Shown here one piece after another: positions 1-64,000 of a DNA stretch of 64,000 nt. Source of the DNA: Harmothoe impar (taxonomy: Eukaryota; Annelida; Polychaeta; Phyllodocida; Polynoidae); assembly GCA_947462335.1 (NCBI GenBank), contig OX381720.1, forward strand, positions 60,350,233 through 60,414,232. Direction: 5' to 3'. Each line of letters opens with the position of its first letter. Within the stretch, counting starts at the first letter, position 1. A program made the translations under genes and the position numbers. The notes beneath the pieces were generated by a model. That model was not told where the DNA came from and ran no database searches. It was given only the letters and a program-made list of their open reading frames with translations.

Positions 1-165
1 GAGAGAGACAGAGAGACAGAGAGACAGAGAGACAGAGAGACAGAGAGACAGAGAGACAGAGAGACAGAGAGAGACAGAGACAGAGACAGACAGAGAGACA
101 GAGAGAGGGGGAGAAAGGAAGAGAGAGGGCGAGGGAGAGGCTTAGAGACAGAGAATCAGAGAATG
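1..165. repeat. GAGACA purine microsatellite
   Basis: Near-perfect GAGACA/GAGA repeats run from the window edge and decay into G-rich purine sequence. A similar array lies at 59815-59965. The 5' boundary is outside the window. Confidence 0.95.
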
Positions 166-180
166 ATAGAGAGACGCAGA

Positions 181-714
181 GAAGGGACCATTTATACGTC
201 ACAAACCCCTCCAGAAATAGAAAAAGAATAAAATAGGAAAGAACAAAAGCATCAACCCAGCTGAGCGCAATTTCATGTAGCCCGGCCGTAGCACGAGGAT
301 CAAATAAAGCTGATAATAACGCACCTTATAATTACCTATTTATAACTGGAACCCATAAAATAAAACCAGTTCTCAACTAAGCAGTTTTGTAGCTGATTTT
401 AAAGCAGGCAGTATTGGCAGTCGAATTGCACTCTCAAAATTGGTCCATTTGAACTTTACTCCGCGCCTTTGTAAATGTCAAAGTGTTGCTAATCACCAAT
501 TGTTCCTGCGCCATGCCGCACAGAGGCAGAAAGGGATGGAATTCACCAAAACACACACAACTTAATCAATGGTTCAAAATGAAATGTAGCATTGGGAAAT
601 ATCAACGTGTGCCAAGTTTATGTGTTTCCATCCGCTATAAATACTGCTACATATATTGGGGGTTTAATAACCATTTAAGGACCGCACCATACATTATTGT
701 AAGCTCATGTTTAT
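181..714. other. Gene-free AT-rich stretch
   Basis: I see no repeat or domain-bearing frame here. A short open frame at 483-749 runs into the first family A repeat copy and has no recognisable domain, so I do not call a gene. Confidence 0.5.
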
Positions 715-1390
715 TTGTCGTGGACTACTCACACAGCGCAGGCGAGTAACTCGCTAGTCTTGAGTCGGTGCGTCATGCAAACCCTTCCACAGTGTGTCAA
801 CTCAGACTACCCTGGCGAGTAACTCACCAAGGCTGCAATCATGCATCATGACGACCGATGTGCACAGTGTATTATTTAAGCATTTCTCTGCCGTTAAAGG
901 GTTTAATTGGCCTTTCCTGGAAGGCCCCTCACCCTGCGGGGTGTGATTTATTTATGCTGAGTTGGCACTAATCAGGGTTTTATGGCCATGGTTCACTGGG
1001 CGCCCCATGCACGGGGGGAGCTGTGACTTTAGGCTTAGAGCCCACTGCTGTTTAACTCTTCATAGGCCGCATACTGCTTTAATGTACCATGCCCTTTGTC
1101 GTCATGGTGCATGAACACAGCTCTGGTTTAATTTACCTGAGTTGCAGTCATACAACATGCAGCCAACTCCATCGCCTAAGTGCTGGCATGATGCATAAAT
1201 GCATGAATGCATCATGGCGACAAATGGAATAATGCACTGAAGCAGCGCGTGGTATTTAGAGGGCCAAATTAAACATCCATATTTAGCCCTTACGGGCCCA
1301 AGTGTGCACTGAATTATGAATATTTGAAAACCAATCGTGGATAGGTTGGTTGAAAACACCACAGCCTTCCGCATTCATTCCCTGCGTTGT
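715..1390. repeat. Interspersed repeat family A, copies 1-2
   Basis: The family A hallmark GGCGAGTAACTC is at about 745 and 812, followed by GCATCATGACGACC. A second, degraded copy occupies about 890-1390, with GTCGTCATGGTGCATGAA and ATGCATCATGGCGAC. Members recur at 1.9, 6.2, 23.8, 39.2, 46.6, 47.6, 52.3, 52.8 and 62.7 kb. The core is self-complementary, suggesting a miniature foldback element. Ends are poorly defined. Confidence 0.6.
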
Positions 1391-1840
1391 TTTCCCAAAT
1401 AAAAGATATATGGGTTAAATCACGGAAAGGGTACCATTTGGGGAGACAGTGAAAAATCACAAAACGTCATTTATATGTAAAACCATTTTATATAACAAGT
1501 CAATGTAGCCACACCTTAAGCCAAAGAGGAGAGAATATGCCAGATCATTTTTTTCAGAAATCATTTCCATAATTTTATATAGAAGTTTAATATATCACAC
1601 GAAAGACCAGCCTACATGTGACCAAAGCATTGTTTGCATTGTGCAAAATGTCACGTGCTTCATATATTAAGGATGGGTCAGAATTGGATTTCCAGCACAT
1701 AGATACAATAACAGGGTATCATATGGAGGGATGCCGTATTGCATAATTGCGATTTCTGAGATTCCCTTTTGTATCTATTGGTAGAATGGAGTAACTGGGG
1801 CTATGTGCCCAAACACTGGTTAAATACACGGGCCTATCAA
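1391..1840. other. Gene-free stretch
   Basis: AT-rich sequence with no tandem structure, tRNA-like box or open frame with a recognisable domain. Confidence 0.5.
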
Positions 1841-2100
1841 CCTTGATCACCCGGCAGCTCTAACCCTTTTTAATTAGACCAGCATGGTGCTTTAATGCAG
1901 GATCCATAAATGGGATGTGTGACTGCAGCACTGCGTGGCGAGTTACTCACCGGTGCTCCTGCCAAGTTGATGCGCTCCTGGAGGGAAGGCATCATGGCAC
2001 TCCCCAACACTGCATAACTGCATCATGCTAACACATGCACGTGAAGCCGGGAGGTATCATGCCGTCCTGAAAGGGTTAAGGCACCGTCCGATTAACCAGG
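1841..2100. repeat. Interspersed repeat family A, copy 3
   Basis: It contains GCACTGCGTGGCGAGTTACT near 1931 and terminal-type words (CTAACCCTTTTT at one end, GAAAGGGTTAAG at the other). Opposed TTAACCCTTT-like ends are seen in several copies of this family. Confidence 0.55.
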
Positions 2101-2185
2101 AGCAGCTCGCACCTTTAAAGGCCAGCACCGTCCGAGTCAATCAGAGATCTCACACACCCTGACCTATCCTACCCCCTACCCCCCT

Positions 2186-2510
2186 ACATCCCCCCCCCCC
2201 CCACCGGGAACTCCAGTATATACCTGCATTTATTTCATGGTGAATACGGCACTCCCATTGACTTAACCAAGTTCGGCCGTATTTAACACCCCCCGTGAAA
2301 TAACCCTTGTCTGTATTTCACAGCCTCTTAAATCATCAAAATTGTTGATTTACCCACTCTAAATTAGCTTTTTCAGAGTAATTAAGTGGAATTTTAACGT
2401 TTATTATCAATAATGGCATGAAATAAACACAAAGGAGCACTTGTATAATTCCCCACTGAGGGTTATTTCCCTCGGCTTCACCTCATGAAATAACCCTCAG
2501 TGAGAAACTC
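2186..2510. repeat. Poly-C run and small foldback with paired hairpins
   Basis: A C-run at 2191-2202 is followed by two imperfect hairpins. One is built on CATGGTGAATACGG / CCGTATTTAACACC (about 2237-2300). The other has arms CACTGAGGGTTATTT (2454-2468) and AAATAACCCTCAGTG (2488-2502). These may be the two ends of one AT-rich foldback element. Confidence 0.5.
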
Positions 2511-2639
2511 TACTCGTGCACCTTTGTCTATGTATATACACTAAATTCAGACCCATCTCGTCCACACTGTCCCTCCCGGGGTATAGGTGTGTACAGTGAA
2601 CTACAATGCGTGTCCATGCTACCGTACAGTCGCGAATTA

Positions 2640-2800
2640 GCGCCGGGGCGCTCTTCAATTTGGAGGGGCTTTGATATCCAAGACAGGTGCTTATTCAATA
2701 TCCTAATTTAGTGCTTAAGGAACATTTCAAGACCCTTGTACCCCCGGCGCTTATTCAAGACCGGCGCTCTTTCGAAACCGGCGCTTTATCGCGACGGTAC
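2640..2800. repeat. Degenerate GGCGCTTATTCAA repeat
   Basis: About five variants of GCGCTTATTCAA / GGCGCTCTTTCGAA occur here. A similar word is repeated twice near 46036-46065 (GTGTGCGCTTATTAGG). Origin unknown. Confidence 0.5.
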
Positions 2801-3040
2801 GTTATGCGCTTCTAGTAGTAGAGGGGAAGTAGGGATCTCTCCAGGCACTGGGCTACGTTAGTGCTCAACATAATTCAACCATAAAATTGTAAGAAAAATA
2901 TAAAATATTGTCATTATTATATCAACACCCATCTTGGTTCAGATTGCCCCTACCCTTTACCGGGTTACTCAGAGAGAGGGGGTGATGTCTGTAGGACTTG
3001 CCTGTCGACGCTGAACCAGTTGGGTTGAGTAGCAGTTAAC

Positions 3041-3163
3041 CAATAATGTATGGCTGACGGTGTCACAAGGGGTTGTATCACTCAATATCGGCACGAGTGC
3101 GTAGCACGAGTGACGATATTGAGTGATACAACCCCGAGTGACCCGTTAGCCATACAATATTAG
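3041..3163. mobile_element. Miniature foldback element (hairpin MITE)
   Basis: Inner arms of 22 bp at 3069-3090 and 3114-3135 are exact inverted copies (they include GTATCACTCAATATCG). Outer arms continue as TGTATGGCTGACGG versus the complement of CCGTTAGCCATACA, so the inverted repeat spans nearly the whole 123 bp around a short loop. The ends are AT-rich with no clear target duplication. No coding capacity. Confidence 0.75.
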
Positions 3164-3360
3164 ATTTATTATACAATTTTTCAACTCAAATGTGCTTATT
3201 TACCTTTAAAATGTCCTAATTTCGCCATTTTGAAGGATATATAGGTAGACTAGATCGAGCAGGATGGGCGCCATGTTGTGGAACTCTTCAGTAGCGGAGG
3301 TGAGGAAGCAGAAGCTCTATACTTCAATATAGGCAGCGTTTCCCCAGCTCTGTACCATAT

Positions 3361-3475
3361 CAGCTGTGGCCGAGCGGTTAGCGCGGATTGCTCACACTCA
3401 AGGGATCCCCGGTTCGAACCTGAGGGTGGACCAGTGGAAACGTATCAATTTTAAAGGGCCTATATGTATGTGAAA
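3361..3475 (+). repeat. tRNA-derived repeat (SINE-like head)
   Basis: An A-box-like TGGCCGAGCGGTTAGCGCG is followed by a B-box GGTTCGAACC at about 3411, spaced as in a polymerase III promoter. The acceptor and anticodon arms do not fold into a convincing tRNA, and the 3' side runs into an A-rich tail (TGTGAAAAAAAA). A tRNA-derived SINE or tRNA pseudogene is more likely than a working tRNA. Confidence 0.5.
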
Positions 3476-3689
3476 AAAAACCCCTAAAATTATTTTAACG
3501 ACTAGGTAAATAAAGTCCAACTACAAAAATGTACTACCTTTATAGTAAAAAAGAAATTAGAAAAAAATATTGATTTTCAAAGAAATTATACCAAATGCCT
3601 TTTCTTCTGTAACTCGGTAAATAATGGTCCTACAGGGCTGGAAATCCGGCTGTAGACTCCTTGTTTCGCCGTCTCCCTCTACCAGCGCC

Positions 3690-3870
3690 TCCACGGCGTG
3701 GTGGTTAGCACGTAGGACTTCAAGTCTTGATGTAGCGTGTTCGAGTCTCCATGAAACCTCGGATTTTATGTGTGACGAAACTTCGGAATCGCTCAGTCCC
3801 ACCGGAAGAGTGCCGATATCCACCGGAAGAGTGCCGATATCCACCGGAAGAGTGCCGATATCACTAGATA
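3690..3870 (+). repeat. tRNA-like sequence plus three 21-bp repeats
   Basis: GTGGTTAGCACGTAGGACTT and GTGTTCGAGTCTCC resemble A and B boxes of a tRNA-derived element (3700-3752). They are followed by three tandem copies of a 21-bp unit containing CCACCGGAAGAGTGCCGATA at 3799-3861. Frames across this area on both strands are repeat translations without domains. Confidence 0.45.
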
Positions 3871-4191
3871 TCAGCACGGGGATATCACGTAAAAAGCACG
3901 ATGAGTCGTTCAATCGTATAATAACATACTGATATGAAACCAGTAATACCCAGGTGTATACGTGTTGTCCTACAGCCAACCCCCAAGGACGACCTCTGTG
4001 TGTCTCCACACAGCCTGTACGGGGTCTGGAAGCTGCAGGGGAGGATTGGGGAGGGGGGTTGTATGGGGGTTTGGCAGTGGGTGTAAAGGTGTCAGTCAGG
4101 TAGGTATACTGGGGAGGTATACAGAGGTCAGAGAGGTCAGAGAGGTATTCCGCATTAGCAAGATGTCCTGTGTACAGCGCCATGTTGATTG

Positions 4192-4780
4192 GTACCAGTG
4201 TAACCAGTGTAACCTCCAGCAACCAGCTCAGCCAAATCTCAGGTCCTAGATTGGGGTACAAACAGGGTGTGAGTATTGTGAGTGGGTTGTACCTGGGCAT
4301 TACTTATGTCACCTGTCCCTCATAGAGTAATGGTTAGCATGGTGGATTCATGATGCAGAAGTCCTAAGCTCAAATCCCTCCCAGGCCACATCTTGTCACC
4401 ATACCATTAACAACCAATATCTTTTCTTATTTATCTTTTGAAGAAATAGGAATAAAAGATTTTTTCAAAGACTATTGATATTTCTTTGATATCATTTCAA
4501 GGTTGTTACTCACTTCTACCTATCGAAGCAAAATATATTTGATATATAAGGATATAAATTCATGGTATCGTCACCAAGATATGACTTGACAGGGATTTGA
4601 CCTTAGGTCCTCTGCATCATGAATCCACCATGCTAACCGCTACTCTATGAGGGACAGGTGACATAAGGAATGCCCAGGTACAACCCACTCACAATACTCG
4701 CACCCTGTTTGTACCCTAATCTCGGACCTGAGATTTGGCTGAACTGGTTGCTGGTGACAAGGGGGACACAATTGGTACCA
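4192..4780. mobile_element. Large foldback element with about 200-bp inverted arms
   Basis: The left arm (about 4192-4420) and right arm (about 4565-4780) are diverged inverted copies. Both contain GCATGGTGGATTCATGATGC and its complement, the sequence around CCAGCAACCAG, and ACAAACAGGGTG. Each arm includes a tRNA-like A box (TAATGGTTAGCATGGTGG) and a B-box-like CTCAAATCCC. It is therefore either a foldback DNA element or two opposed copies of a tRNA-derived repeat. The 145-bp centre is AT-rich and non-coding. Confidence 0.7.
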
Positions 4781-4839
4781 GAGCAACACCTGGTGGCAGC
4801 ACCAGTATCTCGCTAGTACCTAATAGGAGACTGATCCTT

Positions 4840-5155
4840 AAACCCCCATCCCCCCATTGGACCCCATCTCTTGAGGGGGGGGGGGGCAGGGGGCGTCCGA
4901 TTCGGTCCCATCCCCCCCCCCCCCACAATCTACCCCCCCCCCCCCGCTTGTTGTTAAAAAATGACCACTCCCTTAAAAGGTTAACTCCAGGTAGCCCACC
5001 TTTGTGTATAGAGGGTAGTCAGGTGTGTGTGTGTGTGGGGGGGGGGGGGTCTGATTTAGATACATCAATAAGTACGGCAGTGGTACAGGATGAGATCTAC
5101 GTGATCCAAATACCATAACACCCCCCCTCCCTTATACAAGTAGCCGCGTCAATAC
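4840..5155. repeat. Poly-G/poly-C clusters
   Basis: Homopolymer runs of 9-14 G or C lie at about 4876-4886, 4912-4924, 4932-4944 and 5037-5050, with a GT microsatellite at 5022-5036. No gene. Confidence 0.8.
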
Positions 5156-5350
5156 ATCACCACTGACCACAGTCCTATAGGGCCGTAGACTCATAACCAG
5201 TGGGTCCGCCATTTTAAATTTCGCTGGGTGCCCTGACTGGTACCTTGTCCCTGGGTAACTATCACTTCCAGGGACACACTTGTACTCAGCCTATCAGCTC
5301 TTATCATTGCCGGCCGCCGCAACCAGCTACAGTGCCGCCTAAGCCTTATA
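5156..5350 (+). repeat. Interspersed repeat family C, copy 1
   Basis: It shares ordered words with 46195-46385 in the same orientation: GTGGGTC-GCCATTTTA-ATTTCGCTGG, a GGGACA word, TCAGCTCTTATCA versus TCAGCGCTTATCA, GGC-GCCGCAA, and CTAAGCC-TATACAC. About 190 bp, non-coding. Confidence 0.65.
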
Positions 5351-5429
5351 CACAGGTACAGGCCTCCAGATGCACACACATACTATTAGTATTTAGAACA
5401 GGTACCTTGGGGTGATGATATTTTGTGAG

Positions 5430-5924
5430 GAGGGGACGACATGTTTCCCCCCCCCCCCCGGAGGGTTGGAAATGGGCGCGCACAATATGTAACAATCTCA
5501 CGGTCAGATTGGGAGATTTTGGGATTGGAATATTTAGGGGTATCCACTTCATTACCGACATTACCTTTTGTTGATCCCATTTTATATGGGCTAATATTTT
5601 TTTGTAAAAATAGGACCGGTCCTAATTTTCAACCCCCAGTCAGATAAATAGGTAGGTATAAATTATAAGTTTTGAAAGGAAAGATTATACCGTATAATCT
5701 TTCCTTTCCACACGTGACCATATTTCTTTCAGAAGAAGTAGAATTAATAGAAATAGGCAGAAAGTCAGGACCGGGGGGGATGGGGGGGGGGGGGTGGTGA
5801 GTGCACCAGCCCGGGGGCTGTAGCGGCTACTGCCGGGTTCCATGAGGCCTCCCCCCGGTACAAGGAACACCTGGGGGGGGGGGGGTGAAGGTTGGCGTGG
5901 GAGAGGGCCTTAACCCTTTGAGGA
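5430..5924. other. Gene-free stretch with G/C homopolymers
   Basis: C-runs at about 5450-5460 and G-runs at about 5775-5793 and 5873-5885. A small inverted repeat around GGAAAGATTATAC / GTATAATCTTTCC lies at 5678-5706. Nothing else recognisable. Confidence 0.55.
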
Positions 5925-6120
5925 CAGGATACTTCTTTAATGCAGTACATGTACATGTATGCGGGACTAGTACATTGGGCTATGGGGGCCGCCATTTTGG
6001 CTCAGATCAATGCATTGTGGTTAGGTCCCCGACTCCAGAGCAGTGCATTATGGGTGAATTTCTTATCAGCACCTTTGTTCTAGGTGTGAGGGGAGGGGAT
6101 TAGCCTGATAAGGAGATGGG
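5925..6120 (+). repeat. Interspersed repeat family D, copy 1
   Basis: The same sequence occurs in opposite orientation at 61890-62125. Shared words include GGGGGCCGCCATTTTG (complement CAAGATGGCGGCCCCC), AATGCATTGTGGTTAGG, and CTAGGTGTGAGGGGAGGGGA. Confidence 0.75.
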
Positions 6121-6174
6121 GGTTTAGCCCCCGACTACCTGAGGTACCAGGATGGGCTAGTCCCGTATACCCGT

Positions 6175-6360
6175 TGTTGTCATGGTGCATGAATGCAGCC
6201 CTTGCGAGTAACTCACCAGTGCCGACTTTACGAGGTTAATACATTCCCCTAAGGTATATGCATCATGCATGGATGCAGCCCTGGTAAATAACACTCATGT
6301 ATCATTACGATAAACAGCATTAAAACAGTATGCGACCCTTGCAGGGCTGACCTTTGAGTG
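6175..6360. repeat. Interspersed repeat family A, copy 4
   Basis: TGTCATGGTGCATGAATGCA, GCGAGTAACTCACCAGTGCC and a second CATCATGCATGGATGCAGCC are the family A words, followed by a degraded tail. Confidence 0.6.
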
Positions 6361-7200
6361 TTTTGTTTAACCGAGTTGATGGACCAGGTGAATGGCAGTG
6401 ACCACTGAAGGGTGGTTTTTGCTCGCTTTGACCTTATTGAAACCGAAGGTCATTTATTTTAACACGGTTTGTTTGGAGTTCCTAGGTGGTCTATCCGCTT
6501 TGTAATAGATAATATGTTCCAATAAAAATCTTAGATCGTCGATACAAGTTTTAACGATGTAAAACTCCAGCGTTGATTCAAGATTCAAGATTCACGACTT
6601 TTTATCCAAACAAAATCACGGTTTTCAATACAATTTTCTAGCGTAGAAGAGCACGCTGTGGTGTGTACACGTCACATACAGGGCAATGTTTGAATATCAT
6701 AAGTAAAGTACTAGTAACAAGATATTGGCCCTTCTGGCAAATAAGTCTTTCGACATCGATAATTAAGACACCAAGTCCTATAGAGAATGTGACTTGAAGT
6801 AAATGCTGAGTGTTGATTCAATCACTGTGTCCTGGACGAGATGGGTTATAAATCAGTTAATGAATATAATCATATGAATGTAAATATAAGGTGTGCAGTG
6901 CTGGGACACTGTGCCCCGTCCGACCATGCACATTATTAATGTTATTATGTTATCGATCCCTGCTATAGTTAATCAATATTATGAAAGCTCTACCCTTTAC
7001 ATCCGCACTAATTGTAAACTACACATGAAGGGAAATGTACATACTAGACTACATAATACACTGTTGACTAATTCATTATATCAACATAATTAATGTTGAC
7101 CTAATTAGTAATGACCTAATTATACACGTCATGACCCCCCCCGACACACACACAAGAAAAAACAAACAAAAACGCTGAAAATCTTTTATATTATGGCATT
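6361..7200. other. Gene-free stretch with a possible retroelement tail
   Basis: AT-rich, no domain-bearing frame. Between about 6575 and 6625 a minus-strand GGATAAAAAGTCGTGAATCT ending in repeated GAATCTT resembles the 3' terminus of an L2/CR1-type retroelement insertion. The 66-residue frame at 6893-7093 has no recognisable features. Confidence 0.45.
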
Positions 7201-7214
7201 ACAGTAGGCCTACA

Positions 7215-7447
7215 AGCCATAGCGGGCGACTTGGAGAGTGGGCGACCTAGAAGATGGGCGACTTAGAGGGTTGGCGACCTAGAGAGTGGGCGACTTAGAG
7301 AGTGGGCGACTTGGACAGTGGGCGACTTGACCAGGAAAATTTGGACGAGTTGGTAGTGGACGAGTTGGTAGTGGACGAGTTGGTAAGTGGACGAGTTGGT
7401 AGTGGACGAGTTGGTAGTGGACGAGTTGGTAAGTGGACGAGTTGTCT
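7215..7447 (+). repeat. Two adjoining minisatellites (16 bp and 15-16 bp units)
   Basis: GTGGGCGACTTAGAGA-type units run from about 7215 to 7330. They are followed by GGACGAGTTGGTAGT units (some with an extra A) at 7338-7447. The arrays stay open in several frames and give Thr/Ser/Pro- or Val/Asp/Glu-rich peptides, which is a product of the repeat and not evidence of a gene. Confidence 0.9.
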
Positions 7448-8519
7448 GGATACCGACGCATTTACTCTCATTACAGCCGCTAGTTGTGTCTCTACTGGTA
7501 CAACTCTGTATGAGTAAAAAACAGAAAAAGAAATTCAATATATTTTTAATGAGAATCATCGCTAGGTGTTTCTTGAGTACATTAGCTCTGAATCTGAAAA
7601 GTCACGCTGCTTTTATGTCCATCAAACAGTCCAGTTTTGAACACCATGTCTACATCTTCTTATAATTAAAAGTCAGAGATATTATGTAAACGGTTGTATT
7701 TGAATCGGGGAAAGGAATGAAGTAAATTGCAAAGAAAATATGAAAATGTCTTTGGTTAAAAGTAACATATCGAAAAGAAGAAAGAGTATTTGTTTTTTGT
7801 TACATAACAATCGATCGCTTAATGGATAAGGTATGAAGATAATAAAGGACAATTATGACACGGGAGGAGTCTAAGTTTGACAATATTGTGGGGGGGGGGG
7901 GGGTCGGGGGGGGGGGATTAAGGGGGATTAAAGGAAATTAGGATAGTCTTTGTACTTCTTTAGGGGGCGGGGTGCAAAGAATGCCAAGCCGTTTGTTAAT
8001 TTAATGTAAAAGGCTCTGAGTTTTACTATACCTATAAAAGGGGGTCGGCCGCGATACATTTTAAACCTACTCTGTTGTGAAAAAAAGACTACGCAGTCGC
8101 TACGAGTGTGTGATGTAGATATAAAACAGAAAATAAACGGGAAAGAAGAGAAAATGGCATAAAACCAGTGGTTCACAAACTCATCCTTATCGTCCGACAC
8201 CTTGCACACAGACATAGAAAAAACACTAAATATGAAAAAAAAGCACAGCTGCGTTATTACACAATCATTGATGACGTCACACATGACTGCTTCGGGTTTG
8301 CTGTGCCAAGAGTCCTAGACCGCGGGCCGGGGGCCAAGACGTGGGTTGCCTTTTGTCAAATTGTGCATATCCACGTTAAATGAAGCGAGTCAAACATGGG
8401 ACATTTCTGGCACAAGCATGTAAAGTAGTATTACTTTATGTGAAACGTGGTGGGAGGAGTCATATCTATTATGTAACATGACGTCACTATATTAAGTTAT
8501 AATTGATTATGAGTATGAT
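7448..8519. other. Gene-free stretch
   Basis: AT-rich sequence with a G-run cluster at 7889-7916. Frames of 118 aa (minus, 7928-8284) and 92 aa (plus, 7387-7665) show no domain or conserved motif. Confidence 0.5.
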
Positions 8520-8646
8520 TATACTCTAGATATAAGTCTTTGGCGGAGCGGGAACAGCTCATAATTGTATGTTTATACATCAATATAAATTGTACGAGAA
8601 GATTCTGCCAAATAAAAAATTCCAAACTTGAACTTGAACTTGAACT
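8520..8646 (+). mobile_element. 3' end of a non-LTR retrotransposon
   Basis: A short 3'-UTR-like piece ends in CCAAATAAAAAATTCCAAAC followed by TTGAAC repeats. That is the usual form of a 5'-truncated L2/CR1-type insertion with a microsatellite tail. No coding part remains. Confidence 0.5.
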
Positions 8647-9319
8647 ATTGATTATGTGTACTTATTTATAACCAATTAACTGTGTGATGCGGTGAAGATA
8701 TAGATATAGGTGTGATTATGTATAGTATAATTCCGGGAGATGTACTGTTGATTACGTAACTGATATGATGCTACTGATTGATACAGGGTCATGCTGGCGT
8801 GTCCGTCCAGGGGCCTCATGAATATGAATGAGATTGCATACTAATGAGCACACCTTAAGGAGTTGCTGAAAGACTAATAAAGAATCAGATTGGTTTGAAG
8901 CATCCAGGTGTTCACATCGTTATTACTCTTGGACACATCTTAGTTTACAAGCAGCCCAGCATGTTGGTCAGGCTCCTTTGCCCGCCAACCCCGCCTCATT
9001 CTCGGGTGCAGAAACTCTGGTTACCAGGGAGAGGCAAAGGGTCTAGCTGTGTACTAGAAAAAATCACGGTTTTGCTATTTTCTCTTTAGATAATGGCATT
9101 AGAATATTGTTCATCTCAATTCTAAAGGATATTCTGAATATTTTTTCAGATTTTCCAATCCTTTTTGTTGTAAATACACTAGAATTCTTGCGATAAGGAT
9201 TTTGACACCTTTTACTAGTACATTGCCTATGAACAGTATCTATAGCAGATTATGCCGCGATTCTACTGTAGATTTACAATAGATTGCACTGTGTACCTAC
9301 ACTAACTACATGTTTTTAC

Positions 9320-9465
9320 AGTGAGCCCATCACACACTTACCAAAAAGTGAGCGCCACTGTCGCCAAAAGCACCCTCACCTAAAAATCTGGAACCGTCGG
9401 GCTTTCAGGTGAGAGTGGTCTCAGCGACAGTGACGCTCACCTTTTTGAGGGTGCAGACACTGAAA
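9320..9465. repeat. Inverted repeat around GCGCCACTGTCGC
   Basis: The left arm CCAAAAAGTGAGCGCCACTG (9341-9360, plus TCGC) pairs with the right arm GCGACAGTGACGCTCACC (9424-9441, then TTTTTG). Possible small foldback element. Confidence 0.65.
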
Positions 9466-9599
9466 TACCCCTGTACCTGGGTAAAACCTTCCTATAGTCT
9501 TATTATCATCTTATGTTCCATGTATAGTGTGTACTATGGCCACAAGGGGAAGCGACACACAGAAATGAGCATCACCGGGAGTAGCACACATACTACTAG

Positions 9600-9875
9600 G
9601 GCCAAAAAAAAGGCTGGTTTCCGGTAACATGGTTTGAGAAGCAAGGCCCGGCCGGCCGATTTTTCTATTTTTTACAGGTTTTTTTTTGCTTTTCACCATT
9701 TTAGGGCCCGGTTTTAGAGTTTTCGTCGTAATAAAATCCTTAATAATTGTCCAATTTACAAACCGTAAAAAACGGCAAATAGCAAAATTTCCCGACAATA
9801 AAAAGGGGGACCCGGCACTGTTTTGCTAGACCCGGTCGGGTTATCGGAAACAACCCTTCTTATTTTTGGCCTAGG
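9600..9875 (-). mobile_element. Interspersed repeat family E, copy 1
   Basis: Ends are GGTTTCCGGTAACATGG and an inverted GGGTTATCGGAAACAACCC, and the interior has GGCCCGGCCGGCCGA and GGCACTGTTTTGCTAGACCC. Copies 2 (10425-10625) and 3 (41098-41345) are in the other orientation, and a terminal fragment lies near 60465-60525. Short inverted termini and the absence of coding suggest a MITE. Confidence 0.7.
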
Positions 9876-10084
9876 GTGCTCGTTGTAACCATGCCAGCAG
9901 TGACGGCCTTACACAAGAGACCCCAGCCAATCTTAGTTCACAAACGCCTTTAGTTTACCCTAATGTGTATATCCTGCAGTGTACAGAGGAGGACAGGTTA
10001 TAAGGTATGTTGTACCATGTTCCCCCTGTGTGTCCTTGTGTGTTGTGACAGCTGGTGGACCTGTCCACTCTGTGACTAAGCCAT

Positions 10085-10125
10085 GCTGCATGTGTGTGTG
10101 TGTGTGTGTGGGGGGGGGGGGGGGT
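10085..10125. repeat. GT microsatellite and G-run
   Basis: GTGTGTGTG passes into a run of about 14 G. Confidence 0.9.
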
Positions 10126-10184
10126 CAAGGGTTGAGGGTTGCATGATGGGGTATAGATGGGGAGTTCCCATGTGGTATGTCGAT

Positions 10185-10400
10185 TTTGATAAATGGCTTT
10201 GACACATCTCCATGTCGCTTAATTTTTGAATTCATAAAGTATTTTTATTCATGAAATGATTTTCAAAAATGCTCATGTCCCATATCGATGTTCAGAAATG
10301 TCCCTGTCCCCTGTACTATCTTTTAAAGCCTCATGTCGCATGTCACCAGGCCCCATGTTAAACATTTTCAGGGCGTCGGGGGGGGGGGGGGGGCACCCTC
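10185..10400. repeat. Degenerate CATGTCGC/CATGTCCC repeats and poly-G
   Basis: CCATGTCGCTTAATTTTTGA, CATGTCCCATATCGATGTTC and CATGTCGCATGTCACC are diverged units about 60-70 bp apart. They resemble the complement of the TTAAAATCGACAGGCGACAT words at 25189-25550. A G-run follows at 10379-10394. Confidence 0.4.
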
Positions 10401-10424
10401 TTACCCTTTACTGTTTTACGGTCA

Positions 10425-10625
10425 GGCCAAATTAAAAAATAAGGGTTTGTTTCCGGTCACCTGACCGGGTCTAGCAAAATAGTGCCGGGTCAACCTCTTT
10501 TTTTTCCTTTTCTCCCTAGTTTTGCTACATGCCAGCAAAGAATAAATTAAAATAAAATTTAAAAAAATAAAGAAATCGGCTAGCCGGGTCTTGTTTGTAC
10601 TACCATGTTACCGGAAACCAACTAT
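10425..10625 (+). mobile_element. Interspersed repeat family E, copy 2
   Basis: Opposite orientation to copy 1: GTTTCCGGTCACCTGACCGG, GTCTAGCAAAATAGTGCCGG, CGGCTAGCCGGGTC and CCATGTTACCGGAAACCAAC appear in order. It lies about 115 bp upstream of the retrotransposon coding frame. Confidence 0.7.
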
Positions 10626-10739
10626 GTATAAAAGTTCATATATAGTTGATGGCTTTTTGACTCATAAGTGCTTATATATAACATCACCCCCCCCCCTGGG
10701 TCCCCCCCGTCGTCATACGATTTATAAACCACCACTTGG

Positions 10740-13595
10740 ATGACTATGGTTGATTTTAAAGGGAAAAAGGGTATGCACTTTTGTCATATGAATGCACGTA
10801 GCCTTGTATCAAATAAAATTGCCGTTAGATTAATGTTGGAAAACTCTAATATTGATATATTGGGTATCTCAGAGAGCTGGCTAAATGAAAAAATGCCAGA
10901 CAGTCAGGTGGCAGTGAAGGGGTATAATATAGTTAGGTTGGATAGACAGGATTTAACTGAGAAGGAATGGGGTGGAGGAGTTCTTTTGTATATAGCTAAT
11001 GACATCACATACACCACTAAAGCTTTTACAGCTTATGATAGTAGTACGAAAGATCTTGAAATACACTGTGTAGCAGTCAGTAGGGGTAAGCAAAAGCCAA
11101 TATTACTCATAAATGTATATAGGCCAGATAAAAATATGAAAAATGCCTTGGACAAAATTTCAGATATATTCACAAATTTGGACAAAAATAAATATAGTGA
11201 AATTATAATGTATGGTGATTTTAATGTGAATTATAAGCCAGGAGTCATTAAAGCTAATGGGCTCAGAAGTTTATGTCAAACACTAGGGTTGACTCAACTC
11301 ATAATGGAGGATACTCATGTTAATCCTGATACTGATAATACTATGATTGATCTTATTTTTACAAATAGCAGACATATAGTATCATCAGGTGTACTTGCCC
11401 CAGCTATCACTGACCATCACCTCATATATGCCACTAGATCCTATGTCCAACGTCCTATTAAAAAGGCAGAATTCACAGGGAGAAGTTATAAGAATTATAT
11501 TGTGGAAAATTTTAAAATGGGTTTGAAAAATACAAATTGGGATACATTCTGGCAAGCTAATACCCCTGATAGGGCATGGGATATATTTGTGACTCAAATC
11601 ACATTCCTTATAAATCTCACCTGTCCTATAAAGACATTTAGCTTTAAGCAAGAAAAGCAGCCCTGGATTGATGCACAGCTCATGAGGCAAATACATGAAA
11701 AAAATGCTGCCATGGCTAAGTATAGGAGGACTAACAATGAAGATGATAAGAACATATCAGACTTCCTCAGAAATAGGTCCAAGGCTGCTTGCAGAATGGC
11801 TGAGAGGGAATACCATATGGATAAGCTAAATACAAATGTGGAAAACCCCAAAGAATATTGGGCACAAATTAATGACATTTTGAACCCTAGGGTAAATGAT
11901 CCACATTTTAATCTGGTACATAATGATACCCCTATCCCAGATGCTGACACAGCAAACTTCATTAATGAATTTTTTGCTACCATAGGTGACAAACTAGCTC
12001 AGAACATGAATGCACCATGGAACCCTCCACACCCAAGGGTTAATAAGCATTTTACAGTTAGAGATTGTTCCGAGGAAGAGATGGTTAAGCTAATAGGAAA
12101 TATTAATACAGGCAAAGCCTCAGGGGTTAAAGATATATCGTCTAAAATCCTTAAGGATGCCATGATGTGTCTCCCAGAGCATGTCAGATTTATTATTAAT
12201 TTAGCAATGAGAACTTTCTCTTTTCCTGATGATTGGAAAATTGCACAAGTTAGTCCCCTCCCTAAAGGGGGTGATGCATCCGAGGTATCCAATCTTAGAC
12301 CCATTAGTATCCTGCCCATTCCTGCCAAACTGGCTGAGAAGGTTATTCATAGACAAATGCTTGAACATGTGACAGAAAATAATATATTGACTGATAAACA
12401 GGACGGATTTAGGCCAAAAAGATCTACTATTGACAGCCTGACAAGACTGACTGAAGACATATTTGACTCCTTTAACAAGGACAAAGTTACCACTGCAATA
12501 TTTATAGATTTCAAAAAAGCATTTGATACTTTAGACCACAAAATTCTACTAAAAAAGTTGGATATGCAAGGTTTTGGAATAAACACTATAAAATTGATTA
12601 AAAGTTACTTAAGCAATAGAAAACAATGTACAAAAGCAAACAAAATAATTTCAGACCTACATCCTATTAACTGTGGAGTCCCACAAGGATCCGTGCTAGG
12701 GCCCTTATTATTTTTACTGTATATAAATGACTTGAGTTTATGTCTCACTGCCTTGAAGTGTCAGCACTATGCAGACGATACTGTTATTTATATAGAACAT
12801 AAGCCAAATTGTCAGCAAGTGGAAGCCACCCTTAATAATGACTTAAGAAATGTTTCCCAGTGGTGCTTAAGCAATAAATTATCCTTAAATACTAAAAAGA
12901 CAAAAGCTATGACATTTTACACACAGGCACTTCTCAACAGATTGGTCAGACCAAGGCTGGCTCTGGGGCAGGATCCTATCCTCTATACCCCAACTTATTG
13001 TTATCTAGGCATGACTCTGGATTCTCAGTTAGCTTTTAAGAAGCATGTGGATGTGGTGGGTAGGAACTTGGATTTCAGATTATATTTATTTAGAAGAATA
13101 AGGCTAAAAATGCCTAGCCATGCTGCTATAAGTGTGTTGAAACGGATGATTATGCCTGCTCTGGACTATGGAGACATACTTTACATGATATGCACTGATA
13201 CTCATTTGAGTAAGCTTCAAACTCAAATTAATGGTGGAGTGAAGACAGCCCTTAGAAATAAGGAAACTGTAAACACAGAAAAGTTAAGAAAAGTTATCAG
13301 GGTAAACACACTTAAGGAGAGAAGAAGTAAACATCTTGAAATGGCTAGTTTCAAAGCTGCTCAGAAAGAGGCAAATATAGATACAAGGGACATTAGAACA
13401 AGAATGCATGACGGTACTCTAATGACTGTAGTCATACCCAAAAATCCCATTAGTAGAAAGAAATTAAGCTATAGATTATCCATAGAGTGGAATAAACAGT
13501 TAGTAGAAACCAGGGAGATTGACAATGAGGTCAAATTCATCTCATGGTTAAATGGGAAATATGAAGATCTTATTGATCTACTCCCAGATATTTAG
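10740..13595 (+). CDS. Non-LTR retrotransposon endonuclease-reverse transcriptase
   Basis: This is a single uninterrupted 951-residue frame. The N-terminal third is an exonuclease-endonuclease-phosphatase (APE-type) endonuclease: HMNARSL near residue 17, ISESWL near 43, YGDFNVN near 159 and ITDHHLIY near 223 carry the expected Asn, Glu, Asp and Asp-His residues. The reverse transcriptase follows: NLRPISILP near 520, FIDFKKAFDTLDH (residues 588-600, first catalytic Asp), GVPQGSVLGPLLF near 646 and the catalytic YADDTVIY near 677. There is no RNase H domain. The layout fits the CR1/L2/Jockey group, where the endonuclease nicks the target and the reverse transcriptase primes on it. The first ATG lies only about 15 codons before the endonuclease, so the frame looks complete. 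I see no ORF1/gag upstream; it may be absent or lost by 5' truncation. The lack of stops suggests a young or recently active copy. Clade assignment is uncertain. Confidence 0.95.
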   Translation: MTMVDFKGKKGMHFCHMNARSLVSNKIAVRLMLENSNIDILGISESWLNEKMPDSQVAVKGYNIVRLDRQDLTEKEWGGGVLLYIANDITYTTKAFTAYDSSTKDLEIHCVAVSRGKQKPILLINVYRPDKNMKNALDKISDIFTNLDKNKYSEIIMYGDFNVNYKPGVIKANGLRSLCQTLGLTQLIMEDTHVNPDTDNTMIDLIFTNSRHIVSSGVLAPAITDHHLIYATRSYVQRPIKKAEFTGRSYKNYIVENFKMGLKNTNWDTFWQANTPDRAWDIFVTQITFLINLTCPIKTFSFKQEKQPWIDAQLMRQIHEKNAAMAKYRRTNNEDDKNISDFLRNRSKAACRMAEREYHMDKLNTNVENPKEYWAQINDILNPRVNDPHFNLVHNDTPIPDADTANFINEFFATIGDKLAQNMNAPWNPPHPRVNKHFTVRDCSEEEMVKLIGNINTGKASGVKDISSKILKDAMMCLPEHVRFIINLAMRTFSFPDDWKIAQVSPLPKGGDASEVSNLRPISILPIPAKLAEKVIHRQMLEHVTENNILTDKQDGFRPKRSTIDSLTRLTEDIFDSFNKDKVTTAIFIDFKKAFDTLDHKILLKKLDMQGFGINTIKLIKSYLSNRKQCTKANKIISDLHPINCGVPQGSVLGPLLFLLYINDLSLCLTALKCQHYADDTVIYIEHKPNCQQVEATLNNDLRNVSQWCLSNKLSLNTKKTKAMTFYTQALLNRLVRPRLALGQDPILYTPTYCYLGMTLDSQLAFKKHVDVVGRNLDFRLYLFRRIRLKMPSHAAISVLKRMIMPALDYGDILYMICTDTHLSKLQTQINGGVKTALRNKETVNTEKLRKVIRVNTLKERRSKHLEMASFKAAQKEANIDTRDIRTRMHDGTLMTVVIPKNPISRKKLSYRLSIEWNKQLVETREIDNEVKFISWLNGKYEDLIDLLPDI

Positions 13596-14052
13596 ATGGG
13601 GGAGGGGGGATAGGGGGTCTCGACCCAACCTATCTGTGAGATTATGTATAAATACATGATCTCATAAGGTAGTAATAATGGTATAATATATACTAAGAGT
13701 CAAGCCAATTATCATTTATTTGCCTTCGATTTTTATGAAGAAAAGGCCCTTGCACACACATCATCTTTATCATCATCTTTACCATCTCATTAACCTAACA
13801 AATTACATATAAATTTTTTTTGATTTAATATACTAACATAGTCATATTTTCACCCATATGCTGATTAACATCATGGCATATTATATATACCAATTCCATC
13901 ATGGTATAAATGGATCCACTGAGCACACTCATCCATAAGAGATGAGCTTGTTCAGTGGTTGCCATTAGTATACACTGTTCTTTACAATAATACAGGCTAT
14001 AAGCCTATGAATCGGACAGTATAAATAAAGAATTACAAACAAACAAACAACC
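13596..14052 (+). mobile_element. 3' UTR and tail of the non-LTR retrotransposon
   Basis: AT-rich UTR. A stem-loop lies at 13916-13958: CCACTGAGCACACTCATC pairs imperfectly with GATGAGCTTGTTCAGTGG. It is followed by an AATAAA signal at 14024-14029 and a short ACAA repeat tail ending near 14052. A 3' hairpin close to the tail is common in elements whose reverse transcriptase recognises its own RNA end; that role is inferred here. Confidence 0.65.
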
Positions 14053-14204
14053 TTTTTTATTTTATTTTGGCCTCATTGAGAACATTAACGTGCACATGAA
14101 GCCGGGTACATCCTCCATGCCTCATGCTGTACTTACACGGCTTATAGCACAGACAGGTAGCGGGGTGCCGGGCAGCTGGTCACCACCACTAAGGGAGCGT
14201 TCAT

Positions 14205-14340
14205 TATTTATGGCAGGGGGGGGGGGCGAGCATTTAGCAAATCGAATACGTCAAAGAAAAGTGACCCCCCCCCTCGGAATAGGTGAAAAAAAAGTGACCC
14301 CCCCCTCGGAATAGGTGAAAAAAAAGTGACCCCCCCTCCA
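14205..14340. repeat. 31-bp tandem repeat with C-runs
   Basis: Three units contain AAAAAGTGACCCCCC and CCTCGGAATAGGTG, after a G-run at 14215-14226. Confidence 0.85.
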
Positions 14341-14935
14341 CCATAGATCGTTTATAACAAAAACTAAATTGGCTTGTACTAGTTGAATGTATGTAATCCT
14401 GGCCTTTCAGACACTCACCATCTTCAGATTATCACACTGTGGTCTTTATATATCCCCTGGTGCATATAAGCCCTTCTGCCGTTATACCCTCTACCAAGCT
14501 GGGGGTGCCGGTTATACAAGGTTTTTTAGAAATACTACAACAGTAGAGTGAGGCCTTGTTAGTCCAACCAGTCCCATTGCATGCAGAAGCTGGTCTGATG
14601 TCGAATCCGATAGATCATTGAAACATATTTGTCTGCTTTGTCTCATGAAATAACCCTCAATGCCTTTGTCTATACATGCAAGTTGCAGGCCATATACAGG
14701 AATTTATAGTAGGTCAACTTTAAATTGTTCTAGCCATATTGTTGCATGGTTGTGAATAAGAGATTCGGAGAACTGAGGCTAACTTAAATGAGTGAGGAAT
14801 TGGAATCTCAGATTCATTCATTGCCAATGGTGACGTCATGGGCTGCAGCAGATAAGCCTGCTGTGCTCCCTTCTTATACCTCATACTTCACTAAATGAGT
14901 CAGAATATTGTTAACTAGTACCAAGACCATAGATT
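14341..14935. other. Gene-free stretch
   Basis: No tandem structure or domain-bearing frame seen. TCATGAAATAACCCTCA near 14643 matches the hairpin arm at about 2484-2500, hinting at a fragment of the same foldback family. Confidence 0.45.
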
Positions 14936-15500
14936 GAAGCCATCATAAAATTAGGGTGGTGTTTTCTTTTAAAGGGGTTTGGGGGCTATGCCCCCTAGGA
15001 AAATTTTGAAAATTTAGACATAATTTGGTTATATGTTACCTGGTGCTGTACTAATACATCTAGAGGTTGTCACATGTTACCTGGTCCTGTACTAATATGG
15101 TAATCCGCTCTGATTGGACAGCAGCATCTGGGGGTTACAGGCCCGTATCCAGACTTCCAGATGGGGGGGTGACCTGGCTCCAAAACTGGACCTTTTACCA
15201 TCCCTGAAAATTTGAAATAACTAGACTTCCAATGGTGCATTCTAATGCATTTTGGCATCTAATATTCAACAGCTAAGGTGTGTAATTATCACCTACCATA
15301 CTGATTGACCAGGGGTGGATCCAGGAGTTTCTAGAGCGGGGAGGGGCAAGATCTGGCTGAGGAAGTTGTTAGGGGGTGAAGTATCACAAGTACAGCATGA
15401 GTATCACAAGTGCAGCACTGTGTATCGGAAGTGCAGCTAGGGGGGTTGGGGGCATCCCCCCAAGAAAATTGAAATTTAAAGATCAAATGGTGCATTCTAG
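14936..15500. repeat. Degenerate GGGGGCTATGCCCCC-type repeat block
   Basis: Diverged units contain GGGGGCTATGCCCCCTAGGA (14981), GGGGGCATCCCCCCAAGAAA (15448), AAAATTTGAAA and a twice-used ATGGTGCATTCTA (15233 and 15488). A related unit is at 20085-20340 (CCACAGTCCCCAGGAAAATT). The family is non-coding, of unknown origin. Confidence 0.55.
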
Positions 15501-15689
15501 TGCATTTAAGAGCTGTAGATTGAGAGATTGGTGTGTTCTCATTTATACAATATTGCCCATTAATTTCCTTGAACATCCCTCCCCTACATATGGGCCTCTC
15601 AAATAAGCCTTCTCAGGATAGACACAACCTCTCCCTCCATATGCCTTTGTGTCTCTGACCATCCCTCTGGGAGGCTATTTTCCTACCAT

Positions 15690-15880
15690 TGCCTTTACCT
15701 CTAGCCAGGTACAACAACCCTCTCTAATCATTTCCCCAACTAGTGGCCTGGCAACTCCCCTTATATGTTCTATTATATTTGGACTTAATTCCTTGGATGA
15801 TTTGCTTCCTAAGACATTTTTCCTTGCATTTTCCAAATTCGAGGAGGTGAGGGCTGACTGTACTCTACTTCTACATATCC
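15690..15880 (-). mobile_element. Interspersed repeat family F, copy 1
   Basis: It is the reverse complement of 62460-62665: GTGGCCTGGCAACTCCCCTT, TATTTGGACTTAATTCCTTG, GATTTGCTTC, CATTTTCCAAATTCGAGGA and GGGCTGACTGTACT match in order. The termini in the 62-kb copy are inverted (ACAGTCGGTCCACTCTTCCT versus the complement of GGTAGTGAGGGCCGACTG), so this is probably a MITE family. Confidence 0.7.
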
Positions 15881-15961
15881 CTGCCATTCCTTGCCTTTTT
15901 AAGCTATAACCCGCCTCCTCCCTGCCTTTCATTCCCAATATCTATCCATTGACAGTCCTCA

Positions 15962-17645
15962 CTCCCTAGAAGTTCCCCACCTAGGTCACCCCAAAGGTGC
16001 CCCCCCCCCCCTCCATGTCCCACACCATCCATGGTCCTTGCTCCCCAGAAGTTCACCACCTAGGTCACCCCCAAAGGTGCCCCCCCCTCCATGTCCCACA
16101 CCATCCATGGTCCTCACTCCCTAGAAGTTCCCCACCTAGGTCACCTTAAAGGTCCCCCCCTGAAATCTCCACTGTCCCCTTCCCTAAGACATTACGTAGA
16201 CAGCCCCTAGATCCAAATGATTCAATATGATGAAATATCTATCATAGAGTTTAGTGAATAGTATTTGCAGGTATTCAAAAATTCAATTTCAATGTTTGAC
16301 TCTAAAATCCCTAATAATTGTCCGATTAGAAGTTCCCCACCTAGGTCACCTTAAAGGTGCCCCCCCCCTTCATGTCCCACACCATCCATGGTCCTTGCTC
16401 CCTAGAAGTTCCCCACCTAGGTCACCCCCAAAGGTTCCCCCCCCCAAAAGTCCAACACCATCTATGGTCCTCATTCCCTAAAATTTCCTGACCTAGCTCA
16501 CCCCAAAGGTCCCACCAAGGTCCAACACAATTGCCACTCCTCACTCCCTAGAAGTTCCCTACCTAGGTCACCCCCTAAAAGTCCTCCCCAAGGTCCAACA
16601 CCATCTGTGGTCCTTGCTCCTTAGAAGTTTCATCTAGGTCACCTCTCAAGGTCCCCACCTAGGTCACCTTTAAATGTCCCCCCCCCCCCAAGGTCCAACA
16701 CCATCTATGGGCCTCGCTCCCAAGAATTTCCTGACCTAGGTAACCTCCAAAGGTCCCACCAAGGTCCCACACCATTGCCAGTCCTCATTCCCTAGAGGTT
16801 CCCTACCTAGGTCACCCCCAAAGGTCCTCCCCAATGTCCAACACCATCTATGGTCCTCGCTCCCTAGAAGTTCCCCACCTAGGTCACCCTCAAAGGTCCC
16901 CCCCAAAGTCCAACACCATTTATGGTCCTCATTCCCTAGAATCTCTTGACCTAGGTCACCCCCTAAAAGTCCTCCCCAAGGTCCAACACCATCTGTGGTC
17001 CTTGCTCCTTAGAAGTTTCATCTAGGTCACCTCTCAAGGTCCCCACCTAGGTCACCTCCAAAGGTCCCCCCCCCCCCCCCAAGGTCCAACACTATCTATG
17101 GGCCTCGTTCCCAAGAATTTCGTGACCTAGGTCACCCCCAAAGGTCCCACCAAGGTCCCACACAATTGCCACTTCTCACTCCCTAGAAGTTCCCTACCTA
17201 GGTCACCCCCAAAGGTCCTCCCCAAGGTCCAACACCATCTGTAGTCCTCGCTCCCTAGAAGTTTCATCTAGGTCACCCCCCAAGGTCCCCACCTAGATCA
17301 CCTCCAAAGGACCCCCTCCCCCCCAAGGTCCAACACCATCTGTGGTCCTCACTCCCTAGAATTTCCTGACCTAGGTCACCCCCAAATGTCCCACCAAGGT
17401 CCCACACAATTGCCAGTCCTCACTCCTTAGAAGTCCCCCCCCCCCCTCCTAGGTCACCCCAAAGGCTACCCCCCAAAGTCCCACACCATCCATGGACCTC
17501 CCTCCCTAGAGGTTTCCCACCTAGGTCACCCCCCCAACGTCCCACACCATCGACAGTCCTTGCTCCCTAGGAGTTCCCCACCAAGGTCACCCCCTGAAAT
17601 CTCCACTGTCCCCTTCCCTAAGACATTACGTAGACAGCCCCTAGA
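15962..17645. repeat. Decayed satellite array flanked by duplicated unique sequence
   Basis: About 17-20 diverged units of roughly 85-100 bp each carry CTCCCTAGAAGTTCCCCACC, CTAGGTCACC and a C-run before GTCCAACACCATC. A non-satellite segment (16160-16330; CCCTGAAATCTCCACTGTCC through ATTGTCCGATT) is repeated almost exactly at 17600-17765, so the array was extended or duplicated together with its edge. Frames in the array are non-genic. Confidence 0.9.
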
Positions 17646-17800
17646 TCCAAATGATGAAATATGATGAAATATCTATTATAGAGTTTAGTGAATAGTATTT
17701 GCAGGTATTCAAAAATTCAATTTCAATGTTTGACTCTAAAATCCCTAATAATTGTCCGATTTACAAGCTGCGAAAACCTCTAGAAAGCCAGTGTCCAGGG
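17600..17800. repeat. Duplicated edge segment with a family E core fragment
   Basis: This is the second copy of the segment at 16160-16330. Its end (CCCTAATAATTGTCCGATTT) also matches the interior of family E copies 1 and 3 (AATAATTGTCCAATTTACAA), so a truncated family E element was probably part of the duplicated segment. Confidence 0.55.
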
Positions 17801-18167
17801 CTCCAAAATGTGGACCTTTTTCTCTCTGGGGGTTCGTGGGGGGGTGACGAGTACCCCAAGTCACCCCCCTAGCTACGGGCCTGCGGTTACCAGGGTTACC
17901 AACTGTCAGTCCGTGTGACAACCTGCACCGTTTGTAGTGGGGTGGGGGAACAGGTGCGGAATGGCTGGTTTAGGGTTGGTGTTGGACTGGAGGCATAGTA
18001 TTAGCTACACTGTACTGATTTATCATTATGTAAAAAGGATTTAGGTTCGATCCACTACGGATGGATTTGGCCCTTGCCTACCACATTCTTTCTATCCCAT
18101 ACTGACCTTGGTAATCACGCTTTTATCTAATTTTAATTTTAATCTCTCCTTTCTCCATTTTCTTTTT

Positions 18168-18190
18168 TTGGGGGGGGGGGAGGGGGTGGA
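18168..18190. repeat. Poly-G run
   Basis: A run of about 12 G followed by AGGGGG, within a gene-free stretch (17801-18364). The 123-residue minus frame at 18092-18463 shows no domain. Confidence 0.8.
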
Positions 18191-18364
18191 GTAGCAATAT
18201 GGCACGATAGAAATACTGCTTGTCTGGGTGTCTTTGTCTATTAGAGAACCACCTGAGGCGAGGTCTGGGGCTCCTGTACACAACGAGGCCGTGTCAGGGA
18301 GTGTGTGGTCGAGGCGCTGTGCGAAGGTCGCCGACACAGACTCATTTCCACAAAGGATCCAAAT

Positions 18365-19573
18365 TAGGGTAGGTTCACCCTGAGTCAAACTCATACCTTG
18401 AGTCAACCACTTTTGACATGAAATTACAAGTTCAATATGCATCTGGTGACAATAAACTCCCACTGATTTAAGAATTCAAGTGTTTTCCAAATATATACTG
18501 CACATTACATCCACATCATCACTCTTTTTCATACTGTAAAATCAGTCAGAAGTACTCCTGTTTGACCTGTTTTGGCAAACAGAGAATGAAAATCTCCCCA
18601 CTGTTCATACTCTTTGGTAGTTGATTTGAAGTGTTTGTCCCTTTCATACACAGTGTCAATCAGTTTTGTGAGCAGCATATGTATCTAAATCACACAAATC
18701 ATGTCTTTATTGAGCAAAATCAATTTCCGAAATTACATTTAGGACTGATTTTGTAAGGTATACCCATTTCACCTTAAGTCAGCCATGAATTCACCCTAAG
18801 TCAGCCACATCATACCTTAAGTCAACCATCCGGTTTTCTTCTCTGGAATCTCCCCTGGAATTCTCTCACCTTGAATTTCTGTCCAAGAACATTCCCCCTA
18901 CCCTTGGGAATACCTCCTCCTTCCAGAATACCCTCTTCTACTACAGGGTTAAGGATAGCAGGCCTACTTGTGAATGGTATAGAGGGCAAGGGTGAAACGC
19001 AAAAAGAGGGGGAAAAAGGGGGTGAGAAGGCAGAGCCCCCCCATATATTCAATAGAACTCCATACTGCATGTCTATAATGTTATATTTGGTCCTCATTGC
19101 CCATACAAGTAATATTTACTTGTATTGATAGCTCATAATGCAATTGTATTCACCTAAGGTACAGTACTGACTTTGTCTTGATTATTCCATATTCAATAAA
19201 TCATTTTCTTCTCTATTGTTAGTTGTAACATATTGATATATGATGCATGCATTCATCCATTTATGAAAATCAGAAAATTACTGGTTTATTCCACATATTT
19301 CTGGTGGTTTAAATATGGCTGACTCAAGGTGCATTTTGGCTGACTTAGGGTGAAAAGGGGCAATTCTGAATACTCTGATAAATCATGGAATTAAATACTG
19401 TAAACTGATATATGGCATTGTAAGACATCATGAAAGTTACTCTCCAGAGCAATACCTAAAGTTTGGTGCAATTGTGAAGGATATGCACAAAAAACTCTAG
19501 GAGCAGTTAGACCTGAAAGGTAGCTCATAAAAAAACATGAATCAGACCGGTTGAAAGTGGTGAACCTACCCTA
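18365..19573. mobile_element. Non-autonomous DNA element (about 1.2 kb)
   Basis: The termini TAGGGTAGGTTCACC (18365-18379) and GGTGAACCTACCCTA (19559-19573) are exact inverted copies; the outer TA could be a target duplication. Inside are repeated words: ACCTTGAGTCAACC, CACCTTAAGTCAGCC, CACCCTAAGTCAGCC on one side and GGCTGACTTAGGGTG on the other. No transposase frame is visible, so a larger relative would have to mobilise it. Confidence 0.65.
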
Positions 19574-20080
19574 CTAATAAAAAACTAAAAATCTCTTCTT
19601 TTCAGTTTCCGCGTTGTGACAATTCCAAAAACATCCTCGTCATAACCATGTCTATAATGGGTACACAATTACCCGAGATGCACGCAGCATGAGCAGCTCA
19701 TGGGCACTTCCGGTTTAAGTTGAGTGACTCCAAAGGTCAAACTGTTATTGACCAGCGTCCGTCAGCGGCCTACACTCTCCAGCCGATGTTCCGGCCGCCC
19801 AAGCACCTCTAGAGGAACCCTTACAAGGACGACTGGGCTTGGAGAGTGCTCGGGCCGTGTGAGCATGCGCAGAGCTTACCGGAAGTTGACAGGCGGGTGG
19901 AGAGGAGGCTGGGTAGTGTTTGTCTTTGGTGTTTTACCGATTACCGATTCCAGCAGGCGGAAGGGGTCAGCCCCGCACCCCGCACCCCACACTCCTGCTG
20001 GAGGTGACTCGTGCTACTCTACCCTCTTGGAGTGGTTTTATTTTTAAACTATTCCACATCACTACTACAGGGCGTCGGAA
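19574..20080. other. Mostly gene-free; possible decayed exon at 19695-19915
   Basis: On the plus strand, a frame through 19715-19915 reads without low complexity except for one stop after about 30 residues (…MFRPPKHL, stop, RNPYKDDWAW…). It has no ATG, no strong splice signals and no recognisable domain. It could be a relic exon or chance. Confidence 0.2.
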
Positions 20081-20425
20081 GGTGGATAAAGTTGGGGGGG
20101 CCCAGGTCCCAAAACCTAATGGGTGTTAGTTGGAGGAAGTCACAAATAGGGGTCTTGGGCCACAGTCCCCAGGAAAATTTAGGAATTTCCCTTTACAATT
20201 GGCACATTTGGAGTGGTTTGTTAGATCTTTAGAAACTTTTGAGAATTTACACCTAAATCTTTGTGTTCTGATGGAGTTTGAGCTTGTCATTTGAGAAAAT
20301 TTTAGGAATTTCATCTTGAGACCAGTGTTTTCTAGGGGTTTCTGAGCTGTTTCCCAAAAAGTTGGGGGGGGGGGGGCAACACATACTTTGCCCCCCCATC
20401 TTTAAAGTTGCCCCCCCCCCTGTTC
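20081..20425. repeat. Degenerate CCCC/GGGG-flanked repeat
   Basis: It contains CCACAGTCCCCAGGAAAATT and an inverted G-run/C-run pair (TTGGGGGGGGGGGGGC at 20363 and TTGCCCCCCCCCCTG at 20408). It resembles the block at 14936-15500. Confidence 0.5.
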
Positions 20426-20584
20426 CGCCGCCACTGTACTACTAGCTTCTCTTTTAAAGTTTGTGTGCATGCCTTCTGTTTAAGTGAGTGAAGTGTTTTC
20501 TTGCTCTTATATCGCCGGCAGCCTGGTCCAAGGATGCGTGAGTAAATGGTAAATGGTACCCAGCATGTGTGTAGGTTGAACCTG

Positions 20585-20815
20585 GACAGTGGTCTTTTGC
20601 ACAGCAAATTTTAACGATTTCTCCTTTAGAAATACTATGATAACGATCCCCTTTTAGTAATCGTTGCAAGTTTATTTCTCACTAAATGGTATATCTATCT
20701 TAGGAAATACTTTAATAACGATTGCTTTTAAAGATAGCATTATGATCGTCAGTTTTGTTAAGATTTTTGATGATATCGTTATAATTCTGCTGTGCAAAAT
20801 CCCACAGTGGGGTGT
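20585..20815. mobile_element. Small inverted-repeat element, copy 1
   Basis: Ends ACAGTGGTCTTTTGCACAGC and GCTGTGCAAAATCCCACAGT are inverted copies. The interior has TATTTCTCACTAAATGGTAT and ACGATTGCTTTTAAAGATAG. A diverged direct copy of the right half lies at 21810-21950. Confidence 0.6.
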
Positions 20816-20894
20816 GCACAGTTATAAATGATGCTTTCGTTAGCCTTAAGAGTTTAGACATGCTATGATGACGATCACCATCTGGGGCTGGCAG

Positions 20895-21788
20895 ACTGTT
20901 CGACAGATCGGCGGTTCGACAGAATTTCCGAATTTCCGAGACTGTTCGACAGGACGGTTCGACAGATATTTTTTTTCGACAGGACTATTCGACAGGTGCC
21001 TACTAACGTGACTTATCAGCTCATATCACGGTTGTCTAAAGCTTGGAATTCAATTAGATAAGAGGGCCAAGTGTCAGAGTAACCATTTAAAGGATGCATA
21101 TTTTTTTATGGAACTGCACACATGTGGATAAAGTGGTTACATGGGCATGTTTGGTATCAAATCAGAGCTCATTCTGATTTGTGTACAACCAGCTGATGAT
21201 GTATGGGGATTTACTGCAGTGGGTGGAAACAGGTTTACAGAGTGACCTTGGAGATGAGGGGTTGGGGGGAAGATGCTGATGTCAGCATTCATTCCCGATA
21301 AGCCCCGGGACGCAGCGACCCGCCTCCCGGCCGCCTCCCGGCCGTCCTCACTGTTAAACCTTAAGGACTGCATGATGCTTAAGCAGTGCCTCAATAGTAA
21401 TGTTCATTTGTTGTTATGTAAACTATTTAAGGAGTTTTTCAAACCAGAGGATGCCATAAGGACATTTACACAGGAGACTTAACAAATACATCTTGACTTC
21501 CTTCCTATACCTACTTAGTCACTTGAGTGTATGTAGGAGGGGCTCAGAGGGGCTCAGAATGACGGTAGTACGGGACAACTCCGCGATGCCAGATCACAGA
21601 ACCATTTACCAGTGATGTCTTAACACCGTAATGCACCTTGAAAATGTAATCTGTCGAATGGTCTTGCTAAAAAAAAGAATCTGTCGAATGGTCTCAAAAA
21701 TCTGGCGAACAGTCTTGATAATTCTGGCGAATTGTCCTGTCGAATCGTCCTGTCGAACTGGCAATCTGTCGAACTGTCCTTTTCCCAC
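20895..21788. mobile_element. Foldback with TTCGACAG-rich arms
   Basis: The left arm (20895-21000) carries many GTTCGACAG words, and the right arm (21640-21788) carries the complement CTGTCGAA. The outer edges CCATCTGGGGCTGGCAGACT and the complement of GTCCTTTTCCCACCATCTGG correspond. It sits inside the small element at 20585-21950, splitting it into two parts. The roughly 640-bp interior (21001-21640) holds no coding frame with a domain. Confidence 0.6.
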
Positions 21789-21809
21789 CATCTGGTGCTC
21801 GCTACAGGT

Positions 21810-21950
21810 GTATTTCTCACTAAATAACTCTAGCTTTCTTATTTGATGCTTTTATTACGATTGCTTTTAGAGATAGCATGCTTATCTTCAGTGTTATAAT
21901 CGTTATATTTTGAAGATATCATTATTTTCTGTGCAACAGACCACAGGGCA
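21810..21950. repeat. Second half of the split small element
   Basis: TATTTCTCACTAAATAACTC, ACGATTGCTTTTAGAGATAG and TCTGTGCAACAGACCACAGG parallel 20670-20810 in the same order and orientation. Confidence 0.55.
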
Positions 21951-22085
21951 CCCTGACCATCTCCATCACGTACAGGGTTTATGTATGACAAATCTCTGCT
22001 CCCCCACCTTCACTGAATAACGCTGCATTGTGATCGCGGCTACAAGAAAGGGCCGGGAGAAAGGGGTAGCCTACACAGTTGTCCC

Positions 22086-22291
22086 TTAAGCCCAAAATCC
22101 ACGGCGACAAGAACCTGCGTTAAAACAGTATCGCGCCTGTGCCGCCATAATTTTGCCGCTATTTCGCCCTGCCACTCCCTTTTCGCGCCTGTGCCGCCAA
22201 AGTCCACGGCGTTATGGGGGCGAAATTGGCGCGGCAGAGGGGTGATACCCTTTTGACGCAGGTTCTTGTCGCCGTGGATTTTGGGCTTTAA
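22086..22291. mobile_element. PIF/Harbinger-like MITE
   Basis: Nearly perfect terminal inverted repeats of about 37 bp begin AGCCCAAAATCCACGGCGAC and close with the complement. They are bounded by TTA on both sides (or TTAA if read one base wider). A 3-bp TTA duplication suits PIF/Harbinger; TTAA would suit piggyBac. The GC-rich interior has a duplicated TCGCGCCTGTGCCGCC. No coding frame. Confidence 0.75.
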
Positions 22292-22855
22292 ACTCCTTGA
22301 ACCACAGACCAGTATGGTCAGTGATACTAATATAGAGAGACACAGAAACACAAAGCCGATACAGAGAAGGGGACCTAAATGAAAATACATATGTATATCT
22401 GAAAGTAAGGCCGTTTTATTATGATAAGTTGGATTACAGACCCGCCGCCGAGAATTTTGGCATTTTGCAAAAAAAAAAGTTTTTTTGTTTTTTTTTTACC
22501 TTTCCGAGATTTTTTTTAGAATTAAAAAAAAGGACTTGTTGACCAGCAAAAGGTAGAATGAGGCCTTTCAGAATGGGGATATTTCTCAACATATCTTCTT
22601 TATAACAGAGAACAAACAGGTTTTCCATGCTTTTTTTCCCCTCTACCCTTCAACATTTTCTGTGATCCGGCTGCCTCCGTAGGGGAGCTTTTTATTTTAT
22701 TTTTTCCTCTGCCCTTCCAAAAAGTTGGAGCCAGAAGCCTGTAATCCAAGTTATCAAAATAAGGTGGCCTAAAGGGGGCAGAGGATGGAAGAAGTAAGGG
22801 GTAGGCTACATTATCATTCAACATTGTCTGAGTTAGCTCGAGTACAGGGTTTGGG
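22292..22855. other. Gene-free stretch with A/T homopolymers
   Basis: T- and A-runs at about 22469-22530. A 164-residue minus frame (22600-23094) is Pro/Ser/His-rich translation of C-rich repeats and has no domain. Confidence 0.55.
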
Positions 22856-23040
22856 ATGTAGAAGGGGTGAGAGGGGTGGGGGGGGGGGGGCTGGGAGGGG
22901 GGGGGCTGGGACGGGGGGGGGTGTGTGGAGGGGTAGGTCAGTAGGAAGCAGGGAGGCAGGTGAGGGCAGTGGTGTGGAAGAATGGGGTTTGGGGCAGGGC
23001 AGTGAAGGGCAGTCCGTACCGGGTTCAAGGTCAGTATAGT
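22856..23040. repeat. G-rich minisatellite
   Basis: GGGGGGGCTGGGA-type units followed by GGCAG-rich sequence. Strong G-strand bias with G-quadruplex potential. Confidence 0.75.
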
Positions 23041-23054
23041 CTGGGCGCATACAT

Positions 23055-23430
23055 GGTCCTGGTTAACAGCAGCATCAGTATAGTCTGGGGGCATACAGGA
23101 TTCTGGTTAGCAGCAGCAGCAGTATAGTCTGGGGGCATACAGGATTCTGGTTAGCAGTAGCAGCAGTATAGTCTGGGGGCATACAGGATTCTGGTTAGCA
23201 GCAGCAGCAGTATAGTCTGGGGGCATACAGGATTCTGGTTAGCAGCAGCAGCAGTATAGTCTGGGGGCATACATGGTTCTGGTTAGCAGCAGCAGCAGTA
23301 TAGTCTGGGGGCATACAGGATTCTGGTTAGCAGCAGCAGCAGTATAGTCTGGGGGCATACAGGATTCTGGTTAGCAGCAGCAGCAGTATAGTCTGGGGGC
23401 GTACAGGATTCTGGTTAACAGCAGCAGCAG
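23055..23430. repeat. 44-bp satellite, about 8.5 copies
   Basis: Highly homogeneous units: CTGGTTAGCAGCAGCAGCAG followed by TATAGTCTGGGGGCATACAG and GATT. The unit starts at 23103, 23147 and 23191 confirm the 44-bp period. Low divergence implies recent amplification. Confidence 0.95.
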
Positions 23431-23635
23431 GTCTACCATATTATTTGCATCATGATATAAAGGTAGTATTACAGGGGTGCCCGATATAACAGCGGCGGTG
23501 GCTCATCTGTATGGAATCAGGGGGTGGTCCTTTGCATTTTTGAGGGGCAGTGGTTTGGCAGCTCCTGATTTTAAGCGGGCGGTAGTTTGGCAGTCGGCGG
23601 GTCCCGTCTCAAAGCCAGTACTATCCCCTGGAGGA

Positions 23636-23668
23636 GGGTGTGTGTGTGTGGGGGGGGGGGGGGGGGTT
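23636..23668. repeat. GT microsatellite and G-run
   Basis: GTGTGTGTGTG passes into about 17 G. Confidence 0.9.
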
Positions 23669-23719
23669 GTATGACTCACGTTTCCAGGTGTTCCCTGTAA
23701 GTGGCCAATAAGGCACGAA

Positions 23720-23945
23720 GGGCGCCTTAACCCTGTAAGGACGGCATGATGCATTAAAGAAACATGTGTCGTCATGATGCACCAATGTAGCGAGTAGCTC
23801 ATGCATCATGACCATCCTTCATGGCGTAGGGTCGGCATGATACATGAATAGAGCACTGGCGAGTTACTCGCCAGTGCTGCATTCATGCATCATGCCGACC
23901 AAGGGCATGATGCCTTAAAGCACTGTGCTGCACCTAGCGGGTTAA
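23720..23945. repeat. Interspersed repeat family A, copy 5 (best preserved)
   Basis: It starts CCTTAACCCTGTAAGGACGG and ends CACCTAGCGGGTTAAAG, so the ends are inverted TTAACCC-like words. The centre has a perfect 25-bp palindrome at 23853-23877 (GCACTGGCGAGTT and its mirror around the middle A/T). TGCATTCATGCATCATGCCG follows. About 225 bp, non-coding, strongly self-complementary. Confidence 0.75.
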
Positions 23946-24215
23946 AGACTCACTAAACGCGGGCTGTCTGGTTATATCTGTTGTACTAAATGTCAGAACG
24001 CGTCCTGTGCAGAGTGGCTATTATAGTAAGCTGTCACAGCGCCTGTTTGATACAAGAATAGGGACGTTAATTACAGCAGAAGGCACCCTGTTGCTGTGTG
24101 CAGCTTAATTTGATTAGAGTTGAATATCTAATATGTCTGTATCTGATCTCTCAGTTGGGGAACACAATTAGAAACTATTTCAACCGAAACTACTACTAAG
24201 TATAACGTCTCTATA

Positions 24216-24664
24216 CACTGTCAGAAGTTGGTGTAGCTGCACAGCGAGATATACTGTTGCTGCACAGTATAAAAGGAGGTATTTTTGGTTTCCAGTATCA
24301 CATACTGTACAGCTACACTCACCTACTGTAAAACACCACACACAGGAGGTTGTTGGCTCGAATCTAACCTTGGCACAATGAGAAATACGTTTTTCTTTTC
24401 ATTTTTCTTGGACCGAGTTGCATTTCCACCTATATTAGCATAGAAATGTTAGTTAGTGAATATTTGAATATGTAAATGTGCATAGTTTAGATTTTCTATA
24501 GATAAACAACTGTAGTGCCTATTGTGTCAAGGTGGGATTCGAACCCATGATCTCATGTGTGTGGTGTTCTACAGTAGGTGAGTGTAGCTGTACAGTATGT
24601 CATACTGGAAACCAAAAATACCTCCTTTTATACTGTACAGCTACAGTAGTTACTTCTAACAGTG
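24216..24664. mobile_element. 449-bp foldback MITE with TA target duplication
   Basis: The ends CACTGTCAGAAGT and ACTTCTAACAGTG are inverted and flanked by TA on both sides (24214-24215, 24665-24666), as for Tc1/mariner-type insertions. Subterminal arms of about 130 bp are also inverted: CAGTATAAAAGGAGGTATTT with its complement, and ACACTCACCTACTGTA with TACAGTAGGTGAGTGT. A tRNA-like B-box word, GATTCGAACCCATGATC, lies at 24537-24553 on the inner side. No coding frame. Confidence 0.8.
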
Positions 24665-24843
24665 TAGTCAGTCTTGAATCATTATTTCAGGTTTTCTGGT
24701 AGAAAGGGGTGGCAATTCTCGCCCCGCCCTCAAGAAAGGTCCAAATTATCCCCCACCCCCCCAAAAAATAAAAAAATAAAAAAATAGAGAAATCACCGCT
24801 CCTTTGTAAGTGGCTGGGTCCTGAAACAGGCCACTATGGCAGC

Positions 24844-24959
24844 AACAGGGACCTTTAGCAACCACGTAAAAGCTCATTAAACGCAGAGGTAGCACTGCTG
24901 AATGGATATGATACGTCTGGGTTAAATGAGCTACATCGGGTTCGCTAAAGGTCCCTGTT
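24844..24959. repeat. Short inverted repeat
   Basis: The arms AACAGGGACCTTTAGC (24844-24859) and GCTAAAGGTCCCTGTT (24944-24959) are exact. Possible small MITE. Confidence 0.6.
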
Positions 24960-25048
24960 ATATTCTATAGTTTCAGTTTGGGGTAATTAACCTTCCCATA
25001 TCCATGTGTAAAAGTCAATTGGTTGTGCAATGGATCGTGAGCAGGTGA

Positions 25049-25121
25049 GCCCAGTTGGCTCAGTCGGTAGAGCATGGGACTTTTAATCCCAGGGTCGTGG
25101 GTTGGCGCCCCATATTGGGCG
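25049..25121 (+). tRNA. tRNA-Lys(UUU)-like sequence, probably a pseudogene or SINE head
   Basis: The 73 bases fold as a cloverleaf. The acceptor GCCCAGT pairs with ATTGGGC (one G-T), the D arm is GGCTCAGTCGGTAGAGC, and the anticodon stem TGGGA/TCCCA encloses CTTTTAA, giving anticodon UUU. The T stem GTGGG/CCCAT (one G-T) encloses TTGGCGC. The invariant T-loop TTCGA is lost, which also damages the internal B box. That argues for a pseudogene or tRNA-derived repeat rather than a working gene. There is no intron. Confidence 0.55.
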
Positions 25122-25179
25122 CATACACTTTTCTACTCATGCTCAAGGAATACCGATACCATATCATACTACGGGGGTG

Positions 25180-25550
25180 GATCCCTAAAATCGACAGGGC
25201 AACATGGCGTTTTCTTAAAATCGACAGGCGATAGATGACAAATGACAGGAGAAATTAAAAGATATTGGTAAGGGACATGGCCTTTTCTTAAAATCGACCG
25301 GCAACATGGAGCCTAGTGACAAAGTAAATAAGTAAGTATTCCGTTTATTTATCCTGAGTAAATTACAAAGGCCGCGGGCCCGTACTATGTAATACCCAGC
25401 ACACCTGGATGGTATTGGTGTATATATATATCCACTTAATATCTTTATGTAAAGTTACATTCGGTCAGCAGTTTGCTTACAAATGACAGGAGAAATACAA
25501 AGATATATGACAAATGACATGAGCATTTCCTAAAATCGACAGGCGACATG
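25180..25550. repeat. Degenerate TTAAAATCGACAGGCGACATGG repeats
   Basis: Four diverged AAAATCGACAGGCGACAT words occur at about 25189, 25216, 25280 and 25533, the last abutting the target duplication of the Polinton-type element. The element therefore inserted into an older repeat. Confidence 0.5.
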
Positions 25551-25556
25551 GGGATC
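25551..25556 (+). other. Left target-site duplication GGGATC
   Basis: Six bases, exactly repeated at 34910-34915 immediately beyond the other terminus. A 6-bp duplication is the integration signature of Polintons/Mavericks. Confidence 0.95.
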
Positions 25557-25619
25557 AGTAGTATAGTATGTATCGGAACGGGACTATAGTTAAGTACTGT
25601 TTATTACTCAATCGACCTG

Positions 25620-25990
25620 CAGCCAATCAGAGGCCTCCATTTGGTCACGTGACCGGAAGTGACCTACTTAGGGGATTAGTGGTGACGTCACGTGACCTAG
25701 TTAGCCAATCAGAGGCCGCCATTTGGTCACGTGACCGGAAGTGACGTCATATGACCTACTTATGGACCGGAAGTGACGTCATATGACCTACTTAGGGGAC
25801 CGGAAGTGACGTCATATGACCTAATTTAGGATCACGTGACCGGAAGTGACCTGATGAGTCACGTGACCGGAAGTGACGTCACATGACCTAATGGCCAACC
25901 GGAAGTGAGTGACCTCATTGAGGATCACGTGACCGGAAGTGACCTGATTGATCATGTGACCGGAAGAAGAAGTGACGTCACGCGACTTAA
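25620..25990 (+). promoter_or_regulatory. Array of host-type promoter motifs in the left TIR
   Basis: Tandem 30-40-bp units combine CACGTGAC (E-box, about 6), CCGGAAGTGA (ETS/GABP-type, about 8) and TGACGTCA (CRE/ATF, about 6). Two AGCCAATCAG CCAAT boxes (NF-Y type; about 25621 and 25703) and a GCCGCCATTTGG YY1-like site (about 25718) lie in the outer part. The array is repeated in inverse order in the right arm. These are core motifs of animal housekeeping promoters. The assignment is by consensus words only; promoter or enhancer activity is inferred. Confidence 0.6.
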
Positions 25991-26224
25991 TGAAGAGATG
26001 AGCGTCTTTAAGGGGTCACGCGCTTTAAAATGTGATATCTTTTTTTTTGGAGGAGGAGGAGGAGGAGGAGGAGGAGGAGGAGAAGGAGAGGAGGAGGAGG
26101 CGAGTCTCTTATTTTTTTCGGTAAACTAATAAAAAACACTACGATATAAGTTTGTTTTTTTTTCATTTTTTATTGTTTTACGAGCGACTGGAAGTGACTT
26201 ATTGAACTAGGTAGAAGCGTTCTT

Positions 26225-26395
26225 TAGAGTGAATAAGGGGGGGGGGAGGGGAGGGGAGGGGAGGGAAGGGGAGGGGGGCCCCTTTAAGATGCATGGGGAG
26301 GGGGGCGCTTTTAGGATGCATGGGGCGGGTGGGGGGGAGGGGGGGAGGGGGGAGGGGGGCACTCTAGGGGGGTGGGGGGGCACTCTAAGGGGCGT
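26225..26395. repeat. GGGGA-rich block, left TIR only
   Basis: Repeated GGGGAGGGGA, duplicated GATGCATGGGG words and several runs of 6-9 G, with G-quadruplex potential on the plus strand. Missing from the right arm. Confidence 0.8.
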
Positions 26396-26438
26396 TTGTC
26401 TCTTTTAAGAAAAAAAGAAAAGAAAAAGATTTCAATCG

Positions 26439-26480
26439 AGAGACACGCTTCTTCCTCTCGAGAGGAAGAAGCGTGTCTCT
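26439..26480. repeat. Perfect 42-bp palindrome
   Basis: AGAGACACGCTTCTTCCTCTC is followed at once by its exact complement, centred on TCGA (26458-26461) with no loop. It could extrude as a cruciform or hairpin. It is present only in the left arm. Confidence 0.95.
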
Positions 26481-26628
26481 TCATTTTTTTTTGTTTATCA
26501 CGTGCCTCGATGAGGCGATCAGCTGCGACTGGAGGAAGTGACACTTTAAGAGGGCGCGCGTCTTAATTGTTATGATATTTTTTTTTACTTACTAATAAAG
26601 AAGACGTATGAAAATAAAACACAACAAT

Positions 26629-27369
26629 TCACATGTCCGTCGTTCTCGTTGTTTCTTGCTTGATAAAGTCAAGTAATATCGCGATGCCCAGGTCAAACTT
26701 TCCCATGTCCTCAGTCAACACTCGAAGGAGTTCAAAAGGTGTACCGCCGGCACCGTCAGCTTCATCTTGCCACATTTTCAACACTCGGAAGGCCCACTCA
26801 GCGGGACTTCCTCCGTATTCGCATTCTTCAGCGATCTTATCTAACCTCTCAGGCGACAATTTTAAATGGTCCCCCACCTCTTTCCACCTGCTACCTAGAC
26901 GTCTGCCGAGGGTGCCCAAGTGCTTATGCATCGCGCGCGAGTCGGGGTTTTCGAAATCCAACCCCTGTCTGTGGAGAAGGGACATCCACTGAGCCAACAG
27001 TTCCACGCGTCTAATGCGGGTGAAGACGCGACCGAGCTCTCCCCATCTATGACGATGCGGGGTTTCACCCCACCAGACTCGGAACATCGCCGTACACAGC
27101 TCCTCCGGTGTCTTGACACTGCGCTCTACTAGAGCATCCATACGGGCGGCGGTAACTTTTAAGCTACTGCCCAACTCTCTCCAACAGCCGCTCAACTCTT
27201 TACCTAGTTGACGAAGCAAGGCGTCGCTATAGGCTAACCGCTGCTGTCCTACCTCTCTGTTCTCCCCATCGGTCTGCCTCGCGCGTCTCACGTCGTCAAG
27301 CCGCATTAACTTTTTTTCAGGTGGACAAGGCGGTGAAGGCGAGCTTGAAAGTGGAATAGCTTGAGCCAT
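26629..27369 (-). CDS. Tandem death-domain protein
   Basis: A 246-residue protein with a low-complexity Pro/Ser/Lys N terminus (1-50) and two death-fold modules. Module 1 (about 51-130) has LLRQLGKEL, CWRELGSSL, the acidic-hydrophobic MDALVERS, MFRVWWGE and a final RVELLAQW. Module 2 (about 146-236) has LGRRLGSRWKEVGDHL, LDKIAEE, AFRVLKMW and LLRVLTEDMGKFDL. The spacing of the core Trp, Leu-Gly and terminal helix residues is that of death domains, which act by homotypic assembly in apoptosis and NF-kB/inflammasome signalling. There is no protease, kinase, membrane segment or signal peptide, so it is adaptor- or decoy-like. The start ATG (27369) has G at -3 and +4, and a TATA box lies upstream. 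A role in blocking host death or immune signalling is inferred. No integrase- or capsid-like feature is seen in it. Confidence 0.85.
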   Translation of the reverse strand: MAQAIPLSSSPSPPCPPEKKLMRLDDVRRARQTDGENREVGQQRLAYSDALLRQLGKELSGCWRELGSSLKVTAARMDALVERSVKTPEELCTAMFRVWWGETPHRHRWGELGRVFTRIRRVELLAQWMSLLHRQGLDFENPDSRAMHKHLGTLGRRLGSRWKEVGDHLKLSPERLDKIAEECEYGGSPAEWAFRVLKMWQDEADGAGGTPFELLRVLTEDMGKFDLGIAILLDFIKQETTRTTDM

Positions 27370-27382
27370 CTCATCTCGTCTT

Positions 27383-27426
<44 letters not shown>

Positions 27427-27433
27427 TGGTAGT
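27383..27433. repeat. GGC/GGT trinucleotide repeat in the death-domain gene leader
   Basis: GGC repeats pass into GGT/AGT just upstream of the minus-strand ATG, so the transcribed leader would be (GCC)n-rich. Confidence 0.9.
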
Positions 27434-27485
27434 AGACGTTACTGTGGTCAGAGGCGATATGGTTTTTTTCCAACAGAAATCAGAG

Positions 27486-27493
27486 CTTTTATA
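27486..27493 (-). promoter_or_regulatory. TATA box for the death-domain gene
   Basis: Minus-strand TATAAAAG, about 117 bp upstream of the ATG at 27369, inside CTGTATAAAAGCTC. Position and orientation fit a polymerase II promoter of this gene. Confidence 0.55.
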
Positions 27494-27499
27494 CAGAGG

Positions 27500-27985
27500 G
27501 AGTTTAATCCCATTTCCAACAGCACTCCAGCTGTCTAGCGACCTGTCCGCATGACGCTTTTTCAGCCGCTCCGCTCCTTAAGAGCTTAGATGACGAGGGG
27601 TATGTCATCGCTATCCGTGGAGACCAGCTGAAAACGGTGTTTCTTCCTCATCCATAGCCTTACCTCCTACCCCCTACCTGAGGACGTCTCCCTCCCTCTG
27701 ACATTCATTGTAACAAACGTCAGAGGTCAGGTGAAAATCGGATTTTTTTCATGCACAGCCTTAGTCAGCTGTCACCCCTCCCTATTGAACTAGCCGGCCG
27801 CCGCCTGGCCGGCCCGGTCTACTCACCACGGCAGGAGGTGGTGATTTTTTTTTGTCTTACACTTAAGTCGCTCACCACATGCACACGCCTCTACTCACAG
27901 ACAGACACGTCCGTCTTAGGGGGGGTCCTGCTTCACGCCACACGCCTCCTGTAGTTTTTTTTGTATACACACTCTAAGCTCATCA
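27500..27985. other. Divergent intergenic region of the element
   Basis: It separates the minus-strand death-domain gene from the plus-strand PC4-like gene and probably holds both promoters. Diverged words recur (GAAAACGGTGTTT, CGTCAGAGGTCAGGTGAAAA; CTGACATTC…ACGTCAGAGG). Short frames here have no domains. Confidence 0.5.
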
Positions 27986-27988
27986 CCG

Positions 27989-28290
27989 TTAATCCTTTAT
28001 ACAGCTAACGCGCGCTGAATTGCTGAACAGGGTGGTAAGTAGCTTAGCTCATGACAGTGGATCCCTCAAAAAAAGAGGGGAAAGGGATCCAGCTGAAAAC
28101 GTCATACCTTATGTCTTTGTGAATGGCCGCCGGTCAGTCGACGGCAGCAACCGCTTAATCCTTTATACAGCTAATGCGCGTTGAATTGCTGAACAGGGTG
28201 GTAAGCGGCTTAGCTCATGACAGTCGATCTCTCAAAAGGGGGGAAAGGGATCCAGCTGAAAACGTCATGCCTTATGTCTTTTGTTTCTCT
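27989..28290 (+). repeat. 166-bp tandem duplication upstream of the PC4-like gene
   Basis: The segment beginning TTAATCCTTTATACAGCTAA at 27989 is repeated at 28155. Both copies carry TGCTGAACAGGGTGGTAAG, CTTAGCTCATGACAGT, GGATCCAGCTGAAAACGTCAT and CTTATGTCTTT. Each brings its own splice-donor-like site and TTTATAC word. Confidence 0.9.
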
Positions 28291-28306
28291 TTGCTGCTCT
28301 CTACAG
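28035..28306 (+). other. Predicted leader intron of the PC4-like gene
   Basis: Donor candidates are GTAAGT at 28035 (strong; 272-bp intron) and GTAAGC at 28201 in the duplicate (106-bp intron). The single acceptor is a textbook pyrimidine tract, TTTCTCTTTGCTGCTCTCTACAG, ending at 28306. It lies 8 bases before ATG 28315. The intron would be wholly in the 5' UTR. Confidence 0.6.
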
Positions 28307-28314
28307 TCACCACC

Positions 28315-28470
28315 ATGAGCAAAAGACAACACCTAGCGCCGTCCAAGAACAAGAAGACTACGCGGAACAGCACTCGTTTAGCGTCAGTGCCTCCTCTTGC
28401 TACTGAAAATGAGACTACCGCCGCAGCCGCTTGGTCTTATCACCCTCCCGCTGTAGCGAGCGCTCGCAGC

Positions 28471-28504
<34 letters not shown>

Positions 28505-29916
28505 CTAGTAGTAGTAGTAGTAGTGGTAGTAGTACTACTGGTAGTAGTCGTCGTGCTAGCGACGTTGTTACACTCGCGACGGTACACGTTGCTGCTAAGC
28601 GTGCTGCCGCTGCTACTGCCGCTCCGCCTGCTGCTGCTGCTGCTGCTGGTGATCCTCGGGCTGCGGCTGCTGCTGCTGCTGCTGCTGCACCTGCTACTGC
28701 TGCGCCTGCTACGGCTGCGCCTGCTGAGGCTGCTGCGCCTGCTACTGTTGCGTCTGCTGCTGCTGCTGCTGCTGCTGCTTCTGCTGCACCTGCTGCTACC
28801 GCTACTACTACTGACGACAACGCTCCTGGCACAGCGCAGTACTGGCAACCGGGTTTTTACCTCCCCACTACTGTTGATGACTTTGATGACCTGCCGCACG
28901 TTGCACAGCCCCTCTCCTCCACAACTACATCGACCGACGCCCTCGACGCCGCTCGCGCTGAGAGTGACAGCTATTCGGACACTCAGCCCCTAAACCGAGA
29001 AGAAGAGGAGGAGGAGGAGCAGCAGCAACAGGGTGAGACAGAGAACGACGCTGACGACGAGGCGTACGAAGAACCCGAAGGGAAAGGGGTGGGCGGTACG
29101 TTTTTCGGCTCCCCTCTTCGACCTTTCGACCTCACTTCCACTAGTAGCGCCCCGTCCGGTCCGTGGCGACTGCCCTCACCGCCACCTTACGAGGGCGGAG
29201 GCGCTTCATCTTCTACCGCTACACTCAGCACCGACGGCGTGTGGCTGCTCTGTTCCAACAACGAGGCCTCGGATACCACCAGCGCTGACGCTGCTCCTGC
29301 TATCGGTTCTGCTGCTGATTCAGCTCACGCTGATGGTGTTACTCTTCCTGCGGGTGTGAAACGTTCTAAGGTGAGTTCCAGAACAACAAGGCCTACTAAG
29401 AAGAGAAAAATACAAGAAAAAGAACGAGATGGACGAGAAGAAGCAGAGAAACCCTTCTCCCGTCTTCTCGGGTTAGAATTCTGCTTAGACGGAGCTTTGA
29501 CGCTGGAGATCTGGGAGGACGTGGCTAGACTGTCTAGGAGGCCGCGCTACACAAAAGACGGCCAGGTGAAAGAGGCGTCTCTGACCAGAAGCAAGCGAGT
29601 GCACTTCACGGCCGACGCGCTGCGCGAGCTAATAGCACGCATCGCCGATATCCGCGCAGTGGTGGGCATACGCGACACAGCGGCCGCGCAAGGAAGACCT
29701 AATCACACCCCCTGGTTCGCAGTGCTGGATGAGGAGGGCGAAGTGTACGCAGCTGTGAGCTACTACAGCGGTAAGAACCTCGTCCACGTGCGCAAGTACG
29801 AAGGTCCTGACAAAAAACCCACACAGCAGGGGGTGACGCTGTCCGCCAGAGCGCTCAAAGAGTTGGATGACAAAACAGAGATTATTCTCAAATATCTCGG
29901 TATAGATTCGGAATGA
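28315..29916 (+). CDS. PC4-like nuclear ssDNA-binding protein with Ser/Ala-rich N terminus
   Basis: 533 residues from ATG 28315, chosen over the upstream ATG at 28174 because it follows a strong splice acceptor and sits in CACCATGA. Layout: basic start; poly-Ser tract (about 46-80; AGT repeats); long Ala/Pro/Thr tract (about 95-170; GCT repeats); acidic Glu/Gln segment (about 228-260); basic nuclear-localisation-type TKKRKIQEKER (about 360-370). The C terminus holds two related modules. Module 1 (about 382-450) has GLEFCLDGALTLEIWED and RVHFTADALRELIARI. Module 2 (about 465-530) has FAVLDEEGEVYAAVSYYSG, LVHVRKYEG, GVTLSARALKELDD and a last helix. The beta-hairpin-plus-helix pattern matches the p15/PC4 transcription-coactivator fold, which binds ssDNA as a dimer; two copies in one chain would form the dimer internally. 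A replication or transcription role beside the polymerase is inferred. Confidence 0.75.
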
Positions 29917-29931
29917 GAGACGCTCAACGCT

Positions 29932-30085
29932 CACGCGCGCACACACACAGCGTTTGACGTACGCTGTATGAGACAGACAGACGGATACACAGACAGCAGA
30001 CAGATAGATAGATAGATAGATAGACAATAGATTGATAGATAGATAGATAGATAGACAGATAGATTGATAGATAGATAGATAGTTA
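29932..30085 (+). repeat. CA/CAGA and GATA microsatellites between the plus-strand genes
   Basis: CACACACACA, ACAGACAGACGG and (GATA)n fill most of the 204 bases between the PC4-like stop and the polymerase ATG. There is no obvious TATA box or poly(A) signal here, so the two genes may share a transcript. Confidence 0.9.
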
Positions 30086-30120
30086 GACGGCTAAGTAGTT
30101 GGTAACTGAGTGAAAAAAAC

Positions 30121-32952
30121 ATGACACAGTACGTATGCGAAAAGTGTTTCAAAATTTTTAAAAGACCGTACAACCACGAGAGACACGTAGAAAGTTGTAG
30201 AGTAATACCTAAGTTTTGCCCTCTATGCGGCGAAGGCGATTGCCGAAAGATCGCCTGTCGACGCGAATCTCTGGACGGGGTGACCATCCCTCCGCGCATA
30301 TGTGCTGTACCAAACGGGGAGGAAACGTTCACGGCGAATTGGCCTGCGATACAAACGGGCGTCAGGATGCACGGGACTCGCGTGAGTGTAACAAACTTCA
30401 GGCTACCAACCGGCGAGTTGAGTGACGCTGTAGATACTATGCGTCGCATTCACTTGACACAAAGATTCAGATACAAAGTGGGTTTCTCGGTAGGCTTACT
30501 CTTACAACACAGAGAAGACAAGAGCAAACTGCGCTACTTTCACGCCTCCCAGAACAACGCAACTCTCATACAACCGCTCCCTACTATAACTAATTCAGAA
30601 ACTTTGGAAGAGCTCCTCTCAAAGATGGAAAACACCGTCGCTTGCGAGGAAGTACGGAAACTTTGCGACGCTGACACCAAGTGGCACGTTCTTTTTCCTA
30701 CCAATTTGAACATTTGCGTTTACATGGGACCGGGGGAATTCCCCATAGGCGGTAGGATCACTCAGGCCGGTCGAGTTGGAAAGAGAAGCGGCGTGTTAGA
30801 TTTTCCCAACAAGGACAACCTCTGCATCTTCCGCTGCATTTCCTTTCACTTATACAACACCAGCAAGCGCGCTTCAGATTTGTTACGTCAGTTCTGTCCC
30901 GCTGCCACACCTGAATCCTTTCCGGGTCTGAACATCCGCGACTTACCCGCGTTAGAGAACTTGTTTGACGTACAAATAGCGGTCTACACCGCGTCGCGTC
31001 AAGTGCCGGGGCGGAAGTTGAGAAGACGCGTTACTCTGATCAGACCGCCTTCCAGAACTCTGGCCGCCCGAGGTAAAGTCAACCTACACCTGACGGCGAA
31101 AGGCGGTTTGCACGTCTCTCTCGTCACGGACTTCAACGCGTACGCGGGCATATACAAATGTTGCAAGTGTAAGGCGGCGTTCACCACCGAGTTCTTGCTG
31201 AAGAGACACAGGAACCAGCTTTCCTCTTGCCGACAAGTCAAGTTGCCCTACGTAGGTGGCATCTACCAAAATTCGAGAACGATTTTGGAAGCGCTAGCAG
31301 ACTTCTCCATTTTTCCCCCCGACGGACATTCCGGAATCTACCCTTACAAGATCGCCTTCGATTTCGAGGCTTTCTTCAGACCGTGCAAAGAACCGTCGAC
31401 GGAACACGTGTCCCTGCTGTGGGATCACGTCCCTTTGTCGGCTAGCGTCGCATCCGACTTTCCGGGGTGGGAGGGGCCCGTCTGCTTCGTCAGAGAATCC
31501 GACGCAGATTCCGACCCCTTGTTGGACCGAGTTTTAAATCACATAAACGAGAACGCCAAAGTCATCGGGGAAGCTGTGCTAGAACTTTACCGACCGACCT
31601 TAGCGAAGTTAGATGCGGCGATAGGTGAAGCTCTCCTGCTGGAGGAGGCGACGTTCACCCCTTCTCCAGGCGGCTTCGCTGCGGCTCAGACCAGACACCC
31701 GTTAGTTCAACTGAAGAAGCGTCTTCTGAGATACATCCGGCAAGCTCCAGTCATGGGCTTCAACTCGGGGCGTTACGACTTGAACCTGATCAAAATACGC
31801 CTTCACTCGTTCTTTGCCTCCGGAGACCGAAGAAACCAAGAATTCAGCGTCATAAAGAGAAGCAATCAATACTTGGCGGTTTACACACAGCACACGGTTT
31901 TCTTGGACGTAGTCAACTATTTGGCACCCGGTTACAAATACGCGACCTATTTGCGAGCTTTCACCAGGAACGAAGAGAAAGGTCACTTTCCTTACGAATG
32001 GATGACGTCTACCAGGAAACTGGCAAACAGAACGCTGCCACCGAGATCGGCTTTTGACAGCGAACTGACGGGCGTCAAAATGTCCGAATCCGACTACGCC
32101 GCATGTCAGAAAGTTTGGTCCGACGAGAAGATGCAAACTATGGAAGATTACTTGATCCACTACAACAACAAAGACGTCAAACCTTTCATAGAAGCTCTGA
32201 AAAATCACGCTAAATTTTTCCAAGATCGCGGCATTGACATGTTGAAAGACGGAGTTTCTCTCGCCGGTTTGACTTTACGGTTCCTCTTCCAAAACCTAGA
32301 AGACGCGTTCACAACATTCCCCCAGTTCGACGCCGTCCTCCACGCTCTGATCAAAGAAAATCTAGTCGGCGGTCCTTCCATCATCTTCCATAGATTTCAC
32401 GAGAAGGGCACCACGCGGATAAGGGAGCACAAGTACGGCGAAGAAGCGAGACCGTGCCAACACATCCTAGGACTAGACGCTAACTCTCTGTACTTGCGCT
32501 GCATGAGCGAAGCGCACTGCACGGGCTATTACGCGGTGAGACGGCCCGAGACCGAGTTCAAGCCCGAAATTAGGCAAAGAAACTCTCACAGCGCTTTGGA
32601 GTGGTTACGCTTCGTAGAGCACGACCGCGATGTGAAACTGCGCCACGCTTTGAACGGCGGCGAGATGGTTGTAGGCTGTCGGAGAATTCGCGTGGACGGG
32701 TTTCACGCGGCCTCTAATACGGTTTTCCAGTTTCACGGGTGTTGGTTCCACGCTCACGAGTGCATACCGTCGCACCGATATCAGTGCGCTTCACTGAGGG
32801 AGGAGAGACGCGACAGAACGACTAGAGTAAGCGCGTACTTGAAAGCGCTAGGTTACAAGCTGTTCGTCGTGTGGGAGTGCGAATGGAGAGAGATGAAGCG
32901 TCGAGATGAGCGAGTTAAGGCCTCCCAACAAGCTGGAAGGTTGACGCTTTGA
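30121..32952 (+). CDS. polB: Protein-primed family B DNA polymerase, N-terminal part (exonuclease and motif A)
   Basis: 943 residues. An N-terminal C2HC-type finger (Cys6, Cys9, His22, Cys26) is followed by a Cys cluster (CPLCGEGDC) and a DNLCIFRCI segment (about 231) resembling the OTU-like Cys motif in front of Polinton polymerases. A second finger lies near 345-370 (CCKCKAAF…LKRHRNQL). The proofreading exonuclease follows: Exo I FDFEAF (about 412), Exo II GFNSGRYDLN (about 546) and Exo III YNNKD (about 681). Polymerase motif A is LDANSLYLRCM (about 785; its usual Pro is Leu), and the Polinton-typical WECEW is at about 918. The frame stops at TGA 32950 while the homologous sequence continues one base back in another frame. 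Role: protein-primed copying of the linear element DNA. The ATG follows the GATA repeat and is the first in frame. Confidence 0.92.
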   Translation: MTQYVCEKCFKIFKRPYNHERHVESCRVIPKFCPLCGEGDCRKIACRRESLDGVTIPPRICAVPNGEETFTANWPAIQTGVRMHGTRVSVTNFRLPTGELSDAVDTMRRIHLTQRFRYKVGFSVGLLLQHREDKSKLRYFHASQNNATLIQPLPTITNSETLEELLSKMENTVACEEVRKLCDADTKWHVLFPTNLNICVYMGPGEFPIGGRITQAGRVGKRSGVLDFPNKDNLCIFRCISFHLYNTSKRASDLLRQFCPAATPESFPGLNIRDLPALENLFDVQIAVYTASRQVPGRKLRRRVTLIRPPSRTLAARGKVNLHLTAKGGLHVSLVTDFNAYAGIYKCCKCKAAFTTEFLLKRHRNQLSSCRQVKLPYVGGIYQNSRTILEALADFSIFPPDGHSGIYPYKIAFDFEAFFRPCKEPSTEHVSLLWDHVPLSASVASDFPGWEGPVCFVRESDADSDPLLDRVLNHINENAKVIGEAVLELYRPTLAKLDAAIGEALLLEEATFTPSPGGFAAAQTRHPLVQLKKRLLRYIRQAPVMGFNSGRYDLNLIKIRLHSFFASGDRRNQEFSVIKRSNQYLAVYTQHTVFLDVVNYLAPGYKYATYLRAFTRNEEKGHFPYEWMTSTRKLANRTLPPRSAFDSELTGVKMSESDYAACQKVWSDEKMQTMEDYLIHYNNKDVKPFIEALKNHAKFFQDRGIDMLKDGVSLAGLTLRFLFQNLEDAFTTFPQFDAVLHALIKENLVGGPSIIFHRFHEKGTTRIREHKYGEEARPCQHILGLDANSLYLRCMSEAHCTGYYAVRRPETEFKPEIRQRNSHSALEWLRFVEHDRDVKLRHALNGGEMVVGCRRIRVDGFHAASNTVFQFHGCWFHAHECIPSHRYQCASLREERRDRTTRVSAYLKALGYKLFVVWECEWREMKRRDERVKASQQAGRLTL

Positions 32953-34244
32953 AAGTGTCTCGAAACGCGATGAGCGAGAGCGACATCCTTTCCGCTGTGA
33001 AAGACGGGAAAATGTTCGGTTTAGTTCAAGTGGACATCACTACGCCGCCTCACCTACGAGACTACTTCGAAGAAATGACCCCCGTTTTCAAGAACGTGAC
33101 CGTTTCAAAATCGGACATAGGACCTCACATGTCAGACTTTGCGCAGGAAGAAAAGCTGTTGAACACGCCTCAGAGATGTCTGATAGGGAGTTACCACGGA
33201 AAAAATATTCTCTTGGGAACGCCGCTTCTCAAGTGGTATTTAGAGCACGGTTTGATAGTCACCAAAGTGCAGCTGGTGGTAGAATACCTACCTAAACGCT
33301 CCTTTGCCGGTTTCGCGGACGAAGTAACGGCGGCGCGAAGACGTGGCGACGTGAACGAGAACGAGAAAATTCTGTCAGACTGTTACAAGTTAATGGGAAA
33401 CGCTACGTACGGTAAAACGATCTGCAACAAAGAAAAACACACGGCGGTGAGATACACTGACAGTCGGAAGTTCGAACTATTGGCCAATTCGTGGCGCTTC
33501 AAAAAGGCGTCCGAGTTGAGTTCCGATCTGTTTGAAGTCGAACTACAACCGAAAACAGTCAACAACAACCTCCCTATTCAAATAGGGTTCATGGTATACC
33601 AGTACGCGAAGTTGAAAATGTTAGAGTTCACATACGACTTCTTGGATAGATTCGTCGATCGGCGCGATTATGCCCTTTGTCAAATGGACACCGACAGTCT
33701 TTACATGGCTCTCAGCGGTGACACGTTGGATGACCTAGTCAAACCTCGCCTGAGAGAGACGTACTTCAGAGAGAAACGAAAGTGGCTTCCGACAGCGGTG
33801 TGCGACGATCACTTAGAGCTTTTCGTGAAGACAAAAACGGAAAGAGTGCGAGAATGGTGTCCGCCGCCCGGCGGATGTTGTGAGAGACGGTACCTTCACG
33901 ATCTGAGAACTTCGGGGCTCATGAAAGCGGAGTGGGAAGGTGACGGGATCCTAAGTCTCAACCCTAAGACTTACATTTGCTACGATCGAGTCAGCGACAC
34001 CGGTGAAAGAAAATCCAAAAAATGGAGTGCAAAAGGCGTACAGAAGAAACAAAACCCTCAGGAACCAGACGACTTCTTGGATGTTCTTCGCCAACGAAAA
34101 ACTCTCATTGCTGTAAATAGAAATTTCAAAGTGGTGCGAAACAAAATGGTCACCTACACCATAGAGAAAGACGGCGTGCGCTACTTGTATTATAAGCGTC
34201 GCGTGCATTCTGACGGTGTGACAACGAGTCCTTTAGAGATATGA
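32949..34244 (+). CDS. polB: Protein-primed family B DNA polymerase, C-terminal part (motifs B and C)
   Basis: 431 residues continuing the polymerase in the -1 frame. The frame is open from 32919 and has no ATG until 32970, so it is a continuation and not an independent gene. It carries motif B LMGNATYGKT (about 149-158), catalytic motif C MDTDSLYMAL (about 246) and the lysine-rich thumb motif AKGVQKKQN (about 361). The summed length (about 1,370 residues) is normal for a Polinton polymerase. No GT-AG intron of workable size and no recognisable -1 slippery heptamer is seen at the junction. A recent single-base indel (mutation or assembly error) is the simplest reading. AATAAA-type signals follow at 34324-34345. 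Confidence 0.92.
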   Translation: MKVSRNAMSESDILSAVKDGKMFGLVQVDITTPPHLRDYFEEMTPVFKNVTVSKSDIGPHMSDFAQEEKLLNTPQRCLIGSYHGKNILLGTPLLKWYLEHGLIVTKVQLVVEYLPKRSFAGFADEVTAARRRGDVNENEKILSDCYKLMGNATYGKTICNKEKHTAVRYTDSRKFELLANSWRFKKASELSSDLFEVELQPKTVNNNLPIQIGFMVYQYAKLKMLEFTYDFLDRFVDRRDYALCQMDTDSLYMALSGDTLDDLVKPRLRETYFREKRKWLPTAVCDDHLELFVKTKTERVREWCPPPGGCCERRYLHDLRTSGLMKAEWEGDGILSLNPKTYICYDRVSDTGERKSKKWSAKGVQKKQNPQEPDDFLDVLRQRKTLIAVNRNFKVVRNKMVTYTIEKDGVRYLYYKRRVHSDGVTTSPLEI

Positions 34245-34323
34245 AAAAAAAAAATAAGCGTGTTATTGCTTGATTGAGTGCATCTTTTCAAAAATAGAGT
34301 GTTTATCAAGATTGAAAAAAAAG

Positions 34324-34345
34324 AAATAAAAAAAATAAAATAAAT
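34324..34345 (+). terminator. Poly(A) signal cluster after the polymerase
   Basis: Overlapping AAATAAA words lie 80-100 bases after the polymerase stop and just before the inner edge of the right TIR. Confidence 0.5.
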
Positions 34346-34346
34346 T

Positions 34347-34465
34347 ATTGTTGTGTTTTATTTTCATACGTCTTCTTTTACTAGTAAGTCGTGCAGTCTC
34401 TTAAAGCGTTGACGATGTCGCTTCCAGTCACGTGATCCTAAAGACCCTCACTTCCTAAACAAAAA

Positions 34466-34496
<31 letters not shown>

Positions 34497-34909
34497 CTTC
34501 TTCCGATCACGTGGTCAATCAGGTCACTTCCGGTCACGTGACCCTCAATGAGGTCACTCACTTCCGGTTGGCCATTAGGTCATGTGACGTCACTTCCGGT
34601 CACGTGACTCATCAGGTCACTTCCGGTCATGTGATCCTAAATTAGGTCATATGACGTCACTTCCGGTCCCCTAAGTAGGTCATATGACGTCACTTCCGGT
34701 CCATAAGTAGGTCATATGACGTCACTTCCGGTCACGTGACCAAATGGCGGCCTCTGATTGGCTAACTAGGTCACGTGACGTCACCACTAATCCCCTAAGT
34801 AGGTCACTTCCGGTCACGTGACCAAATGGAGACCTCTGATTGGCTGCAGGTCGATTGAGTAATAAACAGTAGTTAACTATAGTCCCGTTCCGATACATAC
34901 TATACTACT
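34347..34909 (-). repeat. Right terminal inverted repeat
   Basis: 563 bp, the reverse complement of the left arm, with only a few substitutions in the outer 430 bp (for example TTAACTACTG versus TTAAGTACTG). It has a CTT microsatellite (34467-34503) where the left arm has GAA/GGA repeats, and it lacks the G-rich block and palindrome. It carries the inverse array of E-box, ETS, CRE and CCAAT words. Confidence 0.93.
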
Positions 34910-34915
34910 GGGATC
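34910..34915 (+). other. Right target-site duplication GGGATC
   Basis: Exact copy of 25551-25556, directly after the terminal CATACTATACTACT. Confidence 0.95.
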
Positions 34916-35315
34916 CCCCATCTAACCCCCCCCCCCCATACTGAGACTCTCAGTGAGAGGGGAAGGGCCAATCCAACTATATCCATCCATTCATCTCCTA
35001 TATTCAAACTATTATCAGATAAAATCTATTTTCCAATATCAGGCATCATGAACACACAAGTCCATGTAATAAGACGGGTCAGGTCAAAGTGACTTTTAAA
35101 GCGTGTTATCATTTGTTAGAGAGGTCAATTGAACCCATCGGGTTAGAGCTTGGAGAAACTATTGCTCTGGATATAAAAATCGCATGGAAAATGGCCCAGG
35201 GTATTTTAGAAGTAAAAAGGAAATACCTCAAGATTAGGGTAAGGCCAAAAGATCGGATCGGTCGGGATACCGGAACAAAATTATTTCTTAACTATTTGTT
35301 ACCACTCTTTGGTAG
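34916..35315. other. Gene-free flank of the element
   Basis: A C-run lies at 34926-34937. The 86-residue frame at 35089-35349 has no recognised motif and runs into the G-rich array. Confidence 0.5.
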
Positions 35316-35815
35316 AGGAAGGGGGGGGTGCAGGGGCATAATCTGGTAAAGGAGTGGGGGGGGGGCAGAATCTGGTGGGGGGGGGGGCAGAATCTGGTAG
35401 AACGGGTGGGGGGGGGCAGAATCTGGTAGAGGGATGGGGGGCAGCATCTGGTGGGGGGGGGGGGTCGGGAGGGCAGAATCTGGTAGAGGGATGGGGGGGG
35501 GGGTGAGGGGCATAATCTGGTAGAGGGGTCGACAGGGCATAATCTGGTAGAGGGGTGGGGGGTGGGGAGGGCAGAATCTGGTAGAGGGGGGGGCAGAATC
35601 TGGTTGAGGGGTGGAGGGGCAGAATCTGGTAGAGGGGTGGGAGGGGGCAGAATCTGGTAGAGGGGTGGGGGGATCTTGTAGGGGGAGGGGGTCTGGTAGG
35701 TGTGTGTGTGGGGGGGGGGGGGGGCCTGGTAGGTGTGTGTGTGGGGGGGGGGGGTCTGGTAGGGGGAGAAGGGGTCTGGGAGGTAGGTGTGTGTATGTGT
35801 GGGGGGGGGGGTGTA
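35316..35815. repeat. G-rich minisatellite (GGCAGAATCTGGTAGAGGGG)
   Basis: About 15 units of 25-40 bp with variable G-runs, changing to GTGTGTGTGGGGGGG units after 35690. Long Pro/Ser/His (minus) and Gly (plus) frames are translations of the array. Confidence 0.95.
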
Positions 35816-36690
35816 AAATGGTCCATCCCCGTGGTGAGTGGGGCCCGTCAGCACGATAACATGGCCGGGGCTGAGAGCGCCTGGCACCAATAGAAGCTGT
35901 CTCTGCCCATCCCCGACCACTGGCACAAAGCTTTTACTCTCATTGATAGCATTACTGGTCCCGCCGACACGGGGTGCGTATTTAGGTGGCGTTAGTTCTT
36001 GTCACTCCCCATCTCACTCCCCCCCTTTAGTGGTAGTCACAGACATCACTAAAATTGCATTTTAAAAAAATCTGAAATATGTTGCAATTATCTAATCATA
36101 AAATTGCTATAATTCAATGGTAACGTTATGAATTACATACCAATATTGTTTGATTAGTCAGGTCAGCATGGTGATTTCATTCTACCGGTACATATTTTAC
36201 CTATAGGGCCAGTGCCCTTTCTTTCTATTTTAAATGGTGTTGTCCCGCGACTTCCCGTAGGTCAAGATATCATTGACAAATTCTATTAAAATTTCTATAG
36301 GGATGAATGGGGCCGCACTCTATGGGCTCACCCCCTGTATCAGATATTCTGGTGGACCATTTTTGGAACTTTTTATTTGTATTTCTTTTTCTTTACGATT
36401 TCCTCATAGAATCCCTACTGGTTGTCTGACTTATAAATGGTAAAACTGGCATGTACAAAATTGAAAATAAAGTCCTAGTCGGATGACTGGAGGCCAACCT
36501 TCTTTTTTTGGGCCTAGTGTAAATGTTACATTTCATGATATTTACTGCCAATATTTGACAGATTCCCGGATTATTGGCTGGATACCAATTGGCGTCCGAT
36601 GGAGGAGTGGCTTTAGATGAGGGCGGTACACTGATGAACAACTCCATACAACTAGCAGAGGGCCTCCCTGTGTACAGAACCCTGACCATG
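35816..36690. other. Gene-free stretch
   Basis: No tandem repeat and no frame with a domain. The 98-residue minus frame at 36393-36689 has no recognisable feature. Confidence 0.5.
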
Positions 36691-36696
36691 TAGCAG

Positions 36697-37056
36697 TCAA
36701 CATTGCTTAGTGGGACCCATATGTGTTTTACTTGGGCAAGCAGATTTGCCCATATCTGGGTTATGGTCCTTCTTGTCCAGGGCTATAGGTGATTGAAAGT
36801 GCCCAGCTCGAGCCCAGATTTATTCCACTTTAGCACAAACTATAAGAATAAACATTAAATGGTGACTTCTGGAGGAAAATCAAATGTCAGTATGTTTTGA
36901 AATATTTACAATTTATGAAAAAAAGTTTTCCTGAGCTGACTCATCTGGGCTTCCACTTATAGCCCTGGACAAAAAGGACCATAACCCAGATATGGGCAAT
37001 CCCAGCTGGCCCAAGTAAAGCACATATGGGCCCCAGAGACCAATGTTGGCTGGGGT
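36697..37056. mobile_element. Foldback MITE with about 95-bp arms
   Basis: The left arm 36697-36790 (CAACATTGCTTAGTGGGACC … GTCCAGGGCTATA) and right arm 36957-37056 (TATAGCCCTGGACAAAAAGG … CCAATGTTGGCTGGGG) are inverted copies. Both include CCCATATCTGGGTTATGGTC or its complement. The centre is AT-rich and non-coding. Confidence 0.75.
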
Positions 37057-37559
37057 AGTACCGTAGTGTCAGTCCTGCTGTGCAGAAACCACTCTGTCAA
37101 TACCGATATGCAGTTCATGCTGCTTTGTTGTTTGATCAATATCAGGCATTGTGGTGGAGAAGGTGTGATTTTAATACAGAATTATCTAACAGTGTACTAT
37201 TTTTCTCTGCATGGGCAAAAAAATGATGATACAAATAGTCAAACTAATCCTACAAATTGGGATTGTGCAGTTATTATGGCTTCTTCTATGCTTGTTTCTT
37301 CATCGGTATATACCGCTTCTATGCAGGGGCACTGTTGTCAAATGTTTAAAACTTCAGTTACACCATTTTTGTGAATAGCTATATTTTAATGACCAGATGG
37401 CACACAAAGGAGGTTAGGCTGTATTATCATTATCGATCTGGCTTGATCTCTCCATATAATCTTTAGATTATGATGATCAACTGAAATTAAAGGCATCCAC
37501 GGCAGTGGGGGATGACAAATAAGTGCAGTTGGTCAGATTTTGTGCCAGTTGCTACAATG

Positions 37560-38880
37560 CTAGGCACAGAAATCTGTACAGGACTAGGTACCACCAGGAC
37601 CCTTACCTAGTAAAAGCAGGAGTCTGTGTAGGACTAGGTACCACCAGGACCCTTACCTAGTTGTGGCAGGAGTCCGTGTAGGACCAGGTACCACCAGGAC
37701 CCTAACCTAGTTGTGGCAGGAGTCTGTGTAGGACTAGGTACCACCTGGACCCTTACATAGTTGTGACAGGAGTCTGTACAGGACTAGGTACCACCAGGAC
37801 CCTAACCTAGTTGTGGCAGGAGTCTGTGTAGGACTAGGTACCACCAGGACCCTTACCTAGTTGTGGCAGGCGTCTGTGTAGGACTACGTACCACCAGGAC
37901 CCGTACCTAGTTGTGGCAGGAGTCTGTACAGGACTAGGTACCACCAGGACCCTCACCTAGTTGTGGCAGGAGTCTGTACAGGACTAGGTACCACCAGGAC
38001 CCTTTAATACCTAATTGTGGCAGGAGTCTGTACAGGACTAGGTACCACCAGGACCCTTACCTAGTGGTGGCAGGAGTCTGTGTAGGACCAGGACCCTTAC
38101 CTAGTTGTGGCAGGAGTCTGTACAGGACCAGGTACCACCAGGACCCTTACCTAGTTGTGGCAGGAGTCTGTGTAGGACCAGGTACCACCAGGACCCTTAC
38201 CTAGTGGTGGCAGGCGTCTGTGTAGGACTAGGTACCACCAGGACCCTTACCTAGTTGTGGCAGGAGTCTGTACAGGACCTGGTACCACCAGGACCCTTAC
38301 CTAGTTGTGGCAGGAGTCTGGGTAGGACTATAGGTACCACCAGGACCCTTACCTAGTTGTGACAGGAGTCTGTGTAGGACCAGGACCCTTACCTAGTTGT
38401 GGCAGGAGTCTGTACAGGACCAGGTACCACCAGGACCCTTACCTAGTTGTGGCAGGAGTCTGTGTAGGACCAGGTACCACCAGGACCCTTACCTAGTTGT
38501 GGCAGGAGTCTGTGTAGGACCAGGTACCACCAGGACACTTACCTAGTTGTGGCAGGAGTCTGTGTAGGACTAGGTACCAGCAGGACCCTTACCTACTTGT
38601 GGCAGGCGTCTGTGTAGGACTAGGTACCAGCAGGACCCTGACCTAGTTGTGGCAGGAGTCTGTACATGACTAGGTACCACCAGGACCCTTACCTAGTTGT
38701 GGCAGGAGTCTGTACAGGACCATGTACCACCGGGACCCTTACCTAGTGGTGGCAGGAGTCTGTGTAGGACCAGGTACCACCAGGACCCTTACCTAGTTGT
38801 GGCAGGAGTCTGTACAGGACCATGTACCACCGGGACCCTTACCTAGTGGTGGCAGGAGTCTGTGTAGGACTATAGGTACC
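37560..38880. repeat. 50-bp satellite, about 26 copies
   Basis: Unit: AGTCTGTGTAGGACTAGGTA, then CCACCAGGACCCTTACCTAG, then TTGTGGCAGG. Unit starts 50 bp apart (37621, 37671) fix the period. Two sub-variants (TGTGTAGG and TGTACAGG) alternate irregularly, and some units lack the ACTAGGTACCACC segment. Confidence 0.97.
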
Positions 38881-39129
38881 ACTGTACCCCAATCCCATGT
38901 TGTTTTACCCCAGCCTCCCCCTGCACCCATACAGCCTGTCTGAGACTAGATAACAGCACCTCCTTTCTGTTTTAACTATTTTCCCTTCCCCTCAGCACCA
39001 GCCTACAGTGTGTTGATTATTGGTTTAATTAACTCGGCACTGCAGGGCTGGGGAGTGTTAGCGACATGTTTTATAAGGACACCAGTCGTGGTGAGATTGG
39101 GTGTGTCTGATGGGACACGTTTACAGCCC

Positions 39130-39290
39130 GTAACCCTCTAAGGACGGCATGTCACTAAAAGATGACATTTGTCGTCAAGATTCACCAATGCAGCCCAGGT
39201 AAGTAACTCACCGGTGCTGAATTGGTGCATCATGTCCACCCTTCAAGAGTGTCTGAACCCTGTAGGGTTGCCTAGACGCTTTAAGTTGAA
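39130..39290. repeat. Interspersed repeat family A, copy 6
   Basis: CCCTCTAAGGACGGCATGTC, TTGTCGTCAAGATTCACCAA, GTAAGTAACTCACCGGTGCT and a GAACCCTGTAGGGTT end are family A words. Confidence 0.6.
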
Positions 39291-41095
39291 AATAGACCCT
39301 CGTGGGAGTCACCCCGGTTCAGAGGGCCCTATAGTTTCAAAGTCTCTTGTGCAGGGGGTCCTAGTTCTAATGCCCCAATTTAGAGGACCCTCTAAATTAG
39401 GGCCCTCTGAAATGGGAACTCCAAAAAAGGGTCCATGAAGTCAAGGTAAGGCTGAGCTAATCTGGACTCCAATTGGTAGTCTTGGGCAATAATGACCAGA
39501 TCCCAGGTCTGGGTAAGCCCAACTTGCACACTTTTATGCAGTACTTTCATGTCTTATAACGTCTACGGGTGAGACAGGTCCCCTATCAGTCTTATCAGTG
39601 ACCATTGTTCTGGGGTGTTGAGGGGGTTGATAAGAGATTACCCATAGTCCTCTGCCAAATCCAATATGGCCGTCGCGGGTGTTCTGCCCCAATATGGCGG
39701 CCCCACGCCCCAATCTAGGGCAAAAAGGTGTTATACATGAGAGAACGGCCACTTGGCCAGTTTGACCCCCCCCCTCCCGAGGCAGTTCTCTGAGGGGTGG
39801 TGCTGGGGGGCTCTATGTCTAGGGCCTTACCAGATCCTGCTACTGTGTAAAGGTAGACGCCAGAATTTTGATCTACCAACAATTTTGGGAATATATTAGT
39901 TTGATACATAATGGTATAATAAAAGCAAAAAAAATCAATACTTCATAGTGCTAGATTTTCATATATATTGGCAATTGAAGATAGGACACCCTTAACAATA
40001 GCCGGCTATGGGAAAATCCCCATTTTTTCAACATTTTTCAACATTTCGAAAAATTGACCAATAATATCTCAACCAAACTTCTCAGATATCTAGAGGATAT
40101 AATTAGTAGCACAATCAATCCAAAGAAATTAGTTGCCATAGGTGTAACTGGAAGGCCATGACTGCTTTAGGAGAAAAACATAAATCTAGAAAATTGTATT
40201 TTTTCTGCATTTTGCAACACAGAAAAGAAAATTGCCAACATTTTTTAACCAAAACTATAGCCATCTGTACATAAAATCATGTGATACATTTTACCATCAA
40301 AATAATAGTGATTCATTGATGAATTAATACAGTTTGGCAATCATTCAAATATTTTCTAGTTGGTCCAAACGCCTATAATAGAGTAGCGCATCTTTTAGCA
40401 ACAATGAAAAACAGTGACAAGATGTGTACATCCCTATGATATGGCATGTTAAGGGTTAGTAAAGGTGAGTTAGGACATATACAAGCGAGAAATATGCTTT
40501 TATCATGATTATAGGTAGTTTAATTTTTTGCCACCATGTGCCGTATGCGTAGACCCTGGCTTCTACCTTTAATACATAAACAGAGGTCCACGATGATCTG
40601 TCTGAATGACAGTTTTCTCCATGAGTGGTATCTTGGATCAAATCAGATGAGGCGGAGCCGAGTGTGATAGGCTCCGAGGTACCACAAGTGGAGAAACCAG
40701 GAATTCAGACTGATTAGAGTGGATCTCTGTGTTTATTTCATGCAATTATATCTAAAAATGATGTTTAAAGATTGGTTTCATAGCTATTTTAGGGACATCA
40801 TCATGGATAAACAGCCCATGGAGAATGAGCATCAGCTTCTTCACGGGGTGTGGAGAACGGCCATTCTAGTACTTAAGCATAGTAACTTTGTTTGTCCACA
40901 TGAAATACAGAGTCTATGTCCCCCACCAGCCGCGTGATGAGCAGCAGACCCTGGGTATGGATTGTGTTTTATAATGATGTACTTGTACTGAGTCAGTACA
41001 GCAGCTACTCCACAGTCTGATACATGAGACATGCATGTGGGTGTTACAACTATGGACATGTCAACAATTAACTGACACATTGAGGCAATTATATA
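39291..41095. other. Gene-free stretch
   Basis: Small hairpin CCAATTTAGAGG/CCTCTAAATTAGG near 39377-39401 and a C-run at 39767. AT-rich from 39900 to 40500. Open frames of 60-85 residues carry no recognisable domain. Confidence 0.5.
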
Positions 41096-41097
41096 CA

Positions 41098-41345
41098 TAT
41101 ACCGGGTCTAGCCAAACAGTGCCGGGTCCCCCTATTTTTTCCAATTTCCTGGTAATTTTGCTATTTTCCAGTTTTTACGGTTTGTAAATCGGACAATTAT
41201 TAAGCATTTTAGAGCGAAAACTCTCAAATCAGGCCTAAAATGGTGAAAAAAAAAAAGCAAAAAAAAAGCAAAAAAATCGGCCGGCCGGGCCTAGCTTTTC
41301 AGACCATGTTACCGGAAGCCAACCTTTTTTTTATTTTGGCCAAAT
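41098..41345 (+). mobile_element. Interspersed repeat family E, copy 3
   Basis: Same orientation as copy 2: CCGGGTCTAGCCAAACAGTG, AATCGGACAATTATTAAGCA, ATCGGCCGGCCGGGCCTAGC and CCATGTTACCGGAAGCCAAC in order. It is the most complete copy of this orientation. Confidence 0.7.
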
Positions 41346-42100
41346 CTGTTCTGCAGTAGATTCTACTGTAGATCTACAGAAGTTCTACTGTGTACCTACA
41401 CTTACTATTTACAGTGTACGGCCATCGCCGCTCTGCCGTTCGGGCCTTCTTTAATGCCTGTCCGTCTGATTTGATTTTGATTTGATTCAAATTACTACAT
41501 CTTTTCATGTTCATCTACCCCTTTGTCTTGTCCTCCATGTAGTGTCTCCCTCCCCGCATTCTTAAAGGCTAGCTGATGGTTTATTCAATATGGAGTAAAA
41601 AATGAAGGTGGAATGCTAATAAAGAAAAGTGAGGACAGAAAATGAAAAAGAAATCTATTATTTCCTCATTTCAGTAGTTAAGGCCTGGGATTAAAACATG
41701 GAGCGTTTGATTTCATTTTCGTTTATTGTTTAAAAGAACTCTGATGAATTCATTGGAATGTGGGTTTTTCATGTAACATGTGGAACTGCGCAGAAATGGA
41801 ATCTAACACTCATTTACGTGTATTTATTGCCTAACATTGATAAAAAATATCAATGTAAAAGGGCAATTGCACATTTCGGTTTTTCATTGATTTTCATCAT
41901 GTTGAGGTGAATCGTTATGTTGGTTTTAATTTTATTGCATTTACATTTAAAGATCTTCTATTAAATCGGTCTGCGGTTCATTGTTGGCGACCTGGACTCC
42001 CTTTTGACGCTGTTTCTTCTCCCTGTGTACCAGCGCATTGCCACGCATGTGCTGGTATGTGGAGTGGTGGTGGCCCCGTGTCCATGGTACAGCACGTGAT

Positions 42101-42131
<31 letters not shown>

Positions 42132-43190
42132 TTATAAATAGCTATTGATTTCTATTTTATGATGATGTTCCGAGTCAATATTATAGCTCGGCCTTGGTAT
42201 AACATGTGGATATTGGGCCATGGGTATAACTATGGGCATCTCAGCCTTTTTCTGATCCATTCTTGATATTTCAACAAGGAACGCCATCCGTGTTACATGA
42301 TTGATATTGTTTGAATTATGATGTCTTTTTTTGTCCCTCTTCCTTTATTTCTCCTCCTTCGTTTCAGAAATTGCCCCGTGTACTTAAGTTAATGGACAAT
42401 TTATTCAATACTGAGTAAGAAAGGAGGCGCCATTTTAATGGAAAAAGGGATTTGATTCACCATATTCATTTTGTGCAGAGAGAATTCTATTAATTTAGTT
42501 TTAATGTGTTCTTTTTGTAGTACCTCTGTTTTAATATCCACGCAGAGACCTGTATTGACATCTATTCATCAATTTATCTCTGATGGAGAATTTCAACCCA
42601 ACAATGCAATCCACATTTTTGATTTTCATAGCATACGCTCTTCACACTGTGACAATATGATATTGAAAGGTATGGGATGATCAAATACATTTCATGGCCA
42701 TTCAGAGTTCAGATAGGGGTGACATGGTATCTAGTTCCAGCCCTGTTCAATGTATTTCTATTGAGTGCAAGTTAATTCAGTCACGCCAAAAGTCACACCA
42801 TGGGCTTCAATTTGACAGTTATGTTTTGACAAATATAAGTGAAATTCAAGGGAATAAGAATGAAGAAAGGTTTACAATATATAAAGTGTGTTTTTCTGAA
42901 CATTCTGACAAATTTCTAAGAAAGTTTATTTTAGAGCTCCAGTAACCGTTCTTATAATCGATCTTAAACATAATGCCATGAGTCAAATGGAAAGGTTCAT
43001 ACGAATTGTCCACAACTGAGAGTTATCTCAAATGGTTAAGCCACTTGGGTTAACTCTTAGTAGTGAACAATTCTCATGACCAGTTTCTCATCTAGTATGT
43101 CACTGGTGTACTTCAGTACCACATCCCCACTACCATGCACCCCCCCCGCGTCACACATGCGCCCAGCTAAGTGATTGTGTCAAGTTGTTG
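41346..43190. other. Gene-free stretch with an AGC microsatellite
   Basis: (AGC)n at 42101-42131. Two diverged blocks around GTTTATTCAATATGGAGTAA (41579) and AATTTATTCAATACTGAGTA (42397) hint at an old duplication. The 83-residue frame at 42694-42945 has no domain. Confidence 0.5.
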
Positions 43191-43249
43191 CGGCCCGCCA
43201 TCAAAGACCGTCCTACAGCCTCTTTGTGGTGGTGGGAAGCCAGCTGCCT

Positions 43250-45835
43250 GCTCCGTGTCTACATGCAGCCTCTACATGTGGCTTCTGGGGTGCCTTTTAC
43301 ACAGGGCTTCCGCTTCTTCATATAGCTTCTACAGTGGCTTCTACATGGGTTTCCACAGAGGTTTTTTATGCAAGGCTTCTACAGTGACTTATATATAGAC
43401 TTTCTGCTTGTTATGTGTTTTATACATAGGGTTTCTACATGTGGCTTCTACACAGGGTTTCTACAGTGGCTTCTACAGTGGCTTCTGTGGTCCCTTTTTT
43501 AAAGAGCTTCTACATATAGCTTCTACAGTGGTTTCTACATATGGCCTCTACATAGGCTACTACATCTATAGTTGCTCGGTTATGGAGTTTCTATATGGGG
43601 CTTCAGTAGTGGCTTTAGTGTCTATATGTGGCTTCTAATGTGGCTTCCATGGTGCCTTTTACGCAGGGCATCTACACAGGACTTTAATAGTGGCTTCTGT
43701 ACCCCTGCTTCTCCATATGGCTTCTACAGTGCCTTCTAGCATGGCTTCTAGGGCTTCTAGCATGGCTTCTAGCATTGCTTCTACAGTGGCTTCTATGCAG
43801 GGCTTCTACAGTGACTTCTATACAGACTTTCTGCTTGTGGCTGCTGTTATGGGTTTTATACATAGAGGCTTTAGCTGTGGCTCCTACACAGGGCTTCTAG
43901 AGTGGCTTCTGGAGTGGCTTCTAGAGTGGCTTCTAGAGTGGCTTCTAGAGTTGCTTCTAGAGTGGCTTCTAGAGTGGATTTCACACTGGCCTCTACAGAG
44001 GCTTCTACATGTGGCTTCTACAGTGGCTTCTACATGGGTTTCTACGGTGGCTTTTACCTCCGCTTCTACATGTGGCTTCTGGATTCTGTTGTTGCTTCTA
44101 CAGGGGCTTCTATGCAGGCCTTCTACAGTGCCTTCTATATAGACTTTCTGCTTCTGTTATGGGTTTTAGCATAGGGGTTCAGCTGTGGCTTCTACACTAG
44201 GCTTCTAGAGTGGCTTCCACATGGGGTTCTACATGGCTTTTACCTCCAATTCTACATATGGCTTCTACAGTGGCTTCGATGCAGGCCTTCTACAGTGACT
44301 TCTGTATAGACTTTCTGCTTGTTATGGGTTTTATACATAGGGATTCTACGTGTGGCTTCTAAACAGGGTTTCTACACTGGCTTCTACAGTGGCTTCTAGG
44401 GTGGCTTCTACAGTGACTTCTACAGTGGCCTTTACAGTGGCTTCTACAGTGGCTTCTACAGTGGCTTCTACAGTGGCTTCTACAGTGGATTTTACAGTGG
44501 CTTCTACACTGGCTTCTACACTGGCCTCTACAGTGGCTTCTACATGTGGCTTCTATAGTGGCTTCTACATGAGTTTCTACAGTGGCTTTTACCTCCGCTT
44601 CTACATGTGGCTTCTGGATTCTGTTGTTGCTTCTACAGTGGCTTCTATGCAGGACTTCTACAGTTACTTCTATATAGACTTTCTGCTTGTTATGGGTTTT
44701 ATACATAGGGATTCTACGTGTGGCTTCTAAACAGGGTTTCTACACTGGTTTCTACAGTGGCTTCTAGGGTGGCTTCTACAGTGACTTCTACAGTGGCCTT
44801 TACAGTGGCTTCTACAGTGGCTTCTACAGTGGCTTCTACAGTGGCTTCTACAGTGGATTTTACAGTGGCTTCTACACTGGCTTCTACACTGGCCTCTACA
44901 GTGGCTTCTACATGTGGCTTCTATAGTGGCTTCTACATGAGTTTCTACAGTGGCTTTTACCTCCGCTTCTACATGTGGCTTCTGGATTCTGTTGTTGCTT
45001 CTACAGTGGCTTCTATGCAGGACTTCTACAGTTACTTCTATATAGACTTTCTGCTTGTTATGGGTTTTAACATAGGGGTTCAGCTGTGGCATTCTACACA
45101 GGGCTTCTACAGTGGCTTCCACATGGGGTTCTACATGGCTTTTACCTCCAATTCTGCATATGGCTTCTACAGCGGCTTCTACACTAGGCTTCTACAGTGA
45201 CTTCTATACAGACTTTCTGCTTCTGTTATGGGTTTTATACATAAGGGTTCAGCTGTGGCTTCTACACTAGGCTTCTACAGTGGCTTCTACATGGGATTCT
45301 ACAGTTGCTTCTACACTGGCTTCTAGAGTGACTTCTACAGTAGCCTTTACACTGGCTTCTACAGTGACTTCTACATGTGGCTTCTACATTGGATTCTACA
45401 TGCGGCTTATACAGTGGCTTCTACACTGGCTTCGACACTGGATTCTACATGCGGCTTATATAGTGACTTCTACACGTGGCTTCTACAGTGGCTTTTACCT
45501 CTGATTCTACATATGACAGTGGCTTCTATGCAGGACTTCTACAGTGACTTCTATATAGACTTTCTGCACGAGGCTTCGATTCTAGCATGGCTTCTAGAGT
45601 GACTTTCCACATGTGGCTTTTGTAATGGCTTCTGTCATGGGATTTCTACAATGGCTTCAGTAGTGGCTCTTGTAGTGGCTTCTGTAGTGGCTTCAGTAAA
45701 AGCGTCAGAGCCAGCTTGTGTTGTGGCTTTTGTTATGGCTCCAGTGTGACTTCTGTTGTTGCTCCTGTTGTGGCCTCAATAAGGGCCTCTGTAATGGCTT
45801 CTGCTGTGACTTTTGTTGTGGCTTCAGTCTAGACT
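43250..45835. repeat. 12-bp minisatellite array (GGCTTCTACAGT), about 2.6 kb
   Basis: A 12-bp unit repeats about 200 times with substitutions and short interruptions. Because 12 is a multiple of 3, long frames persist on both strands with peptides such as VASTVAST, GFYSGFYS and (minus) HCRSHCRS. They shift frame between blocks and have no signal or domain, so they are non-genic. Between 44341 and about 45076 two nearly identical 368-bp higher-order units stand in tandem (GGATTCTACGTGTGGCTTCT at 44341 and 44709). Confidence 0.95.
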
Positions 45836-46194
45836 GTTTTTAATGTGTACTCTGTTTTTTCTCAGGGCATGCTGACACAGGGGGAAACAAATAGATAAAC
45901 CGTATTCGATGTAATTAGCCCACACTGCGCTTAGAAAATTACTATGGACACCTTTTAGTAGTTAAAATTTAATTTGGGTAAAGAATTGAGATAATTTTGG
46001 TTATTTCTAGTACAAGAATCGGCCAAAAACGGGGTGTGTGCGCTTATTAGGGGGTGTGCGCTTATTAGGTCAAATATGGTATACATATTTTATGTCTTGC
46101 CTCTGTGGCTGGATTGATCTGATTTCTATTTCCTTCATACCTCCCAATGTCAGTTTCTGACAGCATTGTAATAATGCCACATCATGTATAGGAA
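45836..46194. other. Gene-free stretch
   Basis: Contains the duplicated GGTGTGTGCGCTTATTAGGG words near 46032-46068, like the repeat at 2640-2800. Nothing else recognisable. Confidence 0.5.
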
Positions 46195-46385
46195 TCTGGA
46201 GCTATACCCTGTGGGTCTGCCATTTTATATTTCGCTGGTTGTGGTTAAACCAACTGATAAGACATCCCGCTATGGGTACAAATAGGGGACAAACAGGGGA
46301 CAGGCTAGTAACAGTCTTATCAGCGCTTATCAGTGCTGGCTGCCGCAAAGAGCTCCAGTCCCGACTAAGCCCTATACACTGTATT
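46195..46385 (+). repeat. Interspersed repeat family C, copy 2
   Basis: GTGGGTCTGCCATTTTATAT, TTTCGCTGG, CTTATCAGCGCTTATCAGTG and CTAAGCCCTATACAC match 5156-5350 in order. Confidence 0.65.
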
Positions 46386-46574
46386 TTGTCTTGGCTCTGC
46401 AGCATAATTTACACTCCCAGTTATGGTTTGCCGCGCACTGTGCACAGCATAGGGTTTCTATTATTTGTGAATTATTGTGTTTTGTGACTTGACCAGAGTC
46501 CAAGTCTAGACCAGACACCTGGCCTGCATTGATCTGCCAGCCTGCCCCCTCCCTCCCCATCACATCCTGCTTGA

Positions 46575-46780
46575 CCCTAACCCTTTAATGGTCACATAAT
46601 GCTTTAATGTGCTTTGCCTTTGTCTTCATGATGCAGGAATGCAGGCTTAGCGAGTCACTCAATAGTACTGCATACATGCCTTACACCGACCCTTGGCAGA
46701 ATGCAGTCAGAGAAACAGTGCTGTTACTTCATGATGATACAGGACATGAATATATCAAAGCACTATGTGGACCTAAAACG
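46575..46780. repeat. Interspersed repeat family A, copy 7
   Basis: CTAACCCTTTAATGGTCACA, GTCTTCATGATGCAGGAATG, GCGAGTCACTCAATAGTACT and an ending with AAAGCACTATGTGGACC. Diverged. Confidence 0.5.
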
Positions 46781-47560
46781 GTGGACAGAGCCATGGACCT
46801 CCGATCAAGCTAATTACCCAAGGCTTAGCAAGCTGTGGCCTACCTATAGACAGGATCTATAGACGGGCTGATTATTGGACACCCTGCCCCCCCCCCCCCC
46901 CACACACACAGGTTAGCTGACCCCTGGCGCCATCTGGCGGATGGTGGGGAGCAGTACGCCGTATAGTCTATACCTTTTGGTGTGGGTTAAATGACTAAAT
47001 GGGTCCAGGACCACTTGCAGTAATGGAAATCAATGTCGGCCAGATTTCTGGTGTTAACTTGGCCACTGGTCAGAGGGTCACACCATATCCCTTATAACAC
47101 AGGCGGCAGCACTCCTTGTGTGACCATACTCATATTGCCATGTGACACATTATGGAGTTGAGTCGGCAGAATCGGCCGTGATTTTTTCTGTCGGGTGAGA
47201 TTCCCCCATAAGTTTAACATTACAGACTTTTATCGGATGACAGAATCACAGCCGACCGACGGCAGTGGAATACTGCCTATATGCAAAGTATTTCAAACAA
47301 AGCCAAATATGCAGGGCACCTTTACTACACCCCACACAAGAACACAATCATATACAAAAGGAGCAGTAAAGCAACATACATCCGACACAGGTTTTTCAGG
47401 CATCACTCTATCAATACAGATATTTAGCAACTCCTATTAATTTACATTTGCTAGGTAGATTTATAGGCAAGTTTCGTCACTTGCATATGCAATTTTAACA
47501 TGTCCTCACAGCGCTATGCCACATCCAATTCAAGAGAACATTGAATAGATGCATGAATAT
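46781..47560. other. Gene-free stretch with a C-run
   Basis: C-run at 46888-46901 followed by ACACACACA. The 81-residue frame at 47195-47440 has no recognisable domain. Confidence 0.5.
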
Positions 47561-47562
47561 CA

Positions 47563-47970
47563 ACCCTTTAAGGGCCGCACAGTGCTTTAATATCCTATGG
47601 CCGTCATGATGCCAGAATGCAGCCCTGGTGAGTAGACACACCAAGAGGCTCATTCAGAACAACTGACTTGTGCGTAGGGAACTGGTGACGAACCCTATTT
47701 GACGGCCACTAGTAAAATTTCTTTCGCAAGATTTCCTATACAAATGTATAGAAAATTAATGTAAATACCACATTTTGCCAGCTGCAAATACCCTCGTCAA
47801 TTGCAAATATTGAAATATTGACGAAAATCGCAATATGATGGCTGACGAGTCTGTTCTGAAAGAGCTTCCTGGGGTCTCTTTCAGAACAACTGCTGAAGGG
47901 GTGCATTAATGGATCATGTCGACAAAGGACATAACACATTACAGCACTATGCGGCCCTTGAAGGTTTACC
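47563..47970. repeat. Family A copy 8, interrupted by a short inverted-repeat insert
   Basis: CAACCCTTTAAGGGCCGCAC opens the copy, and GCACTATGCGGCCCTTGAAG closes it as the complement. The middle (about 47645-47885) is different DNA carrying TTCAGAACAACTG at both sides and an inverted TTCTGAAAGAG/CTCTTTCAGAA, so another element probably landed inside. Confidence 0.6.
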
Positions 47971-47976
47971 ACACTG

Positions 47977-48240
47977 CACTCAATAAGTAAACTTGTCTCC
48001 AGACTCTTCCGAGTGACTGTCATAAAATAAACGAGTCAAAAACTCATCTAAGTGACAAGGAAGCGGGTCTTCAAGCTGGAGATAGAAGGCCCACTTGGCA
48101 TATGCCAACCCAAAACCCAACATTTGCCAGCTCCAGATTCTATTTGTGGGATGGTAACCTGATAGGTTAGACAACTTTTGACTCGTTTATTTTATGATAG
48201 TCACTTCAACAAGTCTGGAGACAAGTTTACTTTTTCAGTG
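47977..48240. mobile_element. MITE family B, copy 1
   Basis: The termini CACTCAATAAGTAAACTTGT and ACAAGTTTACTTTTTCAGTG are inverted. Subterminal CTGTCATAAAATAAACGAGT is matched by ACTCGTTTATTTTATGATAG. The middle holds GGTTACCATCCCAC-type sequence and GACCCGCTTCCTTGTCACTT in complement. It lies directly next to the end of family A copy 8. Confidence 0.85.
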
Positions 48241-48299
48241 CGGTAAAGTGGTATGTCTCCGTCCTGTCTGGGGACCAGGTCAGTCACAACTGATGCCTC

Positions 48300-48390
48300 A
48301 CTTCTCACCAGGCACAATTCAAGTATAGTCGGCCTTCAACTTCCTCGAAATAGGAAAATGCAAGGAAAAATGTGTGAGTAAGCAAATCGG
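48300..48390 (-). repeat. Repeat family F, copy 2 (truncated)
   Basis: TATAGTCGGCCTTCAACTTC, CTCGAAATAGGAAAATGCAA and GAAAAATGTGTGAG match one end of family F. The GGGTA-rich minisatellite starts where the match ends. Confidence 0.55.
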
Positions 48391-48650
48391 TAGGGTAGAG
48401 TAGGGTAGGGTAGACAAGAGTATGATAGGGTAGGGTAGGGTAAGGAATGTTGATAAGGAAAGGGTAAGATAGGGTAAGGTAGCTTAGGGTAGGGTGGGAC
48501 AGGGATGGGACAGGGGTGGGACAGGGATGGGACAGGGATGGGACAGGGATGGGACAGGGATGGGACAGGGATGGGACAGGGATGGGACAGGGATGGGACA
48601 GGGATGGGACAGCGATGGGACGGAGGGGTAGAGTGCGGTAGGGTGACATA
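48391..48650. repeat. GGGTA and 11-bp GGGACAGGGAT minisatellites
   Basis: Irregular TAGGGTAGGG units (48391-48495), then about 11 copies of GGGACAGGGAT (48495-48622), then GGTAGGGT-like units. These are not perfect telomeric repeats. Confidence 0.9.
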
Positions 48651-48844
48651 GGCTGAAGTAGGGCCTGCAAGTCGCAGTGAGGCATCACAAGACGAGGTGA
48701 TTTAGAGCGTCTTGAGGCCCGGTCCGTCTCCATCCGTCCGGTCCTCAGGGACATTTGTCTTTATCGACTCTCCCTCTCTGCAGGATCACGTGACCCTACC
48801 CCCTGGTATCTTTCCTTCTGCTGCCAGATACTTCTACAGGGAGG

Positions 48845-49070
48845 CGCTGGTGATCACCACTATGACCTTGACCTTGAATTTTGCTGGGTTTGGGCAATAC
48901 CTGCTGGTAGCTTGAAACCAGTGAAGAGAAACCAGTATGTATGATGGGAGTTCCCCACCATTCCTTCTGGTTTCAGTTCAGGTTTCTGTTTCCTGGTTCC
49001 AAGCTGACATCAGGGATTGCCCGAAGCCAGCAAAAGGTCAAGTTCAAGGTCATAGTGGTATTTACAAGTA
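48845..49070. mobile_element. Foldback MITE around ACCACTATGACCTTGAC
   Basis: The left arm has CCACTATGACCTTGACCTTG, GGGCAATACCTGCTGGTAGC and AAACCAG. The right arm has the complements (CAAGGTCATAGTGG, GGGATTGCCC, CTGGTTCC). About 225 bp, non-coding. Confidence 0.7.
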
Positions 49071-49204
49071 CTCTTTTGTGATTTATTCTGGCCTCCATTA
49101 GATGAAGGGCAATGGAATAAGTGGGGACTTGATGGAAGGCATGGGTTCCAGGGCTTTCAGTTTGGAGGACTATAGTTCAGAGGGTCCCAGTTCTAAGGAC
49201 CATG

Positions 49205-49560
49205 GTTGTCTGCTGGCAAGATGGCTGCCTATATTGGGTGACCAGATACAGTGATTTAGGAGGACAAGATGGCTTCCTACACAGGGTGACCAGATACAGT
49301 GATTTAGGAGGACAAGATGGCTGCCTACACAGGGTGACCAGATACAGTGATTTAGGGGGACAAGATGGCTGCCTACACAGGTTAACCTGTTATAGTTTTA
49401 TGGGGGAGAAGATGGCTGCCTACACAGGGTGACCTGTTATAGTTTTATGGGGGAGAAGATGGCTGCCTACACAGGGTAACCTGTTATAGTTTTATGGGGG
49501 AGAAGATGGCTGCCTACACAGGGTGACCATTGGCAGTGCTATAGGGGACAAGATGTGACA
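49205..49560. repeat. 48-bp satellite, about 7 copies
   Basis: Unit: AAGATGGCTGCCTACACAGG, GTGACCAGATACAGTGATTT and AGGAGGAC. Later units have changed to TAACCTGTTATAGTTTTATG. Confidence 0.9.
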
Positions 49561-49614
49561 ATGCTATAGGAGGACAAGATGGCTGCCTGCACAGGTTGCC
49601 CAGTTGCAGTGCTA

Positions 49615-49692
49615 TAAGGTAGGTGGGGTAGGGTGGGTTGCAGTGCTATAAGGTAGGTAGGGTAGGGTGGGTAGCGTGGGTAGGGTGGGCAG
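49615..49692. repeat. GGTAGGGT minisatellite
   Basis: Repeated GGTAGGTAGGGTAGGGTGGG with TTGCAGTGCTATAA as spacer. Confidence 0.8.
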
Positions 49693-49785
49693 CTGTCGCT
49701 AGTGTGCCGTGATTAAAGATACCTGCGTCACGTGATTGATTGGGGATCAATACCTGCATTTAGCTGCTGCTGCTACTACCAATGC

Positions 49786-50245
49786 CAACCCCCCCCCCCC
49801 CCACATAGAGCCATACCCCCCCCCCCCCCACATAGAGCGATACCCCCACATAGAGCCATACCCCCCCACATAGAGCTATTCCCCGCCATAGAGCGATAGC
49901 CCCCCTCATAGAGCGATACCCCCCCCACATAGAGCGATACCCCCCCCCACATAGAGCCATACCCCCCCCCCACATAGAGCCATACCCCCCCACATAGAGC
50001 CATACCCCCCCCCCCCCCCCACATAGAGCCATACCCCCCCCCCCCACATAGAGCCATACCCCCCCCCCCCACATAGAGCCATACCCCCCCCCCCCCACAT
50101 AGAGCCATACCCCCCCCCCCCCACATAGAGCCATACCCCCCCCCCCCCCCACATAGAGCCATACCCCCCCCCCCCACATAGAGCCATACCCCCCCCCCCC
50201 CCCACATAGAGCCATACCCCCCCCCCCCTCCCCCCCCCCCCACAC
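49786..50245. repeat. ACATAGAGCCATA + poly-C array, about 22 copies
   Basis: The unit is ACATAGAGCCATA followed by 5-20 C. The word is well kept while the C-run length varies widely, as expected of slippage. The G-rich minus strand is a strong G-quadruplex candidate. Gly-rich and Cys/Gly minus frames are repeat translations. Confidence 0.97.
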
Positions 50246-50800
50246 ACACATACAGACGCACCTATACCCCTGCCCTAGGGAGTTGTCATTTCTTAACAGC
50301 AGGTGGGGGTTGTTGGATTTGGGAAGGACCAAAATGTGTTGACCCCTCTTTATAAGTTAAGAGTTATGCCTGCTTTTTTGTTAGACATCAGAGTTTTTTC
50401 TGGGCGGTAGTTCTACCACATGGCACTGGGTGCTCATCTCCCTTTGACTGCTTTCAGGAGGTGTACCTCACGGAATACCAGTACCATAGGAATATACTGG
50501 TCTCAGGATACATACACAGTGCCCACGGGAGTCACTTGTGGACACTAAGGTTAAAGCTGGCTCGTCACCAACACCTTTTGTCACTGCCTCCTGCTTACCT
50601 CAGCCCCATTGAGAGAGGTCTCCAGTGCTACTCATTTGAGGCTGAGTCAACCCAGGCTCAGACACGGGACCTTCAGATCGCCATGCGAGCACGCTGCTGA
50701 CTGAACCGTCCCGACCATCTTTAGGGGTGGTCCAAAGAATTAGCCTTTTTAGGGGAAAAACAAACAAAGAGCATTGGCCGCGTTCAATTTGAACCCATCA
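50246..50800. other. Gene-free; possible SINE-like block at 50400-50730
   Basis: On the minus strand GTTCAGTCAGCAGCGTGCTC resembles a polymerase III A box, but no good B box follows. The 79-residue frame at 50461-50700 has no domain. Undecided. Confidence 0.3.
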
Positions 50801-50809
50801 TGGGAGGTG

Positions 50810-50942
50810 GACCCAGCTAACAAAAACGTTATTTTGCGTCAAAATAACGTTTTAAAACTTTACATAACGTTATGCCATACTAAGGAGCATTAGAGAAACG
50901 TTATATAACGTTATAAAAGGTTGTATAATGTTTTTTGTTGAC
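50810..50942. mobile_element. AACGTT-rich foldback element
   Basis: Ends CCCAGCTAACAAAAACGTTA and the complement of ATGTTTTTTGTTGACTGGG are inverted. The interior repeats ATAACGTTATA-like palindromes. Confidence 0.65.
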
Positions 50943-51076
50943 TGGGGGAGGCAGAAAAAATGTGCATCCACCAACACCCTTTCCTGTTGTTGACAAAATG
51001 AGCACTCCCTTGTACCTTGATGTGGTCAGCGCAGAGAGGGTCTGACGTTTGGCGTCCTCTCTTACCACACCCACTA

Positions 51077-51342
51077 CACTGAAAAAGTAAACTTGTCTCC
51101 AGACTCGTCGAAGTGACTATCATAAAATAAACGAGTCAAAAGTTGTCTAACCTATTCGGTTACCATCGTTCAAATAGAATCTGGAGTTGTCAAATGTCGG
51201 GTTTTGGGCTGGCACATTCCAAGTGGGTCTTCTATCTCAAGCTAAAAGACTCGTTTCCTTGTCACTTAGACAAGTTTTTCGACTCGTTTATTTTATGACC
51301 GTCGCTTGGAAGAGTCTGGAGACAAGTTTACTTTTTTGAGTG
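51077..51342. mobile_element. MITE family B, copy 2
   Basis: Ends CACTGAAAAAGTAAACTTGT and TTTACTTTTTTGAGTG, flanked by TA on both sides (51075-51076 and 51343-51344). Inner words CATAAAATAAACGAGTC and GACTCGTTTATTTTATGA are inverted. A TA duplication points to a Tc1/mariner-type mobiliser. Confidence 0.9.
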
Positions 51343-51791
51343 TAGACTAGCTTTGCATGTACTTATGTTTTGTATAGGTACTTTATCCTAAAGGGAACTT
51401 TTACAGATAACTTTATGGATTTGAGGTAGTTTAATGAGGTAAATAATCAAGGTATGTTTCAACTTGACAAGAAATGTGGGTGTGCCAAGGTTTGTTACTA
51501 CATCGGCTACAATACACTACTATGGAGTTTGTGTTTTCAATTCTTCTTCTCTCTACCCATCGCTATTACCTAGCATGGGTCCTATCCCCTTTACTTCCTT
51601 TCTTTATAAAGAAGAAAAGATTACAATTGCTCTGTATACTAACCTACTCATGGTCCCAAGACCTTTAGAAAAAGAAAAAAATTAACAAAAACTTCATAAA
51701 CAATTGTAGGTAAGTTATACATAGCAGGAACATGCTCATAAATGAGCATTTTCCTGTTATCTCAAATATACACAAGGGTTCAGTTGCCCTT

Positions 51792-51899
51792 CCCAGTGGG
51801 CACAAAACTCACTTTAACATTGAATCAACATTGAATCAACATTGAATCAACATTGACAACCAGTTATCAATGTTGATTCAGTGTTGTGTGCCCACTGGG
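51792..51899. mobile_element. Short hairpin element CCCAGTGGGCACA
   Basis: Ends CCCAGTGGGCACAAAAC and GTTGTGTGCCCACTGGG are inverted, with three 14-bp AACATTGAATCAAC tandem units between them. 108 bp, non-coding. Confidence 0.75.
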
Positions 51900-52008
51900 T
51901 TATTATCTCCGCCCATCGGAAAAATGCTGCTGATTGTATAAAACGGTCTTCTAGGCCACCTTTCCTGCCAGGATAAATAAAAGGAATTTCAATTCAATTC
52001 AACGTTTT
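51900..52008 (+). mobile_element. 3' end of a non-LTR retrotransposon
   Basis: CCACCTTTCCTGCCAGGATA and AATAAAAGGAATTTC run into (AATTC)n, as in a 5'-truncated CR1/L2-type insertion. Confidence 0.55.
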
Positions 52009-52239
52009 ATAATTGAAAGAAGGCATGACATATTTGACACGAGATGAGATGAGATTATAACTTTGGGACCGCCACAGTTACAGCGGACACCATTGTCTTG
52101 TGTTAAACATAATGCAATCTTTTAATGAATCAGGTCAAACCAATCATCAAATAGCTCTAGCAAAAAGAAAAGAATCTTCCGGATGCCGCGCTGCGTTCCT
52201 GTCTGTGACTTTTGTTTTTAATTAAGACACATTTAGAGA

Positions 52240-52470
52240 TGACCTTAACCCATTAAGGAATCAAGGTGGTGTGATGCGCTCTTTGTCGTCGTGATGCATG
52301 AGTGCATGAATGCAGCCCTGGTGTCTACTCGCCAGCGCTGCATTCATGCATCATGCCGAACATTCAGGAGTGTATCAACCCTGTACAGTCTGCCTGATGC
52401 TTGAATGCAGCAGTGGCGAGTTACTCGCCAGGGCTGCATTCATGCATCACGACAACCATAGTTAGATTGC
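52240..52470. repeat. Interspersed repeat family A, copy 9
   Basis: TTAACCCATTAAGGAATCAA, TCGTCGTGATGCATGAGTGC, ACTCGCCAGCGCTGCATTCA, then a second palindrome, CTGGCGAGTTACTCGCCAG-like, at about 52411-52430, and GCATCACGACAACC. Confidence 0.7.
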
Positions 52471-52784
52471 ACAGTTTCAGATTTTTTTTATTATAGCTAC
52501 AGATATAGAATATAAATATATATTTTAGTGATGTTTGAGGATGCTGTACTACATCTTGGAGGTGTGAAAACAGTCAGGGAGAACCCACATGCATCTCACA
52601 CCTGTGTGTAGCTGTGAATAAGGTGTGGCAGAAATGCCTCTGCTGTGATAAAATACTGGGAGTTTGGCTGCCTGGGCCCCAAATGATACAAAATAATGTC
52701 CTTGCGGTTGCATTTCTTGCCATACATTTCTGTTTGAGGGGTACACTGATATATTTCATAATACACTTTATAATCATGTAGGAG

Positions 52785-52965
52785 TTCCGAACCCTGTACA
52801 GTCTGCCTGATGCTTGAATGCAGCAGTGGCGAGTAACTCGCCAGGGCGGCATGAGTGCATCATGACGACAAAGGGTTTCAATGATATTACATTTGTTAAA
52901 GTGTGACTGCATCCCTGGTGAGTTACTCGCCAGGGCTGCATTCATGTATCATGACGACCAAAATG
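52785..52965. repeat. Interspersed repeat family A, copy 10
   Basis: CCTGTACAGTCTGCCTGATG repeats the phrase at 52380-52400. It is followed by GGCGAGTAACTCGCCAGGGC, GCATCATGACGACAAAGGGT and another GTGAGTTACTCGCCAGGGCT. Copies 9 and 10 may be parts of one element split by 52471-52784. Confidence 0.65.
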
Positions 52966-53965
52966 CATTCTGCTTTAAAGAACTAATCCGTCATAAATGT
53001 AGCTCTTCCCCCAACCTGGGCCTCAAACCTCAGGGATTATTCAATTTTACATTGGTGGGAGAGGGGGGGGGGGGTGGATTTCCATGTGAGTGTCAGCCCC
53101 CCCCCTCCACACAATTTCTGCATTCCCCCCTCCCGGACAGGTAAAACTTGACCACGACTGACCCCCTTTAGTTACAGTAATGTGCAGGGTTTCCACTCTC
53201 AAGGGGTTCAATTCTTTTTGTCCCCTCCCCACCCAAAATTGAACCTCCCCTTCCTCCAGGTCCTGACCATTCCCTGCGCCGTGCAGGTAACGCCCACACG
53301 ATGATCGATAATATTCCTGCCAAATTACTCTGTCATAACGCCTCCCCCCACCACCCCATAGCTGCACTCTGCCACTGTCACTGAGCAGCCTGGGCAGGAA
53401 ACAATGTCTGGTTAGAGGACGTCACCCACCGTGACTGCTTCTCACTGGTGGGCGTGTGGGGGGACCTTTTTTGTGTTTTAAAAAGATCTATATAATGATA
53501 CCTTCAAGTTTCCGGTTTTGTAAGGATGAAGAATAGACATCTATTTTTGCATCCATCTACATTTTCTGTTTATCCACATCTCTTTGGTTTTTTGAATGAG
53601 AAGACGTATCTGTTGATCATAACTCCGAAACAACAAGAAGCATTGACAAAAGGATGCGGACTAGAGAGGGAAATATAGCCAGGGGAGGATCCGGTTGGGG
53701 GAGGGGGGCAGGGGTATGGGCCTGGACACCCCCTTCCTTTTAAATTTATTTTTTATTTTTCTAATGATATTTTGATCTGCCGCGAGTCGCAATGCGACGC
53801 TCCGGTACTTTGATGTTTGCTGGACCCTCCCCCTTTTCCAAATGCTGGCTCGGCCCCTGATAGCGTCACTCTGTGATGTTCTACCCGTACATACAAACAG
53901 CACAGACCTTACTTACATCAGTAGATAATACCTACAGTAATTACCTCTGTAGCAACATCACTGAT
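52966..53965. other. Gene-free stretch with G/C runs
   Basis: G-run at 53063-53074 and C-runs at 53098 and 53128. Several short frames (up to 106 residues, minus) are of low complexity or have no domain. Confidence 0.5.
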
Positions 53966-54052
53966 ACCCTTGACCTGTCCTTGACTTGTCCCTAATATGA
54001 CCTTGATGTGACCTTGATGTGACCTTGATGTGACCTTGGTGTGACCTCGTTA
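53966..54052. repeat. 12-bp TGTGACCTTGAT repeats
   Basis: About five tandem units plus edge variants (GACCTGTCCTTGACTTGTCC, TGACCTCGTTATGACC). Confidence 0.85.
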
Positions 54053-55032
54053 TGACCTGAGCTGCCACCAGGAGGCGGGGAGGACGGCGCATGCGTCCCG
54101 GTGTCAGCCTCTCTCTGATCTCAGCCTCTCTCCCAGAACGAGGCTCCTTAATCTCAGCTAATGGGGATGAATCTCCGTCAGAGCTGGGGAAGTACAAGAA
54201 CAAGTACAGCGGGGGCATCAAAGCGTGTGGTCTTCTTACATACAGGGGTGTGTGTGTGTGGGGGGGGGGGGACACAGACCCTGTCCCCTCTTACTGCTCA
54301 TTCTATACCCTGTCTCCAGAATTGAAAAGAATGGTGTAATGCTCATTACGTGTAAGAGTCAAGGAGTTGGGGTTTTATTATTGCAGGGAATATAACAAGG
54401 TGTGCCTACATTGACTAATGCTGCGTAGATCTTTAACTATTTAATAAAGACTTTTTTTTTTACTATTTCAGATAAATGAGGGGGAAATAAGAAAAAATCT
54501 AAAATCTAAAACTATAAAGCCACATAACACTAGGAGTATGTGTGTATAGCACCCATAATACAAACTGTACTTCACGATGCCTTCAAACTTTTATCGATGA
54601 AAATAAATTCTCATACCATTTATCTCATCCCAAGAATACCTCAGCAGGTGGGCTTTACTTAGCTAGCCACATTCATAGACACCACCCATAGCTGCTTCAT
54701 GAGCTGCCCCCCGCCCCCTGTAGCAGTACCAGAGTACCCCCCCCCCCCTGTCATGTGATGTGTGATCACAGACCTCCCCTGTACAGCATCCTTCTCTGTC
54801 TGCCCGTGGTATCTGTTCTTGTCTGTGTGTCTTCTTATCTGGGGGTGTGGTGGGGGTCTGGTGGCATGAACCCCCTCTGTGCCGGACCCGGGACCGTGTG
54901 TGTGTGGGGGGGGGGGGGTAGAGAGATATGTATATGAATGTGTATATGTAAGGTGGGGGGGGGGCTTTGGTTGTGTCATGCGGAATTAACTGGAGTTAAT
55001 GAATGTATCCTTAACTCTTTAGGGACCACATA
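54053..55032. other. Gene-free stretch
   Basis: GT microsatellite plus G-runs at 54246-54271, 54896-54917 and 54953-54964, and a C-run at 54737-54748. TTAACTCTTTAGGGACCACA at 55012, a family A-type end word, directly precedes MITE B copy 3. Confidence 0.5.
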
Positions 55033-55272
55033 CACTGAAAAAGTAAATTTGTCTCCAGACTCGTCATAAAATAAACGAGTCAAAAGTTGTCTAACCTATC
55101 AGGTCACCATCCCACAAATAAAATCTGGAGCTGGCAAATGTCGGGTTTTGGGCTGGCACATGCCAAGTGGGTCTCATATCTCCAGCTAGAAGACCTGCTT
55201 CCTTTGTCACGTAGACAAGTTTTAACTCGTTTATTTTATGACAGTCACTTGGACAAGTTTACTTTTTGAGTG
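55033..55272. mobile_element. MITE family B, copy 3
   Basis: Ends CACTGAAAAAGTAAATTTGT and AAGTTTACTTTTTGAGTG, flanked by TA (55031-55032 and 55273-55274). It is inserted a few bases after a family A end. Confidence 0.9.
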
Positions 55273-55360
55273 TAGTGTTTGGATGCAGAATGACTCCAGC
55301 TAGAAGACCCGCTTCTTTGCCAATTTGACAAGATTTTGACTTCACAGAGAAGAAGTCGAA

Positions 55361-55566
55361 TTACTGTAACACTCAAATGGGAGTCCAGCCCAGATCACTG
55401 AGGTAACTCTACCCACAACTCTAAAGTGACTCCCAATCGTTAGGGAGTCTTAGAATAGGAGTCATTATAGAGTTATTATAGAGTCCTGCTAATGTTAGGG
55501 AGTCACTTTACAGTCCTGGTGAGAGTTACCTCAGATCTTTTCTGTCTTGTTGACAACACTTTTTGA

Positions 55567-55572
<6 letters not shown>
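55361..55572. mobile_element. Foldback with GAGTCACTTTA arms
   Basis: CTGAGGTAACTCTACCC and AACTCTAAAGTGACTCCC face GGGAGTCACTTTACAGTC and GAGAGTTACCTCAG. The outer CACTCAAATGGG and TTTTTGAGTG are also inverted. About 210 bp, non-coding. Confidence 0.6.

Positions 55573-55654
<82 letters not shown>
55573..55654. repeat. (TA)n microsatellite
   Basis: An almost pure TA dinucleotide run of about 82 bp, following GTGTGTGTA. Confidence 0.98.
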
Positions 55655-55656
<2 letters not shown>

Positions 55657-56145
55657 TGGGCAGTATAACATATAATATTTCAACAGCATCATGTAGCTGA
55701 ACATTTTTACTCCGTAACTCACCAGTTTTTTTAATCTGATGGCTGATATTTTAAAAAATAGAGCAAATTTACCGTAGCCTACCCCTTTCTCACCCCTGCC
55801 AGCCCCCGTGAGGGCGGGAAGACCTCTCATGTACTGGAGGTACAAAAATAGAATTGTCTGGTCCCCGTTTTATCTGGGTCAGATGTGTATTGCCCTTGGT
55901 ACCAGTGAGGGCCTTTCTTCCCTCCACCTTGATTCCAATGTCTTTAAATTAGCAAAGGGGAGTCCAGGCTGCCTCCAAAATGACTCCCTTCTTTAGGGGA
56001 GCCCAGGTCCTTATGTGACTCCCTTAGGCGAGTCAGGTAACTATGTCAACATAATCCAACTACATTAACTCTTTCAGGTGAGCACATTTCTGTAATGTAC
56101 TACCAGGTCTTTAACTTCTTCTTATGCACTAAAGCAGCATCTTGA
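55655..56145. other. Gene-free stretch
   Basis: No repeat structure or domain-bearing frame found. Confidence 0.5.
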
Positions 56146-56202
56146 TAATGATGATGATGATGACGATGATGATGATGATGATGATGATGATAATAATAAT
56201 GG
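56146..56202. repeat. GAT trinucleotide microsatellite
   Basis: About 15 GAT units with a GAC interruption, then AATAAT. Confidence 0.95.
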
Positions 56203-56379
56203 TGATGAAGTTTTAAAGCTCAGAGGTCTTAGTTGCAACGCCCCCCCCCCAAACAGGACTACACACATGAATACACTTGACAGACAATGCACTCTGACCC
56301 GCAGACTATGAATCAGTGTTATAAAATAGTTAGTTTACTGGCCCATGTGACCAATACCTTAATATATACGTAATAGATA

Positions 56380-56508
56380 GACTATGGTTATGAAAGGGCA
56401 TATAGAATTAACCACAGTTTACAGGAAGGGCCGGACGAGGGTGAAGCCCAAGTCGCCCTACCAGTAAGCTGTGGTTAATCCTACTTACCCTTTCATAACC
56501 ATTGTCTA
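56380..56508. mobile_element. Small foldback element
   Basis: GGTTATGAAAGGG (about 56387) and GAATTAACCACAG (56406) are inverted against CTGTGGTTAATCC (56470) and CCCTTTCATAACC (about 56488). Confidence 0.65.
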
Positions 56509-58005
56509 ACTGTTTTAAACCACAGCAGTGAGGGTATGCGAAATAACCAAGGTGTGAATCCTTTGTCTTAGCCCTCCGCCACGCGCACCAACTGACCTTT
56601 GTCTCCAAGCAGAGTCCTAGTCCTACCGCCAGGTAGGATAGTGTGGGCAACTCTGGCTGCTACACTTGGCTACCTGTGCTACCTGTGTACAGACCCCTGT
56701 CCTTTCCTTGCTCCCCACAGTGTTGTAGGTATGCAGACCATGTGCTTTAAGGACCGCAGCAATGTTGACACAAAGCAGAGGGGGGACTTTGCTAAATGTG
56801 GGTATATCTCCAGATTAATGCAAAATTGTGTGTTCTGCATCCCAGTAATATCATTTATTATTCAAATCCATGAGATTATGCCATTTTAATGCATTCAAAT
56901 GCATGTATTTTCACCAGAATGCGATGCTCAAAGCAGAGGGGGAACTTGGAGTTGACTACCCTGTTTCTGTTACCAGAAACATCTGACCTCACCCCCGAGG
57001 TTTAGCTCAGTGGTGGCCCGTGCCCTCCGCTGTGGTTTAACATGTATTATTATTAACTCTGTTGGATAAGAATTCTACTTATTCAAAGAACAGATATCGG
57101 CATACTTGTTTGTAGGACTCGCCATCCAAAATTATTGAAGTAAGATGTCTCACGACTAAGATACAATAAAAACTTGCTATACATGTTCACACACATATAC
57201 GTCCATACACCCCATCTCCACAAGGTGTCACCTATTTCTTCAATCAAAATAAAATATCCATTCATTGTTTAACTCGATTTGTATATTTCCTATACATCGG
57301 ACCTATTGCACATATCTCGGCTTGGTGCTCTGAATGCATGCCTTATCTACCATGGTAGTTAGATATAACAATGCGACACACACCCCTAACCCGGCATGTG
57401 GAATACTATTCCTAATTGTGGAAATAAAATATCCACTTATTATTCATGTTGATTCTGTCATATACCGCCTCAGAATATGATATAGCTGCATCCATGATGG
57501 CCTCATCATACCAATGATGCACTTAACAATATACATACGACATGTAGAAATACTAATATGATATTGTCTTTACACAAAACAACACATGGTAAAACTAGGT
57601 CCTACTCCACATGCCAGCAACCACCTTAAAACCACTCCCACACCACGTACATGGTTAATAACCCCAACTGACCCCCCCCCCCCCCCCCACACACACCCTC
57701 CCCTACAGAAGGAGGTCCCTACACTTTATGAGTGAGGTGGGTCCGGCCGCCGGGAGGCCGGCCCGGCCACCATCTGTCACCGGCCGCCCCTGCCACGCGG
57801 CCCGGCACAGGCTCTCCAGCTGCCGGTCTCCTCACCCCCCCTCCCTCCCCCCCTCCTTCCCCCCTCCTCCCAGTGGCCTGGTCAGTGCTGTAAGGGGGGC
57901 AGGCTCCGTACATTCATCATTACTGGGGTTAGGTACAGTGGGAGTGGGGGGGGGGGGGCAGGAGGCAGGAGGGGTTATATCTATATAGCTTATAGTATGG
58001 GGTAG
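56509..58005. other. Gene-free stretch with C/G runs
   Basis: C-runs at 57671-57688 and 57835-57867 and a G-run at 57947-57958. GC-rich sequence with GGCCGGCCCGG words at 57740-57800. No domain-bearing frame. Confidence 0.5.
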
Positions 58006-58007
58006 GG

Positions 58008-59690
58008 ACAGCCTACACATGCCGACTACAGCGACACACTACTATATAGTAGTATAGTGAGAGTTGGGGTAGGGACACACTACTACATAGTAGTATAGTG
58101 AGAGTTGGGGTAGGGACAGCCTACACATGCCGACTACAGCGACACACTACTATATAGTAGTATAGTGAGAGTTGGGGTAGAGACAGCCTACACATGCTGA
58201 CTACAGCGACACACTGCTATGTAGTAGTATAGTGAGAGTTGGGGTAGAGACAGCCTACACATGCCGACTACAGCGACACACTACTATATAGTAGTATAGG
58301 GAGAGTTGGGGTAGGGACGGCCTACACATGCCGACTACAGCGACACACTACTATATAGTGGTATAGGGAGAGTTGGGGTAGGGACAGCCTACACATCTCT
58401 CCTACAGCGACACACTACTATATAGTGGTATAGGGAGAGTTGGGGTAGGGACGGCCTACACATGCCGACTACAGCGACACACTACTATATAGTAGTATAG
58501 TGAGAGTTGGGGTAGGGACAGCCTACACATGCCGACTACACACTACTATATAGTAGTATAGGGAGAGTTGGGGTAGAGACAGCCTACACATGCCGACTAC
58601 AGCGACACACTACTATATAGTAGTATAGTGAGAGTTGGGGTAGAGACAGCCTACACATGCCGACTACAGCGACACACTACTATAGTGGTATAGTGAGAGT
58701 TGGGGTAGGGACGGCCTACACATGCCGACTACAGCGACACACTACTATATAGTAGTATAGTGAGAGTTGGGGTAGAGACAGCCTACACATGCCGACTACA
58801 GCGACACACTACTATATAGTAGTATAGGGAGAGTTGGGGTAGGGACGGCCTACACATGCCGACTACAGCGACACACTACTATATAGTGGTATAGGGAGAG
58901 TTGGGGTAGGGACAGCCTACACATCTCTCCTACAGCGACACACTACTATATAGTAGTATAGGGAGAGTTGGGGTAGGGACGGCCTACACATGCCGACTAC
59001 AGCGACACACTACTACATAGTAGTATAGTGAGAGTTGGGGTAGGGACAGCCTACACATCTCTCCTACAGCGACACACTACTATATAGTAGTATAGGGAGA
59101 GTTGGGGTAGAGACAGCCTACACATGCCGACTACACACTACTATATAGTGGTATAGGGAGAGTTGGGGTAGGGACGGCCTACACATGCCGACTACAGCGA
59201 CACACTACTATATAGTAGTATAGTGAGAGTTGGGGTAGGGACAGCCTACACATGCTGACTACACACTACTATATAGTAGTATAGGGAGAGTTGGGGTAGA
59301 GACAGCCTACACATGCCGACTACAGCGACACACTACTATATAGTGGTATAGTGAGAGTTGGGGTAGAGACAGCCTACACATGCCGACTACAGCGACACAC
59401 TACTATATAGTGGTATAGGGAGAGTTGGGGTAGGGACGGCCTACACATGCCGACTACAGCGACACACTACTATATAGTAGTATAGTGAGAGTTGGGGTAG
59501 GGACAGCCTACACATGCCGACTACAGCGACACACTACTACATAGTAGTATAGTGAGAGTTGGGGTAGGGACAGCCTACACATGCCGACTACACACTACTA
59601 TATAGTAGTATAGGGAGAGTTGGGGTAGAGACAGCCTACACATGCCGACTACAGCGACACACTACTACATAGTAGTATAGTGAGAGTTGG
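58008..59690. repeat. 67-bp satellite, about 25 copies
   Basis: Unit: GACAGCCTACACATGCCGAC, TACAGCGACACACTACTATA, TAGTAGTATAGTGAGAGTTG and GGGTAGA. Each full unit holds a perfect 16-bp palindrome, ACTACTATATAGTAGT. Some units lack the TACAGCGACACA part, and a CATCTCTCCTAC variant recurs. Homogeneity is high. Confidence 0.97.
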
Positions 59691-59814
59691 GTTTGGGTCA
59701 GGGACATGGGAGATGGTAGTAGTATATGGAGATGTGACATTGTCTCTGGGTCCCCCTCTATACGACACCACCCATGGTACCACCCTACTCCTTACACGGG
59801 CAGGACAGCGATTT

Positions 59815-60010
59815 GATACACAGACAGACAGACAGAGACAGAGAGAGACAAAGACAGAGAGAGACAGAGACAGACAGAGAGAGGAACAGAGAGGCAGAAA
59901 GAGGCGGAGACAGAGGGAGAGAGACAGAGAGAATGAGACAGAAAGAGACCAAGACTGAAAGACAGAGACAGGGTGGGAGATGGGGAGAAGGAGGCGGGGA
60001 GAGGAACATA
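59815..60010. repeat. GACAGA/GAGACA microsatellite
   Basis: Same type as the array at 1-165. The Leu/Ser/Val-rich minus frames are its translation. Confidence 0.93.
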
Positions 60011-60464
60011 GATACATCTATGTCGTACAGAGAGGGGGACAGAGAGGGATACAGTTGAGGCATGTTTTATAACACTGAGCGGGGTGCAGGGTTAGTCTGT
60101 ATTGGGCGGGGGGGGGGGGTGGCTCAGTCTCAGGGTACAGGGGTATGGGTGGTTAATGCTAGACGACCTGAAGGGGGGAGGACTCAGTGACTGACCGCCC
60201 AGCAGGCTGACCCCCGGTACCCAGTCCCCCCCCCGGGGGTGGATGGGTGGGGGTGGGGTGCGGTGGGGCACGTGTTAGCAGACATGTCTATGGGTGTCTT
60301 AGTCTCATATTATGTTTAATAATATGAATATAAAGATGGCATGGTACATGCAGATTGATGCACTTTTGAAGAAATCTTCACATTTTTACACTTTTATGGT
60401 CAATTGTAGGGTATGTAGAGGGGCTGGCTTGTACTTTAATGTAAAAAAGGACAACAACAAAAAC
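60011..60464. other. Gene-free stretch with G/C runs
   Basis: G-run at 60107-60118 and C/G runs at 60227-60240. Nothing else recognisable. Confidence 0.5.
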
Positions 60465-60530
60465 ATGCGACCCTAGACTTTCTGGCCATGTTACCTGAAA
60501 CAACCCTTTTTCTGGCCTAGCGTTAGAGAC
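60465..60530 (+). repeat. Repeat family E terminal fragment
   Basis: CTAGACTTTCTGGCCATGTT, ACCTGAAACAACCC and TTTTTCTGGCCTAG match the end of family E copies. Confidence 0.5.
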
Positions 60531-60564
60531 GGTGTGGCGGAAACCTGTCTACATGGCCCTACAT

Positions 60565-60682
60565 GTCACCCGGTCAAAGACCTCACCCGGTCAAAGACCT
60601 CACCCGGTCAAAGACCTCACCCGGTCAAAGACCTCACCCGGTCAAAGACCTCACCCGGTCAAAGACCTCACCCGGTCAAAGA
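60565..60682. repeat. 17-bp minisatellite (CACCCGGTCAAAGACCT), 7 copies
   Basis: Nearly identical 17-bp units. Because 17 is not a multiple of 3, the peptide reads the same in successive frames, so its open frames are not evidence of a gene. Confidence 0.95.
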
Positions 60683-61592
60683 AGATCCAATTGTTACAAA
60701 GTTGTGAGACTGAGCCACCAGGTGCTGGTTAGGCCGGGTTGGGGCCTTGTCTATTCTGCCATGGACACTGGGGCAGGCTACCCTTACCCCTCAGCACTAG
60801 TTAAGGAGCCTTCAATACCTTGGCTACCTCTTACACTAGCAGATCAATACTTACCGTTAGCGACTTTGTTTGAAGGCAGGGGGGATTCATGTTGACTATA
60901 GAATGGTGTATGTATTCCACATTTCTATATTGTATGTTCACTAGCATCCACGCGATTAAAGGTTAAACTTAAACCTAGTCTATCACCAGTTGTGATAGGT
61001 GACATCATTATTATTATTTTTTTGTTTCAACTTGGTAACATCATTTTCATGATTTGACGTGACTGCTGAACCTTTATTTACTATCAAAAAACTACATCAA
61101 TGGCGTGCATTCCGTATTTATGGGGTAGAAACCCAAGTATGTGTTCTGGCATACATCAATAAAAGCTTAGAGTAGGGTAGTATAAAGTGTTGAAGGGTGG
61201 CTAGGCTCCCCAATCTGGGAATAAGGAACCGATAGAAAATGAATTAGGAATAATGAAAAATAAAATAAAATAAATGAATAAGCAGATGAGATTATTGCAG
61301 TTACTATATATTAACTCCATATACAATATACAATAATGTCTTTTGGCTAACATGGCAACAACAGGGACTTTCCCCTCAACTAATAGGATTTGTCGCTTTC
61401 AGTGTGTATTATCACTCCTTGGTATACAGACATACTTACACGACCTGTGTAAGGTGAAAAGTAGCCCCAAGGGAGACAAACCTTCATTTAAATTATATTT
61501 TCGAGCAAACAAACAGAAAGTGGTTAAAGTATGCATATTGTGAATGGTACACCTAGATGTGTGGGTACAGCAGCCTACAATGGGGTATGCTA
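60683..61592. other. Gene-free stretch
   Basis: AT-rich. The 66-residue frame at 61343-61543 has no recognisable domain. Confidence 0.5.
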
Positions 61593-61836
61593 CACTGAAA
61601 AAGTAAACTTGTCTCCAGACTCGTCTAAGTGACTGTCACAAAATAAACAAATCAAAGGTTGTCTAACTTATCAGGTTACCATCCCACAAATAGAAACTGG
61701 AGCTGGCAATTGTCGGGTTTTGGGCCGGCACATGCCAAGTGGGTCTTCTAGCTGACAACTCCAGCTAAAAGACCCGCTTCCTTGTCACTTAGATGAGTCT
61801 GGAAATAGGTACGTGTGAGTAGTGTCTTTTTCAGTG
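61593..61836. mobile_element. MITE family B, copy 4
   Basis: Ends CACTGAAAAAGTAAACTTGT and CTTTTTCAGTG, flanked by TA on both sides. The right subterminal part is degraded. Confidence 0.85.
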
Positions 61837-61867
61837 TATACGGTATATATATACAGTACATATACAG

Positions 61868-61884
61868 CGGGGGGGGGGGGGGGG
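61868..61884. repeat. Poly-G run
   Basis: A run of about 16 G. Confidence 0.9.
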
Positions 61885-61889
61885 ATGTA

Positions 61890-62125
61890 CAGTCTAACCT
61901 ATACGGCACTAGCATATCCTGGTATTTCAGGTGGTCGGGGGCTACACCTCTATCTCCTTATCAAGCTAATCCCCTCCTCTCACACCTAGAACAAAGGGGA
62001 TGTACTTGATCAAGGGTGTGGAGATGAAAAATTCACTCATGGTGCACTTCCCTGGAGTTGGGGGCCTAACCACAATGCATTGCTCTGAGACAAGATGGCG
62101 GCCCCCATAGCCTAATGCACTAGTG
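61890..62125 (-). repeat. Interspersed repeat family D, copy 2
   Basis: Reverse complement of 5925-6120: CCCCTCCTCTCACACCTAGA, CCTAACCACAATGCATTGCT and CAAGATGGCGGCCCCCATAG. The 61.9-kb copy is slightly longer at its left end (CTATACGGCACTAG pairs with CTAGTGCCGTATAG at 62111), giving inverted termini of about 14 bp. Confidence 0.75.
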
Positions 62126-62458
62126 CCGTATAGACCAGTGCAGCAAGAAAGGGTGACTTTTTCATAATAAAGTTGTGTTTACATTGGTTTCAGTGGAATC
62201 CTCATAACATTATTCGTAATAGCTATGTTTGCAAACTTTTTATATCATGAGATTCACAGGACAATTATCTTTCAAATTGTATGTAATAGATTGCATGGTT
62301 TTGATGTAAAATTTATATATTAGTAGGTAACACTCTAGAAATGTTCAAAATTTTATCAATAACTTTTCTGAAAAGTCACCCTTTCTTGCTGCATCAGTCT
62401 ATAGACCGTGCTAAGTGGACACCAGGTGTCAGTGTTATAAAGAGGACCTCTCAAGCCC
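62126..62458. repeat. Inverted repeat around AGAAAGGGTGACTTTT
   Basis: TGCAGCAAGAAAGGGTGACT (62141) faces AGTCACCCTTTCTTGCTGCA (62375), exact inverted words about 215 bp apart. The AT-rich interior has no gene; probable MITE. Confidence 0.75.
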
Positions 62459-62665
62459 TCTAGTATAGCACTTTAGTGCAGTACAGTCGGTCCACTCTTC
62501 CTCGTATTTGGGAAATGCAACAAACATGTCGAAGCAAATTATCTGAGGATTTAAGTCCAAATATGGAGGAATATATATAAGGGAGGTTGCCAGGCAACTG
62601 TCTGAGGAAGTGAGGGATCCGAGGAAGTAAATGTTGGAGGTAGTGAGGGCCGACTGCACATCCAT
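62459..62665 (+). mobile_element. Interspersed repeat family F, copy 3
   Basis: The fullest copy: GTACAGTCGGTCCACTCTTC, TCGTATTTGGGAAATGCAAC, GGTTGCCAGGCAACTG, GAGGAAGTGAGGGATCCGAG and a closing GTGAGGGCCGACTGCAC. The ends are inverted. Confidence 0.75.
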
Positions 62666-62805
62666 TTAGCGTCATGATACATGAATGCATCCATATCGAG
62701 AAGCACATTAATGCATCATGCCAACCCCTTGGGAGTGCATCGAACCCGCTGGGTTGAATGACTGGCCAGAGGTCCCTTTATGCATTATGCCGACAATGAA
62801 CATAG
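62666..62805. repeat. Interspersed repeat family A, copy 11
   Basis: GCGTCATGATACATGAATGC, GCATCATGCCAACCCCTTGG, GAGTGCATCGAACCCGCTGG and TGCATTATGCCGAC. After MITE B copy 5 the sequence resumes as GCATTAAAGCGCTCTGTGG, so the MITE sits inside this copy. Confidence 0.65.
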
Positions 62806-62809
62806 TACA

Positions 62810-63055
62810 CACTAAAAGAGTAAACTTGTCTCCAGACTCGTCTAAATGACTGTCATAAAATAAACGAGTCAAAAGGTTACAGGTTACCATCCCACAAATA
62901 ACTTCTAGAGCTGGCAAATGTCGGGTTTTTGGGCTGGCACAGTCTTCTATCTCCAGCTAGAAGACCCGCTTCCTTGTCACTTAGACGAGTATTTGACTCG
63001 TTTATTTTATGACAGTCACTTGGAAGAGTCTGGAGACAAGTTTACTTTTTGGGTG
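62810..63055. mobile_element. MITE family B, copy 5
   Basis: Ends CACTAAAAGAGTAAACTTGT and ACAAGTTTACTTTTTGGGTG. Inner words CATAAAATAAACGAGTC and GACTCGTTTATTTTATGA are inverted. Inserted inside family A copy 11. Confidence 0.85.
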
Positions 63056-63069
63056 CATTAAAGCGCTCT

Positions 63070-63415
63070 GTGGTGTATGACTGCCTGCTGTACACCAGCG
63101 TCCATGTATCCCGGTCCCTCACACCTGCTACAACACACCCCTACAATGGGGCACACAGTTACCCATTACAATGTCATTAATCCAATTATAATGGATTTAA
63201 TATGATACTATAATAGTAGAGTCTGGGCAAACTCATAAAAAACTTGTTTCTCTAACTTGCCTTCAGGAGTGGACCAATCAAATCCTGTACACATATTCCT
63301 GTGCACAGCCTGACAGGAAGTAACAATCTAAATATAGCAGTTGCACCAGTCCCATTTGCAGCCCTTGTGGCGGAAAAGGGTACTGGATGAGCGAGTCTGG
63401 AGTTGCCTATGAGTT
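63070..63415. other. Gene-free stretch
   Basis: No tandem structure or domain-bearing frame found. Confidence 0.5.
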
Positions 63416-63419
63416 CAGA

Positions 63420-63745
63420 GATGGGAGGGTAGAGAGGGGTAGGGGGAGGGGTAGGGGGAGGGGGAGGGGGAGGGTGGAGGGCACCAGGTCAAGTGGCGAT
63501 ATAAGGGCACTGAGGGGGGGGGGAGACTGTGTGTGTGTATGGTGGGGGGGGGGGCGGGGGGGACTGTGCATGGGGGGGGGGCTGTGTGTGTGTGTGGTGG
63601 GGGAGACTGTGTGTGTGGGGGGGGACTGTGTGTGTGGGGGGGGGACTGTGTGTGTGTGGGGGGGGGGACTGTGTGTGTGTGGGGGGGGGGTGACTGTGTG
63701 TGTGGGGGGGGGGGGACTGTGTGTGTGTGTGGGGGGGGAGCAGCT
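63420..63745. repeat. GGGGAGG and GTGTGTGGGGGG arrays
   Basis: GGTAGGGGGAGG units (63425-63478), then about ten GACTGTGTGTGTGGGGGGG units (63520-63740). His/Pro/Thr-rich minus frames are translations of this array. Confidence 0.95.
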
Positions 63746-64000
63746 GGTGTCTTCTGTGTCGATAAGTAAACAACCCATTGGTCATTCCACAGACATCCAC
63801 CCCCCTCCCTACACCCCCTCCCTACACCCCCATACCCTTACAACCCTGCAACGACCAGCTCCTATCCTGAAGGAAACAGACACAGTAGGAGACCTAAAGT
63901 CAACACCCCCGGGGGGGGGGCTGATAGTGGACCCCAGAGACAGGGAGGGAGAGCGAGCAGACAGACGGAAAGACAGGTATAGAGGGACAGGTAAAGGCAG
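63746..64000. other. Gene-free window end
   Basis: Duplicated CCCTCCCTACACCCCC, a C/G-run at 63907-63920 and AGACAGACGGAAAGACAG purine-rich sequence at the edge. Confidence 0.6.

What the first reader, a model, noticed from the sequence alone, without database searches (positions are those of the whole stretch)
25551..34915. A complete but only 9.35-kb Polinton/Maverick-type element
Seen: perfect 6-bp GGGATC duplication, AG...CT ends, long TIRs and a protein-primed PolB. Known: Polintons usually run 15-20 kb and carry integrase, ATPase, protease and capsid genes. Here the whole interior is accounted for by three genes with none of those. Inference: a capsid-less, integrase-less replicating lineage, or a derivative that has swapped its morphogenesis genes for host-interaction genes.
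Basis: partly seen in the sequence, partly recalled or inferred. Interest (0 to 1): 0.88.

Follow-up and report, generated by a model that had tools for sequence, protein, structure and literature searches.

The report
Capsid-less Maverick-derived transposon family
This is one copy of a short, recently multiplied mobile element that descends from a virus-like transposon: it keeps a DNA-copying enzyme but has no recognisable shell or integration genes, and it carries a protein built from cell-death-signalling domains, so it looks like a virus relative that became a genomic parasite.

Summary
The element is window 25557-34909 (9,353 bp), with a perfect GGGATC duplication, (AGT)2/(ACT)2 ends and 416-bp TIRs at 98.3%. 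Its interior holds a double death-domain protein, a Ser/Ala-rich protein ending in a PC4-like domain, and a Maverick-type PolB, broken into two ORFs in this copy. No integrase, ATPase, protease or capsid gene was detected.

It is not a one-off deletion. Of 20 host loci fetched by TIR, 17 carry the same three genes in the same order. The 14 of these measured end to end all have perfect 6-bp duplications, all different; 11 of 14 are 9.2-9.5 kb. A host search with the death-domain protein scored 150 of 3,962 first-look candidates: 150 of 150 are full length without stops. PolB is open end to end in 2 of 18 copies.

The genome also holds a few full-size Maverick-type elements with ATPase and integrase; ten of their proteins find nothing in the short loci. 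Best reading: a Maverick-derived satellite transposon that encodes its own replicase and borrows an integrase in trans. Integration in trans is inferred, not shown.

The parts
25551..25556 (.). left 6-bp target-site duplication GGGATC
25557..25972 (+). left TIR, 416 bp, begins AGTAGT; with the adjoining bases to 26040 holds 8 CCGGAAGT, 6 CACGTG, 6 TGACGTCA and 2 AGCCAATCAG sites
26597..26628 (.). left subterminal 32-nt inverted match, abutting the stop of the death-domain gene
26629..27369 (-). 246-aa protein with two death domains (Pfam Death 2.6e-7; four-sequence profile: FADD best 0.0023 for the first, GPX62 0.0027 and RIPK1 0.033 for the second)
27370..28173 (.). central divergent intergenic region, probable promoters (inferred); contains one copy of an 83-bp repeat whose second copy (28155-28237) overlaps the start of the PC4 ORF
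28174..29916 (+). 580-aa ORF: Ser/Ala-rich low-complexity N part and PC4-like C-terminal domain (Pfam PC4 1.4e-4, 21.8 bits against a cut-off of 25); probable true start near 28315 (inferred)
30121..32952 (+). PolB ORF1, 943 aa: weak C2H2-like finger matches, DNA_pol_B_2 stretch, Vsr-like endonuclease domain
32949..34244 (+). PolB ORF2, 431 aa: remaining polymerase part, in another frame (gene broken in this copy)
34347..34378 (.). right subterminal 32-nt inverted match
34494..34909 (-). right TIR, 416 bp, ends ACTACT
34910..34915 (.). right 6-bp target-site duplication GGGATC

Best explanation
The window holds one decayed member of a multi-copy, Maverick-derived transposon family with a fixed three-gene plan. 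Likely mechanism: (1) PolB copies the linear element from its TIR ends (inferred from family). (2) The PC4-like protein coats single strands during strand-displacement synthesis (inferred from a weak domain match). (3) The double death-domain protein binds host death-domain adaptors and damps the death or innate response to extrachromosomal linear DNA (inferred). (4) The copies are inserted with 6-bp duplications by an integrase supplied in trans by full-size, integrase-bearing Maverick-type elements in the same genome (inferred from ends, duplications and co-residence). The family is therefore a satellite of Mavericks that kept replication and dropped integration and capsid.
For: Same genes and order in 17 of 20 loci fetched by TIR. 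14 of 14 fully measured copies have perfect 6-bp TSDs, all different; 11 of 14 are 9,206-9,530 bp, the other three 8,966, 8,832 and 7,176. 150 of 150 scored host matches to the death-domain protein are 246/246 long with no stop, out of 3,962 first-look candidates. The nine other death-domain loci returned (of ten, one being the window) each begin AGTAGTATAG after a different flank. Pairwise dN/dS among 13 close copies (78 pairs) 0.27 (DD), 0.27 (PC4 domain), 0.33 and 0.50 (PolB parts). Polymerase continuous in a close relative: P0001, 1375 aa, about 98% identical, 31 member sequences. (AGT)2//(ACT)2 is the commonest vertebrate Maverick end (PMC8097293, Results part 1). Full-size elements in the same genome: 5 ATPase matches over cut-off; in one of them integrase rve 3.8e-11, chromodomain below cut-off (0.001) and PolB 3e-21. 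A PolB tree of 45 rows places P0001-P0003 as a clade within PolBs some of which lie on contigs of 16-18 kb.
Against: No helper integrase was shown to act on these ends: the ends of the full-size element could not be located. Its PolB matches the short family's at about 30% over one stretch of 121 residues only, so it is not a near parent. PolB is open end to end in only 2 of 18 copies, so the family may be near extinction. Within a diverged group of four copies dN/dS is 0.63-0.86, little or no constraint there. The PC4 match is below Pfam's cut-off and both structure models are too weak to use. Copies were chosen by TIR similarity, and the 150 scored death-domain matches are the best of the candidates, so intactness is biased upward; PolB and PC4 were not counted genome-wide.
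Confidence: 0.62

Rival explanations
1. One-off internal deletion of a standard 15-20-kb Polinton.
For: Length 9.35 kb against 12.7-24.6 kb for intact vertebrate Mavericks (PMC8097293).
Against: 17 of 20 loci share the layout; 14 of 14 measured copies have their own TSDs; no trace of the ten tested full-size-element proteins in the window element or the 20 loci. PolB points outward beside the TIR, whereas vertebrate modules usually point to the centre, though the cane toad's point away.
Confidence: 0.02
2. Self-sufficient transposon: PolB with its built-in Vsr-like endonuclease, or a host recombinase, also performs insertion, so no outside integrase is needed.
For: Vsr-like domain in PolB (phrog_13076 1.7e-5; Vsr structures 2.8e-6 with the profile); at least 150 copies of the death-domain gene against 5 ATPase matches.
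Against: The aligned relatives, including two on 16-18-kb contigs, keep the same domain region, so it is not special to this family; the Maverick-style ends and exact 6-bp duplications point to the usual integrase.
Confidence: 0.15
3. Satellite virus: the element also borrows the capsid and is spread in virions of full-size Mavericks.
For: Full-size elements co-reside; PolB relatives at about 98, 76 and 63% exist in other records.
Against: No packaging evidence; copy number in one genome is explained by movement inside the genome alone.
Confidence: 0.12
4. Dead family: a burst that has ended, with frames open only because it is young, and genes of no present function.
For: PolB open in only 2 of 18 copies; dN/dS 0.63-0.86 within the diverged group.
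Against: dN/dS of 0.27-0.50 among close copies for all genes, and conservation of the genes at 55-79% in diverged lineages, show past selection. Present activity is not addressed.
Confidence: 0.25

Closest known systems
Vertebrate Mavericks / Polintons (adintovirus-type)
   Same: 6-bp TSD, (AGT)2//(ACT)2 ends, TIR length near the published mean (402 bp), PolB family
   Different: No integrase, ATPase, protease or capsid gene detected; 9.35 kb; PolB points out toward the TIR. Copy number: at least 150 full-length death-domain genes here, against a published mean of 22 and highest values of 287 loci and 38 intact elements per genome (PMC8097293); the host's being a vertebrate is not shown
Capsid-less Polintons of Krupovic et al. 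2014 (PMC4028283, section 4 read): nine of a set of 72 lack MCP, protease and ATPase together
   Same: Loss of the morphogenesis set
   Different: That section does not say whether those nine keep integrase; here integrase is also absent, in a conserved multi-copy layout with a death-domain gene
Transpovirons, linear plasmids and Bidnaviridae (recalled; listings and single passages only)
   Same: Related replicons without a Maverick capsid set
   Different: Different gene sets; no integration with 6-bp Maverick-type ends (recalled)
Non-autonomous DNA transposons
   Same: Likely depend on integrase in trans
   Different: This family carries its own DNA polymerase gene, under apparent constraint in the close group

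Membership tests
Polinton/Maverick | 6-bp TSD with AG...CT ends | tested here: met
   Window and 14 of 14 measured copies
Polinton/Maverick | long TIRs | tested here: met
   416 bp, 98.3%
Polinton/Maverick | PolB of the Maverick type | tested here: met
   Homologs and tree; broken in the window copy
Polinton/Maverick | retroviral-like integrase | tested here: not met
   No rve match; none by tblastn with two co-resident integrase sequences
Polinton/Maverick | packaging ATPase | tested here: not met
Polinton/Maverick | cysteine protease, major and minor capsid proteins | tested here: not met
   No Pfam match; largest gene-free stretch about 0.8 kb; unnamed ORFs of a full-size element find nothing. 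No capsid profile was available, so the test is weaker than for integrase and ATPase.
Adintovirus | PolB with N-terminal OTU-like domain | tested here: inconclusive
   No OTU hit in Pfam; resemblance seen by eye only
Adintovirus | hexon plus integrase with chromodomain | tested here: not met
   a co-resident element has integrase with a sub-threshold chromodomain match
Satellite of Mavericks | mobilised by a helper's integrase | not testable with these tools
   Needs helper ends and an insertion assay

The most novel reading that the evidence does not exclude
A new class of eukaryotic satellite element: a replicase-bearing 'half-virus' that carries its own protein-primed polymerase and single-strand-binding protein plus a death-domain effector, steals integrase from full-size Mavericks, and has multiplied to hundreds, perhaps thousands, of copies. 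It has itself given rise to further derivatives: one with the death domain fused onto the Ser/Ala-rich protein, and a giant palindrome.
Probability: 0.45. Interest if true: 0.88.

Novelty: new variant of a known kind. Interest (0 to 1): 0.78.

Why it matters
Mavericks are argued to sit between viruses and transposons, and published vertebrate Mavericks mostly stay at low copy number (mean 22, median 8; PMC8097293). Here a lineage without virion genes or integrase has multiplied recently, with at least 150 full-length copies of one of its genes in one genome and signs of purifying selection on all three. That makes the virus-to-transposon transition directly testable, gives a natural small replication module to study, and offers a case of a transposon carrying death-domain signalling parts.

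Tried and rejected
One-off deletion: rejected. Programmed frameshift or intron at the PolB break: not favoured, because relatives are continuous and the window's break region differs in length from all 15 comparable copies of 17 (2 not comparable). A first impression that two other copies share the window's break was dropped. Searches for related DNA in viral contigs and prokaryote genomes gave no locus. Structure models of the death-domain protein (pLDDT 43) and the PC4 part (pLDDT 45.6; four strands then a helix at its end, as I recall for PC4) were too weak for fold searches, so none was run. ORF334 in a derivative: no Pfam, one PDB match at E 0.49. Ends of the full-size element on C20: not found. 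Near-equal database contig lengths of some PolB relatives (9.3-10.1 kb) are only a lead. Host searches with PolB or PC4 did not complete. An early guess that the host is a lamprey was dropped: contigs of 65-124 Mb do not fit the karyotype that I recall.
Full report
The element runs from 25557 to 34909. It is bounded by GGGATC on both sides, starts AGTAGTATAG and ends CTATACTACT. Its TIRs align over 416 bp at 98.3%. In the vertebrate Maverick survey PMC8097293 (abstract, part 1 of the Results and passages seen) the commonest end motif is exactly (AGT)2//(ACT)2, intact elements measure 12,723-24,620 bp, TIRs average 402 bp, and duplications are 6 bp. The ends are therefore standard and the length is not.

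Three genes fill the interior. The minus-strand gene encodes 246 aa with a Pfam Death match of 2.6e-7. With four homologs as a profile, the first half matches FADD death domains (best 0.0023) and the second half GPX62 (0.0027) and RIPK1 (0.033). The second gene has a Ser/Ala-rich N part and a PC4-like C-terminal domain (1.4e-4, below Pfam's cut-off). The third is a Maverick-type PolB with a Vsr-like endonuclease domain. In this copy PolB is broken: two ORFs in different frames, with the frame lost within 32919-32950. The death-domain gene points to the left TIR and PolB to the right TIR, with a divergent region in the middle.

No integrase, ATPase, protease or capsid gene was detected. Beyond the genes' own domains, Pfam gave only weak sub-threshold matches in the four main ORFs and nothing in 14 further open frames of the element (one search lists 108 frames of at least 40 aa in all). 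Ten proteins taken from two full-size elements of the same genome found nothing in the window element and the 20 related loci. Five of the ten were matched between the two full-size families at 32-43% identity, which serves as the control; the other five found only themselves.

Relatives by protein. PolB has 397 homologs among 7,995 scored candidates, with the 120 best listed. The closest are P0001 (98%, 1375 aa, 31 member sequences), P0002 (76%) and P0003 (63%); the next is 48%. The death-domain protein has three homologs, at 99, 78-79 and 55%. The PC4 region has one, at 76%. The ladders match, which suggests that the genes travel together; the protein search does not show their DNA context. 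In a quick tree of 45 PolBs the three form a supported clade next to four PolBs from contigs of 9.6, 12.7, 16.6 and 17.6 kb.

Copies in the host. A TIR search scored 40 of 130 candidates and gave 46 matches; the tool says it skips very common words, so this undercounts. In 17 of the 20 the three genes are all present in the same order and relative orientation (in one the PC4 match is partial, and in one much of PolB is deleted). Of these 17, 14 were measured end to end, and 14 of 14 have a perfect 6-bp duplication, all different. Lengths are 9,449, 8,832, 9,407, 9,390, 8,966, 9,454, 9,359, 9,299, 9,530, 9,206, 9,452, 7,176, 9,430 and 9,486 bp. The other 3 of 20 are one end interrupted by a nested element (L010) and two of a second type (L011, L022).

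A host search with the death-domain protein had 3,962 first-look candidates. The 150 scored are all full length, without stops, shown as 100% identical after rounding. These are the best-scoring ones, so the intact share is biased, and the remaining candidates were not scored; at least 150 near-identical copies of this gene exist. Ten of them came as loci (one is the window itself); all ten begin at AGTAGTATAG, each after different flanking sequence.

State and selection. Among 18 copies (17 plus the window), the death-domain gene is open full length in 13, the PC4 domain in 13, and PolB end to end in 2; both of those have all three open. Pairwise Nei-Gojobori dN/dS among 13 close copies (78 pairs, not independent, decayed copies included) is 0.27, 0.27, 0.33 and 0.50 for DD, PC4 domain, PolB ORF1 and ORF2. 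Between the close group and a diverged group of four copies (three for PC4) it is 0.43, 0.50, 0.29 and 0.28; within that diverged group it rises to 0.63-0.86. This fits selection in the active lineage and decay afterwards. Synonymous divergence within the close group is 0.018-0.036, which I read as a recent burst; no clock was applied.

Possible helpers. The Pox_A32-type ATPase profile gives 5 matches over its cut-off among 124 candidates, all scored: three with a 234-aa frame (99.6% alike over 3.4 kb) and two with a 267-aa frame. One locus read further has ATPase (4.1e-8), integrase (rve 3.8e-11, chromodomain 0.001 below cut-off), several unnamed ORFs and PolB (3e-21). Full-size Maverick-type elements thus coexist at low copy number. 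Their PolB matches the short family's at about 30% over 121 residues only, and their ends could not be found, so they are candidate integrase donors, not proven ones.

Mechanism. Shown: layout, ends, duplications, copy number of one gene, selection signal, co-residence of integrase-bearing relatives. Inferred: protein-primed replication from the TIRs; single-strand binding by the PC4-like protein; interference with death-domain signalling; integrase in trans. Each TIR region carries 8 CCGGAAGT, 6 CACGTG, 5-6 TGACGTCA and 2 AGCCAATCAG sites (the regions counted run to 26040 on the left and from 34440 on the right); CCGGAAGT occurs only twice elsewhere in the window and AGCCAATCAG nowhere else. 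I recall these as binding motifs of common host factors. As the genes end, rather than begin, at the TIRs, a role at replication origins is my guess, by analogy with adenovirus ends (recalled).

Known background. PMC4028283 (section 4 read; passages) reports that, in a set of 72 Polintons, nine of those without MCP also lack protease and ATPase, so capsid-less Polintons are not new. In the listings of ten paper searches (one search listed none) I saw no title or abstract start that describes a three-gene, integrase-less, death-domain-bearing Maverick family. Five papers were opened; the others were seen as listings only, and most subscription journals are not held. PMC11071296, PMC6431247 and PMC9683012 were read as passages only.

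Noticed in passing
L010:686-9440: A nested element with (AGT)2 ends and its own GATATA duplication is a giant palindrome: two arms of about 4.3 kb, 99.3% alike, around 133 nt. This could be a trace of snap-back copying of a linear replicon.
   Followed up: partly
L011:101-9889; L022: A second element type with nearly the same left TIR (98 and 96%): the Ser/Ala-rich N part is followed by a death domain (1.6e-11 and 1.7e-12) instead of PC4, and PolB is interrupted at the same place by a module with ORF334. L011 is 9,789 bp with a GTTGTT duplication.
   Followed up: partly
L010:2935-3936: ORF334 (P0125), shared by the derivatives, has no Pfam match and no convincing PDB match; it may be a captured host gene.
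   Followed up: partly
L039-L045: Full-size Maverick-type elements with ATPase, integrase and PolB in the same genome; three copies of one family are about 99.6% alike over 3.4 kb.
   Followed up: partly
L009, L016, L019-L021, L023, L024, L026-L028: In these 10 of 17 copies one TIR is 95-99% and the other 85-91% identical to the window TIR, so two TIR types are mixed within single elements.
   Followed up: no
10740-13595: 951-aa open frame with endonuclease and reverse-transcriptase domains, as in LINEs (RVT_1 1.7e-36).
   Followed up: no
25049-25122: tRNA-Lys(TTT) gene or pseudogene just left of the element.
   Followed up: no
35333-35500: G-rich minisatellite right of the element.
   Followed up: no
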